Positions 1 to 64,000 of a stretch of DNA of 64,000 nt are shown here, in pieces (position 1 is the stretch's first letter; each line of letters opens with the position of its first letter). The DNA is taken from contig NZ_JACWMS010000002.1 of NCBI RefSeq assembly GCF_014673215.1, forward strand, positions 1,178,001 through 1,242,000, given 5' to 3'. The position numbers and the translations under genes are program-made. This stretch comes from Gordonia hankookensis. Lineage in GTDB: Bacteria; Actinomycetota; Actinomycetes; Mycobacteriales; Mycobacteriaceae. The notes beneath the pieces are model-generated. The model was not told the origin of the DNA. It did not search any database and worked only from the letters and a program-made list of their open reading frames with translations.

Positions 1-2
1 AC

Positions 3-476
3 GCGTCGGTGACCGCGCGCGCCATCGGGATGCCCTGGCCGAAGGGCCAGGCCCGCTACACCATCGCGGCGTTGCTGGAACTGATCGGTCTGCGCTCGCG
101 CCACTATCACGTGCGTGTCGACGAGACGGAACTCGACGACGACATGGTCTTCGCGTCGGTGGGCAACACCACCTCGTACGGCGGGGGCATGCAGATCACC
201 CCAGCGGCGTCGATGGTCGACGGATCTCTCGACGTCACGCTGGCCGTCCGTCCGTCGCGGTTCGCACGACTGACCGTCGCCAAGGTGTTCCCCACGGTCT
301 TCTCCGGTCGCCACGTAGATCATCAGATGGTTCGTACGCTCCGTGGCCGTGAGATCGAATTCTATTGCGACCCACCGGCTCTGGTGTCGATCGACGGTGA
401 CCTCGTCGGCGAGCTGCCCGCGACCTTCGAAGTGGTCCCGAGCGCCGCGGTCATCTTCGCGCCGCCGGCAGAATGA
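3..476 (+). CDS. Diacylglycerol/lipid kinase, C-terminal part (5' truncated)
   Basis: The reading frame is open from the window edge, so the gene begins outside the window and only its last 158 codons are seen. The fragment has the C-terminal beta-sandwich of the YegS/DagK lipid kinase family: a GNTTSYGGGMQITPAA segment, then DGSLDV, and near the end SIDGDLVGELP. Family members phosphorylate diacylglycerol or related lipids at the membrane; the ATP-binding N-terminal domain (GGDGT motif) would lie off the window. The 3' end overlaps the 3' end of the convergent chloride-channel gene by about 26 bases. Substrate specificity cannot be read from this part. Confidence 0.8.
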   Translation, partial: ASVTARAIGMPWPKGQARYTIAALLELIGLRSRHYHVRVDETELDDDMVFASVGNTTSYGGGMQITPAASMVDGSLDVTLAVRPSRFARLTVAKVFPTVFSGRHVDHQMVRTLRGREIEFYCDPPALVSIDGDLVGELPATFEVVPSAAVIFAPPAE

Positions 477-2157
477 GCTGATCCTCGCCCGCAGGCGTCG
501 TCACACGGCGACGCGGCAGCGGTAGGTACCGTTGCCGATGTCGCGACTCGGTCAGATCGTGCAGCCTTGCGGTGAGGAGGTCGGCGGTCGTCAGCAGTCC
601 GATCGGCCGGCCCCCGGCACCGAGAACGATGGCGCTGGTGGCACCCGCGTCGGCCAGATCGTAGGCCACTTCCCGCAGGGTCTGCCGCGGGTAGACGTGC
701 GGAAGGCTGCCGACTTGTGCCGCGGCCTGGGCCAGGGCATCGGAATCGGCCCGCGCCACATCCGCGACCGTGAACGCCTCGAGCGGATCCGTGGAGTATT
801 CGCGTGTCAGATGCTGCCCTCGGCGGGCGAGCTTCTCGGTCAGCACCGAGCGTTTGAGTATCAGCACTGACAACGCGTAGGCGGCGGTCGCGGACACCAG
901 AAGTGGCAGCATCGCTGACCACGCGTGAGTCAGTTCGACGGTGAAGATGACTCCGGTGAGCGGTGAGCGCATGACACCACCCAGCACGGCAGCCAGTCCC
1001 AGCATCGCCCATAAGCCAGCAGTGGTGTGCGGCAGAATATTTCCCTCCAACGCACCGAGCGCCGCACCGATCATGAAGATCGGTGCCAGCACTCCCCCAG
1101 ATGTACCCGAACCCAACGAGAGCGCCCAGATGACGGTCTTCACGGTCAGGATGCCGACGATCAGGCTCATCGTCGCGTGCCCCGTGAGGAGATCGTCGAT
1201 CACGTCGTAGCCGACACCCAGTGCCCTCGGCTCGATCAGTCCGCCGATCCCGATCACGAGTCCGCCGATGGCCGGCCACCACATCCAGTGCACTGGCAAT
1301 CGCGCGAACGCGTCTTCGGACCGGTACACCAGCCACGTCGCGGCGACGGCCAGCAGACCGCCGCTGAGTCCGATCAGCACGGCGCCGAGATCGACCGTCC
1401 ACGGGAACACGTTCTGCGACATCGGGACTGCGAATACGGCGTCGGTGCCGAGGATGAACGCCCGCACCACGGTCGCGGTGGCGACCGCGGCAACAACCGG
1501 GATGAAACTTCTCGGTCGCCACTCGAACAGGAGTAGCTCCACCGCCAGCAGCACTGCTGCGACGGGCGAGTTGAAGGTGGCGGCCATACCGGCCGCGGCT
1601 CCCGACACCAGCAGCGTCTTGCGCTCGTCGGCCGTGATATGCAGATGCTGCGCGAGGATGGAGCCGATCGCACCCCCGGTCATGATGATCGGCCCTTCGG
1701 CCCCGAAAGGTCCTCCGGTGCCGATGCTCACGGCGGAGGACACCGGTTTGAGTACGGCCACCCGAGGTGAGATGGTGCTTCCGCGCGTCAGGATAGCCTC
1801 GATCGCCTCGGGCATTCCGTGGCCGCGGATCGCGGCGGAGCCGAAACGCGCCATCAACCCCACAACCACGCCACCGAGGACCGGTGCCGCGACGATCAAC
1901 CACCAAGGATGTCCGTGCGCTCCCGGGGAGATCTGGTCGAATCGAAACCGTTGATAGAAAACAAGATTGGTGACGAGTCCGATCAGATGCAGCAGCACCC
2001 ATGCAGCTCCGGCACCGAGCGCCCCCACGGGGATGGCCCAGGCAGTGACGAGGAGCATTCGTCGGTCGACTGCGAAGTCGCCGAGCGCCGGCCGGTCCGA
2101 TCCGTCACCGTGCTCGTCACAGACGCCTTCCAACATGTCTTGTTTGATGGAGGTCAT
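451..2157 (-). CDS. ClC-family chloride channel/antiporter with CBS domains
   Basis: A 568-residue polytopic membrane protein of the ClC family. Visible signatures are GHGMPEA (residues ~112-118), GTGGPFGAEGP (~146-156, with the gating glutamate of the GxEGP motif at ~154) and RSPLTGVIFTVELT in the second half. The region from about residue 440 has paired CBS-like motifs (a DPLEAFTV start, later RPIGLLTTADLL). ClC proteins move Cl- either as channels or as Cl-/H+ antiporters; a gating glutamate alone does not separate the two. The ATG at 2157 overlaps the stop of the upstream MarR gene (ATGA), so the two genes are almost certainly co-transcribed and the channel is probably under MarR control. 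Confidence 0.93.
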   Translation of the reverse strand: MTSIKQDMLEGVCDEHGDGSDRPALGDFAVDRRMLLVTAWAIPVGALGAGAAWVLLHLIGLVTNLVFYQRFRFDQISPGAHGHPWWLIVAAPVLGGVVVGLMARFGSAAIRGHGMPEAIEAILTRGSTISPRVAVLKPVSSAVSIGTGGPFGAEGPIIMTGGAIGSILAQHLHITADERKTLLVSGAAAGMAATFNSPVAAVLLAVELLLFEWRPRSFIPVVAAVATATVVRAFILGTDAVFAVPMSQNVFPWTVDLGAVLIGLSGGLLAVAATWLVYRSEDAFARLPVHWMWWPAIGGLVIGIGGLIEPRALGVGYDVIDDLLTGHATMSLIVGILTVKTVIWALSLGSGTSGGVLAPIFMIGAALGALEGNILPHTTAGLWAMLGLAAVLGGVMRSPLTGVIFTVELTHAWSAMLPLLVSATAAYALSVLILKRSVLTEKLARRGQHLTREYSTDPLEAFTVADVARADSDALAQAAAQVGSLPHVYPRQTLREVAYDLADAGATSAIVLGAGGRPIGLLTTADLLTARLHDLTESRHRQRYLPLPRRRVTTPAGEDQLILPAARR

Positions 2158-2654
2158 AACGGAAGCGGGCCGGTTTCGGATGCGTACTCTTCACCGACCC
2201 CCTGATGCATGGCGTGTAGGCCGTCGACCAGACCCGCGCGCACATCGGGCCCGAGTAGGGACAGAATCCTGGTCAGTTCGTCCTTGCGCCACTGCAGCAC
2301 GCGTTTCACCAGTTCGTGCCCCGCCGTTGTCAGATCCAGCGTCACCACACGCCGATTGGTCGGTTCCGAACCCCGCTCGAGGTATCCGGAATGCTGCAGC
2401 CGGTCGGCCAATCGCGTCACCGACGATGCCCCGACACCGAGAGCGTTCGCCACCTGTGCTGACGAACTCGGCCCGATCACCGCGAGGGTCCACAGCATCC
2501 GGAACTGAGCGAGTGACACGTCGCCGGTCGTCGCCGCTACGCTGCGCAACGCGATACCGACGAGGTCGCGGGTCGCCAACTGCAACGTGTCGACGTCGGA
2601 CGCGGTCGGGCCGTCCAGCCGATCCCGCGGGCCAGGCCTCCCATTCGTTTGCAT
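2154..2654 (-). CDS. MarR-family transcriptional regulator
   Basis: A 166-residue protein with a MarR-type winged helix at residues ~45-120: SLAQFRMLWTLA, then SSSAQVANALGVGASSVTR (recognition region), DRLQHSGYLERG, and the wing residues NRRVVTLDLT. Its stop overlaps the start of the ClC gene by four bases. There is no clear Shine-Dalgarno before the ATG at 2654, and two inverted-repeat operators lie 11-39 bases upstream, covering the likely promoter. This is the classic arrangement of an autorepressed MarR gene controlling a co-transcribed transporter. The inducer is unknown. Confidence 0.92.
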   Translation of the reverse strand: MQTNGRPGPRDRLDGPTASDVDTLQLATRDLVGIALRSVAATTGDVSLAQFRMLWTLAVIGPSSSAQVANALGVGASSVTRLADRLQHSGYLERGSEPTNRRVVTLDLTTAGHELVKRVLQWRKDELTRILSLLGPDVRAGLVDGLHAMHQGVGEEYASETGPLPL

Positions 2655-2664
2655 TTCAGAAGTA

Positions 2665-2693
2665 TTGCATAATGCAAGTGTTGCCTAGTGCAA
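2665..2693. promoter_or_regulatory. Tandem MarR-type operators
   Basis: TTGCATAATGCAA at 2665-2677 is a perfect 6-1-6 inverted repeat. Three bases on, TTGCCTAGTGCAA (2681-2693) repeats the same TTGC..GCAA frame with one mismatched pair. The centres are 16 bases apart. They lie directly upstream of the divergon-less MarR gene and overlap where its promoter must be. Autoregulation by the MarR protein is inferred from position and symmetry. Confidence 0.7.
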
Positions 2694-2742
2694 GGGCCTG
2701 CTGGCGCCCGCCCGGGACCGGTGATCCGCCGGGTGACTCCCG

Positions 2743-4179
2743 CTAACCCTGCTCGCGCCACCACTCCTGGAGTGCCTCGACGGCCTCCTCATACGAGAGT
2801 GGCCCGCGGTCGAGCCGCAGCTCCTTCAGGTATCGCCATGCCTCGCCGACCTTCGGGCCCGGAGGCAGTCCGAGCAGCTCCATGATGGCGTTGCCGTCGA
2901 GGTCCGGTCGTACGCGGTCGAGATCCTCCGCCGCCTTGAGATCGGCGATCCGCCGTTCCAGATGGTCGTAGTTCTCCTGCAGACGCCGCGCGCGGCGCTT
3001 GTTCCGGGTGGTGCAGTCGGCCCGGACGAGTTTGTGCAGTCGATCCAGGAGGGGTCCGGCATCACTGACATAACGTCGGACCGCCGAGTCGGTCCAGGTG
3101 CCGTCGCCGTAGCCGTGGAACCGCAGGTGCAGGAACACCAGGTTCGAGATGTCCTCGACGACCGCCTTCGGATACTTCAGAGCCCGCATCCGGCGGCGGA
3201 CGAGTTTGGCCCCGACCACCTCGTGATGGTGGAAACTGACCCCACCGCCGGGCTCATGGCGACGGGTCGCGGGCTTACCGATGTCGTGGAGCAGGGCCGC
3301 CCATCGCAGCACCAGATCGGGATCGCCCTCCTCGAGGTCGATCGCCTGCCGCAGCACGGTCAGCGAGTGCTGGTAGACGTCCTTGTGCTGGTGGTGTTCG
3401 TCGATGGTGAGCTTCATCCCCGGCACCTCCGGGAGCACACGCTCGCCGAGGCCCGTGTCGACCATCAGGTCGATGGCCTCCAGCGGATGCTCACCGAGGA
3501 TCATCTTGTCCAGTTCGGTACGGACACGTTCGGCGGTGATCCGCTCGATCTGCGCCGACATCTCGGTGATCGCGTCGGACACCCTGGGCGCGACCCGGAA
3601 GCCGAGCTGCGAGACGAACCGGATCGCCCGCAACATCCGCAGCGGGTCGTCGTCGAAGGACTCCTGCGGGGTGGCCGGGGTGTCGATGATCCCGGCCAGG
3701 AGCGCGGTCATCCCGTCGAGGGGGTCGCAGAACTCGGCCGGACCGTCCGCCCCGACCCGGACCGCCATCGCGTTGATGGTGAAGTCGCGGCGCACCAGAT
3801 CGTCGGCTAGCGATTCACCGAAGACCACCTCGGGATTACGTCCGATCCGGTCATACGCATCGGACCGGAATGTCGTGATCTCGACCATGTGCTCGCCCTT
3901 GCGCGCACTGATCGTGCCGAACTCGATACCGGTGTCCCACTGGGCATCGGCCCAGTCGGACATCAACGCCGAGACCTGCTCGGGCCTGGCATCTGTGGTG
4001 AAGTCGAGATCGCCCGAGAGCCTGCCGAGCACCGCATCCCGCACCGACCCGCCGACCAGATACAACTCGTGGCCCGCGCCCGCGAACGCCGCGCCGAGCG
4101 GTACCAGGACGTCGGAGAGGCCCCGCAACGTCACCGCCGCTGATGCCAGCAGACGGGTACGGCGTTCGGGCTCTGTCAC
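2743..4179 (-). CDS. cca: CCA-adding tRNA nucleotidyltransferase
   Basis: A 478-residue class II tRNA nucleotidyltransferase that builds or repairs the 3' CCA end of tRNAs; the Mycobacterium tuberculosis counterpart at this locus is PcnA (Rv3907c) of about the same length. The catalytic head shows LVGGSVRD (~41-48) and DLDFTTD (~57-63, the metal-binding carboxylates). The neck has RRDFTINAMAV and DPLRMLRAIRF, and an HD domain follows (WAALLHDIGKP, ~295-310). The frame stays open upstream to 4398, but a GTG at 4179 (VTEPERR) gives the family length and avoids overlap with the divergent NUDIX gene. One encoded tRNA in this window (Ala) already carries CCA and the other (Ile) does not, so the enzyme is needed. 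Confidence 0.93.
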   Translation of the reverse strand: MTEPERRTRLLASAAVTLRGLSDVLVPLGAAFAGAGHELYLVGGSVRDAVLGRLSGDLDFTTDARPEQVSALMSDWADAQWDTGIEFGTISARKGEHMVEITTFRSDAYDRIGRNPEVVFGESLADDLVRRDFTINAMAVRVGADGPAEFCDPLDGMTALLAGIIDTPATPQESFDDDPLRMLRAIRFVSQLGFRVAPRVSDAITEMSAQIERITAERVRTELDKMILGEHPLEAIDLMVDTGLGERVLPEVPGMKLTIDEHHQHKDVYQHSLTVLRQAIDLEEGDPDLVLRWAALLHDIGKPATRRHEPGGGVSFHHHEVVGAKLVRRRMRALKYPKAVVEDISNLVFLHLRFHGYGDGTWTDSAVRRYVSDAGPLLDRLHKLVRADCTTRNKRRARRLQENYDHLERRIADLKAAEDLDRVRPDLDGNAIMELLGLPPGPKVGEAWRYLKELRLDRGPLSYEEAVEALQEWWREQG

Positions 4180-4314
4180 GGCATGCCAGCCTACCGCTGC
4201 CAGGTCCGGCGACCACAAATCGTCGCCGGGCCCGCAGACAGGACCGGCCGCCACCCCGCCGCCCACGGGGCCATCCGGGCAAACAGCAGGTGACCAACGG
4301 CTAGCATCGAGAGC

Positions 4315-5523
4315 GTGTCCGCCGATCCGTCCACCGACCCCTCTGACGTCTCCTCCGACGTCACCGCGGGTGGTCACGGTCCCGGCGATGTGACGCACAA
4401 CACCTCATCGGCGCGACCGGACGCCGGTTCCGGCCGGCGCGTCACCCCCGCCGATCTGGCTCGGGGATCGCACGGCACCGCATCGAGTCCGGCCACCGCG
4501 GCCACCCCGGAGGAGACCAGCCCCGGGCAGGCCCGCCGAGGACGGCGGGGACGCCGGCGGCGCGGACGACGACCGTCGGTGGCGCCGTCGGGCAGCGATA
4601 CGCCTCACAGCGCCCCCGACGACACTCCCCCGCGTCCCGTCGAGCGCCGCGACGCGCCCAAGCCCGGGCCCATGCCGAAGCGGCCGACAGATCCCGAGCG
4701 GCTCGTCGGCGACGACGACGAACTGCACCCGACCCACACCAGGGTCTCGCCGCCGAAGCCGTCCGATCTGGTCGCGGTCACCGCCAAGATCACCAAGACC
4801 GGCCTCACCCATGCGGTCGGCTCCGACGGCGCCACGACCGCAGGCAAGTCCAAGAACCGCCGCCGGACGGGTACCCGGCCCGACCGCGGGCAGGGCCAGG
4901 GGCAGGAGCGCCTGCGCACCGTACGCGAGACGTCGGCGGGCGGGCTGGTCATCTCCGACCTCGACCTCCCCGTCGATGAGCTCTGCGCGGCACTCATCGG
5001 CCGGATGGACCGGCGCGGCCGGATGATGTGGTCGTTGCCGAAGGGCCACATCGAGACCGGGGAAACCGCCGAGCAGACCGCGATCCGGGAGGTCGCGGAG
5101 GAAACGGGCATCAACGGCACCGTCGTCGCGCCGCTCGGAAAGATCGACTACTGGTTCGTCAGCGAGGGCAGACGTATCCACAAGACCGTTCACCACTATC
5201 TTCTCCGCAGCATCGGGGGCGAGCTGTCGGACGCCGATTACGAGGTGAGTGAAGTGGCATGGGTGCCGCTCGCCGAACTACCCCGCAAGCTCACGTACTC
5301 TGACGAGCGGCGACTGGCCCGCATGGCCCGAGGCGTCATCGCCGATCTCGCTGCCGACCCGAACCGGTTGGCCCAGTCCGAGGCCGAGAGCATTCGCACC
5401 GAACCCAACGCCTATGAGAGAGCCGCAGCCGCACGCAACCAGCGCCGCAACGAACCGCCACCCCCGTCGCGGTCCCGTCGGCGCAGGCGGCGTCCCCGGC
5501 GCCCACCGGCCGGCGATGCCTGA
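4315..5523 (+). CDS. NUDIX hydrolase (MutT4-like) with long disordered N-terminus
   Basis: A 402-residue protein, orthologous by position and sequence to MutT4 (Rv3908). The Nudix box [23 protein letters not shown]-type motif lies at about residues 244-266, preceded by ETSAGGLVI and LPK. Nudix enzymes of this branch hydrolyse nucleoside polyphosphates or related compounds; the substrate is not predictable here. The first ~190 residues are unlike the compact domain: Arg/Pro/Ser/Thr-rich, with a very basic [13 protein letters not shown] stretch, and the C-terminus is also basic. This makes it far longer than the ~250-residue mycobacterial protein. The stop overlaps the next ORF by 8 bases, so it heads the operon with the secreted protein and murJ. 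Confidence 0.88.
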
Positions 5524-8284
5524 CCGCCGGGTGAACAGACTCCTCGCTCCCCTCCGTCGATTCGCGCGGATCTCCGCCGCGATCTTCGCTGTCCTGACGA
5601 TCGCGCTCCTGTCCGCGGCGCCGGCGGCCGCCGCGCCGGACGCATCGGCCGCCTCGGACGGCGAGATACCGGACGACTTCCTACGGCTGGCCATCGACAC
5701 CATCACGCCGTCGCTGGTCACCAGCAGTGGTGGTTCCGTGGTCACCGTCTCGGGGCACCTCGAGAACATCGGGGACCGCCAGCTGCACAACCTGTCGGTG
5801 CGGCTCGAACGTGGCGATCCCGTCGCGGACGCCGCGGGACTCCGCAGCAGCCTCGCCGTGACCCCCGTCCCGGTGAGCGCCGCCACCCCGTTCCGGCACA
5901 TCTCCGACGACCTCACGCCGGGCCGGTCGATCCCGTTCACCGTCACGGCCCCGCTGTCGGGCAGCGGCGGCCTCGACATCCAGCGCACCGGGGTGTTCCC
6001 ACTGCAGGTGAACGTGAACGGTCTCCCCGACTACGGGAATCCGGCCAAACTCGCACAGTCGCGCACCCTCCTGCCCGTGCTGTCCCTGCCACCCGATCGT
6101 GGTCGGGCGGCAGGGTACGTCGATCCGACCACCGATGCGGAACAGGCCGATCCGCGTGACACCGATCTCGGCGCGGACGGCTCGGTCTCGGCCAACCTGT
6201 CGAGCCCGGCACGGTTCACGATGCTCTGGCCGCTGGCCGCACCGCCGCAGCTCACCCCGGGCGTGCTCGGCGGACAGACCGAGCAGGTCCGTCTGGTGGG
6301 CGAGGACCTGGCCAGATCCCTCGAACCCGGTGGCCGGCTCAATGTGCTCCTCGCGGCGGCACGATCGGTCGCAGGAGAATCCGAGTCAGCCGACAACGAT
6401 TCGGCTGCCTCCGGATCCGAGGCCGTGACGAGCGGCAACGGAGCGTCGAAATCCGCCGAATCGGCCCCACCGTCGTCCGGCGGCGACAACAACTCCCCTG
6501 ATACCGGCAACTCCGACGACACCGGCACCTCGACCGATCGGAAGCCGTCCAAACTCGAACAGAGCATGTGCCTGGCCATCGATCCGGATCTCCTGGTGAC
6601 CGTCCGGTCGATGTCGCTCGGATACGGGGTGTCGAGCGATCCGATGGACCCGACGTCGTCGACCACCACGGGCTCCGGGCAGGCGGCCGCAGTGCAGTGG
6701 CTGACCGAGTTGCGTCAGCTCGCGGGACAGATGTGTGTGGTGGCGTTGCCGTTCGCGCAGTCCGATCTGACGTCGCTGGCCCGCATCGGCAACACCGGCC
6801 TCACCACGGACGCCCTGTCGACGCCCCCCGACGTCGTCGACGCGATCCTCGGTGTCCGTAGCGTCCGCGGCATCACCATCCCCGCGCTCGGGGCCCTCGA
6901 CTCGACGGGCGCAGGCGTGTTGAAGTCGGCATCCGTCGGGAAGGCCGTCACGTCGACGAGCAGCGTGGCGACCGCCCGCCCGGGCGCCACCGGGCAGTAC
7001 CGGGTGGGCGACCTGCGCGTCCAGTCCACCGATGCGCCGGTCTCGGCGTCCCTGGCCGGCCTCGGTCCTGCCCCGTCGACGACTCCGCTGACACCGCCCG
7101 ACCAGGAGGTGTCGTTCGCCGGTGAGTCGGCCGCGGGCAGGCGGCAGGCCGCGGTCGCAGCGCTGGCGTATCAGTCGATCGCCGCGCCCGAACCTGTCGA
7201 GCGCGGGCGGGCGCAGCCTCGACTGCCCGCCGCCGGACGCAGCGCCTTCGTGATGCCACCGACCTACTGGGCACCGTCCACCGACGACACCAACGCGTTG
7301 TTCACCACCGCCACCCTCCTGCTGGAGTCCGGCGCAGCGACACCCACCTCGCTCACCGACGTCGTCGGCGAACTCGACCGTGCCGACTCGACCGCGCGGT
7401 TCGTGAGACCACCCGGCGTCGCGTCGCTCGCATCGCTCGGCGTCGCGGTGTCCGACCGGGTCGCGACGACGATGCGTGACAACGCCGAGTTGTCGTACCA
7501 GTTGCAGGCCTCGCTGATGCAGTCCGCCGACGTCGCCGCCACTCCCGAGCGGTACATGGCGCCGCTCCGGGAAGACCTGTTGCGCGCCATCCGGACACCG
7601 GATCGGGCCGGTGCCGCCGAGCGGGCCGACATCCGCACCCAGCGCGCGGCCAGGGTCACCGCATCCGGCGGCACCCTGCAGCGGATGCGCAACGCCGTGA
7701 CCATCCTCGATCCCGGTGGGAGGTACACGCTCGCGTCCGAGCGCAGTCCCCTGCTGCTGGTGGTCCGCAATGAGCTGTCGCTGCCGATCCGGGTGCGTAT
7801 CAACGTCGCCGCGCCCAAGGAACTCGACGTCGGCGACATCGGCGTCATCGAGATCCCCGCCCGTGGCACCCGCCAGATCCAGCTGCCCACCCGCGCGGAC
7901 AGCTCGGAGGCCGTCACCGTCACCATCGGTATGTCCACCTCGAGCGGGGTCTCCCTCGGCTCGCCCATCCGGCTGTCGGTGCATGCGAATGCCTATGGAA
8001 AGCCACTGTTCTGGATCACGATCGCTGCGGGTGTCGCCCTCGTGCTGCTGACCGCGCGGCGCCTCTGGCACCGATTCCGCGGCGAACCCGACCCGGCCGA
8101 CGATGACCGTCCCGACCCCGATGACCACGAACGATTGCTTGCCGGCACCACCTATCAGGAGCGTCGCCGTACCCTGCATCAAGAGATGCTGCACGCAGAG
8201 GCCGACCCGGAGACAGAGCACCCCGAGACAGAGGATGAGGCACCGCCCGCGACGACGGGCCCGACCGACCGAGACACACCATGA
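5516..8284 (+). CDS. Secreted/membrane-anchored protein (Rv3909-like), function unknown
   Basis: The 922-residue product starts at the ATG at 5516, overlapping the NUDIX stop; an upstream open frame (to 5249) is ignored because it runs through the NUDIX gene. It has an N-terminal signal sequence ([19 protein letters not shown]...APAAAA, residues ~18-42), a very large extracytoplasmic region, one membrane span near residues 826-850 ([17 protein letters not shown]) and a short acidic cytoplasmic tail. A Ser/Asp/Gly-rich low-complexity insert lies around residues 285-345. The conserved mycobacterial neighbour Rv3909 has the same layout and lies in the same place before murJ. The stop overlaps murJ (ATGA), so a role in peptidoglycan precursor export or its control is plausible, but no enzymatic motif is seen. 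Confidence 0.85.
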
Positions 8285-11200
8285 CCGACCAAGGACCACG
8301 CGAACCGCGCCGCGCGTCGCCCCGCCGGATACCTCCCCGCGGGGCTCCTGAACGACGCCCCGCCGCCGGTCCGCCACCGATGACGGGCCCGGTGGCCGAC
8401 CAGCCACCCCTCGCCGGCCGGCCCTCCGGTCCACCGGCATCCGGTCCCCGCGCGCCTGCACCACGGCCCGCCCCGCCCCGCCCCGCGCAGGCCAGGCAGC
8501 AGGCGCCGCCGCCACGGTTCATTCCGTCGCGGCCACCGGCCGACACGCTCACCGACACCGGCGAGCGGCCTGCGCGTGACACCGGCACCGGCGCGAGCGC
8601 CACCACCGGGCTCTCGCGCGATTCCGACTCGAGCATCCTCAAGACCAGCGGCTCCATCGCTCTGGCCACGCTCACGAGCCGCATCACCGGGTTCATCCGA
8701 ACGGTGCTGGTGCTGGCCATGCTCGGACCGGCCATCGCGTCGGCCTTCCAGGCCGCCTACGTGCTGCCGAACATGATCGCCGAGGTCGTCCTCGGTGCCG
8801 TGCTCACCGCGATCGTGATCCCGGTGCTGGTCCGTGCCGAGGCCGAGGACGCCGACGGCGGACGCGGGTTCATCAACCGCATCTTCACCCTCACCCTGGT
8901 CACCCTCGGTACGGCGACGGTCATCGCGCTGATCGCCGCGCCACTCCTGACCTTCCTCAACGTCGGCGACGGGGACGTCAACCGGCCACTGACCACCGCG
9001 CTGGCCTACCTGCTCCTACCGGAGATCCTGTTCTACGGACTGTCCGCGCTGTTCATCGCGATCCTGAACATGAAGGGGTTCTTCAAACCCGGCGCCTGGG
9101 CTCCGGTGATGAACAACATCGTCCAGATCGCAACGCTGGTGCTGTACGCCCTGATGCCCGGCGAGATCACGCTCAACCCGGTCCGGATGTCGGATCCTCA
9201 GCTCCTGGTGCTCGGCATCGGCACCACGCTCGGTGTGGTGGTCCAGGCATCGGTCCTGGTGCCGTGGCTCAAGCGGGCGGGGGTGCGGCTACAGCTGCAG
9301 TGGGGACTCGACGCACGCCTGCGCACCTTCGGGAACATGGCCCTGGCCATCGTGCTCTACGTCGCGATCCTGCAGGTCGGGCTGGTCATCACCTACCGCA
9401 TCGCCGCACACGCCGACGCATCGGGTATCAGTGTCTACGCCACGCACTGGCAGCTGCTCCAACTCCCCTACGGCGTGCTGGGCGTGACGATCCTGACCGC
9501 GATCATGCCCCGGCTGTCACGCAACGCCGCCGCCGACGACGATCGTGCCGTTGTCGACGACCTGTCGCTGGCCACCCGGCTGACCATGGTCGCACTGGTG
9601 CCCGTGGTCGCGTACATGACCTTCTTCGGCCCGGCCATCGGCATCGCGGTGTTCAACTTCGGCAAGTTCGACGCCGACACCGCCTCCCAACTCGGCTCGG
9701 TCCTCGCGTGGGGTGCCTTCACCCTGATCCCCTACTCCATGACGCTGGTGCAGCTGCGCGTGTTCTACGCGCGCCAGGATGCCTGGACGCCGACCGTGAT
9801 GGTCCTCGGCATCACGATCGTCAAGGTGGCCGCCTCCTACCTCGGGCCGGTGCTCTTCTCCGATCCCGAGTTGGTGGTGCGCTGGCTCGCATTGTCGAAC
9901 GGACTGGGATATCTGGTCGGTGCCGTCGTCGGCCACTACCTGCTGCGCAACCGCCTGAACAACGCCCGTCTCACCGATGTGTACCGCACGACGGTCATCA
10001 CCCTCGGCGTGTCGATCGGTGTCGCTGCGGTCGTCTGGGCGGTCGCCAACCTGTCGGGAATGCATCTCCTCGCCACGGAGGTCGGCAAGCTCGGCTCGCT
10101 CGTCTATCTCCTCGTCACCGCGGTCGTCGTCCTGGGCGTGACCTATGCCGGACTTGCCGCGGCCAAGGTTCCCGACGTGGTTTCGATCGGAATGTCCGTG
10201 CGGCGCATGCTCGGTCGGTTCATTCCGGCGCTGGCACCACCGCCGAGTTCGGTAACAGAATCGGCACCGACGATCACGGTTCAGTTTCCGCGGATCACTC
10301 CGGACGAGTCGCTCCCGTACTCTGGTCAGGTACAGGTGCTCCGACGATTCGACCGGGGCACAGCCACCTGGCAGTCGTACTCGGTTCACAGCGGTGGAGC
10401 CGCACGCCTTCGTGATGGCGGCGAGATGCGGGTCCATTCGCCTCGCGATATGCGCTACCGCAGGAGAGGAGCTCGGCGCTTGAGTGACAACGAGATCGGT
10501 ACCACACAGGACACCGAGATCATCCCCGACGCCCCGACCTCCGACGGCGGTTCGGTGACCGTCGACGAGAAGCCGGACCGACCACGCGGTGACGAGGTCG
10601 ACACGTCGGCGACATCGGACCGGCCGGGCCCGGATTCCCCTGACTCCGCGCAGCAGGCGCCGACCCGAACCACACCCAAGGGCGAGAAACCCTCCGACAC
10701 AGACAAATCCGACAAGGACGCGGTTCCCGTCAAACGGCCGCGGCCGCGCGGCCCCCGCCTGGTGCCCGGTGCCGCCGTTGCCGGTGGCCGCTATCGACTG
10801 CTCGATCACCACGGCGGATCCCGCGGCCTGCAGTTCTGGCGCGCACTCGACATCAACCTCGACCGAGAGGTCGCCCTGACCTTCGTCGACGCCGAGCAAC
10901 TCGCACCTCCCCCGGAACGTGGTGAATCGGCCAAGGTGACCGACGAAGGTCCGCAGGCCGTGCTGTCCCGGACATTACGGCTGGGGCAGATCTCGTCATC
11001 CGGGGTCGCACGTGTGCTCGACGTGGTGCGCGGCTCGTCCGGCGGCATCGTCGTCAGCGAATGGGTACCGGGCTCGTCGCTCAGCGAGGTCGCACAGTCC
11101 GGCCCGTCCCCGATCGGCGCCGCTCGCGCCGTCCGGGCGCTCGCCGCCGCCGCGGAGGCCACCCATCGATCCGGTGGAACGCTGTCGATCGATCATCCGG

Positions 11201-12300
11201 ATCGCATCCGCATCAGCACCGACGGCAACGCGGTGCTGGCATTCCCGGGCACCCTCACCCCGGACGACAAGTCCTCCGACGTGCGCGGACTGGGCGCCGT
11301 GCTCTACGCACTGCTCCTCGCCCGGTGGCCTCTCGACAGCGAGACCGGATCGACGCTGGTCACCACCGACGACACCACCGAACCGGTCGGTGGGCTGCCG
11401 ATCGCCGCGCCCGGCAAGGACGGATCGCCTATCGAGCCGCGCCAGGCGCGGCCGGAGACCCCGTTCGAGATCTCCGCGGTCGCGGCGCGCGCCCTCGACG
11501 GCAGTCGCGGTATCCGAACTGCGGGCACCGTCCAGCACGTCCTCGACCAGGCCACCGTTCTCGACCTCAACACCGACATGCTGCCGGCCATCGACGCCGA
11601 CGCGGCGCCGGTCGCGATGGGATCGAAGTCCGATCGTCCCTCCGGCTCCGGCGAGGCCGACAAACCAGGCAGACGCAACATCGCGCTGCTCGTGGGCGCC
11701 GGGTTGTTGACTCTGTTCATCGTGCTCGCGCTGGTGATATGGGCGACCAATCTCTTCGGATCCGACGACGGATCGACCGATATCGACTCGATCCTGACCA
11801 CCACATCGGCGCCACCGTCGCCGAGTGCCGCCGCTCCGCCCGCACCCACCCCGGCCGCGGCGGGACCCATCGCACTCCGGAATGTGTCGCTGGTGGATTT
11901 TTCGGGTCAGCCGCCCGACAACGCGTCGAACCTGCAGAACGTGATCAGTGGCGCTGCCCCGCCGTGGCAGACCGACAGCTACCGCGGGTCGGCGAACTTC
12001 GGCGGACTCAAGCAGGGGCTCGGGTTGATGTTCGATCTCGGCGGCCCGCACGCGGTGAAGTCGGTGACCATCACGACGCCGACGCCGGGTTTCAACGTCT
12101 CGATCCGCACCTCACCGACCGCCCAGCCCACGCTCGCGCAGACAGCCGAGGTGGCGGCCGGACCGGTTTCCCAGCCCACCACCACCATCACGATCCCGAA
12201 CCCGCAACAGAGCCCGTTCCTGATGGTGTGGCTCACCTCGCTGCCCCCGGGTCCCGGCGGCTTTCAGGCCAAGATCGGCAAGATCGAGATGACCGGGTGA
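8281..12300 (+). CDS. murJ: Lipid II flippase MurJ with C-terminal pseudokinase and extracellular domain
   Basis: A 1339-residue protein of the MviN/MurJ family, which flips lipid II across the membrane. Domains in order are: a Pro/Arg-rich cytoplasmic segment (1-~115), a polytopic MurJ core (~120-650, starting ILKTSGSIALATLTSRITG), a charged linker, a kinase-like domain (~830-1080), a membrane span (~1133-1157, IALLVGAGLLTLFIVLALVIW), a Pro/Ala linker, and an extracellular beta-rich domain (~1190-1339). In the kinase-like domain the usual invariant lysine of the VAIK motif is replaced (VALTFVD) and no HRD or DFG is evident, so it is a pseudokinase. In M. tuberculosis MviN (Rv3910) the phosphorylated pseudokinase binds FhaA; an fhaA gene is at the far end of this window. 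The C-terminus ends 14 bases from the convergent desaturase gene. Confidence 0.95.
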   Translation: MTDQGPREPRRASPRRIPPRGAPERRPAAGPPPMTGPVADQPPLAGRPSGPPASGPRAPAPRPAPPRPAQARQQAPPPRFIPSRPPADTLTDTGERPARDTGTGASATTGLSRDSDSSILKTSGSIALATLTSRITGFIRTVLVLAMLGPAIASAFQAAYVLPNMIAEVVLGAVLTAIVIPVLVRAEAEDADGGRGFINRIFTLTLVTLGTATVIALIAAPLLTFLNVGDGDVNRPLTTALAYLLLPEILFYGLSALFIAILNMKGFFKPGAWAPVMNNIVQIATLVLYALMPGEITLNPVRMSDPQLLVLGIGTTLGVVVQASVLVPWLKRAGVRLQLQWGLDARLRTFGNMALAIVLYVAILQVGLVITYRIAAHADASGISVYATHWQLLQLPYGVLGVTILTAIMPRLSRNAAADDDRAVVDDLSLATRLTMVALVPVVAYMTFFGPAIGIAVFNFGKFDADTASQLGSVLAWGAFTLIPYSMTLVQLRVFYARQDAWTPTVMVLGITIVKVAASYLGPVLFSDPELVVRWLALSNGLGYLVGAVVGHYLLRNRLNNARLTDVYRTTVITLGVSIGVAAVVWAVANLSGMHLLATEVGKLGSLVYLLVTAVVVLGVTYAGLAAAKVPDVVSIGMSVRRMLGRFIPALAPPPSSVTESAPTITVQFPRITPDESLPYSGQVQVLRRFDRGTATWQSYSVHSGGAARLRDGGEMRVHSPRDMRYRRRGARRLSDNEIGTTQDTEIIPDAPTSDGGSVTVDEKPDRPRGDEVDTSATSDRPGPDSPDSAQQAPTRTTPKGEKPSDTDKSDKDAVPVKRPRPRGPRLVPGAAVAGGRYRLLDHHGGSRGLQFWRALDINLDREVALTFVDAEQLAPPPERGESAKVTDEGPQAVLSRTLRLGQISSSGVARVLDVVRGSSGGIVVSEWVPGSSLSEVAQSGPSPIGAARAVRALAAAAEATHRSGGTLSIDHPDRIRISTDGNAVLAFPGTLTPDDKSSDVRGLGAVLYALLLARWPLDSETGSTLVTTDDTTEPVGGLPIAAPGKDGSPIEPRQARPETPFEISAVAARALDGSRGIRTAGTVQHVLDQATVLDLNTDMLPAIDADAAPVAMGSKSDRPSGSGEADKPGRRNIALLVGAGLLTLFIVLALVIWATNLFGSDDGSTDIDSILTTTSAPPSPSAAAPPAPTPAAAGPIALRNVSLVDFSGQPPDNASNLQNVISGAAPPWQTDSYRGSANFGGLKQGLGLMFDLGGPHAVKSVTITTPTPGFNVSIRTSPTAQPTLAQTAEVAAGPVSQPTTTITIPNPQQSPFLMVWLTSLPPGPGGFQAKIGKIEMTG

Positions 12301-12313
12301 CGGTCAGTCCGGA

Positions 12314-13219
12314 TCAGTACGGCCGGTGATCCGGCCGCCAGCCGGGCGGACCGAACACATGGCCCAGGCGCGCCCGCAGGCCGTCGGCCGTGCGCACGTC
12401 CCGCGCGATCGCGCCGTACTCATGAGTCTGCAACCGCCAGATGTTGTAGGTGTCAACCGGTTTGGTCAATCCGTACGTTGGTCGGTAGGTCTCGGAGCGG
12501 AAGGTTCCGAACATCCGGTCCCAGATGATGAAGGTTCCGCCGTAGTTGCGGTCCAGGTAGTCGGCGTCGCTGCCGTGGTGTACCCGGTGATGTGACGGCG
12601 TGTTGAAGACGAACTCAACAGGCGCCCAAAGCTTTCCGATGTGCTCGGTGTGAATCCAGAACTGGTAGACCAGGTTCAGCGAGTACGCCGCGAACACCAG
12701 GGCGGGTGGCACGCCCAGGAGGGGGAGTGGCAACCACATGACGATGCCCGCACTGTTGTTCCACTTCTGGCGCAGCGCGGTGGTGAAATTGAAGTACTCG
12801 CTGGAGTGGTGGGCCTGGTGGGTGGCCCAGACCAGCCGGACGCGATGGGCCATCCGGTGCTCCCAGTAGAAGAGGAAATCCAACCCGACGAACGCGATCA
12901 GCCAGGTGTACCAGGCGTTCGCCGGGAGCTGCCAGGGTGCGAGATAGGCGAAGATCGCCGAATACGCGAGCAGCGCGGTCATTTTCCATCCCGCACTGGT
13001 GGCGATCGAGACGAGTCCCATCAGGAGGCTGGCACGAGAATCTCGTGCGTTGTACGAACCGCGTGGCGCCGGGACGCGTTCGTCGTGTTGAGACGGACGG
13101 TCCGTCGCGGTGTGATCGAGTTTCCAGGCCGCCACCCACTCGAGCACCACGAGGAGCACGAAGAACGGGATCGCGAGCACGGTCGGCTCGCGCATCGCCT
13201 CCGGTAGGAAGTCGAGCAT
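12314..13219 (-). CDS. Sterol desaturase / fatty acid hydroxylase superfamily protein
   Basis: A 301-residue membrane di-iron protein. Histidine clusters typical of the superfamily are present: HRMAH (~142-146), HQAHHSS (~154-160) and HHRVHH (~230-235), with further histidines near the C-terminus. At least four hydrophobic segments precede or separate them. The superfamily hydroxylates or desaturates lipids; the exact substrate is not readable. The ATG at 13219 is chosen because AGGAG lies about 8 bases upstream; a longer frame to 13282 would run into an operator palindrome. It is divergent from a TetR gene across two inverted repeats, so it is probably the regulator's target. This gene pair is an insertion relative to the murJ-sigM order of M. 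tuberculosis. Confidence 0.9.
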   Translation of the reverse strand: MLDFLPEAMREPTVLAIPFFVLLVVLEWVAAWKLDHTATDRPSQHDERVPAPRGSYNARDSRASLLMGLVSIATSAGWKMTALLAYSAIFAYLAPWQLPANAWYTWLIAFVGLDFLFYWEHRMAHRVRLVWATHQAHHSSEYFNFTTALRQKWNNSAGIVMWLPLPLLGVPPALVFAAYSLNLVYQFWIHTEHIGKLWAPVEFVFNTPSHHRVHHGSDADYLDRNYGGTFIIWDRMFGTFRSETYRPTYGLTKPVDTYNIWRLQTHEYGAIARDVRTADGLRARLGHVFGPPGWRPDHRPY

Positions 13220-13244
13220 CGGTTCTCCTGCTGGTCCGTTCGGC

Positions 13245-13270
13245 CATCTGACACGGGAACATGTCAGATG
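13245..13270. promoter_or_regulatory. Inverted repeat, probable TetR operator 1
   Basis: CATCTGACA (13245-13253) and TGTCAGATG (13262-13270) are perfect 9-base arms around an 8-base spacer. It lies between the desaturase start and a second, related palindrome. Both share the TCTGACA half-site, and their centres are 28 bases apart. Confidence 0.65.
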
Positions 13271-13274
13271 ATGT

Positions 13275-13296
13275 TCTGACACGATATCGTGTCAGA
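13275..13296. promoter_or_regulatory. Perfect 22-bp palindrome, probable TetR operator 2
   Basis: The left arm TCTGACACGAT (13275-13285) is followed directly by its exact reverse complement (13286-13296). It lies in the divergent intergenic region between the desaturase and TetR genes, where it would cover both promoters. Binding by the TetR protein is inferred from position. Confidence 0.75.
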
Positions 13297-13351
13297 TAGA
13301 GTCGTGTAAAGAGATCTACAGCCGTGACCACCGACGATGCCGAGGAGTCCG

Positions 13352-14047
13352 ATGAGTACCCCCGAGGGGCGCCGCTACGGCGGGGCCGACGCCGACGAAC
13401 GGCGTGACCGGCGACGGCTCGATCTGATCGCCGCCGGGTTGGATCTGTTCGGCTCCGACGGTTATGCGAGCGCCTCCGTGAAGCGGGTGTGCGAGCACGC
13501 CGGTCTGACGCAGCGCTACTTCTACGAGTCGTTCGCCGACCGCCCCGCGCTGCTGGCCGCGGTCTACGAGGATTGTGTGGAGTTCGCCCGCGTCGCGACC
13601 GTCGATGCCGCGGCCGGTTTCGTCGCCGACGGTGGGGGAGTGGGTGCGGTCGGTGTCTCGTCTCCCGACGCACCTGCCGTCGCACGGGCTGCGCTGACCG
13701 CATTCGTGCGATGCCTGGCCGACGACGCACGTCGGGCCCGCGTGATGCTCGTCGAGGTCGTCGGTGTCAATCCTGATCTGGAACGCCTGCGGCTCAACGC
13801 GATTCACGAGTGGGCCGATCTGATCCTGACGTTTGCGCTGGGGGAGGAGACCGCCGATCGCACGCAACGCCTTGCCGCCATCGGTCTGGTCGGCGCGCTC
13901 ACGCAGCTCCTGGTCGATTGGTACACAAGTGCCAACGGGGAGTTTGCCGCGCCCGCCGACGCCGGCCCGGACCTGTTCGACCTCGACGCGATCCTGGACG
14001 TGAGCGTCGAACTGTTCGTCGCCGCGTACGAGAGCCTGCTGGGCTGA
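13352..14047 (+). CDS. TetR-family transcriptional regulator
   Basis: A TetR repressor of about 231 residues. The N-terminal helix-turn-helix is clear: RRLDLIAAGLDLFGSDGYASASVKRVCEHAGLTQRYFYESFADRPALL-type sequence at residues ~17-65, ending with the usual YFYESF of the recognition helix. The C-terminal ligand-binding half is divergent, and the inducer is unknown. The start at 13352 is preferred because GAGGAG lies 4 bases upstream; an in-frame ATG at 13337 would add five residues but has no such signal. It is transcribed away from the sterol-desaturase-type gene, with two operators between, which suggests local control of that gene and autoregulation. Confidence 0.9.
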   Translation: MSTPEGRRYGGADADERRDRRRLDLIAAGLDLFGSDGYASASVKRVCEHAGLTQRYFYESFADRPALLAAVYEDCVEFARVATVDAAAGFVADGGGVGAVGVSSPDAPAVARAALTAFVRCLADDARRARVMLVEVVGVNPDLERLRLNAIHEWADLILTFALGEETADRTQRLAAIGLVGALTQLLVDWYTSANGEFAAPADAGPDLFDLDAILDVSVELFVAAYESLLG

Positions 14048-14239
14048 GTCCCTGCTGCGCCGACGACACCCGATTTCTCGCCCTCAGCAACCACCGTTCC
14101 GCCGACGGCAACTGATTCTCCGCCATCCGCGCCACCCCGAATCATCCACTCGTCCACAACCTCTCCGGTGTCCCCAGAACTGTGGACAACGTGCAGGTCA
14201 GTGCGCCGAGGACCCGTGGTGTCCACTAACCTTCTCGGC

Positions 14240-14800
14240 ATGACTCGGGGGAGCGTCGACGCGCGCAGCGACGAAGATCTGCTCCGCGCCCATGTTGCCG
14301 GTGAGCCCGACGCCTTCGCGACGCTGATCGAACGTCATCAGACCTATCTGTGGTCGCTGGCCTGCCGCACGAGCAACAATCCCGACGACGCCGCCGACGC
14401 CCTGCAGGACGCCCTGCTCAATGCACACCGAATGGCGTCGCGATTCCGGTCCGACGCCAAGGTGACGAGCTGGCTGCACCGGATCGTGGTGAACGCCTGC
14501 CTCGACCGCATCCGCCGCAACCGCGTGCGGCGCACGGTGCCGATCCCGGAGTACGACCTCCTGCCCCTCGCCGACGATCACGACCAGATGGCGGCCGTCG
14601 ACCTCTCGATCTCGATCGGCAGGGCACTCGACACCCTGCCGCCGGATCAGCGTGCCGCGGTGATCGCGGTGGACGTGGAGGGCTACTCGGTCAGTGAGGC
14701 CGCGCAGCGTCTCGGTGTACCGATCGGAACCATCAAGAGTCGGTGCTCACGCGGTCGGCTCCGGCTCGCGCAGGCTCTCGGTCATCTTCGAGAGTGCTGA
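14240..14800 (+). CDS. sigM: ECF RNA polymerase sigma factor SigM
   Basis: A 186-residue ECF sigma factor. Region 2 covers ~10-95 (LIERHQTYLWSLACR, DDAADALQDALLNAHRMASRF, SWLHRIVVNACLDRIRR), and region 4 ~120-180 (LPPDQRAAVIAVDVEGYSVSEAAQRLGVPIGTIKSRCSRGR). It occupies the place of Rv3911 (sigM) downstream of murJ. The frame is open further upstream, but the ATG at 14240 gives the family N-terminus. In M. tuberculosis the anti-sigma gene follows directly. Here the next gene on this strand, rsmA, is 3.4 kb away, with a convergent three-gene cassette between. The first gene of that cassette encodes a second sigma factor of the same subfamily, ending 18 bases from this stop. Confidence 0.92.
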   Translation: MTRGSVDARSDEDLLRAHVAGEPDAFATLIERHQTYLWSLACRTSNNPDDAADALQDALLNAHRMASRFRSDAKVTSWLHRIVVNACLDRIRRNRVRRTVPIPEYDLLPLADDHDQMAAVDLSISIGRALDTLPPDQRAAVIAVDVEGYSVSEAAQRLGVPIGTIKSRCSRGRLRLAQALGHLREC

Positions 14801-14818
14801 CCTCGGCCGATCGGGCCA

Positions 14819-15433
14819 TCACCGTGTTCGCAGGTGACCGAGCATCGTGGCGAGTTCGGCGCGCCCCCGTGCGCACCTGCTCTTGACGGTGCCGGGTGCC
14901 ACGCCGAGCCGCTCGGCCGTGTCGGCGATGCTGTAGCCCTCGACGTCCACGGCGATGATCGCCACGCGCTGATGATCCGGCAGGGCGGCCAGGGCGTCGG
15001 CGATGTCGAGCCGGAAGACGAGCCGGTCGGCCGGATCGGTTCCGTCGGAGCGGTCGGGCGCGTGGTCCTCCGGCCGTTCGACGGCCAGGCGGGCCTGATC
15101 CCGGCGCAACCTGTCGAAACACGCATTGACGACGACACGATGGAGCCACGACCGGACCTGGGCGTCGCCCCGGAATCGGCAGGCGTGACGGTGAGCGTTG
15201 AACAGAGCGTCCTGCAAGGCATCGGCGGCGGCGTCGGAATCGCGGGTCGTGCGCATCGCGACGGCCCACAGGTAGCTGTCGTGGCGACGCACCAGCGTGC
15301 GGAAAGCGCGGGGATCGCCTGTGGCATGTGCGGCCAGCAGTTCGGCGTCCGAACGATCGGCGCCGTCGGAATACGGATCGATCCGACGGACCCCACCACC
15401 GGCCACGCCTTCCGCCGAGGCGACTGTCAACAC
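14819..15433 (-). CDS. Second ECF sigma factor, paralogue of SigM
   Basis: An ECF sigma factor of about 204 residues, convergent with sigM and clearly related to it. Shared blocks include YLW.VA.RT, ADALQDAL.NAHR.A.RFR, SWLHR.VVNAC.DR.RR, AVDVEGYS and GT.KSRC.RGR..LA..LGHLR. The start chosen is GTG at 15433, since GAGAGGG lies 7 bases upstream; an ATG at 15451 in the same frame lacks a ribosome site. A nested hairpin lies just 5' of it. No anti-sigma gene is adjacent: the genes behind it on this strand encode a PAS-like protein and a P450. Its control could be through RsmA, through the PAS-like protein, or transcriptional; none is shown. Confidence 0.88.
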   Translation of the reverse strand: MLTVASAEGVAGGGVRRIDPYSDGADRSDAELLAAHATGDPRAFRTLVRRHDSYLWAVAMRTTRDSDAAADALQDALFNAHRHACRFRGDAQVRSWLHRVVVNACFDRLRRDQARLAVERPEDHAPDRSDGTDPADRLVFRLDIADALAALPDHQRVAIIAVDVEGYSIADTAERLGVAPGTVKSRCARGRAELATMLGHLRTR

Positions 15434-15457
15434 GCTCGTGCCCTCTCGCATACTGCC

Positions 15458-15487
15458 GAAGCAGTCGACCCTGCAGGGTGCTGCTTC
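15458..15487 (-). promoter_or_regulatory. Nested inverted repeat in leader of second sigma gene
   Basis: GAAGCAG (15458-15464) pairs with CTGCTTC (15481-15487), and inside lies the perfect 12-base palindrome ACCCTGCAGGGT (15468-15479). As RNA it would form a two-part stem with a small asymmetric internal loop, ending 24 bases before the GTG start and 7 bases before the alternative ATG. It could be a leader hairpin affecting translation or a protein-binding palindrome. Confidence 0.45.
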
Positions 15488-15598
15488 AGGCTCTGTGTGC
15501 GACCGGGCTCGGACATCCAGAGCGCCGGGAACTTCCACCTCGAGAGGCGCGCGTTTGTGTCGCTGATGCTAGCAGGCGATGCGGGGTCGACCTGCCGC

Positions 15599-16621
15599 TC
15601 AGCCGGCAGCGGGGGCGAAACGACCGACGAGCAGCTGACTGCCGACCGCACCCGGGTAACGCCTGAGCCGGAAGCGCACCGGCACCCACGCCCCGTCCGG
15701 TGCGAGCAACCGCACCGCCGAGGGCACCTCGTAGTCGTCGAGTTCATTCTGCAAGGCCTCTCGCGCCCGTAGGAATCCCTCGAAGTCGTCGGGGTGGATC
15801 AGATTACCCGGCAGATCCGGATGGTGGTCCACCGCGGATTCCGCGACATAACCGGGTCGGGTCGACAACCAATAGATGAGGAATGGCACAACATCGTCGG
15901 GATCTGCCGGATTGGTCCGGAACGCGACCAGGACCGCAGGCGGGACGTCACCATCCCGGTCGAGATCGACGAGACGGAGGGCGGTGAGCGGATCGACGCG
16001 GATCGGTTCGGTGTCGGTGACGTCATGGAACAGCCCTCGCACCTCGTCGGCATCGCGACCGGCACCACTGCGGGCCAGGCCGCGCCAGGTCATCAGGTGA
16101 CTGTCGTCGTGCAGCACGGTGAGCGGGCCCTGGAACGTGGTGCGCTGGCCGGAGTTCGTGCACAGCTCGGCCAATTCGTTCAAGGCGTCGAACTGCACCA
16201 CCTTGCGCAGGAACTGGCCTGGGTCCCGGGTGTCGCCGAATCCGTCCGGGCTCTGCGACGACATCAGGTACGACTCCAATGTGTGCCGGGCGATCAGCGT
16301 CTGGGGATCCCAGTTGACCGATGCGATCGCGCGCTCCGGCGACACCGGCTCGCCCGGGTCGCCCACCCAGGTCTTGACGCCGTAGACCTCACCCTCGTAT
16401 CCGAGGACCGGCCGCAGCACGAGGCGGCGGTCGCCCAGTCGGCCTCCGATCACACGATCGAGGGGTAGCCGCGACCTGATGACCTCCGCGATCGGCGCAG
16501 CGACGTCGATGCCGTCCGATCGGGTCAAGGCACGCAACGACCCCCAGTCGCGAAACTCGCCCTCCCGGAAGACGATCGACATCGTGTCGTCGGTGAGGCA
16601 CTCGATCAGGTACCAGGTCAT
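15599..16621 (-). CDS. PAS/GAF-like two-lobed protein, function unknown
   Basis: A 340-residue soluble protein without a signal or membrane span. The C-terminal half (~200-335) reads like a PAS fold: PFLIYWLSTRPGYV, then NLIHPDDFEGFLRAREALQNE (the HPDD turn and following helix typical of PAS domains), and a final VRFRLRRYPG strand. The N-terminal half (~35-165) may be a second sensor-like domain, but I cannot name it. The start overlaps the P450 stop by four bases, so the two are translationally coupled, and the sigma gene follows 165 bases later on the same strand. A ligand- or redox-sensing role linking the P450 to the sigma factor is possible but unproven. Confidence 0.6.
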   Translation of the reverse strand: MTWYLIECLTDDTMSIVFREGEFRDWGSLRALTRSDGIDVAAPIAEVIRSRLPLDRVIGGRLGDRRLVLRPVLGYEGEVYGVKTWVGDPGEPVSPERAIASVNWDPQTLIARHTLESYLMSSQSPDGFGDTRDPGQFLRKVVQFDALNELAELCTNSGQRTTFQGPLTVLHDDSHLMTWRGLARSGAGRDADEVRGLFHDVTDTEPIRVDPLTALRLVDLDRDGDVPPAVLVAFRTNPADPDDVVPFLIYWLSTRPGYVAESAVDHHPDLPGNLIHPDDFEGFLRAREALQNELDDYEVPSAVRLLAPDGAWVPVRFRLRRYPGAVGSQLLVGRFAPAAG

Positions 16622-18003
16622 CGCTCAGACTTCCGCGGGGTCGCGACGATCCTGAAGGGTTCGGGCCGCAGTGTGGCCCGCTCCCGCATCACCAGCTCGC
16701 CGGATTTCTCCAGTCGGAAACGGAATCTGGACAGCAGGGTGGCGAGTAACAGACTCGCCTCATGCATCGCGAACTGGCGACCGATGCACGACCGCGGTCC
16801 GGCACCCCAGGGCGAGAAGAACTTTCCGGAACCGGCGGTGATCCGCTCGGCGGTGAAGCGATCCGCCCGGAATCGGTGGGCATCCGGACCCCACACCGCG
16901 GTGTCGCGCTGCGCGGCCAGTGCGAGGACGAACACCCCTCGCCCGGAAGGGATGTGATAGCCACCCAACTCCTGGTCGGTGCGCGCAACCCGGAAAAAGC
17001 CCGGGGCCGGCGGCCACAGTCGAAGGCATTCGTTGACGTAGGCGCGGATCTGGCGTGACTTGACGACCCCCTCGTAGGTCAGCGGCGCCGGGTCGAGCTC
17101 TGTCTCTGCGATCCGATCGGCCGAGATCGGTTCGGCCGCCAGGTGATAGAGCGCCACCTCCATCAGCGCCGCGGTCGTCTCGTGTCCGGCGGCCAGAAAT
17201 GTCAGCACCTGGTCGGTGACGTTGTGCAGTGGCAGCCGGTCGCCCGTGTCGGGATCCTCCGTCTCGAGCATGAGGCCCAGGAGATCGGTGTTCCCGTGAT
17301 CGCCTGACTGCAAACGGCTTTCGATGATCCGCTGGACGAAGTTGCGGCAGACCGCGATGTCCGCGTTGCGGCGCCGGGCACCGAGAAACTCACGGACCGT
17401 ACCCACGATCGGTACGTCGTTGGTCGATTCACTGGCCCAGACAAGCACGCGCCCAAGGGAATCCAAGAACTGCTCGGTTCCCTCCGCCGCTCCGTCTTGT
17501 CGGCCGAGCAGGCCCATGCGGCACGAGAACCCGGCCCGGCCGATCACTTCCAGGGTGGCCGAGGTCATGTCCTGATGCACGTCGACCACCGGCGACGTCG
17601 CCCATTTCGCGGCCAGGTCGTCGGCGACGCTCGCCATGGCGTCGTGATAAATGCGCATCGCCGATTGCGAGAACCCCGGTGTCAGGATTCGGCGCGCCTG
17701 TCCCCACAGCGGGTCCTTCGACCGTGCCGTGAAAAGACCCGCTCCGGCGAGCTCACGCAGCTGCGCGAGCGGCCCGACGAGCGCCCGCCCCCAGGAACGC
17801 TCGTCCAGCGTCTGGTTCGCCAGATCGGCTCCACCCACCACCACCAGGCGGTTGCCGAGCAACTCGCGCTGGAAGACGGGACCGAGCCGGAGGGCCAACT
17901 CTGCTTCGTGTTGGGTGGGGCGCCGCCGATCTGCTGAACGGACATCTCCCAGGATCGGGATGCGACCCGGCGGATGTGGCAGAGCACTCAGTGGCTTGCT
18001 CAC
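16618..18003 (-). CDS. Cytochrome P450, CYP102-like fatty-acid hydroxylase type
   Basis: A 461-residue P450. The haem-binding loop is FSPWGAGPRSCIGRQFAMHE, with the cysteine ligand at residue ~406. The I-helix motif AGHETT is at ~272-277 and the K-helix ExxR at E325-R328 (NECLRLWPP). The sequence around the haem loop and I-helix resembles the haem domain of the CYP102/P450-BM3 group, which suggests fatty-acid-type substrates, but no reductase domain is fused, so separate redox partners are needed. GTG at 18003 is chosen because AGAGG lies upstream and the N-terminus (PLSALPHPPG) then matches the family; the frame is open to 18075. First gene of the cassette inserted between sigM and rsmA. Confidence 0.92.
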   Translation of the reverse strand: MSKPLSALPHPPGRIPILGDVRSADRRRPTQHEAELALRLGPVFQRELLGNRLVVVGGADLANQTLDERSWGRALVGPLAQLRELAGAGLFTARSKDPLWGQARRILTPGFSQSAMRIYHDAMASVADDLAAKWATSPVVDVHQDMTSATLEVIGRAGFSCRMGLLGRQDGAAEGTEQFLDSLGRVLVWASESTNDVPIVGTVREFLGARRRNADIAVCRNFVQRIIESRLQSGDHGNTDLLGLMLETEDPDTGDRLPLHNVTDQVLTFLAAGHETTAALMEVALYHLAAEPISADRIAETELDPAPLTYEGVVKSRQIRAYVNECLRLWPPAPGFFRVARTDQELGGYHIPSGRGVFVLALAAQRDTAVWGPDAHRFRADRFTAERITAGSGKFFSPWGAGPRSCIGRQFAMHEASLLLATLLSRFRFRLEKSGELVMRERATLRPEPFRIVATPRKSER

Positions 18004-18124
18004 GAACTGCTGCCTCTCGACGTTCGGATGTTCGGCGGACGCCCGTGGGCACCGCGCTGACACGCATGGTGCCACGACCGAGATGTCGCCCGCCGCACCG
18101 CTGACGGCCGCTGACGAATCCGAT

Positions 18125-18150
18125 GGAACCGGACCGCGGACCGGTGCGTC
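18125..18150 (+). promoter_or_regulatory. ECF-type promoter for rsmA
   Basis: GGAAC (18125-18129) is separated by 17 bases from CGTC (18147-18150). This is the element pair described for SigM and related ECF sigma factors in mycobacteria (GGAAC ... CGTC). It lies 110 bases before the rsmA start. The spacer itself is an almost perfect palindrome. Use by SigM or by its paralogue is inferred. Confidence 0.5.
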
Positions 18151-18259
18151 TTAAACCCTGACGATCACGATCACAGGCACGGCCAGATACCAGTCGGACG
18201 CCGCGCTCGATCCACCCACTGTGGATCGGGTCCGGGGAGAGAAGTGGGAGAGTGGAGCG

Positions 18260-19018
18260 ATGATCCCGCCGGGAGCAGCAGACGACCCTGACCGCACGGT
18301 CTCGCGCTTCCCGCAACCTCCCTACTCGACCGATCTCCTCGCAGATCTGCACGCCGATGTCCTGCCGCCCGACGTCGCCGAGTACATGAGATCTCGTATC
18401 TCCGACGACCCCGATGCCCGCGCGGTTCTCGACGCACTCGACCGCACCACCGCACAGCTGCGCGGCACTGACGTGCCACCCATTCCCGTACCCGCCGAGG
18501 TGGCGTCCAGGACCCGGCGGACGCTCGACGAGATCGGCGCGGAGACCGCCACCACGCCCGACGGCGCCGTCGGTGATATCGCCGAACGCCGCAGGCGGCG
18601 GATGCCTGCCCGATGGTTGGCGGCCGGTGGCGTCGCCGCCACGATCGTCGCGGTGCTCGCCATCACCGTCACGGTGCTGCGGTCACCGGCATCCGACCCT
18701 CCGCTGCAGGCCCAGCCGTCCGCGCCACCGATCACCGACCTGGCACCCGGTGAACGGGTCGCGCTGTTGTCCGTGCTGGGAAAGGACGACGTCGCGCCGT
18801 TCGGATCGGCGCAGGCACTGCGCCGCTGCACCGCTGCCAACGGTGTCGCGGCAGACACCGTGGTCCTCGGGACCGGGCCGGTCACCGTGCGTGGACGCAA
18901 CGGTGTCGTCATCCTGCTGTCCACCGGGACCGCGGGCCGCTTCGATGCGCTCGTCGTGGCGCCCGACTGCACCACCGGAAATCCCGCGCGCATCAGCCGT
19001 ACCGTGATCGGCGGCTGA
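18260..19018 (+). CDS. rsmA: Anti-sigma-M factor (Rv3912-like)
   Basis: A 252-residue single-pass membrane protein in the place of Rv3912 (RsmA), between sigM and trxB. The N-terminal ~110 residues are cytoplasmic and helical (DLLADLHADVLPPDVAEYM, then PDARAVLDALDRTTAQL), matching the anti-sigma fold but with no HxxxCxxC zinc motif. A membrane span lies at ~119-141 (WLAAGGVAATIVAVLAITVTV), followed by an extracytoplasmic domain of about 110 residues with two cysteines. ATG 18260 is chosen for the GGAG-containing leader. Unlike in mycobacteria it is not adjacent to sigM, so it needs its own promoter, and an ECF-type one is visible. The symbol should not be confused with the rRNA methyltransferase of the same name. 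Confidence 0.82.
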   Translation: MIPPGAADDPDRTVSRFPQPPYSTDLLADLHADVLPPDVAEYMRSRISDDPDARAVLDALDRTTAQLRGTDVPPIPVPAEVASRTRRTLDEIGAETATTPDGAVGDIAERRRRRMPARWLAAGGVAATIVAVLAITVTVLRSPASDPPLQAQPSAPPITDLAPGERVALLSVLGKDDVAPFGSAQALRRCTAANGVAADTVVLGTGPVTVRGRNGVVILLSTGTAGRFDALVVAPDCTTGNPARISRTVIGG

Positions 19019-19083
19019 CACCGCGCCCGAACAGTCACATCGGCCCGACCACATGTGATCGTCCACGCACGCCTCCCGCTGCC

Positions 19084-19110
19084 GGGAACATCTGCCCTTA
19101 CCCTGATGTT
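19084..19110 (+). promoter_or_regulatory. SigH/SigE-type ECF promoter upstream of trxB
   Basis: GGGAAC (19084-19089) and GTT (19108-19110) are 18 bases apart, matching the GGGAAY...GTT elements known for SigH/SigE promoters of actinobacteria, which control thioredoxin genes under thiol stress. It lies 65 bases before the trxB start. Confidence 0.5.
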
Positions 19111-19174
19111 GAGACAGCCGAGACACCCGGCGCGGCGTCGAACAACGCATCGCGCCGTCGAGCACGGAGGACGG

Positions 19175-20179
19175 ATGACCCAGCCAGACAGCCAGCAGAT
19201 CCACGACCTGATCATCATCGGATCGGGCCCCGCCGGCTACACCGCCGCGATCTACGCGGCTCGCGCCGAGCTCGCCCCGATCGTTTTCGAGGGCACACAG
19301 TTCGGTGGCGCGCTGATGACCACCACCGAGGTGGAGAACTTCCCCGGCTTCCAGGGCGGCATCCAGGGCCCACAGCTCATGGACGAGATGCGGGAACAGG
19401 CGATCCGTTTCGGCGCCGACCTGCGCATGGAAGACGTGGACACCGTGCGCCTCCAGGGACCGGTCAAGGAGGTCGAGGTCGGTGGCGAGGTGTTCCGTGC
19501 TCGCGCAGTGATCCTGGCCATGGGTGCTGCGGCCCGGTACCTCGGCGTCGAGAACGAGCAGACCCTGCTGGGTCGCGGTGTCTCCGCATGTGCCACCTGT
19601 GACGGCTTCTTCTTCAAGGACCAGGACATCGCCGTGATCGGCGGAGGCGACTCCGCGATGGAAGAGGCGACGTTCCTGACCAAGTTCGCGCGCAGCGTCA
19701 CCCTCGTCCATCGGCGCGAGGAGTTCCGTGCCTCCAAGATCATGCTCGAGCGCGCCCGCGCCAACGAGAAGATCCGGTTCGTCACCAACTCGGCCGTGAC
19801 GTCGGTCCTCGGCGACAATTCCGTCACCGGGCTCGGGCTCACCGACACCACGAGCGGCGAGACCAGCACGATCGACGTCACCGGCATGTTCGTCGCGATC
19901 GGACATGATCCCCGTAGCGAACTGGTCCGCGGCCAGGTCGACCTGGACCCCGAGGGATACGTGCAGGTCGCCGGCCGGACCACCTACACGTCGATACCGG
20001 GCGTGTTCGCCTGTGGCGACCTCGTCGACCACACCTACCGTCAAGCCGTCACGGCTGCCGGCAGCGGCTGTTCGGCCGCGATCGACGCCGAGCGCTGGCT
20101 CGCCGAACAGGGCGATGTCGACATCGACGCCGGACTCGAGGGTGAGTTCGTGGTCGTCGACGCGCCTGCGACTGCCTGA
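19175..20179 (+). CDS. trxB: Thioredoxin-disulfide reductase
   Basis: A 334-residue FAD/NADPH enzyme that reduces thioredoxin. It shows the FAD-binding GSGPAG (~17-22), the redox-active CATC (~144-147, in [11 protein letters not shown]), the NADPH-binding GGGDSA (~164-169), HRREEFRA, and the C-terminal FAD motif FACGDLVD. The ATG at 19175 follows GGAGGA. It is 44 bases from the thioredoxin gene and makes an operon with it; this is the trxB2-trxC locus of mycobacteria. A likely stress promoter lies upstream. Confidence 0.96.
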
Positions 20180-20223
20180 TATCACCAGACACATCGACTT
20201 CTGACGTCCATAAGGAGGACACC

Positions 20224-20562
20224 ATGGGAGCAAACACCGTCGCCGTCACCGACGCGACCTTCAAGGACGAGGTACTCGGCGCCGACAAGCCGGTACTCGT
20301 CGACTTCTGGGCGACCTGGTGCGGCCCGTGCAAGATGGTGGCACCCGTTCTCGAGGAGATCGCCCGCGATCACGGCGACAAGCTGACCATCGCGAAGCTC
20401 GACGTCGACGCCAACCCAGGCGTCGCCCGCGACTTCCAGATCATGTCGATTCCGACCATGATCCTGTTCGAAGATGGCAAGGCCACCAAGACGATCGTCG
20501 GCGCCAAGGGCAAGGCCGCCCTGCTGCGTGAGCTCGACGGAGTCGTCGGCTCGCCTGCATGA
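20224..20562 (+). CDS. trxA: Thioredoxin
   Basis: A 112-residue thioredoxin with the active site WCGPCK at ~35-40 in FWATWCGPCKM, the cis-proline loop SIPTMI and the KxxL..L C-terminal helix. It receives electrons from TrxB, encoded just upstream, and reduces protein disulfides in the cytoplasm. A strong AGGAGG lies before the ATG at 20224. It corresponds to mycobacterial trxC. A hairpin 58 bases after the stop ends the operon. Confidence 0.97.
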   Translation: MGANTVAVTDATFKDEVLGADKPVLVDFWATWCGPCKMVAPVLEEIARDHGDKLTIAKLDVDANPGVARDFQIMSIPTMILFEDGKATKTIVGAKGKAALLRELDGVVGSPA

Positions 20563-20619
20563 TCAACTGACCTGCGGTTACCCCGGAACCGGACGACGGT
20601 CCGGGCCCGCAGGACCCCG

Positions 20620-20647
20620 ATGATGGCGCCCCTGGTGGCGCCATCAT
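20620..20647 (+). terminator. Terminator after trxB-trxA
   Basis: An 11-base perfect stem (ATGATGGCGCC at 20620-20630, GGCGCCATCAT at 20637-20647) with a 6-base loop, followed by TTGG with only a short T run. It separates trxA from cwlM. A weaker CCCGG/CCGGG hairpin lies just before it. Confidence 0.65.
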
Positions 20648-20769
20648 TTGGTCGTGCCGTCGCGACCTGAAAGAATGCTCGGTGTTTGCGGCGGTGTGCG
20701 GTGAGCACCGATCTGGGGGACGCTGACACCCATACCCATCCACCGCGCTGCCTGGACGAGGAGTTGCTG

Positions 20770-21948
20770 ATGCCGTTGTTCCGACTCGGGGATCATGGCT
20801 CGGCTGTCGCCGAGATCCGGAATATCCTCGTCGGACTCAGACTGCTGACGTCGAGTCCGGCGCCTGAGAGCATGTCCGGCACGATCAGTGGCTGGACACC
20901 TCCCGAGGCGATCTTCGACGACGCGTGCGATCGCGCCGTGCGTGCGTTCCAGCAGGAGCGCGGGCTGATCGTCGACGGCATCGTCGGTCCGGCCACCTAC
21001 CGCGCCTTGCGCGAGGCCTCGTATCAGCTCGGCACGCGAGTACTGCTCTACCGTCTGTCCGCACCGATGGTCGGTGACGACGTCGCGACCCTACAAGCGC
21101 GCCTCCAGAACCTCGGCTACTACACCGGCCTGGTCGACGGCACCTTCGGCGAGACCACCCATAACGCGGTGTGCCTCTATCAGAGCGAGTACGGCCTGTC
21201 GTCCGACGGAATCTGCGGACCGGCGACCCTGCGTTCGCTCGAGCGACTCGGCACCCGCGTCACCGGCGGGTCGCCGCACGCCATTCGCGAGGAGGAGCAG
21301 GTCCGCCGTTCCGGGCCACAGCTCTCCGGCAAGCGAATCCTCATCGACCCGGGTTCCGGTGGGCTGCACGACCTTTCATCCGGCATCACCGCCGATCTCG
21401 AGTCCGCGGTGTTGTGGGACCTCGGTGCCCGGCTGGAGGGGCGCATGGCCGCCGCCGGTATGGAGACGTTCCTCTCCCACGACGGCCGGGGCCGTCCCAG
21501 CGACGACGAACGCGCCCGGGTGGCCAACCTCGTCGACGCCGATCTGATGATCTCGCTGCGCTGCGGTCACTACCCCAACGACCGCGCGCACGGTGTGGCA
21601 TCGTTCCACTTCGGCAATTCACACGGGTCGTTCTCGACCATCGGCCGCAACCTCGCCGGTTTCATCCAACGCGAAATCGCCGCCCGCACAAGCCTCACCG
21701 ACTGTCGGACGCACGAGCGGACCTGGGACGTGTTGCGGCTCACCAGGATGCCTGTGGCGCTGATCGACGTCGGCTACATCACGAACCAGAACGACGCAGA
21801 ACTGCTCAACGACCCGAAGGCCCGCGACGTCATCGCCGAAGCAATCCTCGTGGCCGTGAAGCGGCTCTATCTCCTGGGTGAGAACGATCGCCCGACGGGG
21901 ACGTACACGTTCGCAGAACTTCTTGCGGCGGAGCGCCTTTCCAGCTGA
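20770..21948 (+). CDS. cwlM: CwlM, amidase-fold regulator of peptidoglycan synthesis
   Basis: A 392-residue protein with two peptidoglycan-binding repeats (AVRAFQQERGLIVDGIVGPATYRAL at ~60-85, and VCLYQSEYGLSSDGICGPATLRSL at ~135-160) and an N-acetylmuramoyl-L-alanine amidase type 3 fold (~185-370). The amidase zinc ligands look lost: the usual DPGHGG is DPGSGG, and the SxH motif is SLRCG. In mycobacteria CwlM is not an effective hydrolase but, when phosphorylated by PknB, activates MurA; the C-terminal phosphothreonine segment PTGT(Y/F)TFAELL is conserved here. ATG 20770 is used since GAGGAG lies 6 bases upstream and it matches the mycobacterial N-terminus; an upstream GTG at 20701 is possible. 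Confidence 0.93.
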   Translation: MPLFRLGDHGSAVAEIRNILVGLRLLTSSPAPESMSGTISGWTPPEAIFDDACDRAVRAFQQERGLIVDGIVGPATYRALREASYQLGTRVLLYRLSAPMVGDDVATLQARLQNLGYYTGLVDGTFGETTHNAVCLYQSEYGLSSDGICGPATLRSLERLGTRVTGGSPHAIREEEQVRRSGPQLSGKRILIDPGSGGLHDLSSGITADLESAVLWDLGARLEGRMAAAGMETFLSHDGRGRPSDDERARVANLVDADLMISLRCGHYPNDRAHGVASFHFGNSHGSFSTIGRNLAGFIQREIAARTSLTDCRTHERTWDVLRLTRMPVALIDVGYITNQNDAELLNDPKARDVIAEAILVAVKRLYLLGENDRPTGTYTFAELLAAERLSS

Positions 21949-21989
21949 CGCTGTCTGTTTTCTCGGCCGGCTGATCACTCAGCTGTCGG

Positions 21990-22829
21990 TCAGCGCTGCC
22001 GACGGCCGACCGGCACCGATGCCGGTCGCTCGCGGCCGGCGAGGTCCATCGCGGCCATCACCACCAGCTTCTCGAGGGCGTGCTCGACCTCGTGCTTCCA
22101 ACCCAACCCTTCGTCGAGTTCGAGGCGGAACCGGGGAAACCGCGGATGTGATGCCACCAGATCGAATCCGGAGTCCTTCAGGAAGTCCGCATCGATGATG
22201 CACTCCGTGCAGAGGTTCGCCTGCGGGCTGTCGTGCATGGCGCGGGTGATCTCGACGATCGTCTCGTCTGCCCAGACCTGCATCTCATTCGAGATCGATT
22301 CCAGGGCGCCGAGCTCCGCCACCTCATCGTGCTCAGATGGTGGTTGGCTCAATGCGGACGAATCTGCGGATTCCGCCGGTGTGCGGACGATGCCGAATGC
22401 CTCGACGGCACGAACACCACGACGAACCAGATTGGTCACGACGCTGTCGAGAAGGATAGGGGCAGCTTCTTCGAATCCGGGTTCGGTGCGGATGGAGGTC
22501 AGAAGAACCGCATCGGCGCTCACCGGAGAAGTGGGGAAGTGGCCCGACCGCGGGACGCGTCCGGGTGGCGCGTAGAAGGCGGTACCCACGTAGTGTCCGG
22601 TCTGTCCGTCGATCGCCACCTGACCGCAGGTGCCCCATTCGAGGAGCACACCGGAGATCCACGCTTCCTTGTCGAACTCGCTCTCGAACGATGACCCGAA
22701 CTCGCCCAAGATCTCGTTCTCGGCGGTGCGTGACGACGACGGATCGACCTCCCAGAACACGCAGCGGCGAGTGTGCATCGGCAACGACTCGAAAGATTCG
22801 AGATCGACACGAGTGACCGCGAGATTCAT
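21990..22829 (-). CDS. GNAT-like acetyltransferase, Rv3916c-type
   Basis: A 279-residue protein in the place of Rv3916c, between cwlM and parB. The sequence suggests a GNAT fold: a conserved RRCVFWE strand near the start, then WGTCGQVAIDG, HYVGTAFYAPP, and AVLLTSIRTEPGFEEAAPILLDSVVTNLVRRGVRAVEAFGI, which resembles the acetyl-CoA-binding region and following helices. The acyl-acceptor is unknown. The ATG at 22829 has GGAGA 8 bases upstream; a longer frame to 22919 lacks a signal. It is on the parB strand but separated by about 140 bases that include a GTCACTGTGAC palindrome (22922-22932). Confidence 0.65.
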   Translation of the reverse strand: MNLAVTRVDLESFESLPMHTRRCVFWEVDPSSSRTAENEILGEFGSSFESEFDKEAWISGVLLEWGTCGQVAIDGQTGHYVGTAFYAPPGRVPRSGHFPTSPVSADAVLLTSIRTEPGFEEAAPILLDSVVTNLVRRGVRAVEAFGIVRTPAESADSSALSQPPSEHDEVAELGALESISNEMQVWADETIVEITRAMHDSPQANLCTECIIDADFLKDSGFDLVASHPRFPRFRLELDEGLGWKHEVEHALEKLVVMAAMDLAGRERPASVPVGRRQR

Positions 22830-22970
22830 TCCGACATCTCCGCCTCGATCGGGTTCGGAAGATCGAAAGTGTAGTGCGACAATAGATTTCGTACTTTCAC
22901 CGTCGTCCTCGCTGATCAATTGTCACTGTGACGTATCTCCCGGGTGCCCCCATGAGGCACTTTCACACGG

Positions 22971-24071
22971 TCACGAGACCCCACGGGGGTCGACAACACC
23001 GACGATCCGTTCGAGGTCTTCGACCGAGCCGAACTCCACCACGATCTTGCCTTTTCGCTTCCCGAGACTGACTGTAACCCTCGTGTCCAGACGGTCGGAA
23101 AGTCGCTCGGCAACGTCCTGCAGACCCGGCATCTGCATCGGCTTGCGCTTGGCAGGGCAGGGTGCCGCCGGATCCCGGTCGCCCCGATTCGAGAGGGTGA
23201 CCGCCTCCTCGGTGGCGCGTACCGACATACCCTCCGCGACGATCCGGGCAGCCAGGGCCTCCTGAGCGTCACTTCCGGTCTCGAGGGACAGCAGTGCGCG
23301 CGCGTGACCTGCCGACAGCACCCCCGCCGCAACCCGTCGCTGGACCGGGACCGGCAGCTTGAGCAGTCGGATCATGTTCGTGATCAGCGGACGCGATCGG
23401 CCGAGGCGATTCGCCAGTTCCTCGTGGGTGACGCCGAACTCATCGAGCAGCTGCTGATACGCCGCGGCCTCTTCCAATGGATTGAGCTGCGCACGGTGGA
23501 TGTTCTCGAGCAGCGCATCACGCAGCATGTCCGCGTCGGCGGTCTCACGAACGATCGCGGGCAACGCATCGAGACCGGCTTCTTGACCGGCACGCCAGCG
23601 CCGCTCACCCATCACGAGCTGGTACAGAACCCCGTCGTCGGTGGGTGCCGACAGGCGTCGCACGACGATGGGCTGCATCAGCCCGAATTCCTTGATGGAG
23701 TGCACCAGCTCTGCCAGCGCATCCTCGTCGAACACCGTGCGCGGCTGTTGCGGGTTGGGTTGGATCTGCGACGGCGGAATCTCGCGGTAGACCGCACCCA
23801 TCTCGTTCGAGTTCAGTGCGGTGGCATCCGATGCGGTGCCGTCAGAAGTTGGACGATCCGATGCACCACGCTCCACGGTGGCACCGGGGGAGCCCGCATC
23901 CGGGCGATCAGACCCCACGCCTGGAGTGGTTCTGCCGATCACCACATCCGCCGCGGCCGAACCGAGACGTGGACCGCTCGGCTCATCACCTTCGGGCGGA
24001 CCGGTGGGGATCAGCGCGGCCAGACCACGCCCGAGTCCGCCTCGACGCTGTGCAGTATCTCGCTGACTCAC
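22971..24071 (-). CDS. parB: Chromosome partitioning protein ParB
   Basis: A 366-residue ParB. The N-terminus has the ParA-activating basic motif ([14 protein letters not shown], ~10-25). Next come a low-complexity linker, the CTP-binding N-domain ([21 protein letters not shown], then [21 protein letters not shown], with GERRWRA at ~158-164) and [15 protein letters not shown] helix-turn-helix follows ([24 protein letters not shown]), then a C-terminal dimerisation domain. It loads at parS sites, four of which lie 1-3 kb away. GTG at 24071 follows GAGGAC. It forms an operon with parA and rsmG on the minus strand. Confidence 0.96.
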
Positions 24072-24213
24072 TGCTGTCCTCTCGCTGAATACACCGGGAG
24101 TATCGGCGACTGCCGCCGCCCCATGATCTCGAATCCTATCCGCACCGACCGACTGTGTTCGGTATGCAGGGACGTGGTCGACCAGAGCGTGTTCGCCGAG
24201 GTGACGCCGCTCA

Positions 24214-25329
24214 TCATTGCGCCGCGCCCCGTAGTGCCAACTCTCTACAGGCGTCGAGGTAGCTCATCGATCCACGTGAACCCGGGTCGTATTCGATGAT
24301 GGTCATGCCGAATCCCGGGGCCTCGGAGACCTTCACACTTCGCGGAATGATCGCCTTCAACACCTTGTCGCCGAAGTGATTGCGCACCTCGTCGGCGACC
24401 TGATCGGCGAGCTTGGTCCTGCCGTCGTACATGGTCAGTACCACGGTCGAGACGTGCAGCGCCGGATTGAGATGTGCCTGCACCAGCTCGATGTTGCGGA
24501 GTAGTTGGCCGACGCCCTCGAGCGCGTAGTACTCGCACTGAATCGGGATGAGTACCTCTTTGGCCGCCACCATCGCGTTGACCGTGAGCAAACCGAGCGA
24601 CGGCGGGCAATCGATCAGTACGTAGTCCACGTCGAGGTCTCGTAACGTGTCCTCGTTCAGAGCGTTGCGGAGCCGATTCTCCCGAGCGACCAACGAGACC
24701 AGTTCGATCTCGGCGCCTGCCAGGTCGAGCGTCGCAGGCACGCACAGGAGCCTGTCATTGTTGGGGCTCTTCTGGGTCGCCTCGGCGAGCGTCACCTCGC
24801 CCAGTAGCAGTTCGTACACCGATGCAATGTCCGGAGCGCGATGATCGATCCCCAGCGCAGTACTCGCGTTGCCCTGGGGATCGAGGTCGACGACCAGGAC
24901 GCCGAGTCCGTGCAGGGCCAGTCCCGCTGCCAGATTCACCGCGGTGGTGGTCTTGCCGACGCCGCCCTTCTGATTGGCGATGGTGAGGATCCGGGTCTTC
25001 GGCGGTCGCGGGAGTTGGCCGGCGCCACCGGGCGTGAGAACCTGACTCGCTCGCGCGGCCGCGGCGGCTATCGGGGTGTCATGGAACTCGGGGCGTGATG
25101 TCGGGGGGACTGGGGTCGGCGGGGTAGGGGATCCGCCACCGACAGTGGTTTCACGTGAAACACTCGGGTCCTGATCGACCACGCTTGGACTCCTTCGCCC
25201 GACTTCGTAACCTTCGGCAACCTGCCCCGCGTGGGCATCTCGATGATCCGCGGCTTCTGATGCCGCCGACCGATCACCGGTCTGCCGTCTATTCTGCGCC
25301 CTCCGTGGACTCCACACCAATCCGGTCAC
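24214..25329 (-). CDS. parA: Chromosome partitioning ATPase ParA
   Basis: A 371-residue Walker-type ATPase that moves ParB-parS complexes. The deviant Walker A KGGVGKTT is at ~120-127 ([16 protein letters not shown]). Also present are [23 protein letters not shown] and [14 protein letters not shown]. The first ~110 residues are a variable linker, and the residues VSRET in it are encoded by a parS site. The GTG at 25329 overlaps the rsmG stop (GTGA), but starts farther in are possible because the N-terminal ~50 residues are poorly constrained. Confidence 0.95.
25148..25161. promoter_or_regulatory. parS site inside parA
   Basis: GTTTCACGTGAAAC is a perfect match to the 14-base parS palindrome that ParB binds. 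It lies inside the parA N-terminal coding region, where it encodes Val-Ser-Arg-Glu-Thr. Confidence 0.92.
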
Positions 25330-26036
25330 CTCTTCTTGTTGCGTGTTCGCGAACGCTTTCCGGAACCCCCGCCGATGCGCCTTTTGGTTCCGATGACCAC
25401 CGTCGTCGGGACATCCAGGACGGCCTTACCGCACTCGTCCACCCTCAGGTTGGTGATCCCGGACCGACCCACCAGATCGCGGTCCCGGTCGATCTCCTCC
25501 CGAGCAGACGCACCCTTGATTGCCACCATTCTGCCGTCTTCTCGGACCAGCGGTCCGCACCACTTGGCCAAGCGCTCGAGCGGCGCGACGGCACGAGAGG
25601 TCACCACATCGGCTTCACCCACCGCTGCCCGAATCGCCTTCTCTTCGGCTCTCCCGCGAACGACAGTCACGTCGAGCCTCAGCTCCGCAACCATTCTCTG
25701 CAAGAAATCACTACGTCGCAGGAGTGGCTCCACGAGAGTCACAGACAGATCCGGTCGGGCGATCGCGAGGGGGATGCCAGGCAGCCCCGCACCGCTCCCG
25801 ATGTCGACAACGGTCTCACCCTCGATGATCACGTCGCCGATCACCGCACAGTTCAGGATGTGCCTATCCCACAGACGTGGTACTTCCCGTGGTCCGATCA
25901 GACCGAGCACCACGCCATCGCCGGCGAGCGCCTCGTGGTACTGCTCGGCAATCTCCAGGCGGTCACCAAAGACTGTGAGGGCCTCTGGGGGAGCGGGCTG
26001 TGGATCGTCGGTCGCGGTTGGTTCCACGTGAAACAT
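25326..26036 (-). CDS. rsmG: 16S rRNA (guanine-N7)-methyltransferase RsmG
   Basis: A 236-residue class I methyltransferase that modifies G527 (E. coli numbering) of 16S rRNA; loss gives low-level streptomycin resistance in many bacteria. The SAM-binding motif is VVDIGSGAGLPGIPLAIARPD (~80-100), followed by the LVEPLLRRSDFLQ acidic loop, and GRAEE and TSRAVAPLERL. The start ATG at 26036 sits in a degenerate parS (the first residues Met-Phe-His-Val are encoded by it). The C-terminus is basic ([10 protein letters not shown]). First gene of the rsmG-parA-parB operon; a terminator hairpin separates it from jag. Confidence 0.95.
   Translation of the reverse strand: MFHVEPTATDDPQPAPPEALTVFGDRLEIAEQYHEALAGDGVVLGLIGPREVPRLWDRHILNCAVIGDVIIEGETVVDIGSGAGLPGIPLAIARPDLSVTLVEPLLRRSDFLQRMVAELRLDVTVVRGRAEEKAIRAAVGEADVVTSRAVAPLERLAKWCGPLVREDGRMVAIKGASAREEIDRDRDLVGRSGITNLRVDECGKAVLDVPTTVVIGTKRRIGGGSGKRSRTRNKKR
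26021..26034. promoter_or_regulatory. Degenerate parS at rsmG start
   Basis: GTTCCACGTGAAAC has one mismatch to parS. It covers codons 1-5 of rsmG on the minus strand, so both the coding and the binding function constrain it. Confidence 0.7.
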
Positions 26037-26066
26037 CCTTTCATCGGCAACGCTGGAGCTGGCTGT

Positions 26067-26080
26067 GTTTCACGTGAAAC
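26067..26080. promoter_or_regulatory. parS site upstream of rsmG
   Basis: Perfect GTTTCACGTGAAAC in the rsmG-jag intergenic region, 31 bases before the rsmG start. Confidence 0.92.
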
Positions 26081-26103
26081 GAACGACAGAACTGACTCCA
26101 CGC

Positions 26104-26117
26104 GTTTCACGTGAAAC
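26104..26117. promoter_or_regulatory. parS site upstream of rsmG, second
   Basis: Perfect GTTTCACGTGAAAC, centre-to-centre 37 bases from the previous one. ParB spreading from these two sites would cover the promoter of rsmG-parA-parB. Confidence 0.92.
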
Positions 26118-26176
26118 AGCGCAGCAGTCGTGGGTCGTGAACTGCATCGATGTGATTACTGATGCCGGATACAACA

Positions 26177-26200
26177 AAGTCCCGGCCGTAACCGGGACTT
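26177..26200 (-). terminator. Terminator after jag (rpmH operon)
   Basis: On the minus strand AAGTCCCGG and CCGGGACTT form a 9-base perfect stem with a 6-base loop, followed by TTGTTGT. It lies 21 bases past the jag stop and ends the rpmH-rnpA-yidD-yidC-jag unit before the parS region. Confidence 0.7.
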
Positions 26201-26220
26201 CGTCGTATGCGTTCACAACA

Positions 26221-26931
26221 CTAGCTGGACCGCAGCACCACCACGCGGCGCTTGGGCTCGGCGCCCTCGCTCTCGCTCACCACGCCGTCGACCGCAGCCA
26301 CTGCGTCGTGCACGATCTTGCGCTCAAACGGCGTCATCGGGTCCAACTCCTCGCGGACACCCGACTCACGGACACGCTCCGCCACCTCGGTACCGATCCG
26401 GGCCAGACGGTCGCGACGATCCGCACGCCACCGCGCGATGTCCAGCATCAGCCGGCTCCGATCGCCCGTCGCCTGCTGCACTGCCAGACGCGTCAGCTCC
26501 TGCAGCGCGTCGAGGACCTCGCCCTTACGGCCGACCAGCTTCGTCAGATCGTCGCCCCCGTCGATACTCACGATCGCGCGGTCACCGTCGACGTCGAGAT
26601 CGATGTCGCCGTCGAAGTCGAGCACGTCGAGGAGCTGCTCCAGGTAGTCACCGGCGATCTCGCCCTCTTCGACCAGACGTTCCTCGTCGTCTACCTCGTC
26701 ATCGTCGGAGTCATCGTCCTCGTCCGACTCGTCCGCATCATCGGTAGCGGTTGCCGAGCCGGCATCGGCACCCGAGGCTTCTCCCGCACCGGCGACTGTC
26801 CCAGCCGTCTCGGTCTCCGGCGTCTTGCCATCCAACGTCTCGACCACACCGCCTTCCGTGACCTCGTCGGCCGACTGCGCGGCGTCGTCGCGGATCTCCT
26901 GCTCGTCCTGTGCAGCGGTCTCTGCTGTCAT
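26221..26931 (-). CDS. jag: Jag/KhpB RNA-binding protein (KH and R3H domains)
   Basis: A 236-residue protein in the place of Rv3920c. The first ~110 residues are very acidic and disordered (long Asp/Glu runs such as ESDEDDDSDDDEVDDEE). A KH domain follows (~115-170, with GRKGEVLDALQELTRLAV), then an R3H domain near the C-terminus (LDPMTPFERKIVHDAV). Jag/KhpB proteins bind RNA and are tied to cell elongation and division in Gram-positive bacteria. It follows yidC in the same operon, as in most actinobacteria. The acidic N-terminus replaces the Jag-N domain seen in Firmicutes. Confidence 0.92.
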   Translation of the reverse strand: MTAETAAQDEQEIRDDAAQSADEVTEGGVVETLDGKTPETETAGTVAGAGEASGADAGSATATDDADESDEDDDSDDDEVDDEERLVEEGEIAGDYLEQLLDVLDFDGDIDLDVDGDRAIVSIDGGDDLTKLVGRKGEVLDALQELTRLAVQQATGDRSRLMLDIARWRADRRDRLARIGTEVAERVRESGVREELDPMTPFERKIVHDAVAAVDGVVSESEGAEPKRRVVVLRSS

Positions 26932-27008
26932 CTCAATCCCACCTAACTCTGCTTCCGATCAACGTCTCTGGTGCCACCCACGAAGGGGAGGGGAGTGGCT
27001 GCCCTCGA

Positions 27009-28340
27009 TCAGTGGCGTCCGCCGGGACGGCCGCCCTTCTTACGTTTCGCATTGCCCTTACGGTTCTTGCCCGCGACGTGGGCGGTACCCGACTTCTGAC
27101 CTGCGGGAGCTTTCTGACCTGCGGGGGCCTTCTGACCACCGGATTCGCCACTGGCGCCGGCCTTCGTCGTCGCGCCATCACCGTCGACGCTCGACGCCGA
27201 CTCATCAGATACCGCGCTCGAGTCCGGGTCGGAGGTCGCGACACCGTCGGGCTCGGTGGCCGCAGAGGACGCCGGGGCATCCTTCGCACGACGATCCGGA
27301 CGAAGCCACCGTTGCAGACCGCTCAGCGGACCAGCCGACGTCGCAACCGCCGCTGCGGGCGCCGCCGACTCCGCCTCGTCCGCGTTTCCGTCCGACTCAC
27401 CCTTGGCGAGTTTTCGACCGGGATCGGGACGCGCGCCGGGCTTGGGCGCGTTGGCTTTCTGCTTCTCCTGTTTCGCCAGTTTCGCCGCTTCCTCTTCCTT
27501 CGCGATACGACCGAAGACGATGTGCTGCTGGCCGTAGGTCCAGATGTTGTTACTCATCCAGTACAGGAGGATGGCCACCGGGAAGAACGGACCGGTCACC
27601 AGAATGCCCAACGGGAAGACGTACAGCGCCAGCATATTCATCATGCGGGTCTGCGGATTCTCGAGAGCCGCCTCGGGCTGACGGGCCACCGACGCTCGCG
27701 AGTTCATGTGCGTCGCGATCGACGCAATGATCATCATCGGGATCACCACCACCACGATCTGCCCGCGGGTGAAGTCGATCGGGGCGCCCGGCTGGACGAA
27801 CGCCTGGAACTGCTCGACCGGCTCGGTGATGAACGCCGACAACGGGACACCGAACAGACGGGCATCGAGGAAGTTCTGCACGAGTTCCGGGCTGAAGGCG
27901 TAGTTGCCCACCAGACGTGTCTGCTCGGGCGTCATCCCGAGCTGGCCCATGCCGGTCGCCGTGCGGTTGAAGGACCGCAACACGTGGAACAGGCCGATGA
28001 ACACCGGGACCTGCAGCAGCATCGGCAAGCAGCCGAGCAGGGGATTGAACCCGTGCTCCTTCTGCAGCTTCTGCATCTCCTCGGTCATCTTGACGCGATC
28101 CTTGGCGTACTTCTTACGGATCGCCTGGAGCTGAGGATTGATCTCCTGCATCTTCTTCGTGGTGCGGATCTGCTTCACGAAGGGCTTGTACAGAATGGCG
28201 CGCAGGGTGAACACGAGGAACACCACCGACAGCGCCCAGGCCACACCGTTGCCTCCCGGGGTATCCGGCGTGATCTCGGCGAAGAGCCAATGCCAGACCC
28301 ACATGATCCAGGAGACCGGATAGTAGATGAAGTTGAGCAC
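27009..28340 (-). CDS. yidC: Membrane protein insertase YidC
   Basis: A 443-residue insertase of the YidC/Oxa1/Alb3 family, which inserts and folds membrane proteins alone or with SecYEG. It has an N-terminal span ([15 protein letters not shown]), then [19 protein letters not shown] with the conserved arginine of the hydrophilic groove, the cytoplasmic hairpin ([26 protein letters not shown]), and the [15 protein letters not shown] helix. Further spans run up to ~290. The C-terminal ~150 residues are charged and low-complexity, with two GQKAPA repeats and a basic end. The GTG at 28340 is 3 bases past the yidD stop. Confidence 0.95.
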
Positions 28341-28343
28341 GGG

Positions 28344-28676
28344 TCAGTTACCCCTAACCTCTGACGGTGTGTTTTCGGTGGCTCTGAACAGGTCCCGGAA
28401 CCCACGTTCGGGTACCGGGTCGTAGCCGGGTTTGTGCCACGGGCCGCATTTGAGCAGCCGCACGATCGACAACCACCCGCCATAGACGAATCCATGGCGG
28501 GTGAGGGCCTCGACGGCATATGCCGAACACGTCGGCTCGAAGCGGCACGTGGGAAGCCGCAGTGGGGAGACCCAGGTGCGGTACAGCTCGATCAGGAAGA
28601 TGATGATCCGCCGCGGCAGAAGGTAGAACCACCGCGCGGGTGTTCTCCGTTCGACCCCGTTGTCGGAATCTGTCAT
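28344..28676 (-). CDS. yidD: Membrane protein insertion efficiency factor YidD
   Basis: A 110-residue member of the YidD family, which helps YidC-dependent insertion. It has the signature IELYRTWVSPLRLPTCRFEPTCSAYAVEAL with three conserved cysteines in or near it, then HGFVYGGWLSIVRLLKCGPWHKPGYDPVP. It overlaps rnpA by four bases (ATGA) and is followed by yidC. Confidence 0.95.
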   Translation of the reverse strand: MTDSDNGVERRTPARWFYLLPRRIIIFLIELYRTWVSPLRLPTCRFEPTCSAYAVEALTRHGFVYGGWLSIVRLLKCGPWHKPGYDPVPERGFRDLFRATENTPSEVRGN

Positions 28677-29095
28677 CGCAATGCCTGACGGTCGGAAGGG
28701 TCGAAGGCTTCCCGGACTCGGCGACGCGACAACGCGTCGGCGATTTGCTCCGAGAGTTCGATGCTGCTGAGTTCCACAGTGGACCTGCGGGCCCTGATGA
28801 CCATCATGGTCTGAGGAATCCGGAAATCAGCGCGACGCTGGTGAAAGGCTGCACGGAGCCGGCGTGCCACCCGATGCCGGATGACTGCATTGCCGACGGT
28901 CTTGCTCACGATCAGCCCCAGCCACGGTCCGCCGACAGTGGCGACATCAGGGTCTCGTGGGCCGCAGGGGTCGGTAGTCGACCCCGTGAGCGGGAGAACA
29001 TGGACGACGAGGTCACGCGTAGTCACCCGCACACCGGTCTTCAGCGTGCGATCGAAGTCGGATCCCCGAGAGATCCGATGCGCAGCAGCCACCAT
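28673..29095 (-). CDS. rnpA: Ribonuclease P protein component
   Basis: A 140-residue RnpA, which binds the RNase P RNA and helps cleave the 5' leader of pre-tRNA. The typical N-terminus AAHRISRGSDFDRTLKTG follows the ATG at 29095, and the RNR-type motif GNAVIRHRVARRLRAAF is at ~75-91. The open frame runs far upstream across rpmH in another frame; that part is not coding. The start is chosen by family alignment, since no good ribosome site is seen. It follows rpmH by 53 bases. Confidence 0.92.
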   Translation of the reverse strand: MVAAAHRISRGSDFDRTLKTGVRVTTRDLVVHVLPLTGSTTDPCGPRDPDVATVGGPWLGLIVSKTVGNAVIRHRVARRLRAAFHQRRADFRIPQTMMVIRARRSTVELSSIELSEQIADALSRRRVREAFDPSDRQALR

Positions 29096-29148
29096 CGATA
29101 CCAGCGACCGGCGATGTCGAGGACACCGCCGGTGTTGTCGCTGTCGAA

Positions 29149-29292
29149 TCAGGCGGTGAGCTTTGCGCGGCCCTTGCTGCGGCGACCGTTGACGATGGCG
29201 CGGCCGGCGCGGGTGCGCATCCGCAACCGGAAACCGTGGACGCGCGAACGACGACGGTTGTTGGGCTGGAAAGTCCGCTTTCCCTTGGCCAT
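29149..29292 (-). CDS. rpmH: 50S ribosomal protein L34
   Basis: A 47-residue basic protein of exactly the family length: [20 protein letters not shown], then [14 protein letters not shown] and [15 protein letters not shown] lies 6-7 bases before the ATG at 29292. First gene of the rpmH-rnpA-yidD-yidC-jag operon, transcribed away from dnaA. Confidence 0.97.
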
Positions 29293-29500
29293 GGGTGACT
29301 CCTTGTGCTCCTGCGTGGCGCCGCGCCGACTTGCACGCGCGAACCACATCCTTCTTGGTGGTCTTCTGATCCCGGTGCGGTGCCGAACTGGTGTCGGTTG
29401 GGCGTCCGTGGATGTACCGACCTTCCCCGAAATGCTCTCGGGACCGACCACCACATGACCACAGGCCACCGCGCAAATACGCAACCTGGATGACCAGTCG

Positions 29501-29529
29501 AGACTACTGAGTACGACCGAGCAAATCAA
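29501..29529 (-). promoter_or_regulatory. Candidate rpmH promoter
   Basis: On the minus strand TTGATT (29529-29524), a 17-base spacer, and TAGTCT (29506-29501) form a SigA-like promoter about 200 bases upstream of rpmH. Confidence 0.4.
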
Positions 29530-29633
29530 ACGAGCGCAAGGCAAACACCGCCCCACGTGACGTCGCACACAGGTCACCCGGCGTGGACCACGATCCGGAT
29601 GCACAATCGGGGTGACTTAATCCGCTGATTCAC

Positions 29634-29662
29634 TTTGTCGGCGGGACTGCACTCTGTTAACT
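29634..29662 (+). promoter_or_regulatory. Candidate dnaA promoter
   Basis: TTTGTC (29634-29639), 17-base spacer, TTAACT (29657-29662). It lies upstream of two DnaA boxes and about 210 bases before the dnaA start. The whole rpmH-dnaA interval (29293-29876) holds only such signals, the boxes and the leader repeat; no gene is seen. Confidence 0.4.
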
Positions 29663-29747
29663 TCGGGCGCAGAGTCAACGAAGAGACGATTCAGTGGACC
29701 CTTCCGGCCGCCAGAGCACTCAACGTACCCCCAGATCTGTACACAGC

Positions 29748-29768
29748 TGTGGACAACCATGTGGACAA
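29748..29768. promoter_or_regulatory. Two DnaA boxes upstream of dnaA
   Basis: TGTGGACAA occurs at 29748-29756 and 29760-29768; both are perfect complements of TTGTCCACA, the actinobacterial DnaA box. They lie between the promoter and dnaA, and could mediate autoregulation or be part of the origin. Confidence 0.75.
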
Positions 29769-29843
29769 CTCATGGCAGGGTGCGGCATGGTGACATCCTC
29801 ATGACCGACGCTGGTCGTTGTTCCGGCAGGAGGGCCTGGCTTC

Positions 29844-29891
29844 TTATGAGTGATGCACCGTGATGAGTGATGCACTGTGATGAGTGATCGC
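29844..29891 (+). repeat. 17-bp tandem repeat forming two mini-ORFs before dnaA
   Basis: Two 17-base units (29844-29860, 29861-29877) and a third partial unit (from 29878) share TGATGAGTGATGCAC. Each unit holds ATG-AGT-GAT. In units 1 and 2 this gives five-codon ORFs, Met-Ser-Asp-Ala-Pro (29846-29863) and Met-Ser-Asp-Ala-Leu (29863-29880). Each TGA overlaps the next ATG by one base (TGATG), and the last overlaps the dnaA ATG at 29880. AGGAGG (29828-29833) lies 12 bases before the first ATG and 46 bases before dnaA. Confidence 0.75.
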
Positions 29892-31379
29892 GATACGTTC
29901 GGCGAGGTCTGGCAGAGCGTGGTGGCCGAGCTCAACAACGACGCCGCCGCACACGACCACGAACCGTTGACCCGCCAGCAGAAGGCCTGGCTCTCGCTCG
30001 TCCAGCCGCTCACCCTCGCCGAGGGGTTCGCACTGCTCACCGTGCCTACCCCGCTGGTCCAGGAACAGATCGAGCGCAATCTCCGCGACACCATCCGGTC
30101 GGCCCTCAGCCGCCACCTCGGCCAGCCCGTCGATCTCGGCGTCCGCATCTCCACACCGGTCGTCGAGGAACCGCTCCCCGAACCGGTCACGCAGATGTCC
30201 GAACGGTCCGATCCCGCGGTCGCCACCGTCACTTCGCCCCCTCCCAACCAGAGTGGCTTCGACGGACGGCCCGAACGCGCGTCGACCTCGGAACCCGCGG
30301 ACTGGTCGACCTACTTCGCCGAGCGGCCGACCTCCGGGCAGTCACCGTCGAGTGCCAATCTCAGTCCCAAGTACACCTTCGACACCTTCGTCATCGGTGC
30401 GTCGAACCGATTCGCCCACGCGTCGGCCGTCGCGGTCGCCGAGGCACCGGCCCGCGCTTACAACCCGCTGTTCATCTGGGGCGAGTCCGGGCTCGGCAAG
30501 ACCCACCTCCTGCATGCGGCGGGTCACTATGCGCAGCGCCTGTTTCCCGGGATGCGGGTGAAGTACGTCTCGACCGAAGAGTTCACCAACGACTTCATCA
30601 ACTCCCTGCGTGACGACCGGCGGGTCGCGTTCAAACGCAGGTACCGCGACGTCGACGTCCTACTCGTCGACGACATCCAGTTCCTGATCGGCAAAGAAGG
30701 TATCCAGGAAGAGTTCTTCCACACCTTCAACACGCTGCACAACGCCAGCAAGCAGATCGTCGTCTCGTCTGATCGGCCACCGAAACAGCTTGCGACACTG
30801 GAGGACCGGCTCCGAACTCGATTCGAGTGGGGGCTGATCACCGATGTCCAGCCGCCCGATCTCGAGACACGGATCGCGATCCTGCGCAAGAAGGCACAGA
30901 TGGACAACATCGCGGTGCCCGACGATGTGCTCGAACTCATCGCGTCGAAGATCGAGCGCAACATCCGTGAACTCGAGGGCGCTCTGATCAGGGTCACCGC
31001 GTTCGCCTCCCTCAACAACGCCGACCTCGACAAGTCGCTCGCCGAGGTCGTCCTACAGGCACTGCTGCCCAATTCCGGGACCCTCGAGGTCAGTGCGGCA
31101 AGCATCCTGGCGATCACCGCCGAGTACTTCGACATCTCCGTCGAGGAACTCCGTGGCCCCGGCAAGACCCGATCGATCGCACAGGCGCGGCAGATCTCCA
31201 TGTATCTCTGCCGCGAACTGACCGACCTCTCCCTCCCGAAGATCGGCGAGACGTTCGATCGCGACCACACCACGGTCATGTACGCCGAGCGCAAGATCCG
31301 CAAGGAGATGGCCGAGCGACGCAAGGTCTACGACCACGTCCAGGAGCTCACCGCGCGCATCAAACAACGCGCTGTCTGA
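29880..31379 (+). CDS. dnaA: Chromosomal replication initiator DnaA
   Basis: A 499-residue DnaA. Domain I covers ~1-90 and a disordered domain II ~95-155. The AAA+ domain III has Walker A GESGLGKT (~201-208), Walker B LLVDDIQF (~263-270) and an arginine-finger region [11 protein letters not shown]. Domain IV (~385-499) has the DNA-binding signature [14 protein letters not shown]. It binds DnaA boxes, melts oriC and loads the helicase. The ATG at 29880 is chosen; a GTG at 29877 is in frame directly before it. No ribosome site lies at normal distance; instead two five-codon mini-ORFs in a tandem repeat lead into the start, so translational coupling is likely. Confidence 0.96.
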
Positions 31380-31967
31380 ACCACTCCGGTAGCAACTCTC
31401 GACTCGAACCACAGAGTTTGTCATGCCCGGATCCGCTGGATCCGTGCTGATTCGGCGACCGATTGTTGTCATCACCAGCTGTGGACAACCTTCGGGATAA
31501 CCGGCCTCCGCTTGTGCACCGAACGTGGAGAGAGGTTGAACAGTCGTGGGATTCCACATGACCGGCCGGACGCCTCGACAGATATCCACCGCACATCCAC
31601 AGCCGCCGGTCCGCCGTGACCAGTCACGATCAGCGTTCGTACACAGATCCACAGGCCCTATTACTGTCATGGATCCTTCTCTAGAGAATCTCTTCTAAAA
31701 GAAGGGACTGTGCACAGTGAGCATCAGGACCCGACCAGCGCCACGAGATCGCCGCGTTCAGTTCCCCCCAACACCTCCCCGTCTGGCACCCTCGTTCTAC
31801 AGTGGAATCCCCACCCGGAATCCCATTCGCACGAGCGAGCGGTATTCCGGCGGGAATCCCCATGCGAACCGCTCACCGCACTCGCGCCGGGCCGATCCGG
31901 ATCGGTGCGCTGCGGATTCGGGTGGGCGTGACGAGAGTCAGCAGACAGAGAAGGGCAACCACCCAGC
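31380..31967. other. Replication origin region oriC (dnaA-dnaN)
   Basis: A 588-base gene-free interval in the standard actinobacterial oriC position. It has a perfect DnaA box (TGTGGACAA, 31480-31488) and several weaker ones with 7 of 9 matches: 31512-31520, 31582-31590, 31593-31601, 31645-31653 and 31709-31717. An AT-rich stretch (31660-31705) contains the perfect palindrome TTCTCTAGAGAA (31677-31688) and a CTTCT/AGAAG hairpin (31692-31704), and is the best candidate for the unwinding element. Nearer dnaN, GGAATCCC occurs three times (31804, 31817, 31853) with an ATTCC/GGAAT inverted pair at 31844-31857; these may belong to the dnaN promoter. Confidence 0.8.
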
Positions 31968-33173
31968 ATGAAGTTCCGTGTCGCGCGTGACGAGTTCGCA
32001 GATTCCGTTGCCTGGGTGGCCCGCAGCCTGCCTGCGCGCCCGCCGGTCCCGGTGCTGGGATGTGTGGTTCTGACCGTCGGCGATTCGGGCGCCGGGAACG
32101 CAGAGAGCGGGCCCAATGGCGGCGGCTTGGAGGTCTCGGGCTTCGACTACGAGGTGTCCGCGCAGGAGTCCGTCGCGGCAGAGGTCGCCGAGCCCGGCAA
32201 GGTGCTCGTCTCGGGGCGTCTGCTCGCCGACATCACCAAGGCTCTGCCGAACAAGCCGGTCGACGTGAGCCTCGACGGCACGCGTGTGGCCATCGCCTGC
32301 GGCAGCGCCAAGTTCTCACTGCCGACGATGCCCGTCGAGGATTACCCGGAGCTGCCGACCCCGCCGTCGGTCACCGGAACCATTCCGGCCCAGATCTTCG
32401 CCGAGGCGATCGGCCAGGTCGCCGTTGCCGCCGGCCGCGACGACACGCTGCCGATGTTGACCGGTGTCCGCGTCGAGATCGAGGGCAATCGCGTCGTGCT
32501 GGCCGCCACCGACCGGTTCCGCCTGGCCGTGCGCGAATTGGAGTGGGATCCGACCGCGTCCGAGACCTCCGGCGCGGTGCTGGTGCCGGCAAAGACACTC
32601 TCGGAGAGCGCCCGTACCGCGGGATCGGAGTCCACAGGACAGATCTCGCTGGCATTCGGCACCGGATCCGGCATCGGCGGCGAGGGAATCCTCGGCATCC
32701 TGGGGGAGACCAAGCGCACCACCACCCGGTTGCTCGACGCCGAGTTCCCGAAGTTCCGCCAGCTGCTCCCGGCGAGCCACACCGCCATCGCGACCATCGA
32801 GAGTGCGCCGCTGATCGAGGCGATCAAGCGTGTCGCGCTCGTCGCCGAGCGCGGGGCGCAGGTGCGGATGGAGTTCAGTGAGGGCACCTTGCTGCTCACC
32901 GCGGGTGGCGACGAGGCAGGCAAGGCCGAGGAAGAACTCGCCGTGCAGTTCCACGGTGAGCCCCTGACGATCGCCTTCAACCCCGGCTACCTGCAGGACG
33001 GGCTCTCCGCGATCGGCGTCGCGTCGGTGGATTTCGGATTCACCACGCCGAGCCGGCCTGCGGTGTTGCGGCCGTCGACCGGTGAGGATCCGGTGGCCGA
33101 CGAATCGGGCGCGTACGTCGCCCCGAACAGCGTGTTCACCTACTTGCTGATGCCGGTTCGTCTGCCCGGCTGA
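31968..33173 (+). CDS. dnaN: DNA polymerase III sliding clamp (beta)
   Basis: A 401-residue beta clamp, which encircles DNA and tethers polymerase III. It begins [30 protein letters not shown] and has the three-fold repeat layout, with the hydrophobic-groove strands near [13 protein letters not shown] (~183-195) and a C-terminal [10 protein letters not shown] Gly/Asn/Ser-rich insertion (~45-58, [13 protein letters not shown]) replaces a surface loop and is of the kind seen in related actinobacteria. The ATG at 31968 follows only a weak ribosome site (AGAAGGG about 15 bases upstream). Confidence 0.97.
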
Positions 33174-33221
33174 TCCGCGGATCCGTCCATTTTCCAAGCT
33201 CCACCGAGCGGAGGGTCGTCG

Positions 33222-34148
33222 ATGCAACTCGGACTGGTCGGTCTCGGGAAGATGGGTGCCAACATGCGCACCCGGATCCAGGAGGCGGGACATCACGTCG
33301 TGGGTTACGACCCACGCCCGGAGGTCTCCGACGTCGCCTCCCTCGCCGACATGGTCGGTGCTCTCGAGGCACCGCGGGTGATCTGGGTGATGGTGCCGTC
33401 GGGAGATCCGACGCGTACCACCGTCGCTCAGCTGGCTGATCTGCTCGAGGACGGTGACCTGGTCATCGACGGTGGGAACTCCAAGTACACCGATGACCTG
33501 CCGAACTCACAGACCCTGGGCGCCAAGGGAATCGGATACATCGACTGCGGTGTGTCCGGAGGTGTATGGGGCCTCGAGAACGGCTACGGACTGATGGTGG
33601 GCGGCACCGACGACGACGTCGAACGGGCCATGCCGATCTTCGACGCGCTGCGGCCGCCGGGGGAACGTGCCGATGGTTTCGCCCATGCGGGCCCGGTCGG
33701 CGCCGGGCACTACGCCAAGATGGTCCACAACGGCGTCGAGTACGGGCTGATGCATGCGTATGGCGAGGGCTACGAACTCCTCTGCGCTGAGCCGCTGATC
33801 ACCGATGTCGAGGGCACGCTGCGGGCCTGGACCCAAGGGACGGTTGTCCGGTCCTGGCTCCTGGAACTGCTGGTACGGGCGCTCCAGGAGGATCCTGGAT
33901 TCTCCGAGATCTCCGACTACACCACGGATTCCGGCGAGGGACGGTGGACCGTCGAGGAAGCCATCCGGCATTCGGTACCGGCCAACGTCATCTCCGCCGC
34001 GCTGTTCGCGCGATTCGCGTCTCGCCAGGATCAGGGATCACCAGCGCTGAAGGCGGTGTCCGCGTTGCGGAATCAATTCGGCGGACATGCGGTGACCGAC
34101 AAGCAGGGACGTTCGGTCGGCGAAACCGGTACGCCCGTCGCGGATTGA
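33222..34148 (+). CDS. gnd: 6-phosphogluconate dehydrogenase, short (NAD-type) form
   Basis: A 308-residue decarboxylating 6-phosphogluconate dehydrogenase of the short form (long forms are ~470 residues). It has the Rossmann motif GLVGLGKMGANM (~4-15), the substrate loop IDGGNSKYTDD (~86-96), DCGVSGGVWGLENGYGLMVGG (~107-127) and the catalytic lysine region GHYAKMVHNGVEYG (~162-175). It oxidises 6-phosphogluconate to ribulose 5-phosphate and CO2. GGAGGG lies before the ATG. Its place between dnaN and recF is typical of Rhodococcus, Nocardia and Gordonia. It is one base from recF, so the two are co-translated. Confidence 0.95.
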   Translation: MQLGLVGLGKMGANMRTRIQEAGHHVVGYDPRPEVSDVASLADMVGALEAPRVIWVMVPSGDPTRTTVAQLADLLEDGDLVIDGGNSKYTDDLPNSQTLGAKGIGYIDCGVSGGVWGLENGYGLMVGGTDDDVERAMPIFDALRPPGERADGFAHAGPVGAGHYAKMVHNGVEYGLMHAYGEGYELLCAEPLITDVEGTLRAWTQGTVVRSWLLELLVRALQEDPGFSEISDYTTDSGEGRWTVEEAIRHSVPANVISAALFARFASRQDQGSPALKAVSALRNQFGGHAVTDKQGRSVGETGTPVAD

Positions 34149-34149
34149 C

Positions 34150-35343
34150 GTGTACGTTCGCGAGCTGCGCCTGCGTGACTTCCGATCCTGGGGCGAGATC
34201 GATCTGACTCTGCGCCCCGAACCCACCATCTTCGTGGGCCGCAACGGATTCGGTAAGACCAACCTCCTCGAGGCCGTCTACTATCTGGCACATCTGAGGT
34301 CACACCGGGTCAGCTCCGACGCGCCGCTCGTGCACAGCGGCGCCGATGCCGCCCTGGTCACGGCGACGGTGGAGAACGCCGGCCGCGAGCTCACCGTGCA
34401 GTTGCAGATCAAGGCCGACGGTGCCAACAAGTCAACTGTCAACGGCAGCCCCTCGCGCCGCTCTCGCGACATCCTCGGGATCCTGCGCGCGGTGATGTTC
34501 GCGCCCGAAGACCTGATGTTGATCCGGGGGGATCCTTCCGAACGACGACGCTTCATCGACGAGTTGGTGGCACAGCGCGGACCACGTTGGGCGGCAACAC
34601 GTTCCGACTATGATCGGGTTCTCCGCCAGCGTTCTGCGCTGCTCAAGACCGCAGGCGCTGCGCTCCGGCGCGGCGGTTCGGACGCGGATTCGGTGATCAG
34701 TACGCTCGACGTGTGGGACGGTCAGCTCGCCGATCTGGGCGGGCAGGTCACCGCGGCGCGGATCGAGGTACTGCGCGCGCTGACCCCCCATGTCACCGAG
34801 TCCTATGCGGCGATCGCACCCCATTCACGTTCGGCGACCCTGGCCTACCGTGCCGCAGCCGGACCCGACGTGGTCCCGCCAGACGATGCGCCGGTGTCCG
34901 CCGACGAGATCGGTGCGATCCTGCTGGCCCGGCTCAGTGAACTTCGCAGCAAGGAGATCGACCGCGGGGTCAGTCTGGTCGGTCCGCACCGTGACGACAT
35001 CGACATCGTGCTCGGCGACGACGTGGCGAAGGGGTTCGCGAGTCACGGTGAGTCGTGGTCGCTGGCGCTGGCATTGCGACTCGGATCCGTGGAACTCGTG
35101 CGGGCCGACGGCGTGGAACCGGTGATCATGCTCGACGACGTGTTCGCCGAACTCGATGCTCAGCGTCGTGCGCAACTCGTCGCATTCACCGAATCCGCCG
35201 AACAGTTGCTGGTCACCGCAGCCGTCGCCGACGACATCCCGGCGGCGATCGCGGGTCGTCGCATCAATGTCGGCGTGACGGAGGAGAATGGTCCCCGGCG
35301 CTCGGTCGTGAGCGGCGACGACATCGGGGAGGGCGGCACATGA
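34150..35343 (+). CDS. recF: DNA replication and repair protein RecF
   Basis: A 397-residue SMC-like ATPase, which helps load RecA at gaps and stalled forks. Walker A is GRNGFGKTN (~29-37). Next come LRLRDFRSW at the N-terminus, [34 protein letters not shown] and the signature [28 protein letters not shown] and Walker [17 protein letters not shown] close the sequence. The GTG at 34150 follows the gnd stop directly. The stop overlaps dciA (ATGA). Confidence 0.96.
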
Positions 35344-35900
35344 GCGACGATCCCGCGGTACCCGAACAGTCATCCGCACCCGCGCCGTCCTCGGGTTACG
35401 AACTCGCGCGACAGGCCCTCGAAGAAGCCAGGGCCGCCGCGCGCGCTGCCGGCAAGTCGGTCGGTCAGGGACGTTCCTCACCGATCACGGGGGCGCGACG
35501 GAACGTGGGCAGGCGACGGCGATGGTCCGGATCCGGTCCGGACGGTCGCGATCCGCAGCCGCTGGGACGACTGGCAGGCCATATCGCCAAGGAACGCGGC
35601 TGGCAGCCGCATATCGGACAGGGCACCCTGTTCGGGATGTGGGAGCAGATCGTCGGCGCCGACATCGCCGCACATGCACAGCCGACAACGTTGAGTGACA
35701 ACGTCTTACACATCCAGGCGGAGTCGACGGCCTGGGCCACCCAGCTGCGGTACATGCAGCCGACCATCCTGGCGAAGATCGCTGCCGCCGTCGGAGACGG
35801 CATGGTGACCGGTCTGCGGATCACCGGGCCGAAGGCGCCGTCGTGGCGCAAGGGTCCCCGGCACATCTCCGGTCGCGGTCCCCGGGACACCTACGGCTGA
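35340..35900 (+). CDS. dciA: DciA-family (DUF721) replicative helicase loader-type protein
   Basis: A 186-residue DUF721 protein in the place of Rv0004. The N-terminal ~85 residues are basic and flexible ([18 protein letters not shown], then [14 protein letters not shown]). The DUF721/DciA domain follows (~90-160: [43 protein letters not shown]). DciA proteins load or activate the DnaB helicase in bacteria that lack DnaC/DnaI; the mycobacterial homologue is needed for replication. Coupled to recF by the ATGA overlap. The following 331 bases (35901-36231) contain no gene; they hold an 8-base GCCGATGC/GCATCGGC inverted repeat and the gyrB promoter area with a TACTATGTAGTA palindrome (36079-36090). 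Confidence 0.88.
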
Positions 35901-35979
35901 GACCCACCGAGCCATCGGGCAGGCCACGCCTAGCAGATCCCGAGCCGCAAAGCGAGGTCAGCTTTCCCCCAGACCGTAG

Positions 35980-38307
<2,328 letters not shown>

Positions 38308-38331
38308 CCACACTTCGCCGGCCGTCACGCC

Positions 38332-38372
38332 GGTCGAGGTGCGAGGAGCGTTCGCGACGAGCCTCGAAACCC
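38332..38372. repeat. REP-like imperfect palindrome between gyrB and gyrA
   Basis: GGTCGAGGTGCGAG is followed by GAGCGTTCGCGA and then CGAGCCTCGAAACC. The outer arms are imperfectly complementary. The wording matches short dispersed palindromes I associate with Gordonia-like genomes; a second type lies at 54186-54228. Confidence 0.45.
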
Positions 38373-38391
38373 TGTGTGAGAAGGAATCTTC

Positions 38392-40896
38392 ATGACTGAC
38401 ACCACGCTGCCACCTGCCGACGGTGCGGGCGACCGCATCGAACCGGTCGATCTCGGCCAGGAGATGCAGAACAGCTACATCGATTACGCGATGAGCGTGA
38501 TCGTGGGTCGCGCGCTCCCGGAGGTTCGCGACGGCCTCAAGCCGGTGCACCGCCGACTGCTCTACGCATCCTTCGATGCCGGGTTCCGGCCCGATCGCAG
38601 TTACGTGAAATCGGCGAAACCCGTTGCCGAGACGATGGGTAACTATCACCCACACGGTGATACCGCGATCTACGACGCGCTGGTGCGTCTCGCCCAGCCC
38701 TGGTCGATGCGCTATCCCCTCATCGACGGACAGGGCAATTTCGGTTCGCGTGGCAACGACGGCGCGGCCGCGATGCGTTACACCGAGGCCCGCCTCACCC
38801 CGTTGGCGATGGAGATGCTGCGCGACATCGACAAGGAGACAGTCGATTTCACGCCGAACTACGACGGCAAGACCAATGAGCCGACCGTCCTGCCGTCGCG
38901 GATCCCGAACCTGCTGATCAATGGTTCGGGTGGCATCGCGGTGGGTATGGCCACCAACATCCCGCCCCACAACCTCAATGAGGTTGCCGCTGCGGTGTTC
39001 TGGGCCCTCGACAACCCCGAGGCAGATGACGAGGCGCTGCTGGCGGCCTGCATGGATTGCGTCAAGGGACCGGATTTCCCCACGGCGGCACTCATCGTCG
39101 GTGGGCAGGGGATCAAGGATGCCTACACCACCGGCCGTGGCAGTATCCGGATGCGCAGCGTCGTCGACATCGAGGAGAACAAGGGCACCACGACCCTCGT
39201 CGTCACCGAACTGCCGTATCAGGTCAACCCGGACAACCTGATCCAGTCGATCGCCGAACAGGTCAACGAAGGAAAGCTCAAGGGCATCAGCCGGATCGAG
39301 GATCAGTCCTCGGACCGCGTGGGTATGCGCATCGTGGTCACCCTGCGCCGCGATGCCGTCGCCAAGGTCGTCCTGAACAACCTGTACAAGCACAGTCAGC
39401 TGCAGACCAGCTTCGGCGTGAACATGCTGTCGATCGTCGACGGTGTGCCGCGCACCCTGCGCCTCGATCAGATGATCCGGTACTACGTGGCGCATCAGAT
39501 CGACGTGATCGTGCGTCGGACGCGGTACTTGTTGCGCAAGGCCGAGGAACGCGCCCACATCTTGCGTGGTCTGGTCAAGGCGCTCGACGCCCTCGACGAG
39601 GTCATCGCGCTGATCCGTGCGTCGGCCAACACCGAGTCGGCACGCAGCGGGTTGATGGATCTGCTGGAGATCGACGAAATTCAGGCAGACGCGATTCTTG
39701 CGATGCAGCTGCGCAGGCTGTCGGCATTGGAGCGGCAGAAGATCGTCGACGAACTCGCGGAGATCGAGCGAGAGATCGCCGATTACGAGGACATCTTGGC
39801 CAAGCCGGAGCGGCAGCGCGCCATCGTCCGCGATGAGCTGGCAGAGGTCGTCGAGAAGTACGGGGACGAGCGGCGGACCAAGATCATCGCGGCCGACGGT
39901 GACGTCTCCGACGAGGATCTCATCGCCCGTGAGGACGTCGTCGTCACGATCACCGAGACCGGCTATGCGAAACGTACGCGAACCGACCTCTACCGCAGCC
40001 AGCGCCGCGGCGGGAAGGGTGTGCAGGGCGCCGGGCTCAAGCAGGACGACATCGTCAAGCACTTCTTCGTCAGCTCGACCCACGACTGGATCCTGTTCTT
40101 CACCACCAAGGGCCGCGTCTACCGCGCCAAGGCGTATGAGCTGCCCGAGGCCAACCGCACTGCTCGTGGTCAGCACGTCGCCAACCTCCTGGCGTTCCAG
40201 CCGGAGGAGCGGATCGCGCAGGTCATCCAGCTGAAGACCTATCAGGACGCGCCGTATCTGGTACTCGCGACGCGCAACGGGCTGGTGAAGAAGTCGAAGC
40301 TCGAGGACTTCGACTCGAACCGTTCCGGTGGTATCGCCGCGATCAACCTCCGGGGTGAGGACGAACTGGTCGGCGCACAGTTGTGCAGTGCCGATGACGA
40401 TCTGCTGCTCGTGTCGCAGAAGGGGCAGTCGATCCGTTTCCACGCCGATGACGAGGCGCTGCGGCCGATGGGTCGACAGACCTCCGGCGTGCAGGGCATG
40501 CGTTTCAACGGCGACGACGAGCTGCTGTCACTCAATGTGGTCCGAGAGGGCACTTACCTTCTCGTCGCGACCTCGGGCGGCTACGCCAAGCGGACCGCGA
40601 TGGACGACTATCCCGTCCAGGGACGCGGCGGCAAGGGTGTGCTGACCATCCAGCACGATCGCAGGCGCGGCGAGATCGTCGGAGCGCTGATCGTCGACGA
40701 CGATTCGGAGCTGTACGCGATCACCTCGGGTGGCGGCGTCATCCGGACCGGCGCCAAGCAGGTCCGACGTGCTGGTCGGCAGACCAAGGGCGTGCGTCTG
40801 ATGAACCTCGACGAGGGCACCACCTTGCTCGCGATCGCCCGCAATGCCGACGAACCGGACGAGGATCCAGAAGCATCGGCGGGTCCCGGCAAGTAG
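38392..40896 (+). CDS. gyrA: DNA gyrase subunit A
   Basis: An 834-residue GyrA, the breakage-reunion subunit. The region around the catalytic tyrosine is [19 protein letters not shown] (~122-140). The quinolone-resistance region reads [13 protein letters not shown], so the position equivalent to E. coli Ser83 is Thr; the aspartate at position 87 is kept. The C-terminal beta-pinwheel (~510-820) has the GyrA-box-like sequence [10 protein letters not shown]. The ATG follows AAGGAATCTTC. It is 84 bases from gyrB, with a REP-like sequence between, and probably co-transcribed. Confidence 0.97.
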
Positions 40897-40962
40897 CGTC
40901 CGGGCTCGGAGACCGGTAGCAGTTAGTGTGGGTCATACGACCACCGAATGAGGGAATTGCCA

Positions 40963-41919
40963 GTGAGCTCACCGAACACACCGGACGACAAGAAGCCGAC
41001 AAACGGGGATGTCGGTCCTCACGCGGCTTCCGGTCCGGGTGCACAGGCGCCCGGATCCGGAGGCGAGCCCAATTCGCACGGGCCCGGTACCGGGCCGCAG
41101 GGCAGTGGTCCGGGAGGTCTCGTCCCGCCGTGGCAGCGCGGTCCGAACGGCAGCGGTGCAGCGCAGGCGCCCACCGGGCCCAACGGTTCGCCGCAGCACG
41201 GCGAGGGTCCGAACGGCACCGCGCATCAGCCGGGCCCGCCGCCGCGAGGGATCGTCAGTGCCACTGCCGCCGCCAGTATGGCCGGCCAGCAGGCGCCGAT
41301 CACCAAACTGGATGATCCTCGTGGCGATTCCGCCGCATCGAACTTCCGGGGCGAATCGAGCGGTCCGCGGGGGAGCACCGCCACTGCCACCGACGAGTCG
41401 ACGGAGAAGTTCGTCGAGTCGCCGACCAGGCATATCGAGCGAGACGACCTGCCCGGCGAGAAATTGCCGAATCTGGACGCCATTCACCATGTGAACGCAC
41501 AGCCGGCAGCGCAGCAGACTGCGGCGCGGTCTGCGCCCACGTCGATCGGTGGCAGGCCTCTGCGCGCGGCGGTCCAGATCCGCCGTATCGACCCCTGGGC
41601 GACCTTCAAGATCGCGGCGGTGCTCTCGGTGGCAGGTTTCCTGATCTGGATGATCTCCGTGGCGGTGCTGTATCTGATCCTCGACGGCATGGGCGTGTGG
41701 GATCAGGTCAACAGTTCGTTCGGCACCTTGGTGACCGCGGACGGATCCAGTAGCGAAGGCGACATCATCGGGGCGGGCTCGGTGTTCGGCTGGGCGGTCC
41801 TGCTGGGCGCCATCAACGCGATCCTGCTGACGGCGCTGGCGACCATCGGTGCCTACATCTACAACCTGTGCGCCGACATGATCGGCGGCGCCGAGGTGAC
41901 ACTCGCCGATCTCGACTGA
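40963..41919 (+). CDS. DUF3566-domain membrane protein (Rv0007-like)
   Basis: A 318-residue protein in the place of Rv0007. The first ~200 residues are disordered and rich in Pro, Gly, Ser and Ala, probably cytoplasmic. The C-terminal DUF3566 domain has the motif [23 protein letters not shown], then a first span (~220-245), a short loop ([16 protein letters not shown]) and a second span ([26 protein letters not shown]). Such proteins follow gyrA in many actinobacteria; an accessory role in cell-envelope growth has been proposed, but the biochemical function is unknown. GTG at 40963 is chosen because AGGG lies about 8 bases upstream; an ATG at 40948 is in frame. Confidence 0.87.
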
Positions 41920-41991
41920 CCGGTCGCGTCTCAATTCGTCCGTTGAATGCGGCGACGAGGAGCGGCGTATCGAGGCCCCCGACCACCCGTT

Positions 41992-42021
41992 TTGTATGTT
42001 CGGGCCCCGTTCGGGTAATCT
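41992..42021 (+). promoter_or_regulatory. Promoter for tRNA-Ile/tRNA-Ala
   Basis: TTGTAT (41992-41997), 18-base spacer containing two GTTCGGG repeats, TAATCT (42016-42021). The predicted start is a few bases before tRNA-Ile. Confidence 0.5.
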
Positions 42022-42036
42022 CACACCTCGGTTCAA

Positions 42037-42110
42037 GGGCCTATAGCTCAGGCGGTTAGAGCGCTTCGCTGATAACGAAGAGGTCGGAGGTTCAAGTCCT
42101 CCTAGGCCCA
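42037..42110 (+). tRNA. ileT: tRNA-Ile (GAT)
   Basis: A 74-base cloverleaf. The acceptor is GGGCCTA/TAGGCCC with discriminator A, and the D arm begins AGCTCAGGCGGTTAGAGC. The anticodon stem CTTCG/CGAAG holds loop CTGATAA with anticodon GAT, and the T arm is GGAGG-TTCAAGT-CCTCC. CCA is not encoded. Same place as ileT of mycobacteria. Confidence 0.97.
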
Positions 42111-42170
42111 CTGCGAGAGGTGTTCCGCACACCCGATTCGCACCCAGTTCGGTCGTGACCCGACCGGTCC

Positions 42171-42243
42171 GGGGCCTTAGCTCAGTTGGTAGAGCGCTGC
42201 CTTTGCAAGGCAGATGTCAGGAGTTCGAATCTCCTAGGCTCCA
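42171..42243 (+). tRNA. alaT: tRNA-Ala (TGC)
   Basis: A 73-base cloverleaf. The acceptor is GGGGCCT/AGGCTCC with one G-T pair, then D arm AGCTCAGTTGGTAGAGC. The anticodon stem CTGCC/GGCAG holds loop TTTGCAA with anticodon TGC, and the T arm is AGGAG-TTCGAAT-CTCCT. The 3' CCA is encoded (42244-42246), unlike in tRNA-Ile. Confidence 0.97.
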
Positions 42244-42463
42244 CCATTTTCGGCGTACTCTCTGAGACCTCGGCGTCTCCTAGCGTGGGACCGCATGTCG
42301 CTCCTGCTGAGACCACTCCCGTCGCCAAAGACCCTTCGCGCGCGAAAGGTGTCTGGCGAGGGATGAGGTGTCTATCGTCTCTGCTGGATCGGCTCGTGAC
42401 GATCACGGGGCTCATCGACCCGATGCCACACTGGAAGCGTCCGAGCGGAGAGGTGGGCTGTCC

Positions 42464-43225
42464 ATGGTTCCGGATCCGGTGAGCGTCGACGAGGCGGAAC
42501 TCCGTCGACAACTGGCGGCCGTCTACCGGCTGATGGCGCACTTCACCATGACCGACCTCATCTTCACGCACATCTCCGTGCGGCTCCCTGGACCCGACGA
42601 CCATTTCCTGATCAATCCGTACGGTTTGATGTTCGAGGAGATCACGGCGTCCAATCTGGTGCGGATCGACCTCGACGGTCGGGTGGTCGGGGACACCTCG
42701 GCGCCGGTCAATCCGGCCGGCTTCGTCATTCACAGCGCCATCCACCGCGAACGTCCGGATGCGCACTGCATCGTGCACACCCACACACTGGCCGGGTGTG
42801 CGGTCGCCGCGTCAGAATCGGGGTTGCTCCCGCTCAACCAGATCTCGATGGAGTTCGCGGGACGGGTCGGCTACCACGATTACGAGGGGGTGGCGCTCAA
42901 CCTCGACGAACAGAAACGGTTGGTGGCCGACATCGGCTCCCACCCGGCGCTGATCCTGCGCAACCACGGTCTGCTGACGGTCGGGACCACCCCGGCGCAG
43001 GCCTTCTTGCGGATGTATTACCTGAACAAGGCGTGCGAGATACAAGTGGCGGCGACACGAGCCGGTGACGTGGTCATTCCCGACAGCGCCATCGTCGAGC
43101 ACACGGCACAGCAACTCAACGGTGAGACGCCCGGAGATGATTTCACCGACGACGTCGGCTACGGCCTGGCCTGGGAGGCGTTGCTGCGACTCGTCGAGCG
43201 GATTGCGCCGGACTACAAGGAGTGA
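42464..43225 (+). CDS. Class II aldolase/adducin-family protein
   Basis: A 253-residue protein of the class II aldolase/adducin family. Zinc-ligand histidines appear in HCIVHTHTLAG (~103-113) and in ILRNHGLLTVG (~163-173). The N-terminus (RRQLAAVYRLMAHFTMTDLIFTHISVRLP) and FLINPYGLMFEEITASNLVRID match the family. Some members are sugar-phosphate aldolases or epimerases and others have no known activity; the substrate here is unknown. ATG 42464 has purine-rich leader sequence upstream; the open frame to 42368 is not used. It stands between the tRNA pair and the accessory island and has no obvious operon partner. Confidence 0.88.
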   Translation: MVPDPVSVDEAELRRQLAAVYRLMAHFTMTDLIFTHISVRLPGPDDHFLINPYGLMFEEITASNLVRIDLDGRVVGDTSAPVNPAGFVIHSAIHRERPDAHCIVHTHTLAGCAVAASESGLLPLNQISMEFAGRVGYHDYEGVALNLDEQKRLVADIGSHPALILRNHGLLTVGTTPAQAFLRMYYLNKACEIQVAATRAGDVVIPDSAIVEHTAQQLNGETPGDDFTDDVGYGLAWEALLRLVERIAPDYKE

Positions 43226-43342
43226 GTTGTCGTGGGTCCTGGGTCGGGGGCGCTTGTCGTTCACACGGAGGACGATCGTGGCGTCCGAATCCGCATGAAG
43301 TAGCGTGAACGCGTTGTTGGCGATCGATGTTGGGGGATTCTG

Positions 43343-43837
43343 GTGTTTACGCGGAAGATTTGGGTGCTGCTGCTCGCTGTCGTCGTAGCTGCGCTGAGCT
43401 TGCTGGGCGCTGGGCGTGTGGCAGCGGAGCCGCAGTTGCCGCGGATCGCGATCTACAGCGACAATTTCGGCACCGTGGGTGACCACAACAATTGTCGCGG
43501 AGCTCTCAACGTTGGGGTTATTGCACCGAAAGGTAAGCGCGGGACCATTCGAGTAACCGTGACCTCCTTTGGATTCACAGGCGACGGAACGGGGTGGACG
43601 CGAAACCCAAAGTGCCGGTTTCTCCTTCGACTGACGCAGTGGAGTGCGAGGTATCCGGTCGGCAAGGAGGAGTTCTATCCGGTCGCGTTCGGCCCGCGCC
43701 GGGGCGAGAGGTTCGTTCGCGAACTCCATCCAGGATCTGGCATCGGCTCCTTCAACGTAGCCACCTACGCAATCAATCAGCCCGTCCAGGTGCCCCAGTC
43801 TTATGGTGGCAGCGGATTTCTTGCCACGGTTCCTTGA
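43343..43837 (+). CDS. Secreted two-cysteine protein A (paralogous family)
   Basis: A 164-residue protein of no family I recognise. The signal peptide (KIWVLLLAVVVAALSLLGAG...VAAEP) ends near residue 28, leaving a mature protein of about 135 residues. It is clearly paralogous to the products at 46993 and 48763. Shared features in order are PRI..YS, G....CRGA..V, a SFGFTGDGTGW segment, NPKCR, a FGPRRGE segment and GSG near the end. The only two mature cysteines are the two conserved ones, so a disulfide is likely. GTG 43343 follows GGGGGATT. It is the first gene of the accessory island. Confidence 0.75.
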   Translation: MFTRKIWVLLLAVVVAALSLLGAGRVAAEPQLPRIAIYSDNFGTVGDHNNCRGALNVGVIAPKGKRGTIRVTVTSFGFTGDGTGWTRNPKCRFLLRLTQWSARYPVGKEEFYPVAFGPRRGERFVRELHPGSGIGSFNVATYAINQPVQVPQSYGGSGFLATVP

Positions 43838-44632
43838 GATGAGTGGATGTGCTGATGCAGGTCCACTCTCGCGAACGTTCTACACCCGGAACTACCCAGA
43901 AGCTGATTGAGCGCTGGACTTTCAGATGGTTCGCTCGGCGCCTACTCGTTCGGCGGGTCCGCTGTATCGTTCGGCGATACACTCTCGGGCGGCCGGCCTG
44001 ATCTGGACCCATGGGCGCCGACTTCGTCGAGGCCGCGCCCGCCGATCATCCCTATGACCACGCCGAGATCACCGGTGTCGCGGCAGCCATCTCAGTTTCG
44101 AACTGTTGTCGGTGATGGCGGCAGGCGGCTTGGTTGATGTTCCCTTGTTTCACCTCCAGGATCGGGCAACCAAGATTCATAACAGTCTGGCGATCTGGTT
44201 AAGGCCCTCATCACCCCATTGGTTTCGCATTCGGCGGTCTTGTGTTCAGTGGCGTGTCTGCGCAGTCGAGGGACAGGGTTTCGACGAGATGGTTCACCCT
44301 TGCGCGTCGTCCGAGCGAATGATTTTGAACGTGTCTTCATCACCCGGGAGGGTTTGGGGTCGGAAACAGCGCTACCGCGATGTCACAATCCGGACGGCGG
44401 ATACACGGCGAGAACGGACAAAGGACTGGTCGGGTATCCTGCCAGCGAGCATTGTCGGGGGCGCGGTTGTTCGGGGGCTTCATTTGACGCAGGGGGAACT
44501 GTCCGCCACTGGTGTTGACGTAGCGCCGGTGTGGGATTGCCACGCTGCTTGCAGCGGCGTGACGTGCCGCCGTCATCCGGACAAGCCAGTTACGCCACGG
44601 ACTTGCGACGGCCTGGGGAGGAGGCAACGACA
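43838..44632. other. Gene-poor interval, probably decayed
   Basis: About 800 bases with no convincing gene. Several short frames are open, but none has a ribosome site or a recognisable protein. A short stretch (44011-44115) translates as Met-Gly-Ala-Asp-Phe-Val-Glu-Ala-Ala-Pro-Ala-Asp, which has the composition of a real actinobacterial protein but is closed on both sides by stops. The base composition after 44130 is less GC-rich than in the core genes. It looks like the remains of deleted or transferred genes. Confidence 0.45.
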
Positions 44633-45487
44633 GTGGTGACCGAAGGTAGGCACGAGTGGTTCGCCGACGTTCCCGCGTGGCCGACAACGGGCGACACGCC
44701 AGCGCGTGCATTGGCCCGGGCTCTTGCCGACGCGAGGCTTGTCACTGTCGGCCCCAGGCCGGCGTCCCCGATTGGCGGGCGCACGGAGGAATCACCACCG
44801 CCACCCGATCCCCAGCATCCTGAGACCTCGGTTCCGGAGGTCGCACCGGATGACGATCAACCAGCGCGAACCGCTCTCTCTGATGAGGATCTGTTTGAGC
44901 AGATGCGCGTCCGTAAGGTCGCCCCGAAGGGGAAGAAGGGTCCACAGCGCTTCTGGAAGGATCACCGCGGTCCCATTGTGGGGGCAGCCGCAGCCGCTTT
45001 GGTGGTCGGTGTTGCGGCAGCGCTTGCGATTGGCAAGTCCATGAGCGGCGACGACCCGACCCCGAAACAAGTGGCCGTGCCACAGCCCTCGGCAACATCT
45101 TCTGCCGCAATGGCTGAGCCTTGCCCGTCATCTACCGACGGCGCGGTCACGACTGGCAGTGATGCCGGCGACCAGAGGTCCGGTCCCGGTGTGATCAAGG
45201 CCTTCAATCACGCCTATTACATCGAACGATCAGCCACACGGGCCCGAGCGGTATCCACCCCGAACGCAGTGGCATCACGAGACGTGATGCAGAAGTACAT
45301 CGATCAGCGACCGCGCGGCACCGAATACTGCCTTTCGATCACGGCTCGCGGCAGAACGACATATGACGTCGAGCTCACTGAGACGCCGCCGGATCCGGGC
45401 GCGGTCCCCATCGTCTACCGGCAGACGATCCAGACTGTCGAGGCCGGCGGTAAGACCTGGATCTCCTCGATCAAATCCATCGGATGA
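44633..45487 (+). CDS. Single-pass membrane protein with extracytoplasmic C-terminal domain
   Basis: About 284 residues. GGAGGAGG (44617-44624) lies 8 bases before the GTG at 44633. The N-terminal ~110 residues are cytoplasmic: an EWFADVPAWPTTGDTPARALARALADARLV segment, then a Pro/Glu-rich linker and LSDEDLFEQMRVRKVAPKGKKGPQRFW. A span follows (GPIVGAAAAALVVGVAAALAIG, ~117-138), a Ser/Thr/Pro linker and a C-terminal domain (~185-284: GVIKAFNHAYYIERSATRARAVSTPNAVASRDVM, then EYCLSITARGRTTYDVELTE and KTWISSIKSIG). This domain resembles unnamed actinobacterial extracytoplasmic domains found near secretion-type loci; I cannot name it securely. It precedes the glycine-zipper gene by 73 bases, so the two are likely co-transcribed. 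Confidence 0.75.
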   Translation: MVTEGRHEWFADVPAWPTTGDTPARALARALADARLVTVGPRPASPIGGRTEESPPPPDPQHPETSVPEVAPDDDQPARTALSDEDLFEQMRVRKVAPKGKKGPQRFWKDHRGPIVGAAAAALVVGVAAALAIGKSMSGDDPTPKQVAVPQPSATSSAAMAEPCPSSTDGAVTTGSDAGDQRSGPGVIKAFNHAYYIERSATRARAVSTPNAVASRDVMQKYIDQRPRGTEYCLSITARGRTTYDVELTETPPDPGAVPIVYRQTIQTVEAGGKTWISSIKSIG

Positions 45488-45560
45488 CGTACCTCCGATG
45501 AATCGCCAACAGACCACAGGCTTCCCGATGGAAGCCGCCTTTGAAAGGAATCTCACCACC

Positions 45561-46856
45561 ATGGCTTACGCATCAGAGCGCCGGTCGCGGCATCGTCATG
45601 ATCCGGAGGGTCGTCGAAGCCCGTTGTTGTTGTCGGTGACCTCGGCGGCGTTGGCCGCGTCGATTGCTGCGGGTGTGGGTGCGGGTTTGGCGCAAGCTGC
45701 TCCGGAGCAGGGTGGTACGAGTCCGAGTGATACGGCGCCGCAGCAGGGTGGTACGACTCCGGATGTGCCGGCGCCTGAGCAGGGTGGGACGACGCCGACT
45801 CCGCAGGTGGAGCCTGCGTATACGCCGGGTCCGGGGTCGATTCCGGCGCCGCCGCAGGAGGCGCCGTATCAGTCGTATTCCGAACCTGATTCGGGTGCGA
45901 GTTATGAGAATGCGTATACGCCGTTGCCGTCGCGGCCGTTGACCGCGCCCAAGCTTGCCAAGCCGGTGCGCCCGATTGCGCCGCCGCCGAAGAAGATTCG
46001 GGTCGGCAACTTCGTGTCTGATATTCCGAAGGGGATGTCGCAGAAAGATGTGAACTCGGTCAATGCGTGGTCGGCGTATGGGGAGGCCAAGATCGCGCAG
46101 GGTTTGATTTCGGTGGGGGTGCCCGAGGATCAGGCATCCCGTCAGGCGGCGTCGACGATCATTGGTGTGATGACCGGCGGAACTGCGGGTGCGGTGACGT
46201 TGGGGATTCCGGCTGCGGTGATGGGCGCGGCAGGTGGCGCGGTGATCGGAACCGGGGTCGGGGCGGTGGCGGGCGCGGTATACAACGGGGTGGCTTTCGG
46301 GTGGCTAGGTCCGCTGTCTCCGCAGTGGGGGGTAATGGTCGGCATCGGCACTGCTGCGGGCGCCGGCATTGGACTCGCAGCAGGCGGTGCGATCGGCGCA
46401 GTCGGTGCCGGTGCCGCCGGTGCGGCGCTGGGCGCAGCAATCGGTGGAACCGCTGGTGGAGCCCTCGCGTACGCCCTCGGAGCAGGAGACCCGGGCGCGC
46501 ATCCTGAGGAACCCTGGAAGCAGGGCAAGCCACAGTCACCGAAAGCCAAGCCGCTCCCGAACCCCGGGGCCAATCAGTTCGAGTACAAGCTCTCCGCCCA
46601 GGATGCGAAGAAGTCGGGATTGCCGGCCGTCAATTACGTCGTCAATCACCGCGGTGACGTCAACGTCGAGGTCGGGAACTGGAAGGCGAACTGGAGCGTC
46701 GAACAAGCGCTCGCGCCATACGGGCTGATGGGTGGCGAAGCTAAGCAGGGCGAGAAGTCTGCGCGTGACATGACCAAGCAGCGCAGTAGTCAGATCGAAT
46801 CCACAGTTCCGGGGGGGAAGGTGGACTGGCCGCAGGAAATCGCGCCAGGACACTGA
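45561..46856 (+). CDS. Secreted glycine-zipper protein
   Basis: A 431-residue protein. A signal peptide (LLLSVTSAALAASIAAGVGAG...AQAAP, ~25-50) is followed by a Pro/Gly linker with three PEQGGT-like repeats (~50-85). A conserved-looking segment comes next (IRVGNFVSDIPKGMSQKDVNSVNAWSAYGEAKIAQGLISVGVPEDQA). Then a ~130-residue hydrophobic region is built of Gly/Ala zippers (GTAGAVTLGIPAAVMGAAGG, VGIGTAAGAGIGLAAGGAIG, GAGAAGAALGAAIGGTAGG). A soluble C-terminal domain (~345-431) ends DWPQEIAPGH. Glycine zippers of this kind insert in or pack within membranes. AAAGGA lies upstream of the ATG at 45561. A frameshifted copy of the last ~30 codons lies at ~47752-47850. The function is unknown; a pore-forming or envelope role is an inference. 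Confidence 0.78.
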   Translation: MAYASERRSRHRHDPEGRRSPLLLSVTSAALAASIAAGVGAGLAQAAPEQGGTSPSDTAPQQGGTTPDVPAPEQGGTTPTPQVEPAYTPGPGSIPAPPQEAPYQSYSEPDSGASYENAYTPLPSRPLTAPKLAKPVRPIAPPPKKIRVGNFVSDIPKGMSQKDVNSVNAWSAYGEAKIAQGLISVGVPEDQASRQAASTIIGVMTGGTAGAVTLGIPAAVMGAAGGAVIGTGVGAVAGAVYNGVAFGWLGPLSPQWGVMVGIGTAAGAGIGLAAGGAIGAVGAGAAGAALGAAIGGTAGGALAYALGAGDPGAHPEEPWKQGKPQSPKAKPLPNPGANQFEYKLSAQDAKKSGLPAVNYVVNHRGDVNVEVGNWKANWSVEQALAPYGLMGGEAKQGEKSARDMTKQRSSQIESTVPGGKVDWPQEIAPGH

Positions 46857-46992
46857 TTAACTCAGCACCACCAATGACCTTGCAAAATGACCCAAGGTGA
46901 CGATCACCTCGAACGGCCCACAATCCGCGCCGCAAGGGATGTGACCAAGACAGATCTAAATGATCAAACTGCATGAGTGCTAGGGGGAGAGT

Positions 46993-47478
46993 GTGATTCG
47001 GAAGCTGGCAATGCTCGTCGTGACTGTCGTCGTGGGTGCACTGACTGTACTTGGTTCGGGCGTCGCATCCGCTGATCGGCCGGTTCCGCGATTGACAGTC
47101 TACAGCGAAACCCTCGGTATGTTTGGTGACCACGACTTCTGTCGTGGAGCAGTACATGTTGGGTTGACCACGCCCACCACGAAACGTGGAGTTCTCCGGC
47201 TGACCTTAAAGTCTTACGGATTCATCGGCAATGGTTCGGGGTGGCAGCGTAATCCGCATTGCCGAGTGCTCGTGGATGCGGTGACCACAAGTGCGAACAA
47301 TCTCTACAAAGAGACCTTCATTGCCGCTACATTTGGTGCGCGTCCGGGCCAGCTAGTGATTCGCGATATTTACACTGGCTCGGGGCCGGTCAGTATCGGC
47401 GTAAATCCGTACGCACGAGATACACCGATTCGGGCCCCGCAGGGGCAGGCCGTTGGAGCGATGGTTCTGGTTCCATGA
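46993..47478 (+). CDS. Secreted two-cysteine protein B (paralogous family)
   Basis: A 161-residue paralogue of the products at 43343 and 48763, closest to A. The signal peptide (KLAMLVVTVVVGALTVLGSGVASA) ends near residue 28. The shared pattern is PRLTVYSETLG, GDHDFCRGAVHVG, a YGFIGNGSGW segment, NPHCRV, TFGARPG and YTGSGPVSI. GGGGGAGA lies 2-10 bases before the GTG at 46993. It follows the glycine-zipper gene by 136 bases on the same strand and is itself followed by the degraded copy of that gene's 3' end. Confidence 0.78.
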   Translation: MIRKLAMLVVTVVVGALTVLGSGVASADRPVPRLTVYSETLGMFGDHDFCRGAVHVGLTTPTTKRGVLRLTLKSYGFIGNGSGWQRNPHCRVLVDAVTTSANNLYKETFIAATFGARPGQLVIRDIYTGSGPVSIGVNPYARDTPIRAPQGQAVGAMVLVP

Positions 47479-47751
47479 CGTCGCACTCGTCGGCATAAAC
47501 GATCGATTATCCACGCAGTCCGGATGCGGCCGCAGACGTATCGGGCCACCGAGGCCGTGGTCAAGAGGGCGAGCTATGCAGACCACGGTGAGTTGTGGCC
47601 AGATGGTCTGATAGAGGTATGTTTCCAATCACAGCTTGCAAAATGGACGAGGGCGTGGCTGGACATGCAATCCGGCTTGGCGTGCGGTTACGGTGGCCAG
47701 CAACTGGGGTTCGCGAGGATAATGGGTAGTCGCTGTTTCGGTGGCGTTTGG

Positions 47752-47850
47752 TCGCGACATGACCAAGCAACACAGCGGTCAGGGAATTCCACAGTTCCAG
47801 GCCCTGAAGTCAACTGGCCGCAGGAGTCCGCACCGGCCCACCGGAACAGG
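47752..47850 (+). pseudogene. Degraded copy of the 3' end of the glycine-zipper gene
   Basis: The sequence from CGCGACATGACCAAGCAACA matches the region 46762-46856 (CGTGACATGACCAAGCAGCG and on). It continues through TCCACAGTTCC and ACTGGCCGCAGGA in both copies. A small deletion shifts the frame in the middle: the first part reads RDMTKQ and the second, in another frame, reads STVPGPEVNWPQESAPAH against STVPGGKVDWPQEIAPGH in the intact gene. The rest of the 470-base interval (47479-47948) has no gene I can support. Confidence 0.75.
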
Positions 47851-47948
47851 ACGAATAGACTGGGGGCGGCCCGCGCAACACTGGGTCGCACCGGGTTGGT
47901 GACCAAGTCCCACATGGTGCGCCGATACAACGGAGTTCGAGAGTTACG

Positions 47949-48662
47949 ATGAGCGAGGATGCACAGGGACGGTCCGACCCTATCCATCCACCGGACACCG
48001 CAGAACGCAGTGTCGTCGTTTGCGGCACCGCAGGCGGAGTTGGTACCTCGGTGGTTTCAGCTCTCCTGGCCGAATACCGTGCAGCGACCTCACTGGGTGG
48101 CGCGTCCTGGTGGGTTGACGCTGCGGGAAACGACGGAGATCTGCACCAGCGGCTTCGTGCAACAGGGGATGAGGCGTTGCTCCGAACGGCGTCGGGTACG
48201 GGATTACTCCCCGCCCCCGACGCTGCGGTCACCGATGTCGTTTTACACACATGGCGTTTCGGCGCCGTGCCCGTAGTCGATGCCGGATCGCGCCCTCTGA
48301 CGGTCCTGAGTGAGCTCGAGTCACCCGAATTACGTGACGTCACACCCGTTCTGGTCGTCGGTCCGCGTCCTGATCTCCTGAACCGCGCACGTGAGATCTT
48401 CACCGAATGGGATCAGGCCGGGGTGCTCGAACGCACCGTCGTGGTGGTCTGTTGTCAGGTACCGACTCTGAATCATCAAGCGCTCACCCAAATGCTCATC
48501 GACGTGGTGTCGGGCAGTGTCGCAGGCGTCATCGGGTTTGATTATGAGCCGGTGCTGGGTGGTGGCACTGCGCTCGATAGAGAAGCTCAGCGGGGGTTCG
48601 CACCCGGTTCATGGAATGCGTTTCGCGATCTGGCCGAGTTGACCAGCGGGAGACGCGCTTAG
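47949..48662 (+). CDS. MinD/CpaE-like P-loop-fold protein with degenerate Walker A
   Basis: A 237-residue soluble protein. The N-terminus reads SVVVCGTAGGVGTSVVSALL (~21-40), which aligns with the KGGxGKT Walker A of ParA/MinD proteins, but both signature lysines are missing (A and T instead). The following WWVDAAGNDGDLHQRL corresponds to the DLDP..G..... region, and VLVVGPRPDLLNRAREIF and VVVVCCQVPTLNHQAL look like the later core strands. Some CpaE/Ssd-type septum or secretion proteins also lack the lysine. It may bind nucleotide weakly or not at all. GGAG lies ~14 bases before the ATG. Its stop is about 100 bases from the convergent secreted protein C gene. Confidence 0.72.
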   Translation: MSEDAQGRSDPIHPPDTAERSVVVCGTAGGVGTSVVSALLAEYRAATSLGGASWWVDAAGNDGDLHQRLRATGDEALLRTASGTGLLPAPDAAVTDVVLHTWRFGAVPVVDAGSRPLTVLSELESPELRDVTPVLVVGPRPDLLNRAREIFTEWDQAGVLERTVVVVCCQVPTLNHQALTQMLIDVVSGSVAGVIGFDYEPVLGGGTALDREAQRGFAPGSWNAFRDLAELTSGRRA

Positions 48663-48762
48663 ACATCAGATCGTCTTTTTGGTGGCAGGTCCGGCCTCCG
48701 CGCGCGTCGAGAACCGCGACAACTGCAGACGGCCAATGAAGGATCTGACAAGACCAATTGAA

Positions 48763-49221
48763 TCAGGGAATGAGAACGAAATTTCTTGTGCCCCAGGACA
48801 GGCCATGAGTCTGGAAACCTAGTACGTGCAGACCCGAACCAGTGGGTAGCGTCAGGTGAACCGACCTTCCGCCCCGGGGTCCTGCGGTAACGGTCCGATT
48901 CCAACCCCCGCGAACGAAGTCCATGCCGACTTCGATGTTGACCCTGCAGACTGGATTGGCTCGCCAATGCGCACCGTCTCCTGCGAAGCTCCGCGGCGTG
49001 TACGTAACGAATGCTCGACCGGGCCGCGCCTGGTCGACATCGATGGCGACGTGTATCGCTCCGCGACACCCACTGTTTCCGCCCACTGCCCAAACATCCT
49101 CGCTGTATTGGCTGATCCTGGGCGCCGGGTGTGATGCCGCGGCAGCGGTTCCTGCGCCGATGGCCGGTACAACGACGAGTGCAACAGCAGCGCACAGCAG
49201 GGTCAGGGAACGATGGAACAC
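48763..49221 (-). CDS. Secreted two-cysteine protein C (paralogous family)
   Basis: A 152-residue paralogue of A and B, on the opposite strand. The signal peptide (SLTLLCAAVALVVVPAIGAGTAAA) ends near residue 28. The shared pattern is PRISQYSE, GNSGCRGAIHV, a SFAGDGAHW segment, NPVCRV, a GPRGGRS segment and LPTGSGLHV, ending FVLIP. GAAAGG lies 7 bases before the GTG at 49221. It is more divergent than A and B are from each other but keeps both cysteines. Confidence 0.75.
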   Translation of the reverse strand: MFHRSLTLLCAAVALVVVPAIGAGTAAAASHPAPRISQYSEDVWAVGGNSGCRGAIHVAIDVDQARPGRAFVTYTPRSFAGDGAHWRANPVCRVNIEVGMDFVRGGWNRTVTAGPRGGRSVHLTLPTGSGLHVLGFQTHGLSWGTRNFVLIP

Positions 49222-49377
49222 GCCAGGCCTTTCGATTCAGTTCACGGGCACAAGCCACTATGTCTTGCCGGTGATGCTAGCGAACCGCGTCAGCAAGCAA
49301 ACGATCACACCGGTCGGACCGCTCAAGTGTCAGTCACCCGAATGACTCTGCCGATCAGCAGCGCCTCTGGTGACCGC

Positions 49378-50511
49378 CTACGACCCCTGCCCAGCAATCC
49401 AGAAGTACGTGAGCAACGCCAGCACGACCACCGCGACGTAGAGCCAACCGATCCAGATGGCAACGCGCGCAAAGGGTTCACCGAGTTCACGACTACGCGC
49501 GATGCTCGCCCGTGAGCGGTAGCCCAGATAGAGGCCGATTGGTGCGGTGATCCCGAGGATTGAGAGCACCAACGCCCAGATGGCCGTCCGATTGGTCGGA
49601 CGGTTCGATGCCGGTGATCGGGAGGGCTGCGGTGGCGCGGTCTGGGTCCGTGGCGGCACGGGCTCCTCCGGAACGTCGTCGACGGGCTTGTTGATGGAAG
49701 CGGAGTAGGCGAGCGGGCGGGGTGTCTCGCTCTGTTCGGTCTTCGCGTCCGGCGTCGAGTCGACGGGACTGAAGTCGTCGGCAGGTCCGAGGAACGGCGC
49801 GGCACGGTTGACGGTCGTCTTTTCGTCGCCGGGTGGCGTGGCCGGTGCCCGCATCGTGGCGTCGGAGGATGCTGCAGCGTCAGGCGGTGACGCAGCTCGG
49901 GTCGGCGCGGCGCCAGGGGGTGGGCCACCGGGCTGCGGACCACCGGGCTGCGGACCACCGGGCGGCGGAGCGTCCGGCGCGGATCCGCGAGGACGAAGAC
50001 CACCAGGGGGCGGACCACCAGGGGGTGGGCCGCCACGGCCCGGAGGGGGCGGACGTTGTCCGGGAGGAGGTCGGTAGCCGGGAGGCGGGGGACCACCGCG
50101 ACGCGGAGGTGGAGCGTTGCGCGGTCCACCAGGGCCGGGGTTCCAGGGCGGAGTACCGCCACCGGGTCCACTGGTGCCAGGGCCCCCGCTGCCGCTGGAC
50201 GGGGGCGGAACCAGTCCTCGACCACTCGGTCCGCGTCGTCCCTGAGGTGGCGGGCCAGGCCTGCTCGCAGGTGGCGGTCCGGATTGAGGAGGGCGGGGAG
50301 TGCCACGGCCCGCCGGTGGTGGCGCGGCCGACCGCGACGGCCCGGAGGCCGGAGGCAGGGGGCCGGGCGCGGTGACCGGTGCGGTCGGGCGGCGTTCCCA
50401 CGGAGCCGGGACCTGTGGGTTCGGCGTCGCGGCGCTGCTGTCGTCGTCCTTCCCGCTGTCCGTGGGTTTCGGATTCGCGGGCGGACGCGAACTGTCGTCG
50501 GAGGTCACCAT
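49378..50511 (-). CDS. Proline-rich DUF4190-like membrane protein
   Basis: A 377-residue protein. The first ~290 residues are extremely rich in Pro, Gly, Arg and Ser (runs of PPPG and GGP repeats) and will be disordered. The C-terminal ~70 residues form a DUF4190-type unit: NRTAIWALVLSILGITAPIGLYLGYRS (span 1), a short basic loop with RASIARSRELGEPFARVAIWIG, and VAVVVLALLTYFWIA (span 2). Such proteins occur near growth-zone genes in actinobacteria, but the role is not established. The ATG at 50511 (or GTG 50508) has no ribosome site, and an AT-rich TAATTT lies a few bases upstream, so a leaderless transcript is possible. Confidence 0.75.
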   Translation of the reverse strand: MVTSDDSSRPPANPKPTDSGKDDDSSAATPNPQVPAPWERRPTAPVTAPGPLPPASGPSRSAAPPPAGRGTPRPPQSGPPPASRPGPPPQGRRGPSGRGLVPPPSSGSGGPGTSGPGGGTPPWNPGPGGPRNAPPPRRGGPPPPGYRPPPGQRPPPPGRGGPPPGGPPPGGLRPRGSAPDAPPPGGPQPGGPQPGGPPPGAAPTRAASPPDAAASSDATMRAPATPPGDEKTTVNRAAPFLGPADDFSPVDSTPDAKTEQSETPRPLAYSASINKPVDDVPEEPVPPRTQTAPPQPSRSPASNRPTNRTAIWALVLSILGITAPIGLYLGYRSRASIARSRELGEPFARVAIWIGWLYVAVVVLALLTYFWIAGQGS

Positions 50512-50590
50512 TACAAATTACCGGTGTGGGCGCGGCGACCGCGCCGCTACCGCTGGGTCGTTCGTCGCAGTGGGCTGGGCTGAGTGGCTT

Positions 50591-50794
50591 TCATGACGCC
50601 GCCGGGGCCGAATCCCCCGATGTGGCGTTGAGGTCCTCGACCCGGGGGACGGTCGCGGATACCGGTGCCGGTTCGCGACGTGAGCGTCGGACGATGACCA
50701 CTGCTACCGCGGTCGCGAGCAGGGAGGCCACGACCGACACCGCGGCCCACACATACTTGTTCGGCATGCCCACCAGCGTGCCAGCCCGACTCAT
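50591..50794 (-). CDS. Short CwsA-like membrane protein
   Basis: A 67-residue single-span protein in the place of cwsA (Rv0008c), a mycobacterial division/morphogenesis protein that interacts with CrgA and Wag31. It matches only the C-terminal part of CwsA: a span ([23 protein letters not shown]) followed by RRSRREPAP and a short tail. The ~100-residue N-terminal cytoplasmic part of mycobacterial CwsA is absent, and no remnant is seen upstream. GAGG lies 9 bases before the ATG at 50794; the ATG at 50767 is an alternative. It is divergent from ppiA. Identity with CwsA rests mainly on position. Confidence 0.6.
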
Positions 50795-50911
50795 CGCCTG
50801 TCACCTCGGACGTGTCCGACATGTTCGGGCAGGACGCCTATCGGGCTATACGCGGGGGCATGTTCGCGGACGGCAGAGTGCAGACCTGGCGTCAAGTGGT
50901 TGGATGGAGAC

Positions 50912-51433
50912 GTGACTACTCAGAAGCAGACCGCGACACTTCACACCAATCGCGGCGACATCGTTGTCGAACTCTTCCCCAACCACGCACCCAAGACCGT
51001 GGCCAACTTCACCGGCCTGGCTGACGGCTCAAAGGAGTACAGCCAGCCGAACGCCTCCGGCGGTGACAGCGGCCCGTTCTACGACGGCTCGGTCTTCCAT
51101 CGCGTCATCGAGGGCTTCATGGTCCAGGGCGGCGACCCGACCGGCACCGGCCGCGGTGGCCCTGGCTACCAGTTCGAAGACGAGTTCCACCCGGAACTGC
51201 AGTTCGACCGCCCGTACCTGCTGGCCATGGCCAACGCCGGGCCGGGCACCAACGGTTCGCAGTTCTTCATCACGGTCGGACCGACCCCGCACCTGAATCG
51301 CCGCCACACCATTTTCGGTGAGGTCGTCGATCCCGCTTCGCAGCAGGTTGTCGACGCCATCGCGACCACGTCGACCGACCGCTCGGATCGTCCGCTCGAC
51401 GAGGTGGTCATCCAGAAGATCGAAATCAACTGA
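50912..51433 (+). CDS. ppiA: Peptidyl-prolyl cis-trans isomerase (cyclophilin)
   Basis: A 173-residue cytoplasmic cyclophilin, as Rv0009 of M. tuberculosis. The family core is clear: [22 protein letters not shown] (~58-79, with the catalytic arginine), [27 protein letters not shown] (~100-119) and [11 protein letters not shown]. No signal peptide is present. GTG at 50912 ([15 protein letters not shown]) matches the family start; a TTG at 50900 is in frame. The stop overlaps a CTG that could begin the rhomboid protein. Confidence 0.96.
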
Positions 51434-51480
51434 TCGGCCCGCAACAACCCGGACCTCAGTACGCCGCCGGCTCACCGGCG

Positions 51481-52374
51481 GTGTGCTTCCGGCATCCCGA
51501 CCGCCCGACCGGCCTGGCGTGCAGCCGCTGCGGACGACCCGCATGCCCGGAATGTCTGCGTCCGGCGGCGGTCGGCCAGCACTGCGTTGACTGCCTGCGC
51601 AATGACGGTGTCCAGAAGTCAGTGACGCGACCGACGTTCGCCGACCGCGGCATCCGCCCGATGGTGACGAAGCCCATGGTGGCGGCCCGCCCGTACGCGA
51701 CGTACGGCCTGATCGCGGTCAATCTCGTCGTCTTCGCCATCTGCGCGATGCAGGCGAAGGGCGTCGACATGGTCCGATCGCCGCTGTTCGTCGATTGGGC
51801 GCTGGTGAAGCCCTGGGTCGCCGACGGCGACTATTGGCGATTGCTCACGGCCGGATTCCTGCACTTCTCGGTCACCCACATCGCGCTCAACATGATCTCG
51901 CTGTACATCCTCGGGCGTGACCTCGAGCTCGCGATCGGCATCCCGCGCTACCTGGCTGTCTACGTGACATCGCTGCTCGGTGGCAGCGCGGCCGTGATGG
52001 TGTTCGGATCGGTTGCCGTCAACGCCGGGGCATCGGGCGCCATCTACGGTCTGATGGGCGCAGTGCTGGTCATCGTGCTGAAGGCGCGGGTCTCACCGGT
52101 CCCGGTGATCTCGATCATCGCGCTCAACCTGGTCCTGTCGGTGACCATTCCCGGAATCTCACTGCTGGCTCACGTCGGCGGCCTGGTCTTCGGCGCAGCG
52201 GCCGCCGCGGGCATCATCTTCCTGCCGCAATGGGTGCTCTCGCCGCAGCACCGTTCGGCCACGTCCGTCAGTCGGGTGGGCTGGACCAGTGTTGTGGTGC
52301 TGCTCGTCATCGCGCTGGCCATCGGTATCGGCGCGGGGGTCGTGTACGCGAACTCGCACGTCCTGGTCGGCTGA
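51481..52374 (+). CDS. Rhomboid-family intramembrane serine protease
   Basis: A 297-residue intramembrane protease. The N-terminal zinc-ribbon-like part (CFRHPDRPTGLACSRCGRPACPECLR, ... HCVDC) is followed by six or seven spans. Rhomboid motifs are HIALNMISLYILG (span 2), the catalytic GASGAIYGLMGA with serine near residue 184, and the histidine in LLAHVGGLVFG (~230). It cleaves membrane proteins within the bilayer; no substrate is known. The only usual start is GTG 51481, placing the first ribbon cysteine at residue 2. Homologues usually have about 15 residues before it, and the frame is open back to a CTG at 51430 that overlaps the ppiA stop. Confidence 0.9.
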   Translation: MCFRHPDRPTGLACSRCGRPACPECLRPAAVGQHCVDCLRNDGVQKSVTRPTFADRGIRPMVTKPMVAARPYATYGLIAVNLVVFAICAMQAKGVDMVRSPLFVDWALVKPWVADGDYWRLLTAGFLHFSVTHIALNMISLYILGRDLELAIGIPRYLAVYVTSLLGGSAAVMVFGSVAVNAGASGAIYGLMGAVLVIVLKARVSPVPVISIIALNLVLSVTIPGISLLAHVGGLVFGAAAAAGIIFLPQWVLSPQHRSATSVSRVGWTSVVVLLVIALAIGIGAGVVYANSHVLVG

Positions 52375-52390
52375 CGACGCGGCAGCGCGA

Positions 52391-52894
52391 CTACTTGCGC
52401 TGATCCTCGACGACGAAGCCGGCGCGCCGGAGGTCGTCGGCGACATCCCCGAGGTCTGCGCCGAGATCCCATCGGCTGAACACCACCAGGCGCGTGTCCT
52501 CACGCAGGCCGTCCGCGGGTGCCGTCGACGGCGCGTCGTCGCGCAGTACATCGAACTCCAGCTGACCGGTCCGTCGGCCGATGCGCCGGAAGTCGATCAG
52601 ACGGATTCTGTCGATCCGATCCCGCGGATACGTGTGGGTGCCACTGAGGGTGCGCACCGTGATCGCCGGCTGTGGATCATCAGTCGTCGCGGCGAGGCGT
52701 GGACGTATCCACAGGGCGTATCCCGCGAAGCCCAACAGCAGCAGCGCGGCGAACCCCATCAACACCACACCCACCGGGTCAGAAGCGGTCAATACCGCCG
52801 CGACCAGCAGAATCAGCCCCCCAGCGGCAAGCGTGAATGCGGCAGGTCGTGGTGTGGACCATTCGAGTGTGGACAGATCGGCTGAGTTATCCAC
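52391..52894 (-). CDS. PH-domain membrane protein (Rv0010c-like)
   Basis: A 167-residue protein in the place of Rv0010c. It has two hydrophobic spans (PAAFTLAAGGLILLVAAVL, GVVLMGFAALLLLGFAGYALW) and then a small bacterial PH domain (~68-165: PAITVRTLSGTHTYPRDRIDRIRLIDFRRIGRRTGQLEFDV). The function is unknown. The GTG at 52894 lies within TTATCCACA (read on the plus strand) and the gene is preceded by a pair of 29-base direct repeats, so its promoter region is unusual. Confidence 0.82.
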   Translation of the reverse strand: MDNSADLSTLEWSTPRPAAFTLAAGGLILLVAAVLTASDPVGVVLMGFAALLLLGFAGYALWIRPRLAATTDDPQPAITVRTLSGTHTYPRDRIDRIRLIDFRRIGRRTGQLEFDVLRDDAPSTAPADGLREDTRLVVFSRWDLGADLGDVADDLRRAGFVVEDQRK

Positions 52895-52904
52895 AGGACT
52901 TACT

Positions 52905-52966
52905 CACAGTGGGGATGAGTTACACACATGTGATTTCCACAGTGTGGATGAATTACACACATGTGA
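52905..52966. repeat. Pair of 29-bp direct repeats upstream of PH-domain gene
   Basis: Two near-identical copies (27 of 29 bases) lie at 52905-52933 and 52938-52966, 33 bases apart. Both contain GGATGA(G/A)TTACACACATGTGA, which ends in the CACATGTG palindrome. They fill the gap between the crgA stop and the PH gene start. Confidence 0.8.
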
Positions 52967-52986
52967 GTCGGGTTCGACACCGGTGG

Positions 52987-53277
52987 TCAGCGCCACCGCA
53001 TCGTCATCAGCAGACCCACCACCATCAGGGCGAATCCGATCAAGAAGTTCCACGGGCCGAGGTTGTACATCCAGTGCAGGGCCTTGCCCTCGGCGCCCAG
53101 CGCCGACGGTGTCGCGACGAGGTAGAACACGATGAGCCAGGCGAGGCCGAGCAGCATCAGTCCGAGCATGATCCACACGTAGATGTTGCTCGATGGTCCG
53201 GCCTTCACCTTGACCGGCGTACGGCTGGCCGGGTTGATGGTGTAGTCGGTCTTCTTCCGGACTTTTGACTTCGGCAT
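52987..53277 (-). CDS. crgA: Cell division protein CrgA
   Basis: A 96-residue two-span protein that scaffolds divisome parts (FtsZ, PBPs, CwsA in mycobacteria). It begins [14 protein letters not shown], has span 1 ([22 protein letters not shown]), a loop with [15 protein letters not shown], and span 2 ([13 protein letters not shown]). The length and sequence are typical. It is divergent from trpG across about 220 bases. Confidence 0.96.
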
Positions 53278-53495
53278 GACTTCCTTTGTAGTGCTGAACA
53301 GCGCGTCGGGCTGTCGGTCGGCGCGACGGTGCCGGAGATGGCCCGCATCGGGAGCCGGCGGTCCGTCGCTCTCGCAAGAGTTCTGTGTCTACGGTATCTC
53401 ACCAGGTAGCTGACCCGACAATGTCGCGATTCCGACGTCGGGCGGCCCGGAAAACCGGGTGACCCGTCTGTGGGTGCCCGCGGTAGCCTGACGGG

Positions 53496-54179
53496 GTGAA
53501 TCAGCCGTCTGCGCACGTGGGAGCCGGAAACACCTCCGGCCGCATCCTGGTCATCGACAATTACGACAGCTTCGTCTACAACCTGGTCCAGTATCTGGGT
53601 CAGCTGGGCGTGGAGGCCGTGGTGTGGCGCAACGACGACCCGCAGCTCGACGACCCGACCGCCGCGACCGAGGGCTTCGACGGCGTGCTCCTGAGCCCCG
53701 GACCAGGTACCCCGCAGCGCGCGGGCGCGACGATCCCGATGGTCGGCGTGGCACGGGAGACCGGCATACCGCTCCTCGGCGTGTGCCTCGGCCACCAGGC
53801 GATCGGCGCGGCGTTCGGTGGCACCGTCGACCGCGCGCCCGAACTCCTCCACGGCAAGACATCGCTGGTGTTCCACGACGACGCGGGTGTGCTCGTCGGA
53901 CTGCCGGATCCGTTCACCGCGACGCGGTATCACTCGCTGACGGTCCTGCCGGAGACGATCCCGGACGAGCTGGTCGTGACCGGCCGTACCGAGTCGGGCA
54001 TCGTGATGGCCATGGCGCACCGCGAACTGCCGATCCACGGGGTGCAGTTCCATCCCGAGAGTGTCCTCACACAGGGCGGTCACCGGATGCTGGCCAACTG
54101 GCTGGCGGTCTGCGGCGTCCACATCGACGAATCGCGGGTGGCCGTTCTCGAGGCGGAGATGGCCGCCGCGGTCGGCTGA
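53496..54179 (+). CDS. trpG: Glutamine amidotransferase of anthranilate/aminodeoxychorismate synthase
   Basis: A 227-residue class I glutamine amidotransferase. Motifs are ILVIDNYDSFVYNLVQYL, LLSPGPGTP, the catalytic cysteine in GVCLGHQAIGAAFGG (~96) and the catalytic His/Glu in HGVQFHPESVL (~183-187). It releases ammonia for TrpE or PabB; which of the two it serves cannot be told from sequence. It corresponds to Rv0013. No synthase partner is adjacent; it is convergent with pknB. Confidence 0.93.
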   Translation: MNQPSAHVGAGNTSGRILVIDNYDSFVYNLVQYLGQLGVEAVVWRNDDPQLDDPTAATEGFDGVLLSPGPGTPQRAGATIPMVGVARETGIPLLGVCLGHQAIGAAFGGTVDRAPELLHGKTSLVFHDDAGVLVGLPDPFTATRYHSLTVLPETIPDELVVTGRTESGIVMAMAHRELPIHGVQFHPESVLTQGGHRMLANWLAVCGVHIDESRVAVLEAEMAAAVG

Positions 54180-54185
54180 CCGCGG

Positions 54186-54228
54186 GATCTCGATACGGCT
54201 CCTCGCTGCGCTCGTCGCCTACTCGATC
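54186..54228. repeat. REP-like palindrome between trpG and pknB
   Basis: GATCTCGATACGG, then CTCCTCGCTGCGCTCGTCG, then CCTACTCGATC: an imperfect palindrome with a GCTGCGC core. It is a convergent intergenic region and may act as a terminator or be a dispersed repeat. A GGCGGGTGGCG pair follows (54229-54256). Confidence 0.5.
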
Positions 54229-54275
54229 GGCGGGTGGCGATTCGGTCGGCGGGTGGCGGGTGACCGGGGACCGGA

Positions 54276-56207
54276 TCAGCCGGGCAGCAGACTGCCCTGA
54301 CCGACGACGATCGAGACCGAGCCGTTCTTGCGTACGCGTGCCCCGGCATCGGGCTCCTGGCCGACCACTTTGCCGTCATCGGAGCTGGTTATCGGGACGT
54401 TCCGCGTCGACCGCGTGAGCGTGGTGTCCTCCCAGCCGGCCGCGGCGAGCGACTGGCGGGCCTGTGCGGGGGTCTGCCCGCGCAGGTTGGGCATCACGAA
54501 CATGTTGCCGCGCGACACGACGATCTGCACGGTCGAGCCCTGTTCCACGGTGGTACCGGCCGACGGTGAACTGCTGACGACCTGACCGGCCGGCAATTCG
54601 GAGTCGCCGGCGACCGAGACGACCTTCAGGTTGACCTGCTCCAACACGGTGCGCGCCGCGTCCTCGGTCTGACCGGTGACGTCGGGGACGGTGATCTCCC
54701 GCGGGCCGTTGCCCACATGGACCACCACGGCGCCGTTCACCGGGGCCTCGGCGCCGATCGGCGGCGTGGTGCTCACGACCTTGTCCTTGAGGTCGGCACT
54801 GGAGTCGACCCGATCGGTCTTCACATTCGAGAAGCCCAGGACGCGTAACGCCTCGGTGGCCTCATCCGGGGTCTGGCCCTGTAAATCGGGCATCTGGTGT
54901 CGCTGAGGGCCGGTCGAGATGTACAGCGTGATCTCGGATCCCTGCGCGGCCAGCACGTTCTCGGCCGGGGTGGATCGCGTCGCCGAACCGGCGGCGACGT
55001 CCAGGCTGGGTTCCTCGAGCTGTTTCACCTTGAAACCGGCCTTTTCCAGGCTGTCCCGCGCGTCCGTCAGGGACTTCCCCGCGACGGCGGGTACCGGCAC
55101 CTGCCGGGCCGAGTCCGAGCTCCACGGCGACCACAGCAACAGCCCGGCAAGCAGGACCACCACAGCCGCGACGGCACCGATCACCGGACCACGGATACGG
55201 CGCCGCGCCGGTCCGGCGTCGTCACCGTCACCGTCGGCGTCGTCACGCCGGTGGTTTCCGCTGCCACGTCGGACACCGGCGTCGGCAGCCAGGGCGCGGC
55301 GCGGGCCGCTGTCCATGAACTCGGTACGGTCCTCGTCGGACAGCAGCATCGGCGCCGACGGTTTGCCGCCGGCGAGCACCTTGATGAGGTCGGATCGCAG
55401 GTCGGCGGCCGACTGGTACCGGTTGGCGGGGTTCTTGCTCATCGCCTTGAGCACCACGGAGTCCAGCTCGCGCGGGATCTCCGGACGGATCGACGACGGC
55501 CAGGGCGGGTCTTCGTGCACGTGCTGGTGCGCGACCGCAACGGGCGAGTCGCCGGTGAACGGAGGTTCGCCGGTGAGCAACTCGAACAGCACGCAGCCCA
55601 TCGAGTAGATGTCACTGCGCGGATCGACCTTGATGCCGCGCGCCTGCTCCGGCGACAGATACTGCGCAGTGCCCATGACCGCCGACGTCTGCGTCATCGT
55701 CGACGTCGAGTCGCTCATCGCGCGCGCGATGCCGAAGTCCATCACCTTCACGGCGCCGGACTTGTCGATCATCACGTTGGCGGGCTTCATGTCGCGATGC
55801 ACGATGCCGTTGCGGTGTGAGAAGTCCATTGCGGCAGCCACATCGGCCATCCAGGTCATCGCCTGTCGCGGCGACACCTGTCCGTTGGCCCGGAGCACGT
55901 CGCGCAGCGTCTCGCCGTCGACGTACTCCATCACGATGAACGGGAGCGGGCCGTCCTCGGTCTCGGCCTCACCGGTGTCGAACACCTGCACGATGGTCGG
56001 GTGGTTCAGCTTCGCCGCGTTCTGTGCCTCGCGGCGGAATCGGAGATAGAAGGTGGGGTCGCGGGCCAGATCGGCGCGCAGCACCTTGACCGCGACGTCA
56101 CGGTGAAGTCGGAGATCCCGGGCAAAATGGACTTCCGACATCCCGCCGAATCCGAGCGTCTCACCGAGCTCGTAACGATCGGACAGATGGTGCGGTGTCG
56201 ACATCAC
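54276..56207 (-). CDS. pknB: Ser/Thr protein kinase PknB with PASTA repeats
   Basis: A 643-residue transmembrane kinase. Kinase domain ~10-275: GFGGMSEV glycine loop, VAVKVL lysine, HRDMKPANVMI, DFGIA, the activation loop with STSTMTQTSAVMGTAQYLSPEQ, and DIYSMGC. A juxtamembrane linker and span follow (VIGAVAAVVVLLAGLLLW, ~340-360), then four PASTA units to the C-terminus (SDSARQVPVPAVAGKSL..., HQMPDLQGQTPDEA..., REITVPDVTGQTEDA..., FVMPNLRGQTPAQA...). It senses peptidoglycan fragments and phosphorylates cell-wall regulators such as CwlM. The start is GTG 56207 or ATG 56204. Last gene of the fhaB-pstP-rodA-pbpA-pknA-pknB run. Confidence 0.96.
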   Translation of the reverse strand: MMSTPHHLSDRYELGETLGFGGMSEVHFARDLRLHRDVAVKVLRADLARDPTFYLRFRREAQNAAKLNHPTIVQVFDTGEAETEDGPLPFIVMEYVDGETLRDVLRANGQVSPRQAMTWMADVAAAMDFSHRNGIVHRDMKPANVMIDKSGAVKVMDFGIARAMSDSTSTMTQTSAVMGTAQYLSPEQARGIKVDPRSDIYSMGCVLFELLTGEPPFTGDSPVAVAHQHVHEDPPWPSSIRPEIPRELDSVVLKAMSKNPANRYQSAADLRSDLIKVLAGGKPSAPMLLSDEDRTEFMDSGPRRALAADAGVRRGSGNHRRDDADGDGDDAGPARRRIRGPVIGAVAAVVVLLAGLLLWSPWSSDSARQVPVPAVAGKSLTDARDSLEKAGFKVKQLEEPSLDVAAGSATRSTPAENVLAAQGSEITLYISTGPQRHQMPDLQGQTPDEATEALRVLGFSNVKTDRVDSSADLKDKVVSTTPPIGAEAPVNGAVVVHVGNGPREITVPDVTGQTEDAARTVLEQVNLKVVSVAGDSELPAGQVVSSSPSAGTTVEQGSTVQIVVSRGNMFVMPNLRGQTPAQARQSLAAAGWEDTTLTRSTRNVPITSSDDGKVVGQEPDAGARVRKNGSVSIVVGQGSLLPG

Positions 56208-56310
56208 CTTGCGCTCACCATCTTTCGCTGCTCGCGATCGTCCGGACGGTGACCGGGCATGATTGCCCGGACCGCGCGTGGAAACGACACCTCATCCATT
56301 ATCGGTCAAC

Positions 56311-57686
<1,376 letters not shown>

Positions 57687-57687
<1 letters not shown>

Positions 57688-59192
57688 CAGCGTGCACCTC
57701 CCACCAACGCATTGATCACTGCTCGTCCGATCGGCGCAGACACCGCACCCCCTGTTGACGCGGGACCCGGGTCCCCGTTCTCGACCACCACGGCGACCGC
57801 GATCTGCGCATTCGAGGACGGCCCGAAGGCGATGTACCACGAGTACGGAGTCTCCGACTCGACGTCCGAGGTCGCCGAGTGCTCGGCGGTGCCCGTCTTC
57901 GAAGCGATCGAGACCGGGCCGCCGGCCCCCTGTGTACTACGTTCCGACTCGATCATCAGCGAGGTCAGGGTCGCGGCCTGGTCCGAACTGATCGGCTCGT
58001 TGATGGTGGTCGGTTGAGTTGTCTGCAGCGTCCGCAGATCGGCGGCCTGCAACTTGTCCACGAGATAGGGCTGCATCCGGACGCCGCCGTTGGCGACGGT
58101 GGATGCCACCATCGCCATCTGCATCGGGGTCACCCGCACGTCGCGCTGCCCGATGGACGCCTGCCCCAGAGCGGCGAGGTCGGGAATGGCGCCGACGGTG
58201 GACCGGGACACCGGCAGAGGGGTGTCCGGTTGCTTCTCGTCGAGGCCGAAGCGCTGCGCCGTCTCACGGAACACAGTGATCGGATCCTTCATCTTGTTCG
58301 TCGTCAGATCGACGAATGCCGTATTGCACGAGTACTTGAACGCCTGGAGCAGCGAGACAGTGCCCCCGGACGAACCCGGGCAGGTCTCGCCGCCGTAATT
58401 GGTCAGGGATGTGTTGGTGCCGGGCAGCACGATCGACGGTGCCGCGGTGAGCCGGACATCGGGGGTCTCGCCGTCGCGCAGCGCGGCCGCCGTGGTCACC
58501 ACCTTGAACGTCGATCCGGGCGGATACAGCTCGTTGACGGCACGGTTGAGCATCGGGTTGTCGATGTCGCCGGGCTGGTTCCATGCGGCCCAGCTCTTCT
58601 CCCGCACATCCTGGTCGTGGCTGGCCAGCTTGTTGGGGTCGTAGCTCGGCGTCGACGCCATCGCCAGGATCTTGCCGGTGTTCGGCTGCAGTGCCACCAC
58701 TGCGCCGCGGCAGCCGCCCTGACAGCCGTTGCGCAGACCGTCGAAAGCCGCGCGCTGCACCCGCGGGACGATGGTGCTCACCACGTTTCCGCCGCGCGGA
58801 TCCCGGCCCGAGAACATGTCCATGAACCGCTGACCGAAGAGTCGGTCATCGTTGCCGTTGAGGATCGAGTTCTGGTACAGCTCCAGTCCGGTACTGCCGT
58901 ACTGGAACGAGTAGTAGCCGGTGACCGGGGCAAAGGCGGTCGCCGTGTTCGGCGGATAGGTGCGCAAGAACTTGAGCCGGCTGTCGGTGGGCACCGACAC
59001 CGCGACCACGGAACCGCCGTCGGCAGTGATCGCGCCGCGCTGCCGGGCGTACTCGTCGAGCAGCACGCGGTTGTTGCGCGGGTCGGAGCGCAGCTTGTCG
59101 GCCTTGAACACCTGGACGTAAGTGGCGTTGGCGAGGAGCGCGATGACCATCACGATCACCGCCATCGACACCCGCTGGATCGGCTTGTTCAT
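57687..59192 (-). CDS. pbpA: Penicillin-binding protein A (class B transpeptidase)
   Basis: A 501-residue class B PBP. An N-terminal span ([22 protein letters not shown]) is followed by a dimerisation domain and the transpeptidase domain. The SxxK motif is STFK in [17 protein letters not shown] (~223), SxN is SCN in [10 protein letters not shown] (~286), and KTG is in SKTGTAEHS (~430). It crosslinks peptidoglycan with RodA as the glycosyltransferase partner; in mycobacteria PbpA acts at division and is controlled by PknB. The ATG at 59192 overlaps the rodA stop by four bases. Confidence 0.96.
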
Positions 59193-60619
59193 CGGCGCAC
59201 CGCCTGGGTGGGCAGCGAGTCGATGCTCTTGGGCGGCGGCCGCTTACGCGTGGGATCGGGTTCACGTGCCGCGTTCGAGATCCGGATGAGCAAGGCCACC
59301 AGGATGTAGTTGGCGAGCAGTGACGAACCTCCGTACGACAGGAACGGTGTGGTCAGACCTGTCAGTGGGATCAGTTTGGTGACGCCGCCGACGACGACGA
59401 ACACCTGCACGGCGATGGTGAACGACAGGCCGGTGGCGAGCAGTTTGCCGAAACTGTCACGAACCGCGATGCCGGTGCGGAGTCCGCGCAGGACGAAGAT
59501 CAGATAGAGCATCAGGACCGCCCCGAGCCCGACGAGTCCCAGTTCCTCGCCGATCGTGGCGATGATGAAGTCGGTGTTCGCGAACGGGACGATGTTCGGC
59601 CTGCCGGAACCCAGACCGGTGCCGAAGAGGCCTCCGGTGGCCAGACCGAAAAGGCTCTGGCCGATCTGGTAACCGGAACCGTTGAAGTCGCTGAACGGAT
59701 CCCGCCAGATCTCCACGCGCACCTGCAGATGGGCGAACAGCTGGTAGGCGAGGAGCGCGCCGACGACGAACAGGGTCACGCCGAGGACCAGCCAACTCGC
59801 ACGCTCGGTCGCGACGTAGACCATCGTCAGCATCGTCGAGAAGATCAGCAGGGAGCTGCCCAGATCGGACGAGTAGGCGAGCACCGCGATCGAGACGAAC
59901 CATGCGGCCAGCAGCGGACCGAGGTCACGTGCACGGGGGAAGTCCATGCCCAGGAAGTGTTTTCCCGCGGTGGTGAACAGATCCCGCTTCGAGACGAGGA
60001 ACGCCGCGGTGAAGATGATGATGAGGATCTTGGCGAACTCGCTGGGCTGGATCGAGAAGAACGGCAGGATGATCCAGTTCTTCGAACCGTTGATCTCCGA
60101 CATCGACGACGGCAGCAGGGCCGGGATGATCAGGAGGACAAGGCCTCCGAGACCCAGCGTGTACGAATACCGCGACAGCGTGCGGTGATCGCGGACCAGG
60201 ATGAGGATCGCCGAGAACGCGATGATGCCCAACGCCGCCCAGACGAGTTGCTGATCGGCGTTGTGGGTGACGTCGGTGGGGTTGACCGTCTCGCCGTTGC
60301 GGCCGGTACCCAGATCAAGCCGGTGGATGAGCACCAGTCCGAGGCCGTTGAGCACGGCGACCACCGGCAGCAGCAGCGGGTCGGCATGTGGTGCGTAGCG
60401 TCGCACCACCAGATGTGCCGCACCGAACAGCACGATGTAGGCGATCACGTATTTCGCCAGATCCCAAGTGAGACTTTGCCCTTGGGCTGCCTGGACGATG
60501 AGCAGCGCCACCGTCACCAGGCCGATGGCGAATCCGAGCAGCACCAATTCCGCGGTGCGGCCGGTCTGTTCGGGCGGCTGGCGCGGCGGTGCGTGGACGG
60601 AACCTGCGGGTTGGCTCAT
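59189..60619 (-). CDS. rodA: RodA (SEDS peptidoglycan glycosyltransferase)
   Basis: A 476-residue polytopic SEDS protein that polymerises lipid II. About 12 spans are seen. Typical sequences are [74 protein letters not shown] and [21 protein letters not shown] near the end. It pairs with the PbpA encoded next. The ATG at 60619 overlaps the pstP stop by one base (TGATG); the frame open to 60811 is inside pstP. Confidence 0.95.
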
Positions 60620-62079
60620 CAATGACCTCTGCAGATCTTGTTGCCGTCGCTGTCGTACTGCGGCGGTGCCTGCGAAGAGGTCTCGGTGGTCTGTGGGGCG
60701 GGTGCCGTCGTGCCCGGTGGCGTCGTGCGTGGTGCCGACGGTGCCGGAGACGGGGCAGGCGGCGCACCCGGGGTCGGGACGGGAGCCGGAGCGGGCGTCG
60801 GCGCGGGGCACAGCGGCAGGAAGTTCAGGTGCCGTACCCGTTCTTCGGCGTCGGCCAGCGGCATGTTCCGGATGGACTTGCCGACAACCGCGTTGCGGTC
60901 GAGTTCGGCGAGGTCGGCGACCTGCAACGGGGTGCAGGTGTCCGACGCGCCGTGGTCGACGAACTCGACCACCGGGTCGGTCTGGTCGAGCCCGGTTACG
61001 CAGGCACTCTGGGATGGCGAACTGAGGTCGAGGAACAGCACCTTGTCGGGTGAGCCCTGGAAGACCACGACGTCACCGTCGACTGCGCCGACGTAGTAAT
61101 TGTTGCGCACCATCGCCCGGGTGACGAAGAAGCCGGCGACGATCAGCGCGATCACCGCGACTGCCGTACCCGCCACGAGCCACCGGTGCCGCCGATTACG
61201 AGGGGGCGGTTCGTCGTCGGCCATGATGGTGGGCCGCTGCGGTTCCGCGGGCGGCGGTCGCAGTGCTGCCGCCCGACCGGCGGCCGTTGCCGGGTTGGGC
61301 GTGTAGCCCTCGTCGTCGACGCCCGCGGCGCCGCCGACGATGGGCCGTGAATCTCCGTACTCGGTGTCGACGACGTCCGCGACGATGACCGTCACGTTGT
61401 CGGGACCGCCACCGCGCAGCGCGAGTTCGATGAGCCGGTCGGCACATTCCTTGTGGTCGACGATCGAGCCGAGGGTGTCGGCGAGCGTCTCCTCGCTGAC
61501 CACATCCGACAGTCCGTCACTGCACAGCAGGTAGCGGTCGCCGGCGCGCGCCTCGCGGATCGTCAGCGTCGGCTCCACCTCCTGGCCGGTCAGCGCGCGC
61601 ATGATCAGCGAGCGCTGCGGGTGGGAGTGGGCCTGTTCGGGCGTGATGCGTCCCTCTTCGACGAGGGTCTGCACGAACGTGTCGTCGCGGGTGATCTGGG
61701 TCAGCTGGCCGTCCCGGTACAGGTAGCCACGGGAGTCCCCGATGTGGCACAGGCCGATGCGGTTGCCCGCGAACAGGATCGCCGTCAGGGTGGTGCCCAT
61801 GCCCTCGAGTTCGGGGGAGTGGTCCACCTGGGCGGCGATGGCGGCGTTGCCGCTGTGGGTGGCGCGGTCGAGTTGGGCGAGCAGGTCGCCGCCCGGCTCG
61901 TCGTCGTCGAGGCCGCGCAGCGCCTGGATGACCAACTGACTGGCCACCTCGCCTGCGGCGTGACCGCCCATACCGTCGGCGAGTGCGAGCAATCGGGCGC
62001 CCGCATACACGGAATCCTCGTTGTTCGAGCGGACCAGCCCACGGTCGCTTCGCGCGATATAGCGCAACACCAGTGTCAC
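60619..62079 (-). CDS. pstP: Ser/Thr phosphatase PstP (PP2C)
   Basis: A 486-residue PP2C phosphatase that reverses PknA/PknB phosphorylation. Catalytic domain ~1-240: [34 protein letters not shown] (metal-binding DGMGGH), [25 protein letters not shown] and [11 protein letters not shown] linker, a span ([20 protein letters not shown], ~300-320), an extracytoplasmic domain with two cysteines in the [10 protein letters not shown] and DTCTPLQV regions, and a Pro/Ala/Thr-rich tail follow. It overlaps fhaB by four bases. Confidence 0.96.
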
Positions 62080-62540
62080 GGGCGCAGCTCGATCACGGTC
62101 TTGCCGATGCGAATCGGGGTGCTGATGGGGACTTTGACGGCGGTCGTCACCTTGGACCGGTCGAGATAGGTGCCGTTGGTCGACCCCAGGTCCTCGACGT
62201 ACCAGTCGTCACCGCGCCGCGACAGCCGAGCATGCCGCTCGGACGCATAGTCATCCGTCAGCACCAGCGTCGAGTCGTCGGCCCGGCCGAGCAGGACCGG
62301 CTGGGTACCGAGAGTGATGCGGGTGTTGGCCAGCGCGCCATGCGTGACGACGAGGTAGCGCGCCGAGCCGCGGGCGGCCCGAGCCGACCGGTCACGCTTG
62401 TCGCCCCGCGTGTAGCGCGCCAACCGACTCCCACCGGCGGTCGCGATATCGGCCCGAAGCGTGCGGATGACGGCGTAGACGAACAACCAGAGCAGCAGCA
62501 AGAACCCGAATCGGGTCAGCTGCAGCACCAAGCCCTGCAT
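62076..62540 (-). CDS. fhaB: FHA-domain protein FhaB (FipA)
   Basis: A 154-residue protein. An N-terminal span (LTRFGFLLLLWLFVYAVIRTL) is followed by a basic linker and an FHA domain (~70-150: PVLLGRADDSTLVLTDDYASERHARL, then WYVEDLGSTNGTYLDR). The FHA fold binds phosphothreonine; in mycobacteria FhaB/FipA is a PknA/PknB substrate linked to FtsZ and FtsQ. It heads the pstP-rodA-pbpA-pknA-pknB genes, all overlapping. A hairpin upstream separates it from fhaA. Confidence 0.95.
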   Translation of the reverse strand: MQGLVLQLTRFGFLLLLWLFVYAVIRTLRADIATAGGSRLARYTRGDKRDRSARAARGSARYLVVTHGALANTRITLGTQPVLLGRADDSTLVLTDDYASERHARLSRRGDDWYVEDLGSTNGTYLDRSKVTTAVKVPISTPIRIGKTVIELRP

Positions 62541-62684
62541 TTACGTGTTCACCTCCAGCGCCATCGCCTCTCGCGGCCCACTCGTTCCACCCCGGGCGCC
62601 TTGTCGTTGAAACGGACCCGACTGCATCTTATGGGCAGACGCTGATTTCGCCGACATTGAGATGTGACAGTTCAGTATCAACGC

Positions 62685-62708
62685 CCGGTCTCTCGCGGGA
62701 GACCGGGT
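62685..62708 (-). terminator. Hairpin after fhaA
   Basis: CCCGGTCTC (62685-62693) and GAGACCGGG (62700-62708) form a perfect 9-base stem with a 6-base loop, 14 bases past the fhaA stop. No T run follows, so it may be an actinobacterial-type terminator or an attenuator between fhaA and fhaB. Confidence 0.5.
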
Positions 62709-62722
62709 GGATGACGTGGGGA

Positions 62723-63922
62723 CTACTGGAACCGGACGGTGATGTCGGAATGCCCGACGCGGATACGGTCGCCGTCGGCGAGTTCCCAGCTGCTGACCTG
62801 GAGGTCGTTGACCGTGGTGCCGTTGGTGGAGTTCAGATCGGTCAGCATCGCGGTGGAGCCATCCCAGCGGATCTCCACATGCCGGCGCGACACGCCGGTG
62901 TCCGGCAGACGGAACTGTGCGTCCTGGCCGCGGCCGATGATGTTCGATCCGTCACGCAGCTGGAAGGTGCGGTTGCTGCCGTCTTCGAGCAGCAGGGTGA
63001 TCGCTGCCGGCGCGTAGCCCCCACCCGGCTGGGCATAACCCTGGTCATAGCCGCCCTGCTGGTAGCCGTACTGGGGCTGCTGGGCATAGCCCTGCTGGTA
63101 GTCGTAGCCGGGCTGCTGTGCGTATGCGGGGTCGTAGCCGCCCTGCTGGTAGCCCTGGTCGTAGCCGGGCTGCTGTGCATAGTTCTGGTCGTAGCCGCCC
63201 TGCTGGTAGCCCTGGTCGTAGCCGGGCTGTTGCGCATAGTTCTGGTCGTAGCCGCCTTGCTGGTAGCCCTGGTCGTAACCCTGCTGGCCGTACCCGGGCT
63301 GTCCGTATCCCTGCTGCGCGTAGGCCTGGTCATAGCCGGGCTGCTGGGCGTAACCCTGCTCGTAACCACCCTGCGGGTAGTCGTAGCCACCTTGCTGGCC
63401 ACCCTGGTCGTACGCCGGGTCGGTGCCCCTGCGCTGGTCGTATCCGGGGTTGTTGGTCATTTGTGGGGCTCCTACTTCTCGGTGTGCACGTTGTGGGTGC
63501 TGCTGTGCTGGTGGTCGTTGCGGACCGGGCGCGACAGGCCGCAGACGCGCATCCGGGTTCACCGCACCGCGGGCGCGGAATATACCCGTATGCAACGACG
63601 GCGACTGGTCGAACTCTACGACCACCCGGCCGTAGGTCTGCCAGCCATTGTCGGAGATGAAGTTCTCGAGATGCTTGGAGAACGTCTTGCGATTCAGTTC
63701 GTACTCGGCCGCGATCTGCTCGTAGTCGGTGGGACTGAACAACAACGTATAGCTGTTCGGAGCGAGGACTGCACCGTCGCCGAGGTCCTCGAGGGATTCC
63801 TCGGCCTCTCGCTGCAGTCCGTTCTCGATCTCCTGCGGGGCCACCTGGCCCCCGAAGACCCGTGCGAAGCCGTCGTCGACGGCGCCCTCGAGCTTGCGCT
63901 CAATACGCTGCAGAATGCCCAC
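62723..63922 (-). CDS. fhaA: FHA-domain protein FhaA with DUF3662 and Gln/Gly/Tyr repeats
   Basis: A 399-residue protein. The N-terminal DUF3662 domain (~1-125: [48 protein letters not shown]) is followed by a low-complexity segment (~155-315) of Gln, Gly, Tyr and Asp with near-identical [19 protein letters not shown] units. The C-terminal FHA domain (~318-399: [40 protein letters not shown]) binds phosphothreonine. In M. tuberculosis FhaA binds the phosphorylated MurJ pseudokinase and restrains peptidoglycan synthesis. The GTG at 63922 follows GGGAGG. The remaining 78 bases to the window end are leader sequence. Confidence 0.95.
63131..63287. repeat. 57-bp tandem repeats in fhaA
   Basis: Units starting at 63131, 63188 and 63245 are almost identical at the DNA level (57-base period, 19 codons each); the third is partial. 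Shorter degenerate forms flank them (63030-63440). They encode the Gln/Gly/Tyr/Asp repeats of FhaA. Confidence 0.85.
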
Positions 63923-64000
63923 CGGCGACCTCCCTTCGCGGCTCGGTTCCAGACGGCCATGGCGTGTCGCCGTGCGTATGGCCTTGATAGATGATACCGA

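What the first reader, a model, noticed from the sequence alone, without database searches (positions are those of the whole stretch)
43343..49221. Three paralogous secreted two-cysteine proteins in one island
The products at 43343, 46993 and 48763 are all 150-165 residues with a signal peptide. They share PR(I/L)..YS, CRGA, a FxGxGxxW segment, NPxCR and GSG in the same order, and just two conserved cysteines. I recognise no named family. Three copies scattered on both strands within 6 kb, between otherwise conserved core genes, suggest repeated duplication under selection, as seen for immunity, effector or adhesin-like proteins.
Basis: partly seen in the sequence, partly recalled or inferred. 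Interest (0 to 1): 0.75.

Follow-up and report, generated by a model that had tools for sequence, protein, structure and literature searches.

The report
Plasmid-linked secreted Ig-like protein family
The three related genes encode small exported proteins of an unnamed family that, in Gordonia, travels with a glycine-rich exported protein also found at the head of plasmid transfer gene clusters, so they are probably envelope recognition proteins from plasmid transfer that settled in the chromosome; their actual function is untested.

Summary
Products at 43343 (+), 46993 (+) and 48763 (-) are homologous (BLASTP E 9e-46, 6e-15, 2e-15), exported by pattern, and share two cysteines; a fourth copy lies about 64 kb beyond the third, outside the window. 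No Pfam, NCBIfam, PHROGs or PADLOC family was met. The model is an all-beta, Ig/FnIII-like sandwich.

They are old paralogues, not a local triplication. The family (FAM) is in 28 of 59 Gordonia genomes (two weak hits dropped); all 28 carry the glycine-zipper gene (GZ), and 66 of 76 FAM rows lie within 5 kb of a GZ.

GZ and its neighbours (TM, MinD-like) have homologues in the transfer regions of Gordonia plasmids, on three of them as cutinase-TM-GZ-MinD ahead of T4SS-type genes. FAM is on 8 Gordonia plasmid records, all with GZ, and on 18 Rhodococcus records. The island follows tRNA-Ile/tRNA-Ala and has low GC3. FAM copies are lost, amplified and recombined.

Best reading: a plasmid-transfer-derived envelope module in which FAM is the variable exported partner of GZ, most likely for mating recognition or exclusion. 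Linkage is shown; function is inferred.

The parts
43343..43837 (+). FAM copy A, exported 164-aa protein, signal peptide about 1-28, Cys51/Cys91
   Evidence: closest relative in the tree is a copy in G050
46993..47478 (+). FAM copy B, exported 161-aa protein, Cys50/Cys90; the copy that was modelled
   Evidence: (AlphaFold2 pLDDT 80.7, pTM 0.73)
48763..49221 (-). FAM copy C, exported 152-aa protein of a shorter subfamily that groups with plasmid-borne or plasmid-like copies
45561..46856 (+). GZ: exported 431-aa protein with Pro-rich PEQGGTTP-type repeats, glycine-zipper region (about 196-306) and conserved C-terminal segment; usual partner of FAM in Gordonia
   Evidence: no Pfam match over cut-off
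44633..45487 (+). TM: 284-aa protein with one transmembrane segment (about 113-133) and a C-terminal domain; found upstream of GZ on chromosomes and plasmids
   Evidence: model poor (pLDDT 42)
47949..48662 (+). MinD/ParA-like P-loop protein without a curated family match, part of the module on chromosomes and some plasmids
   Evidence: a plasmid homologue weakly matches PF01656 (E 0.17, under cut-off)
47753..47825 (+). remnant of a GZ 3' end after FAM B, trace of a duplicated GZ-FAM unit
   Evidence: blastn 76% over 75 bp, E 2e-9; local score 60 against a maximum of 34 in 300 block shuffles
42037..42246 (+). tRNA-Ile (42037-42111) and tRNA-Ala (42171-42246) preceding the island
   Evidence: the same two tRNA genes were found in 5 of 5 other loci scanned

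Best explanation
The island is a chromosomal copy of an envelope module that belongs to transfer regions of plasmids of mycolic-acid bacteria. TM, GZ and the MinD-like protein correspond to genes at the head of plasmid T4SS-type operons; GZ is exported and probably sits in or under the mycolate outer membrane. FAM is an exported, probably disulphide-bonded Ig-like binding protein that works with GZ. Because FAM is missing from most GZ-bearing plasmid records, often stands apart from GZ on plasmids, and is the most variable and most often amplified part, I think it acts in recognition at the cell surface: an exclusion-like or mating-specificity function, in which the FAM set of a cell decides which GZ-bearing machines can engage. 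Shown: homology, export-type signals, fold class of the model, linkage, plasmid transfer context, turnover and recombination. Inferred: GZ-FAM contact, location in the mycomembrane, recognition, exclusion, and that the plasmid operons are working conjugation systems.
For: FAM with GZ: 28 of 28 FAM-positive Gordonia genomes have GZ, 66 of 76 FAM rows lie within 5 kb of a GZ; with MinD-like: 27 of 28. GZ on 25 plasmid records, all Gordonia. TM and GZ in 7 of 8 Gordonia plasmid stretches fetched (L127-L133; the eighth, L156, is another part of the plasmid of L133). Cutinase before, SCO6880 and TraG/VirD4-type genes after TM-GZ in one direction on pGKT1, pCP86, pKB1 and p2. FAM on 8 Gordonia plasmid records, the same 8 with three queries, all with GZ, within about 1 kb of it in 4; on pRJH1 of Rhodococcus cutinase, TM, GZ-like and FAM genes lie within 8 kb. 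FAM lies 11 kb or more from GZ on the other 4 Gordonia plasmids and no GZ was detected in 4 of 5 Rhodococcus stretches read, as expected for an accessory function. GC3 0.57-0.71 against 0.816 (sd 0.046, n 43). Mosaic copies: in G040/G050 the FAM A signal region is 93-95% and the mature part 61-64% identical in DNA; 7 of 16 pairs with mature parts over 85% have signal peptides under 75%, six of the seven among four copies. Invariant columns in 46 sequences are three Gly, two Cys and one Phe; the best conserved polar residue reaches 87%, so an enzyme is unlikely.
Confidence: 0.4

Rival explanations
1. FAM is a structural accessory of the GZ complex: an Ig-like subunit or chaperone that helps GZ fold, insert into or cross the mycolate outer membrane, in transfer or in another export task on chromosomes. 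It has no recognition role.
For: Tight GZ-FAM pairing and tandem GZ-FAM units; many chromosomal modules retain TM, GZ and MinD together.
Against: 19 of 56 GZ rows have no FAM within 5 kb and 17 of 25 GZ plasmid records have no FAM detected; FAM without detected GZ in 4 of 5 Rhodococcus plasmid stretches; the two GZs of this genome, 86% identical, sit beside FAMs 48% identical.
Confidence: 0.28
2. GZ is a glycine-zipper surface toxin and FAM its exported immunity protein; arrays of GZ 3' fragments with FAM genes resemble orphan toxin-immunity cassettes.
For: Arrays such as GZ-FAM-FAM-GZ fragment-FAM-FAM-GZ fragment-FAM in L059; diverse FAM copies; GZ has an exported glycine-zipper region.
Against: GZ C-terminus is conserved, not polymorphic, in 19 sequences; 17 of 25 GZ plasmid records have no FAM detected; genomes G029 and G033 carry GZ with no FAM found; no PADLOC match.
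Confidence: 0.12
3. FAM is a general secreted envelope or binding protein of mycolic-acid bacteria, with plasmid and GZ linkage secondary and strong only in Gordonia.
For: No GZ in 16 of 20 other-genus loci; matches in 12 of 31 genera sampled, some weak.
Against: Linkage in Gordonia is near complete, plasmid carriage recurs in two genera, 4 of 20 other-genus loci do have a GZ, and a distant copy lies beside a plasmid-type coupling-protein homologue in L118.
Confidence: 0.2

Closest known systems
Entry/surface exclusion proteins of conjugative elements (recalled: TraS/TraT of F, PrgA/Sea1 of enterococcal plasmids, YddJ of ICEBs1)
   Same: Plasmid-borne, apparently accessory, exported by pattern, sequence-diverse, in 4 of 8 Gordonia plasmids close to a transfer-region gene
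   Different: No named family was matched; exclusion was not tested; FAM is also amplified on chromosomes with GZ, TM and MinD-like genes
Actinobacterial T4SS-type plasmid transfer operons (SCO6880, TraG/VirD4, transglycosylase; TcpC-like and VirB4-like on pGo-1)
   Same: TM and GZ, and on some MinD-like, lie at the head of or beside such genes on Gordonia plasmids
   Different: None of the T4SS-type genes searched for (SCO6880, coupling protein) or the plasmid cutinase was found in the window; FAM is not in the four operons of pGKT1, pCP86, pKB1 and p2
Ig-like/FnIII beta sandwiches (GH2 central domain, FnIII monobodies)
   Different: At most 11% identity; such scores are common for this fold and show no function
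CDI/polymorphic toxin orphan cassettes (recalled)
   Same: Repeated partner-gene fragments followed by small diverse genes
   Different: GZ C-terminus is conserved and GZ occurs without FAM

Membership tests
Any curated protein family (Pfam, NCBIfam, PHROGs, PADLOC) | score over the curated cut-off or significant match | tested here: not met
   Window FAMs: none in Pfam at E up to 1, NCBIfam best E 0.23, PHROGs best E 0.33, PADLOC none. 46-member alignment in Pfam: best DUF6764, 2 of 46 members, E 0.018
Solved structures by sequence | significant profile match to a PDB chain | tested here: not met
   Only a ribonuclease inhibitor at E 0.18
Ig-like/FnIII beta-sandwich fold | two-sheet all-beta sandwich topology | tested here: inconclusive
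Exclusion protein | reduces uptake of a related conjugative element by the cell that makes it | not testable with these tools
   needs mating assays
Exclusion protein | encoded on conjugative elements | tested here: inconclusive
   On 8 Gordonia and 18 Rhodococcus plasmid records, but these are typed mobilizable or non-mobilizable, none conjugative; transfer genes were read on only some of them
Exclusion protein | exported or envelope-located | tested here: inconclusive
   signal peptide by hydropathy and pattern only; location not measured
Core T4SS component | present in every transfer operon of the type | tested here: not met
   FAM detected on 8 records against 25 with GZ, by single-sequence tblastn, the same 8 with three queries
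Polymorphic toxin immunity | always accompanies the toxin gene | tested here: not met
   19 of 56 GZ rows have no FAM within 5 kb; 3 of 31 GZ genomes have no FAM in the kept rows, one of them (G028) with a FAM fragment
Polymorphic toxin immunity | neutralises the adjacent toxin | not testable with these tools
   needs expression tests

The most novel reading that the evidence does not exclude
FAM is an unrecognised family of surface recognition proteins of mycolic-acid bacteria that governs conjugation across the mycolate outer membrane: GZ is the envelope-spanning transfer component, FAM its variable counterpart, and chromosomal FAM/GZ islands record past plasmids and set which plasmids a Gordonia cell exchanges.
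Probability: 0.27. Interest if true: 0.75.

Novelty: new variant of a known kind. Interest (0 to 1): 0.55.

Why it matters
How transfer machines of Gordonia, Rhodococcus and relatives cross the mycolate outer membrane, and what limits plasmid exchange between these cells, did not come up in the listings of my searches of the held library (I opened no paper, so this is not proof of absence). The module TM-GZ-(FAM)-MinD names concrete, deletable candidates, and the FAM repertoire gives a testable prediction for which strains should exchange which plasmids.

Tried and rejected
Recent local triplication: rejected by the tree. Phage origin: no FAM match in 50,697 phage records with one query; no GZ relative confirmed in viral contigs; the FAM alignment could not be used for that scan. 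Defence system: no PADLOC match. DUF6764: followed to the own genome; I saw no FAM motifs in the protein of the strong hit there (L123), by eye only. Enzyme: no invariant catalytic-type residue. VirB8-like reading of TM (recalled idea): model too poor (pLDDT 42), left open. Clean empty site behind the tRNAs: not found; other genes fill it in the two read. Positive selection: not shown. A first neighbourhood run used wrong reading frames for TM and GZ; one search replaces it, and nothing's TM/GZ rows is used. In one search the upstream rows (gyrA, DUF3566, aldolase) of the window/G049 pair aligned unrelated DNA and are not used. Literature: nine of ten searches used; only listings and abstract openings seen, no paper opened. 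Fold libraries: Foldseek searches could not be run; the VIA list is a second look at Foldseek's ranking and singles out no particular relative.
Full report
Observation. Pairwise BLASTP E-values are 9e-46 (A-B), 6e-15 (A-C) and 2e-15 (B-C). Copy C has one more cysteine, inside the signal peptide. A fourth copy, with its own GZ, is elsewhere on the same contig.

Family and distribution. A profile from the three found matches in 30 of 59 genomes of the genus at E up to 0.01; I dropped two weak ones (G016 at 0.008, G057 at 0.0049), leaving 28, with up to 6 rows per genome, some of them fragments. The genus is Gordonia by inference: several unnamed contigs have the lengths of named Gordonia contigs (for example 233201, 21153, 14527 and 642467 bases). 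One search also found two Williamsia loci. A 46-row profile matched 82 of 401 genomes and 12 of 31 genera of the family at E up to 0.001, some of these weakly, and 4 of 394 genomes in a sample of the class, all four in the same family. No curated family was met and no solved structure by sequence. Invariant columns are three Gly, one Phe and two Cys.

Neighbourhood. In corrected searches TM, GZ, FAM and MinD recur together across Gordonia, in varying order and number. GZ was found in 31 of 59 genomes, MinD-like in 29 of 59. All 28 FAM genomes have GZ; 3 GZ genomes (G028, G029, G033) lack FAM in the kept rows, and G028 has a fragment of FAM near MinD and GZ. The Fisher value (1e-13) ignores phylogeny. 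66 of 76 FAM rows lie within 5 kb of one of these GZ rows; of the 10 others, 3 have no GZ on their contig and 7 are 12 kb to 2.8 Mb away; 37 of 56 GZ rows have FAM within 5 kb. In 20 loci from other genera, a GZ profile found GZ in the stretch in 4, TM in 2 and MinD in 1; one more (L118) has a plasmid-type coupling-protein homologue 1.6 kb from FAM.

Plasmids. GZ homologues occur on 25 plasmid records, all Gordonia, MinD-like on 8, FAM on 8, the same 8 with three queries. All 8 FAM records are among the 20 GZ records that were listed of 25. On pGKT1, pCP86 and p2 the order is cutinase, TM, GZ, MinD-like, DUF6668 and then T4SS-type genes to a TraG/VirD4-type protein (the Pfam test was made on pCP86 alone); pKB1 has cutinase, a small gene, TM and GZ ahead of such genes. 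pGo-1 has FtsK-like, TM, GZ, a small gene and FAM, next to TcpC-like and VirB4-like genes on the other strand. A distant FAM query found 19 records, 18 of Rhodococcus and 1 of Gordonia. Of five Rhodococcus stretches read, pRJH1 has cutinase, TM, GZ-like and FAM within 8 kb; in the other four no GZ, TM or MinD was detected. FAM is 11 kb or more from GZ on four of the eight Gordonia plasmids. MOB-suite types these records as mobilizable or non-mobilizable, none as conjugative, so working transfer is inferred from gene content.

Origin and evolution. GC3 of the island's FAM, TM, GZ and MinD genes is 0.57-0.71; 43 other window genes average 0.816, sd 0.046; but DUF4190 beside the island is also low at 0.698. 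The island follows tRNA-Ile and tRNA-Ala; at the same place G037 and G014 have other genes and G024 has TM-GZ-MinD without FAM. Against its near relative G049, dS is 0.11-0.14 for two downstream core genes but 0.39 (GZ), 0.69 (MinD), 1.1 (TM) and near or past saturation (FAM C, FAM A); dN/dS of FAM C is 0.19. FAM B has no counterpart in the G049 alignment. In G040 and G050, the other module and flanking genes are 90-99.6% identical, the FAM A signal region 95% and its mature part 61%. Among 2,346 pairs of 69 copies, 2 share signal peptides over 85% with mature parts under 75%, and 7 of the 16 pairs with mature parts over 85% have signal peptides under 75%; six of these seven are pairs among four copies, one of them with signal peptides too different to align, so they are not independent events, and start sites were chosen by script. 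Arrays of GZ or GZ 3' fragments with FAM occur in L047, L055 and L059, and the window holds a GZ 3' remnant at 47753-47825. The tree separates A, B and C, with weak deep nodes; C groups with copies on pGo-1 (G014:C2, matched by its length) and on contigs that may be plasmids (0.99). Both C-type clades are present in G040 and G050, so differential loss explains part of the C difference.

Interpretation. What is shown is an unnamed exported family, its pairing with GZ in Gordonia, and GZ's place in plasmid transfer regions. I infer that FAM is the variable surface partner of GZ, with exclusion or mating specificity the likeliest use (0.4 for the whole statement), a structural helper role next, then a general envelope role and toxin immunity. 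In the listings I saw no paper on this module; I opened none. Names of exclusion proteins, CDI systems and the VirB8 idea are recalled.

Noticed in passing
L059, L047, L055: Tandem arrays in which whole GZ genes or GZ fragments are interspersed with FAM genes; looks like repeated GZ-FAM unit duplication with decay of GZ.
   Followed up: partly
L153:6915-8213: A Rhodococcus plasmid GZ-like protein is annotated 'insoluble domain protein'; no paper in the held library holds that phrase.
   Followed up: partly
L130:8341-9906, L131:11415-13010: A cutinase-family gene heads the T4SS-type operon of several Gordonia plasmids, which may open the mycolate layer during mating (inference).
   Followed up: partly
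L118:1870-3690: A plasmid-type coupling-protein homologue (42% identity) lies 1.6 kb from a distant FAM copy in another genus.
   Followed up: no
window 42037-49221: The site behind tRNA-Ile/tRNA-Ala between the gyrA region and ppiA carries different genes in different Gordonia genomes (L134, L138, L137): an insertion hotspot.
   Followed up: partly
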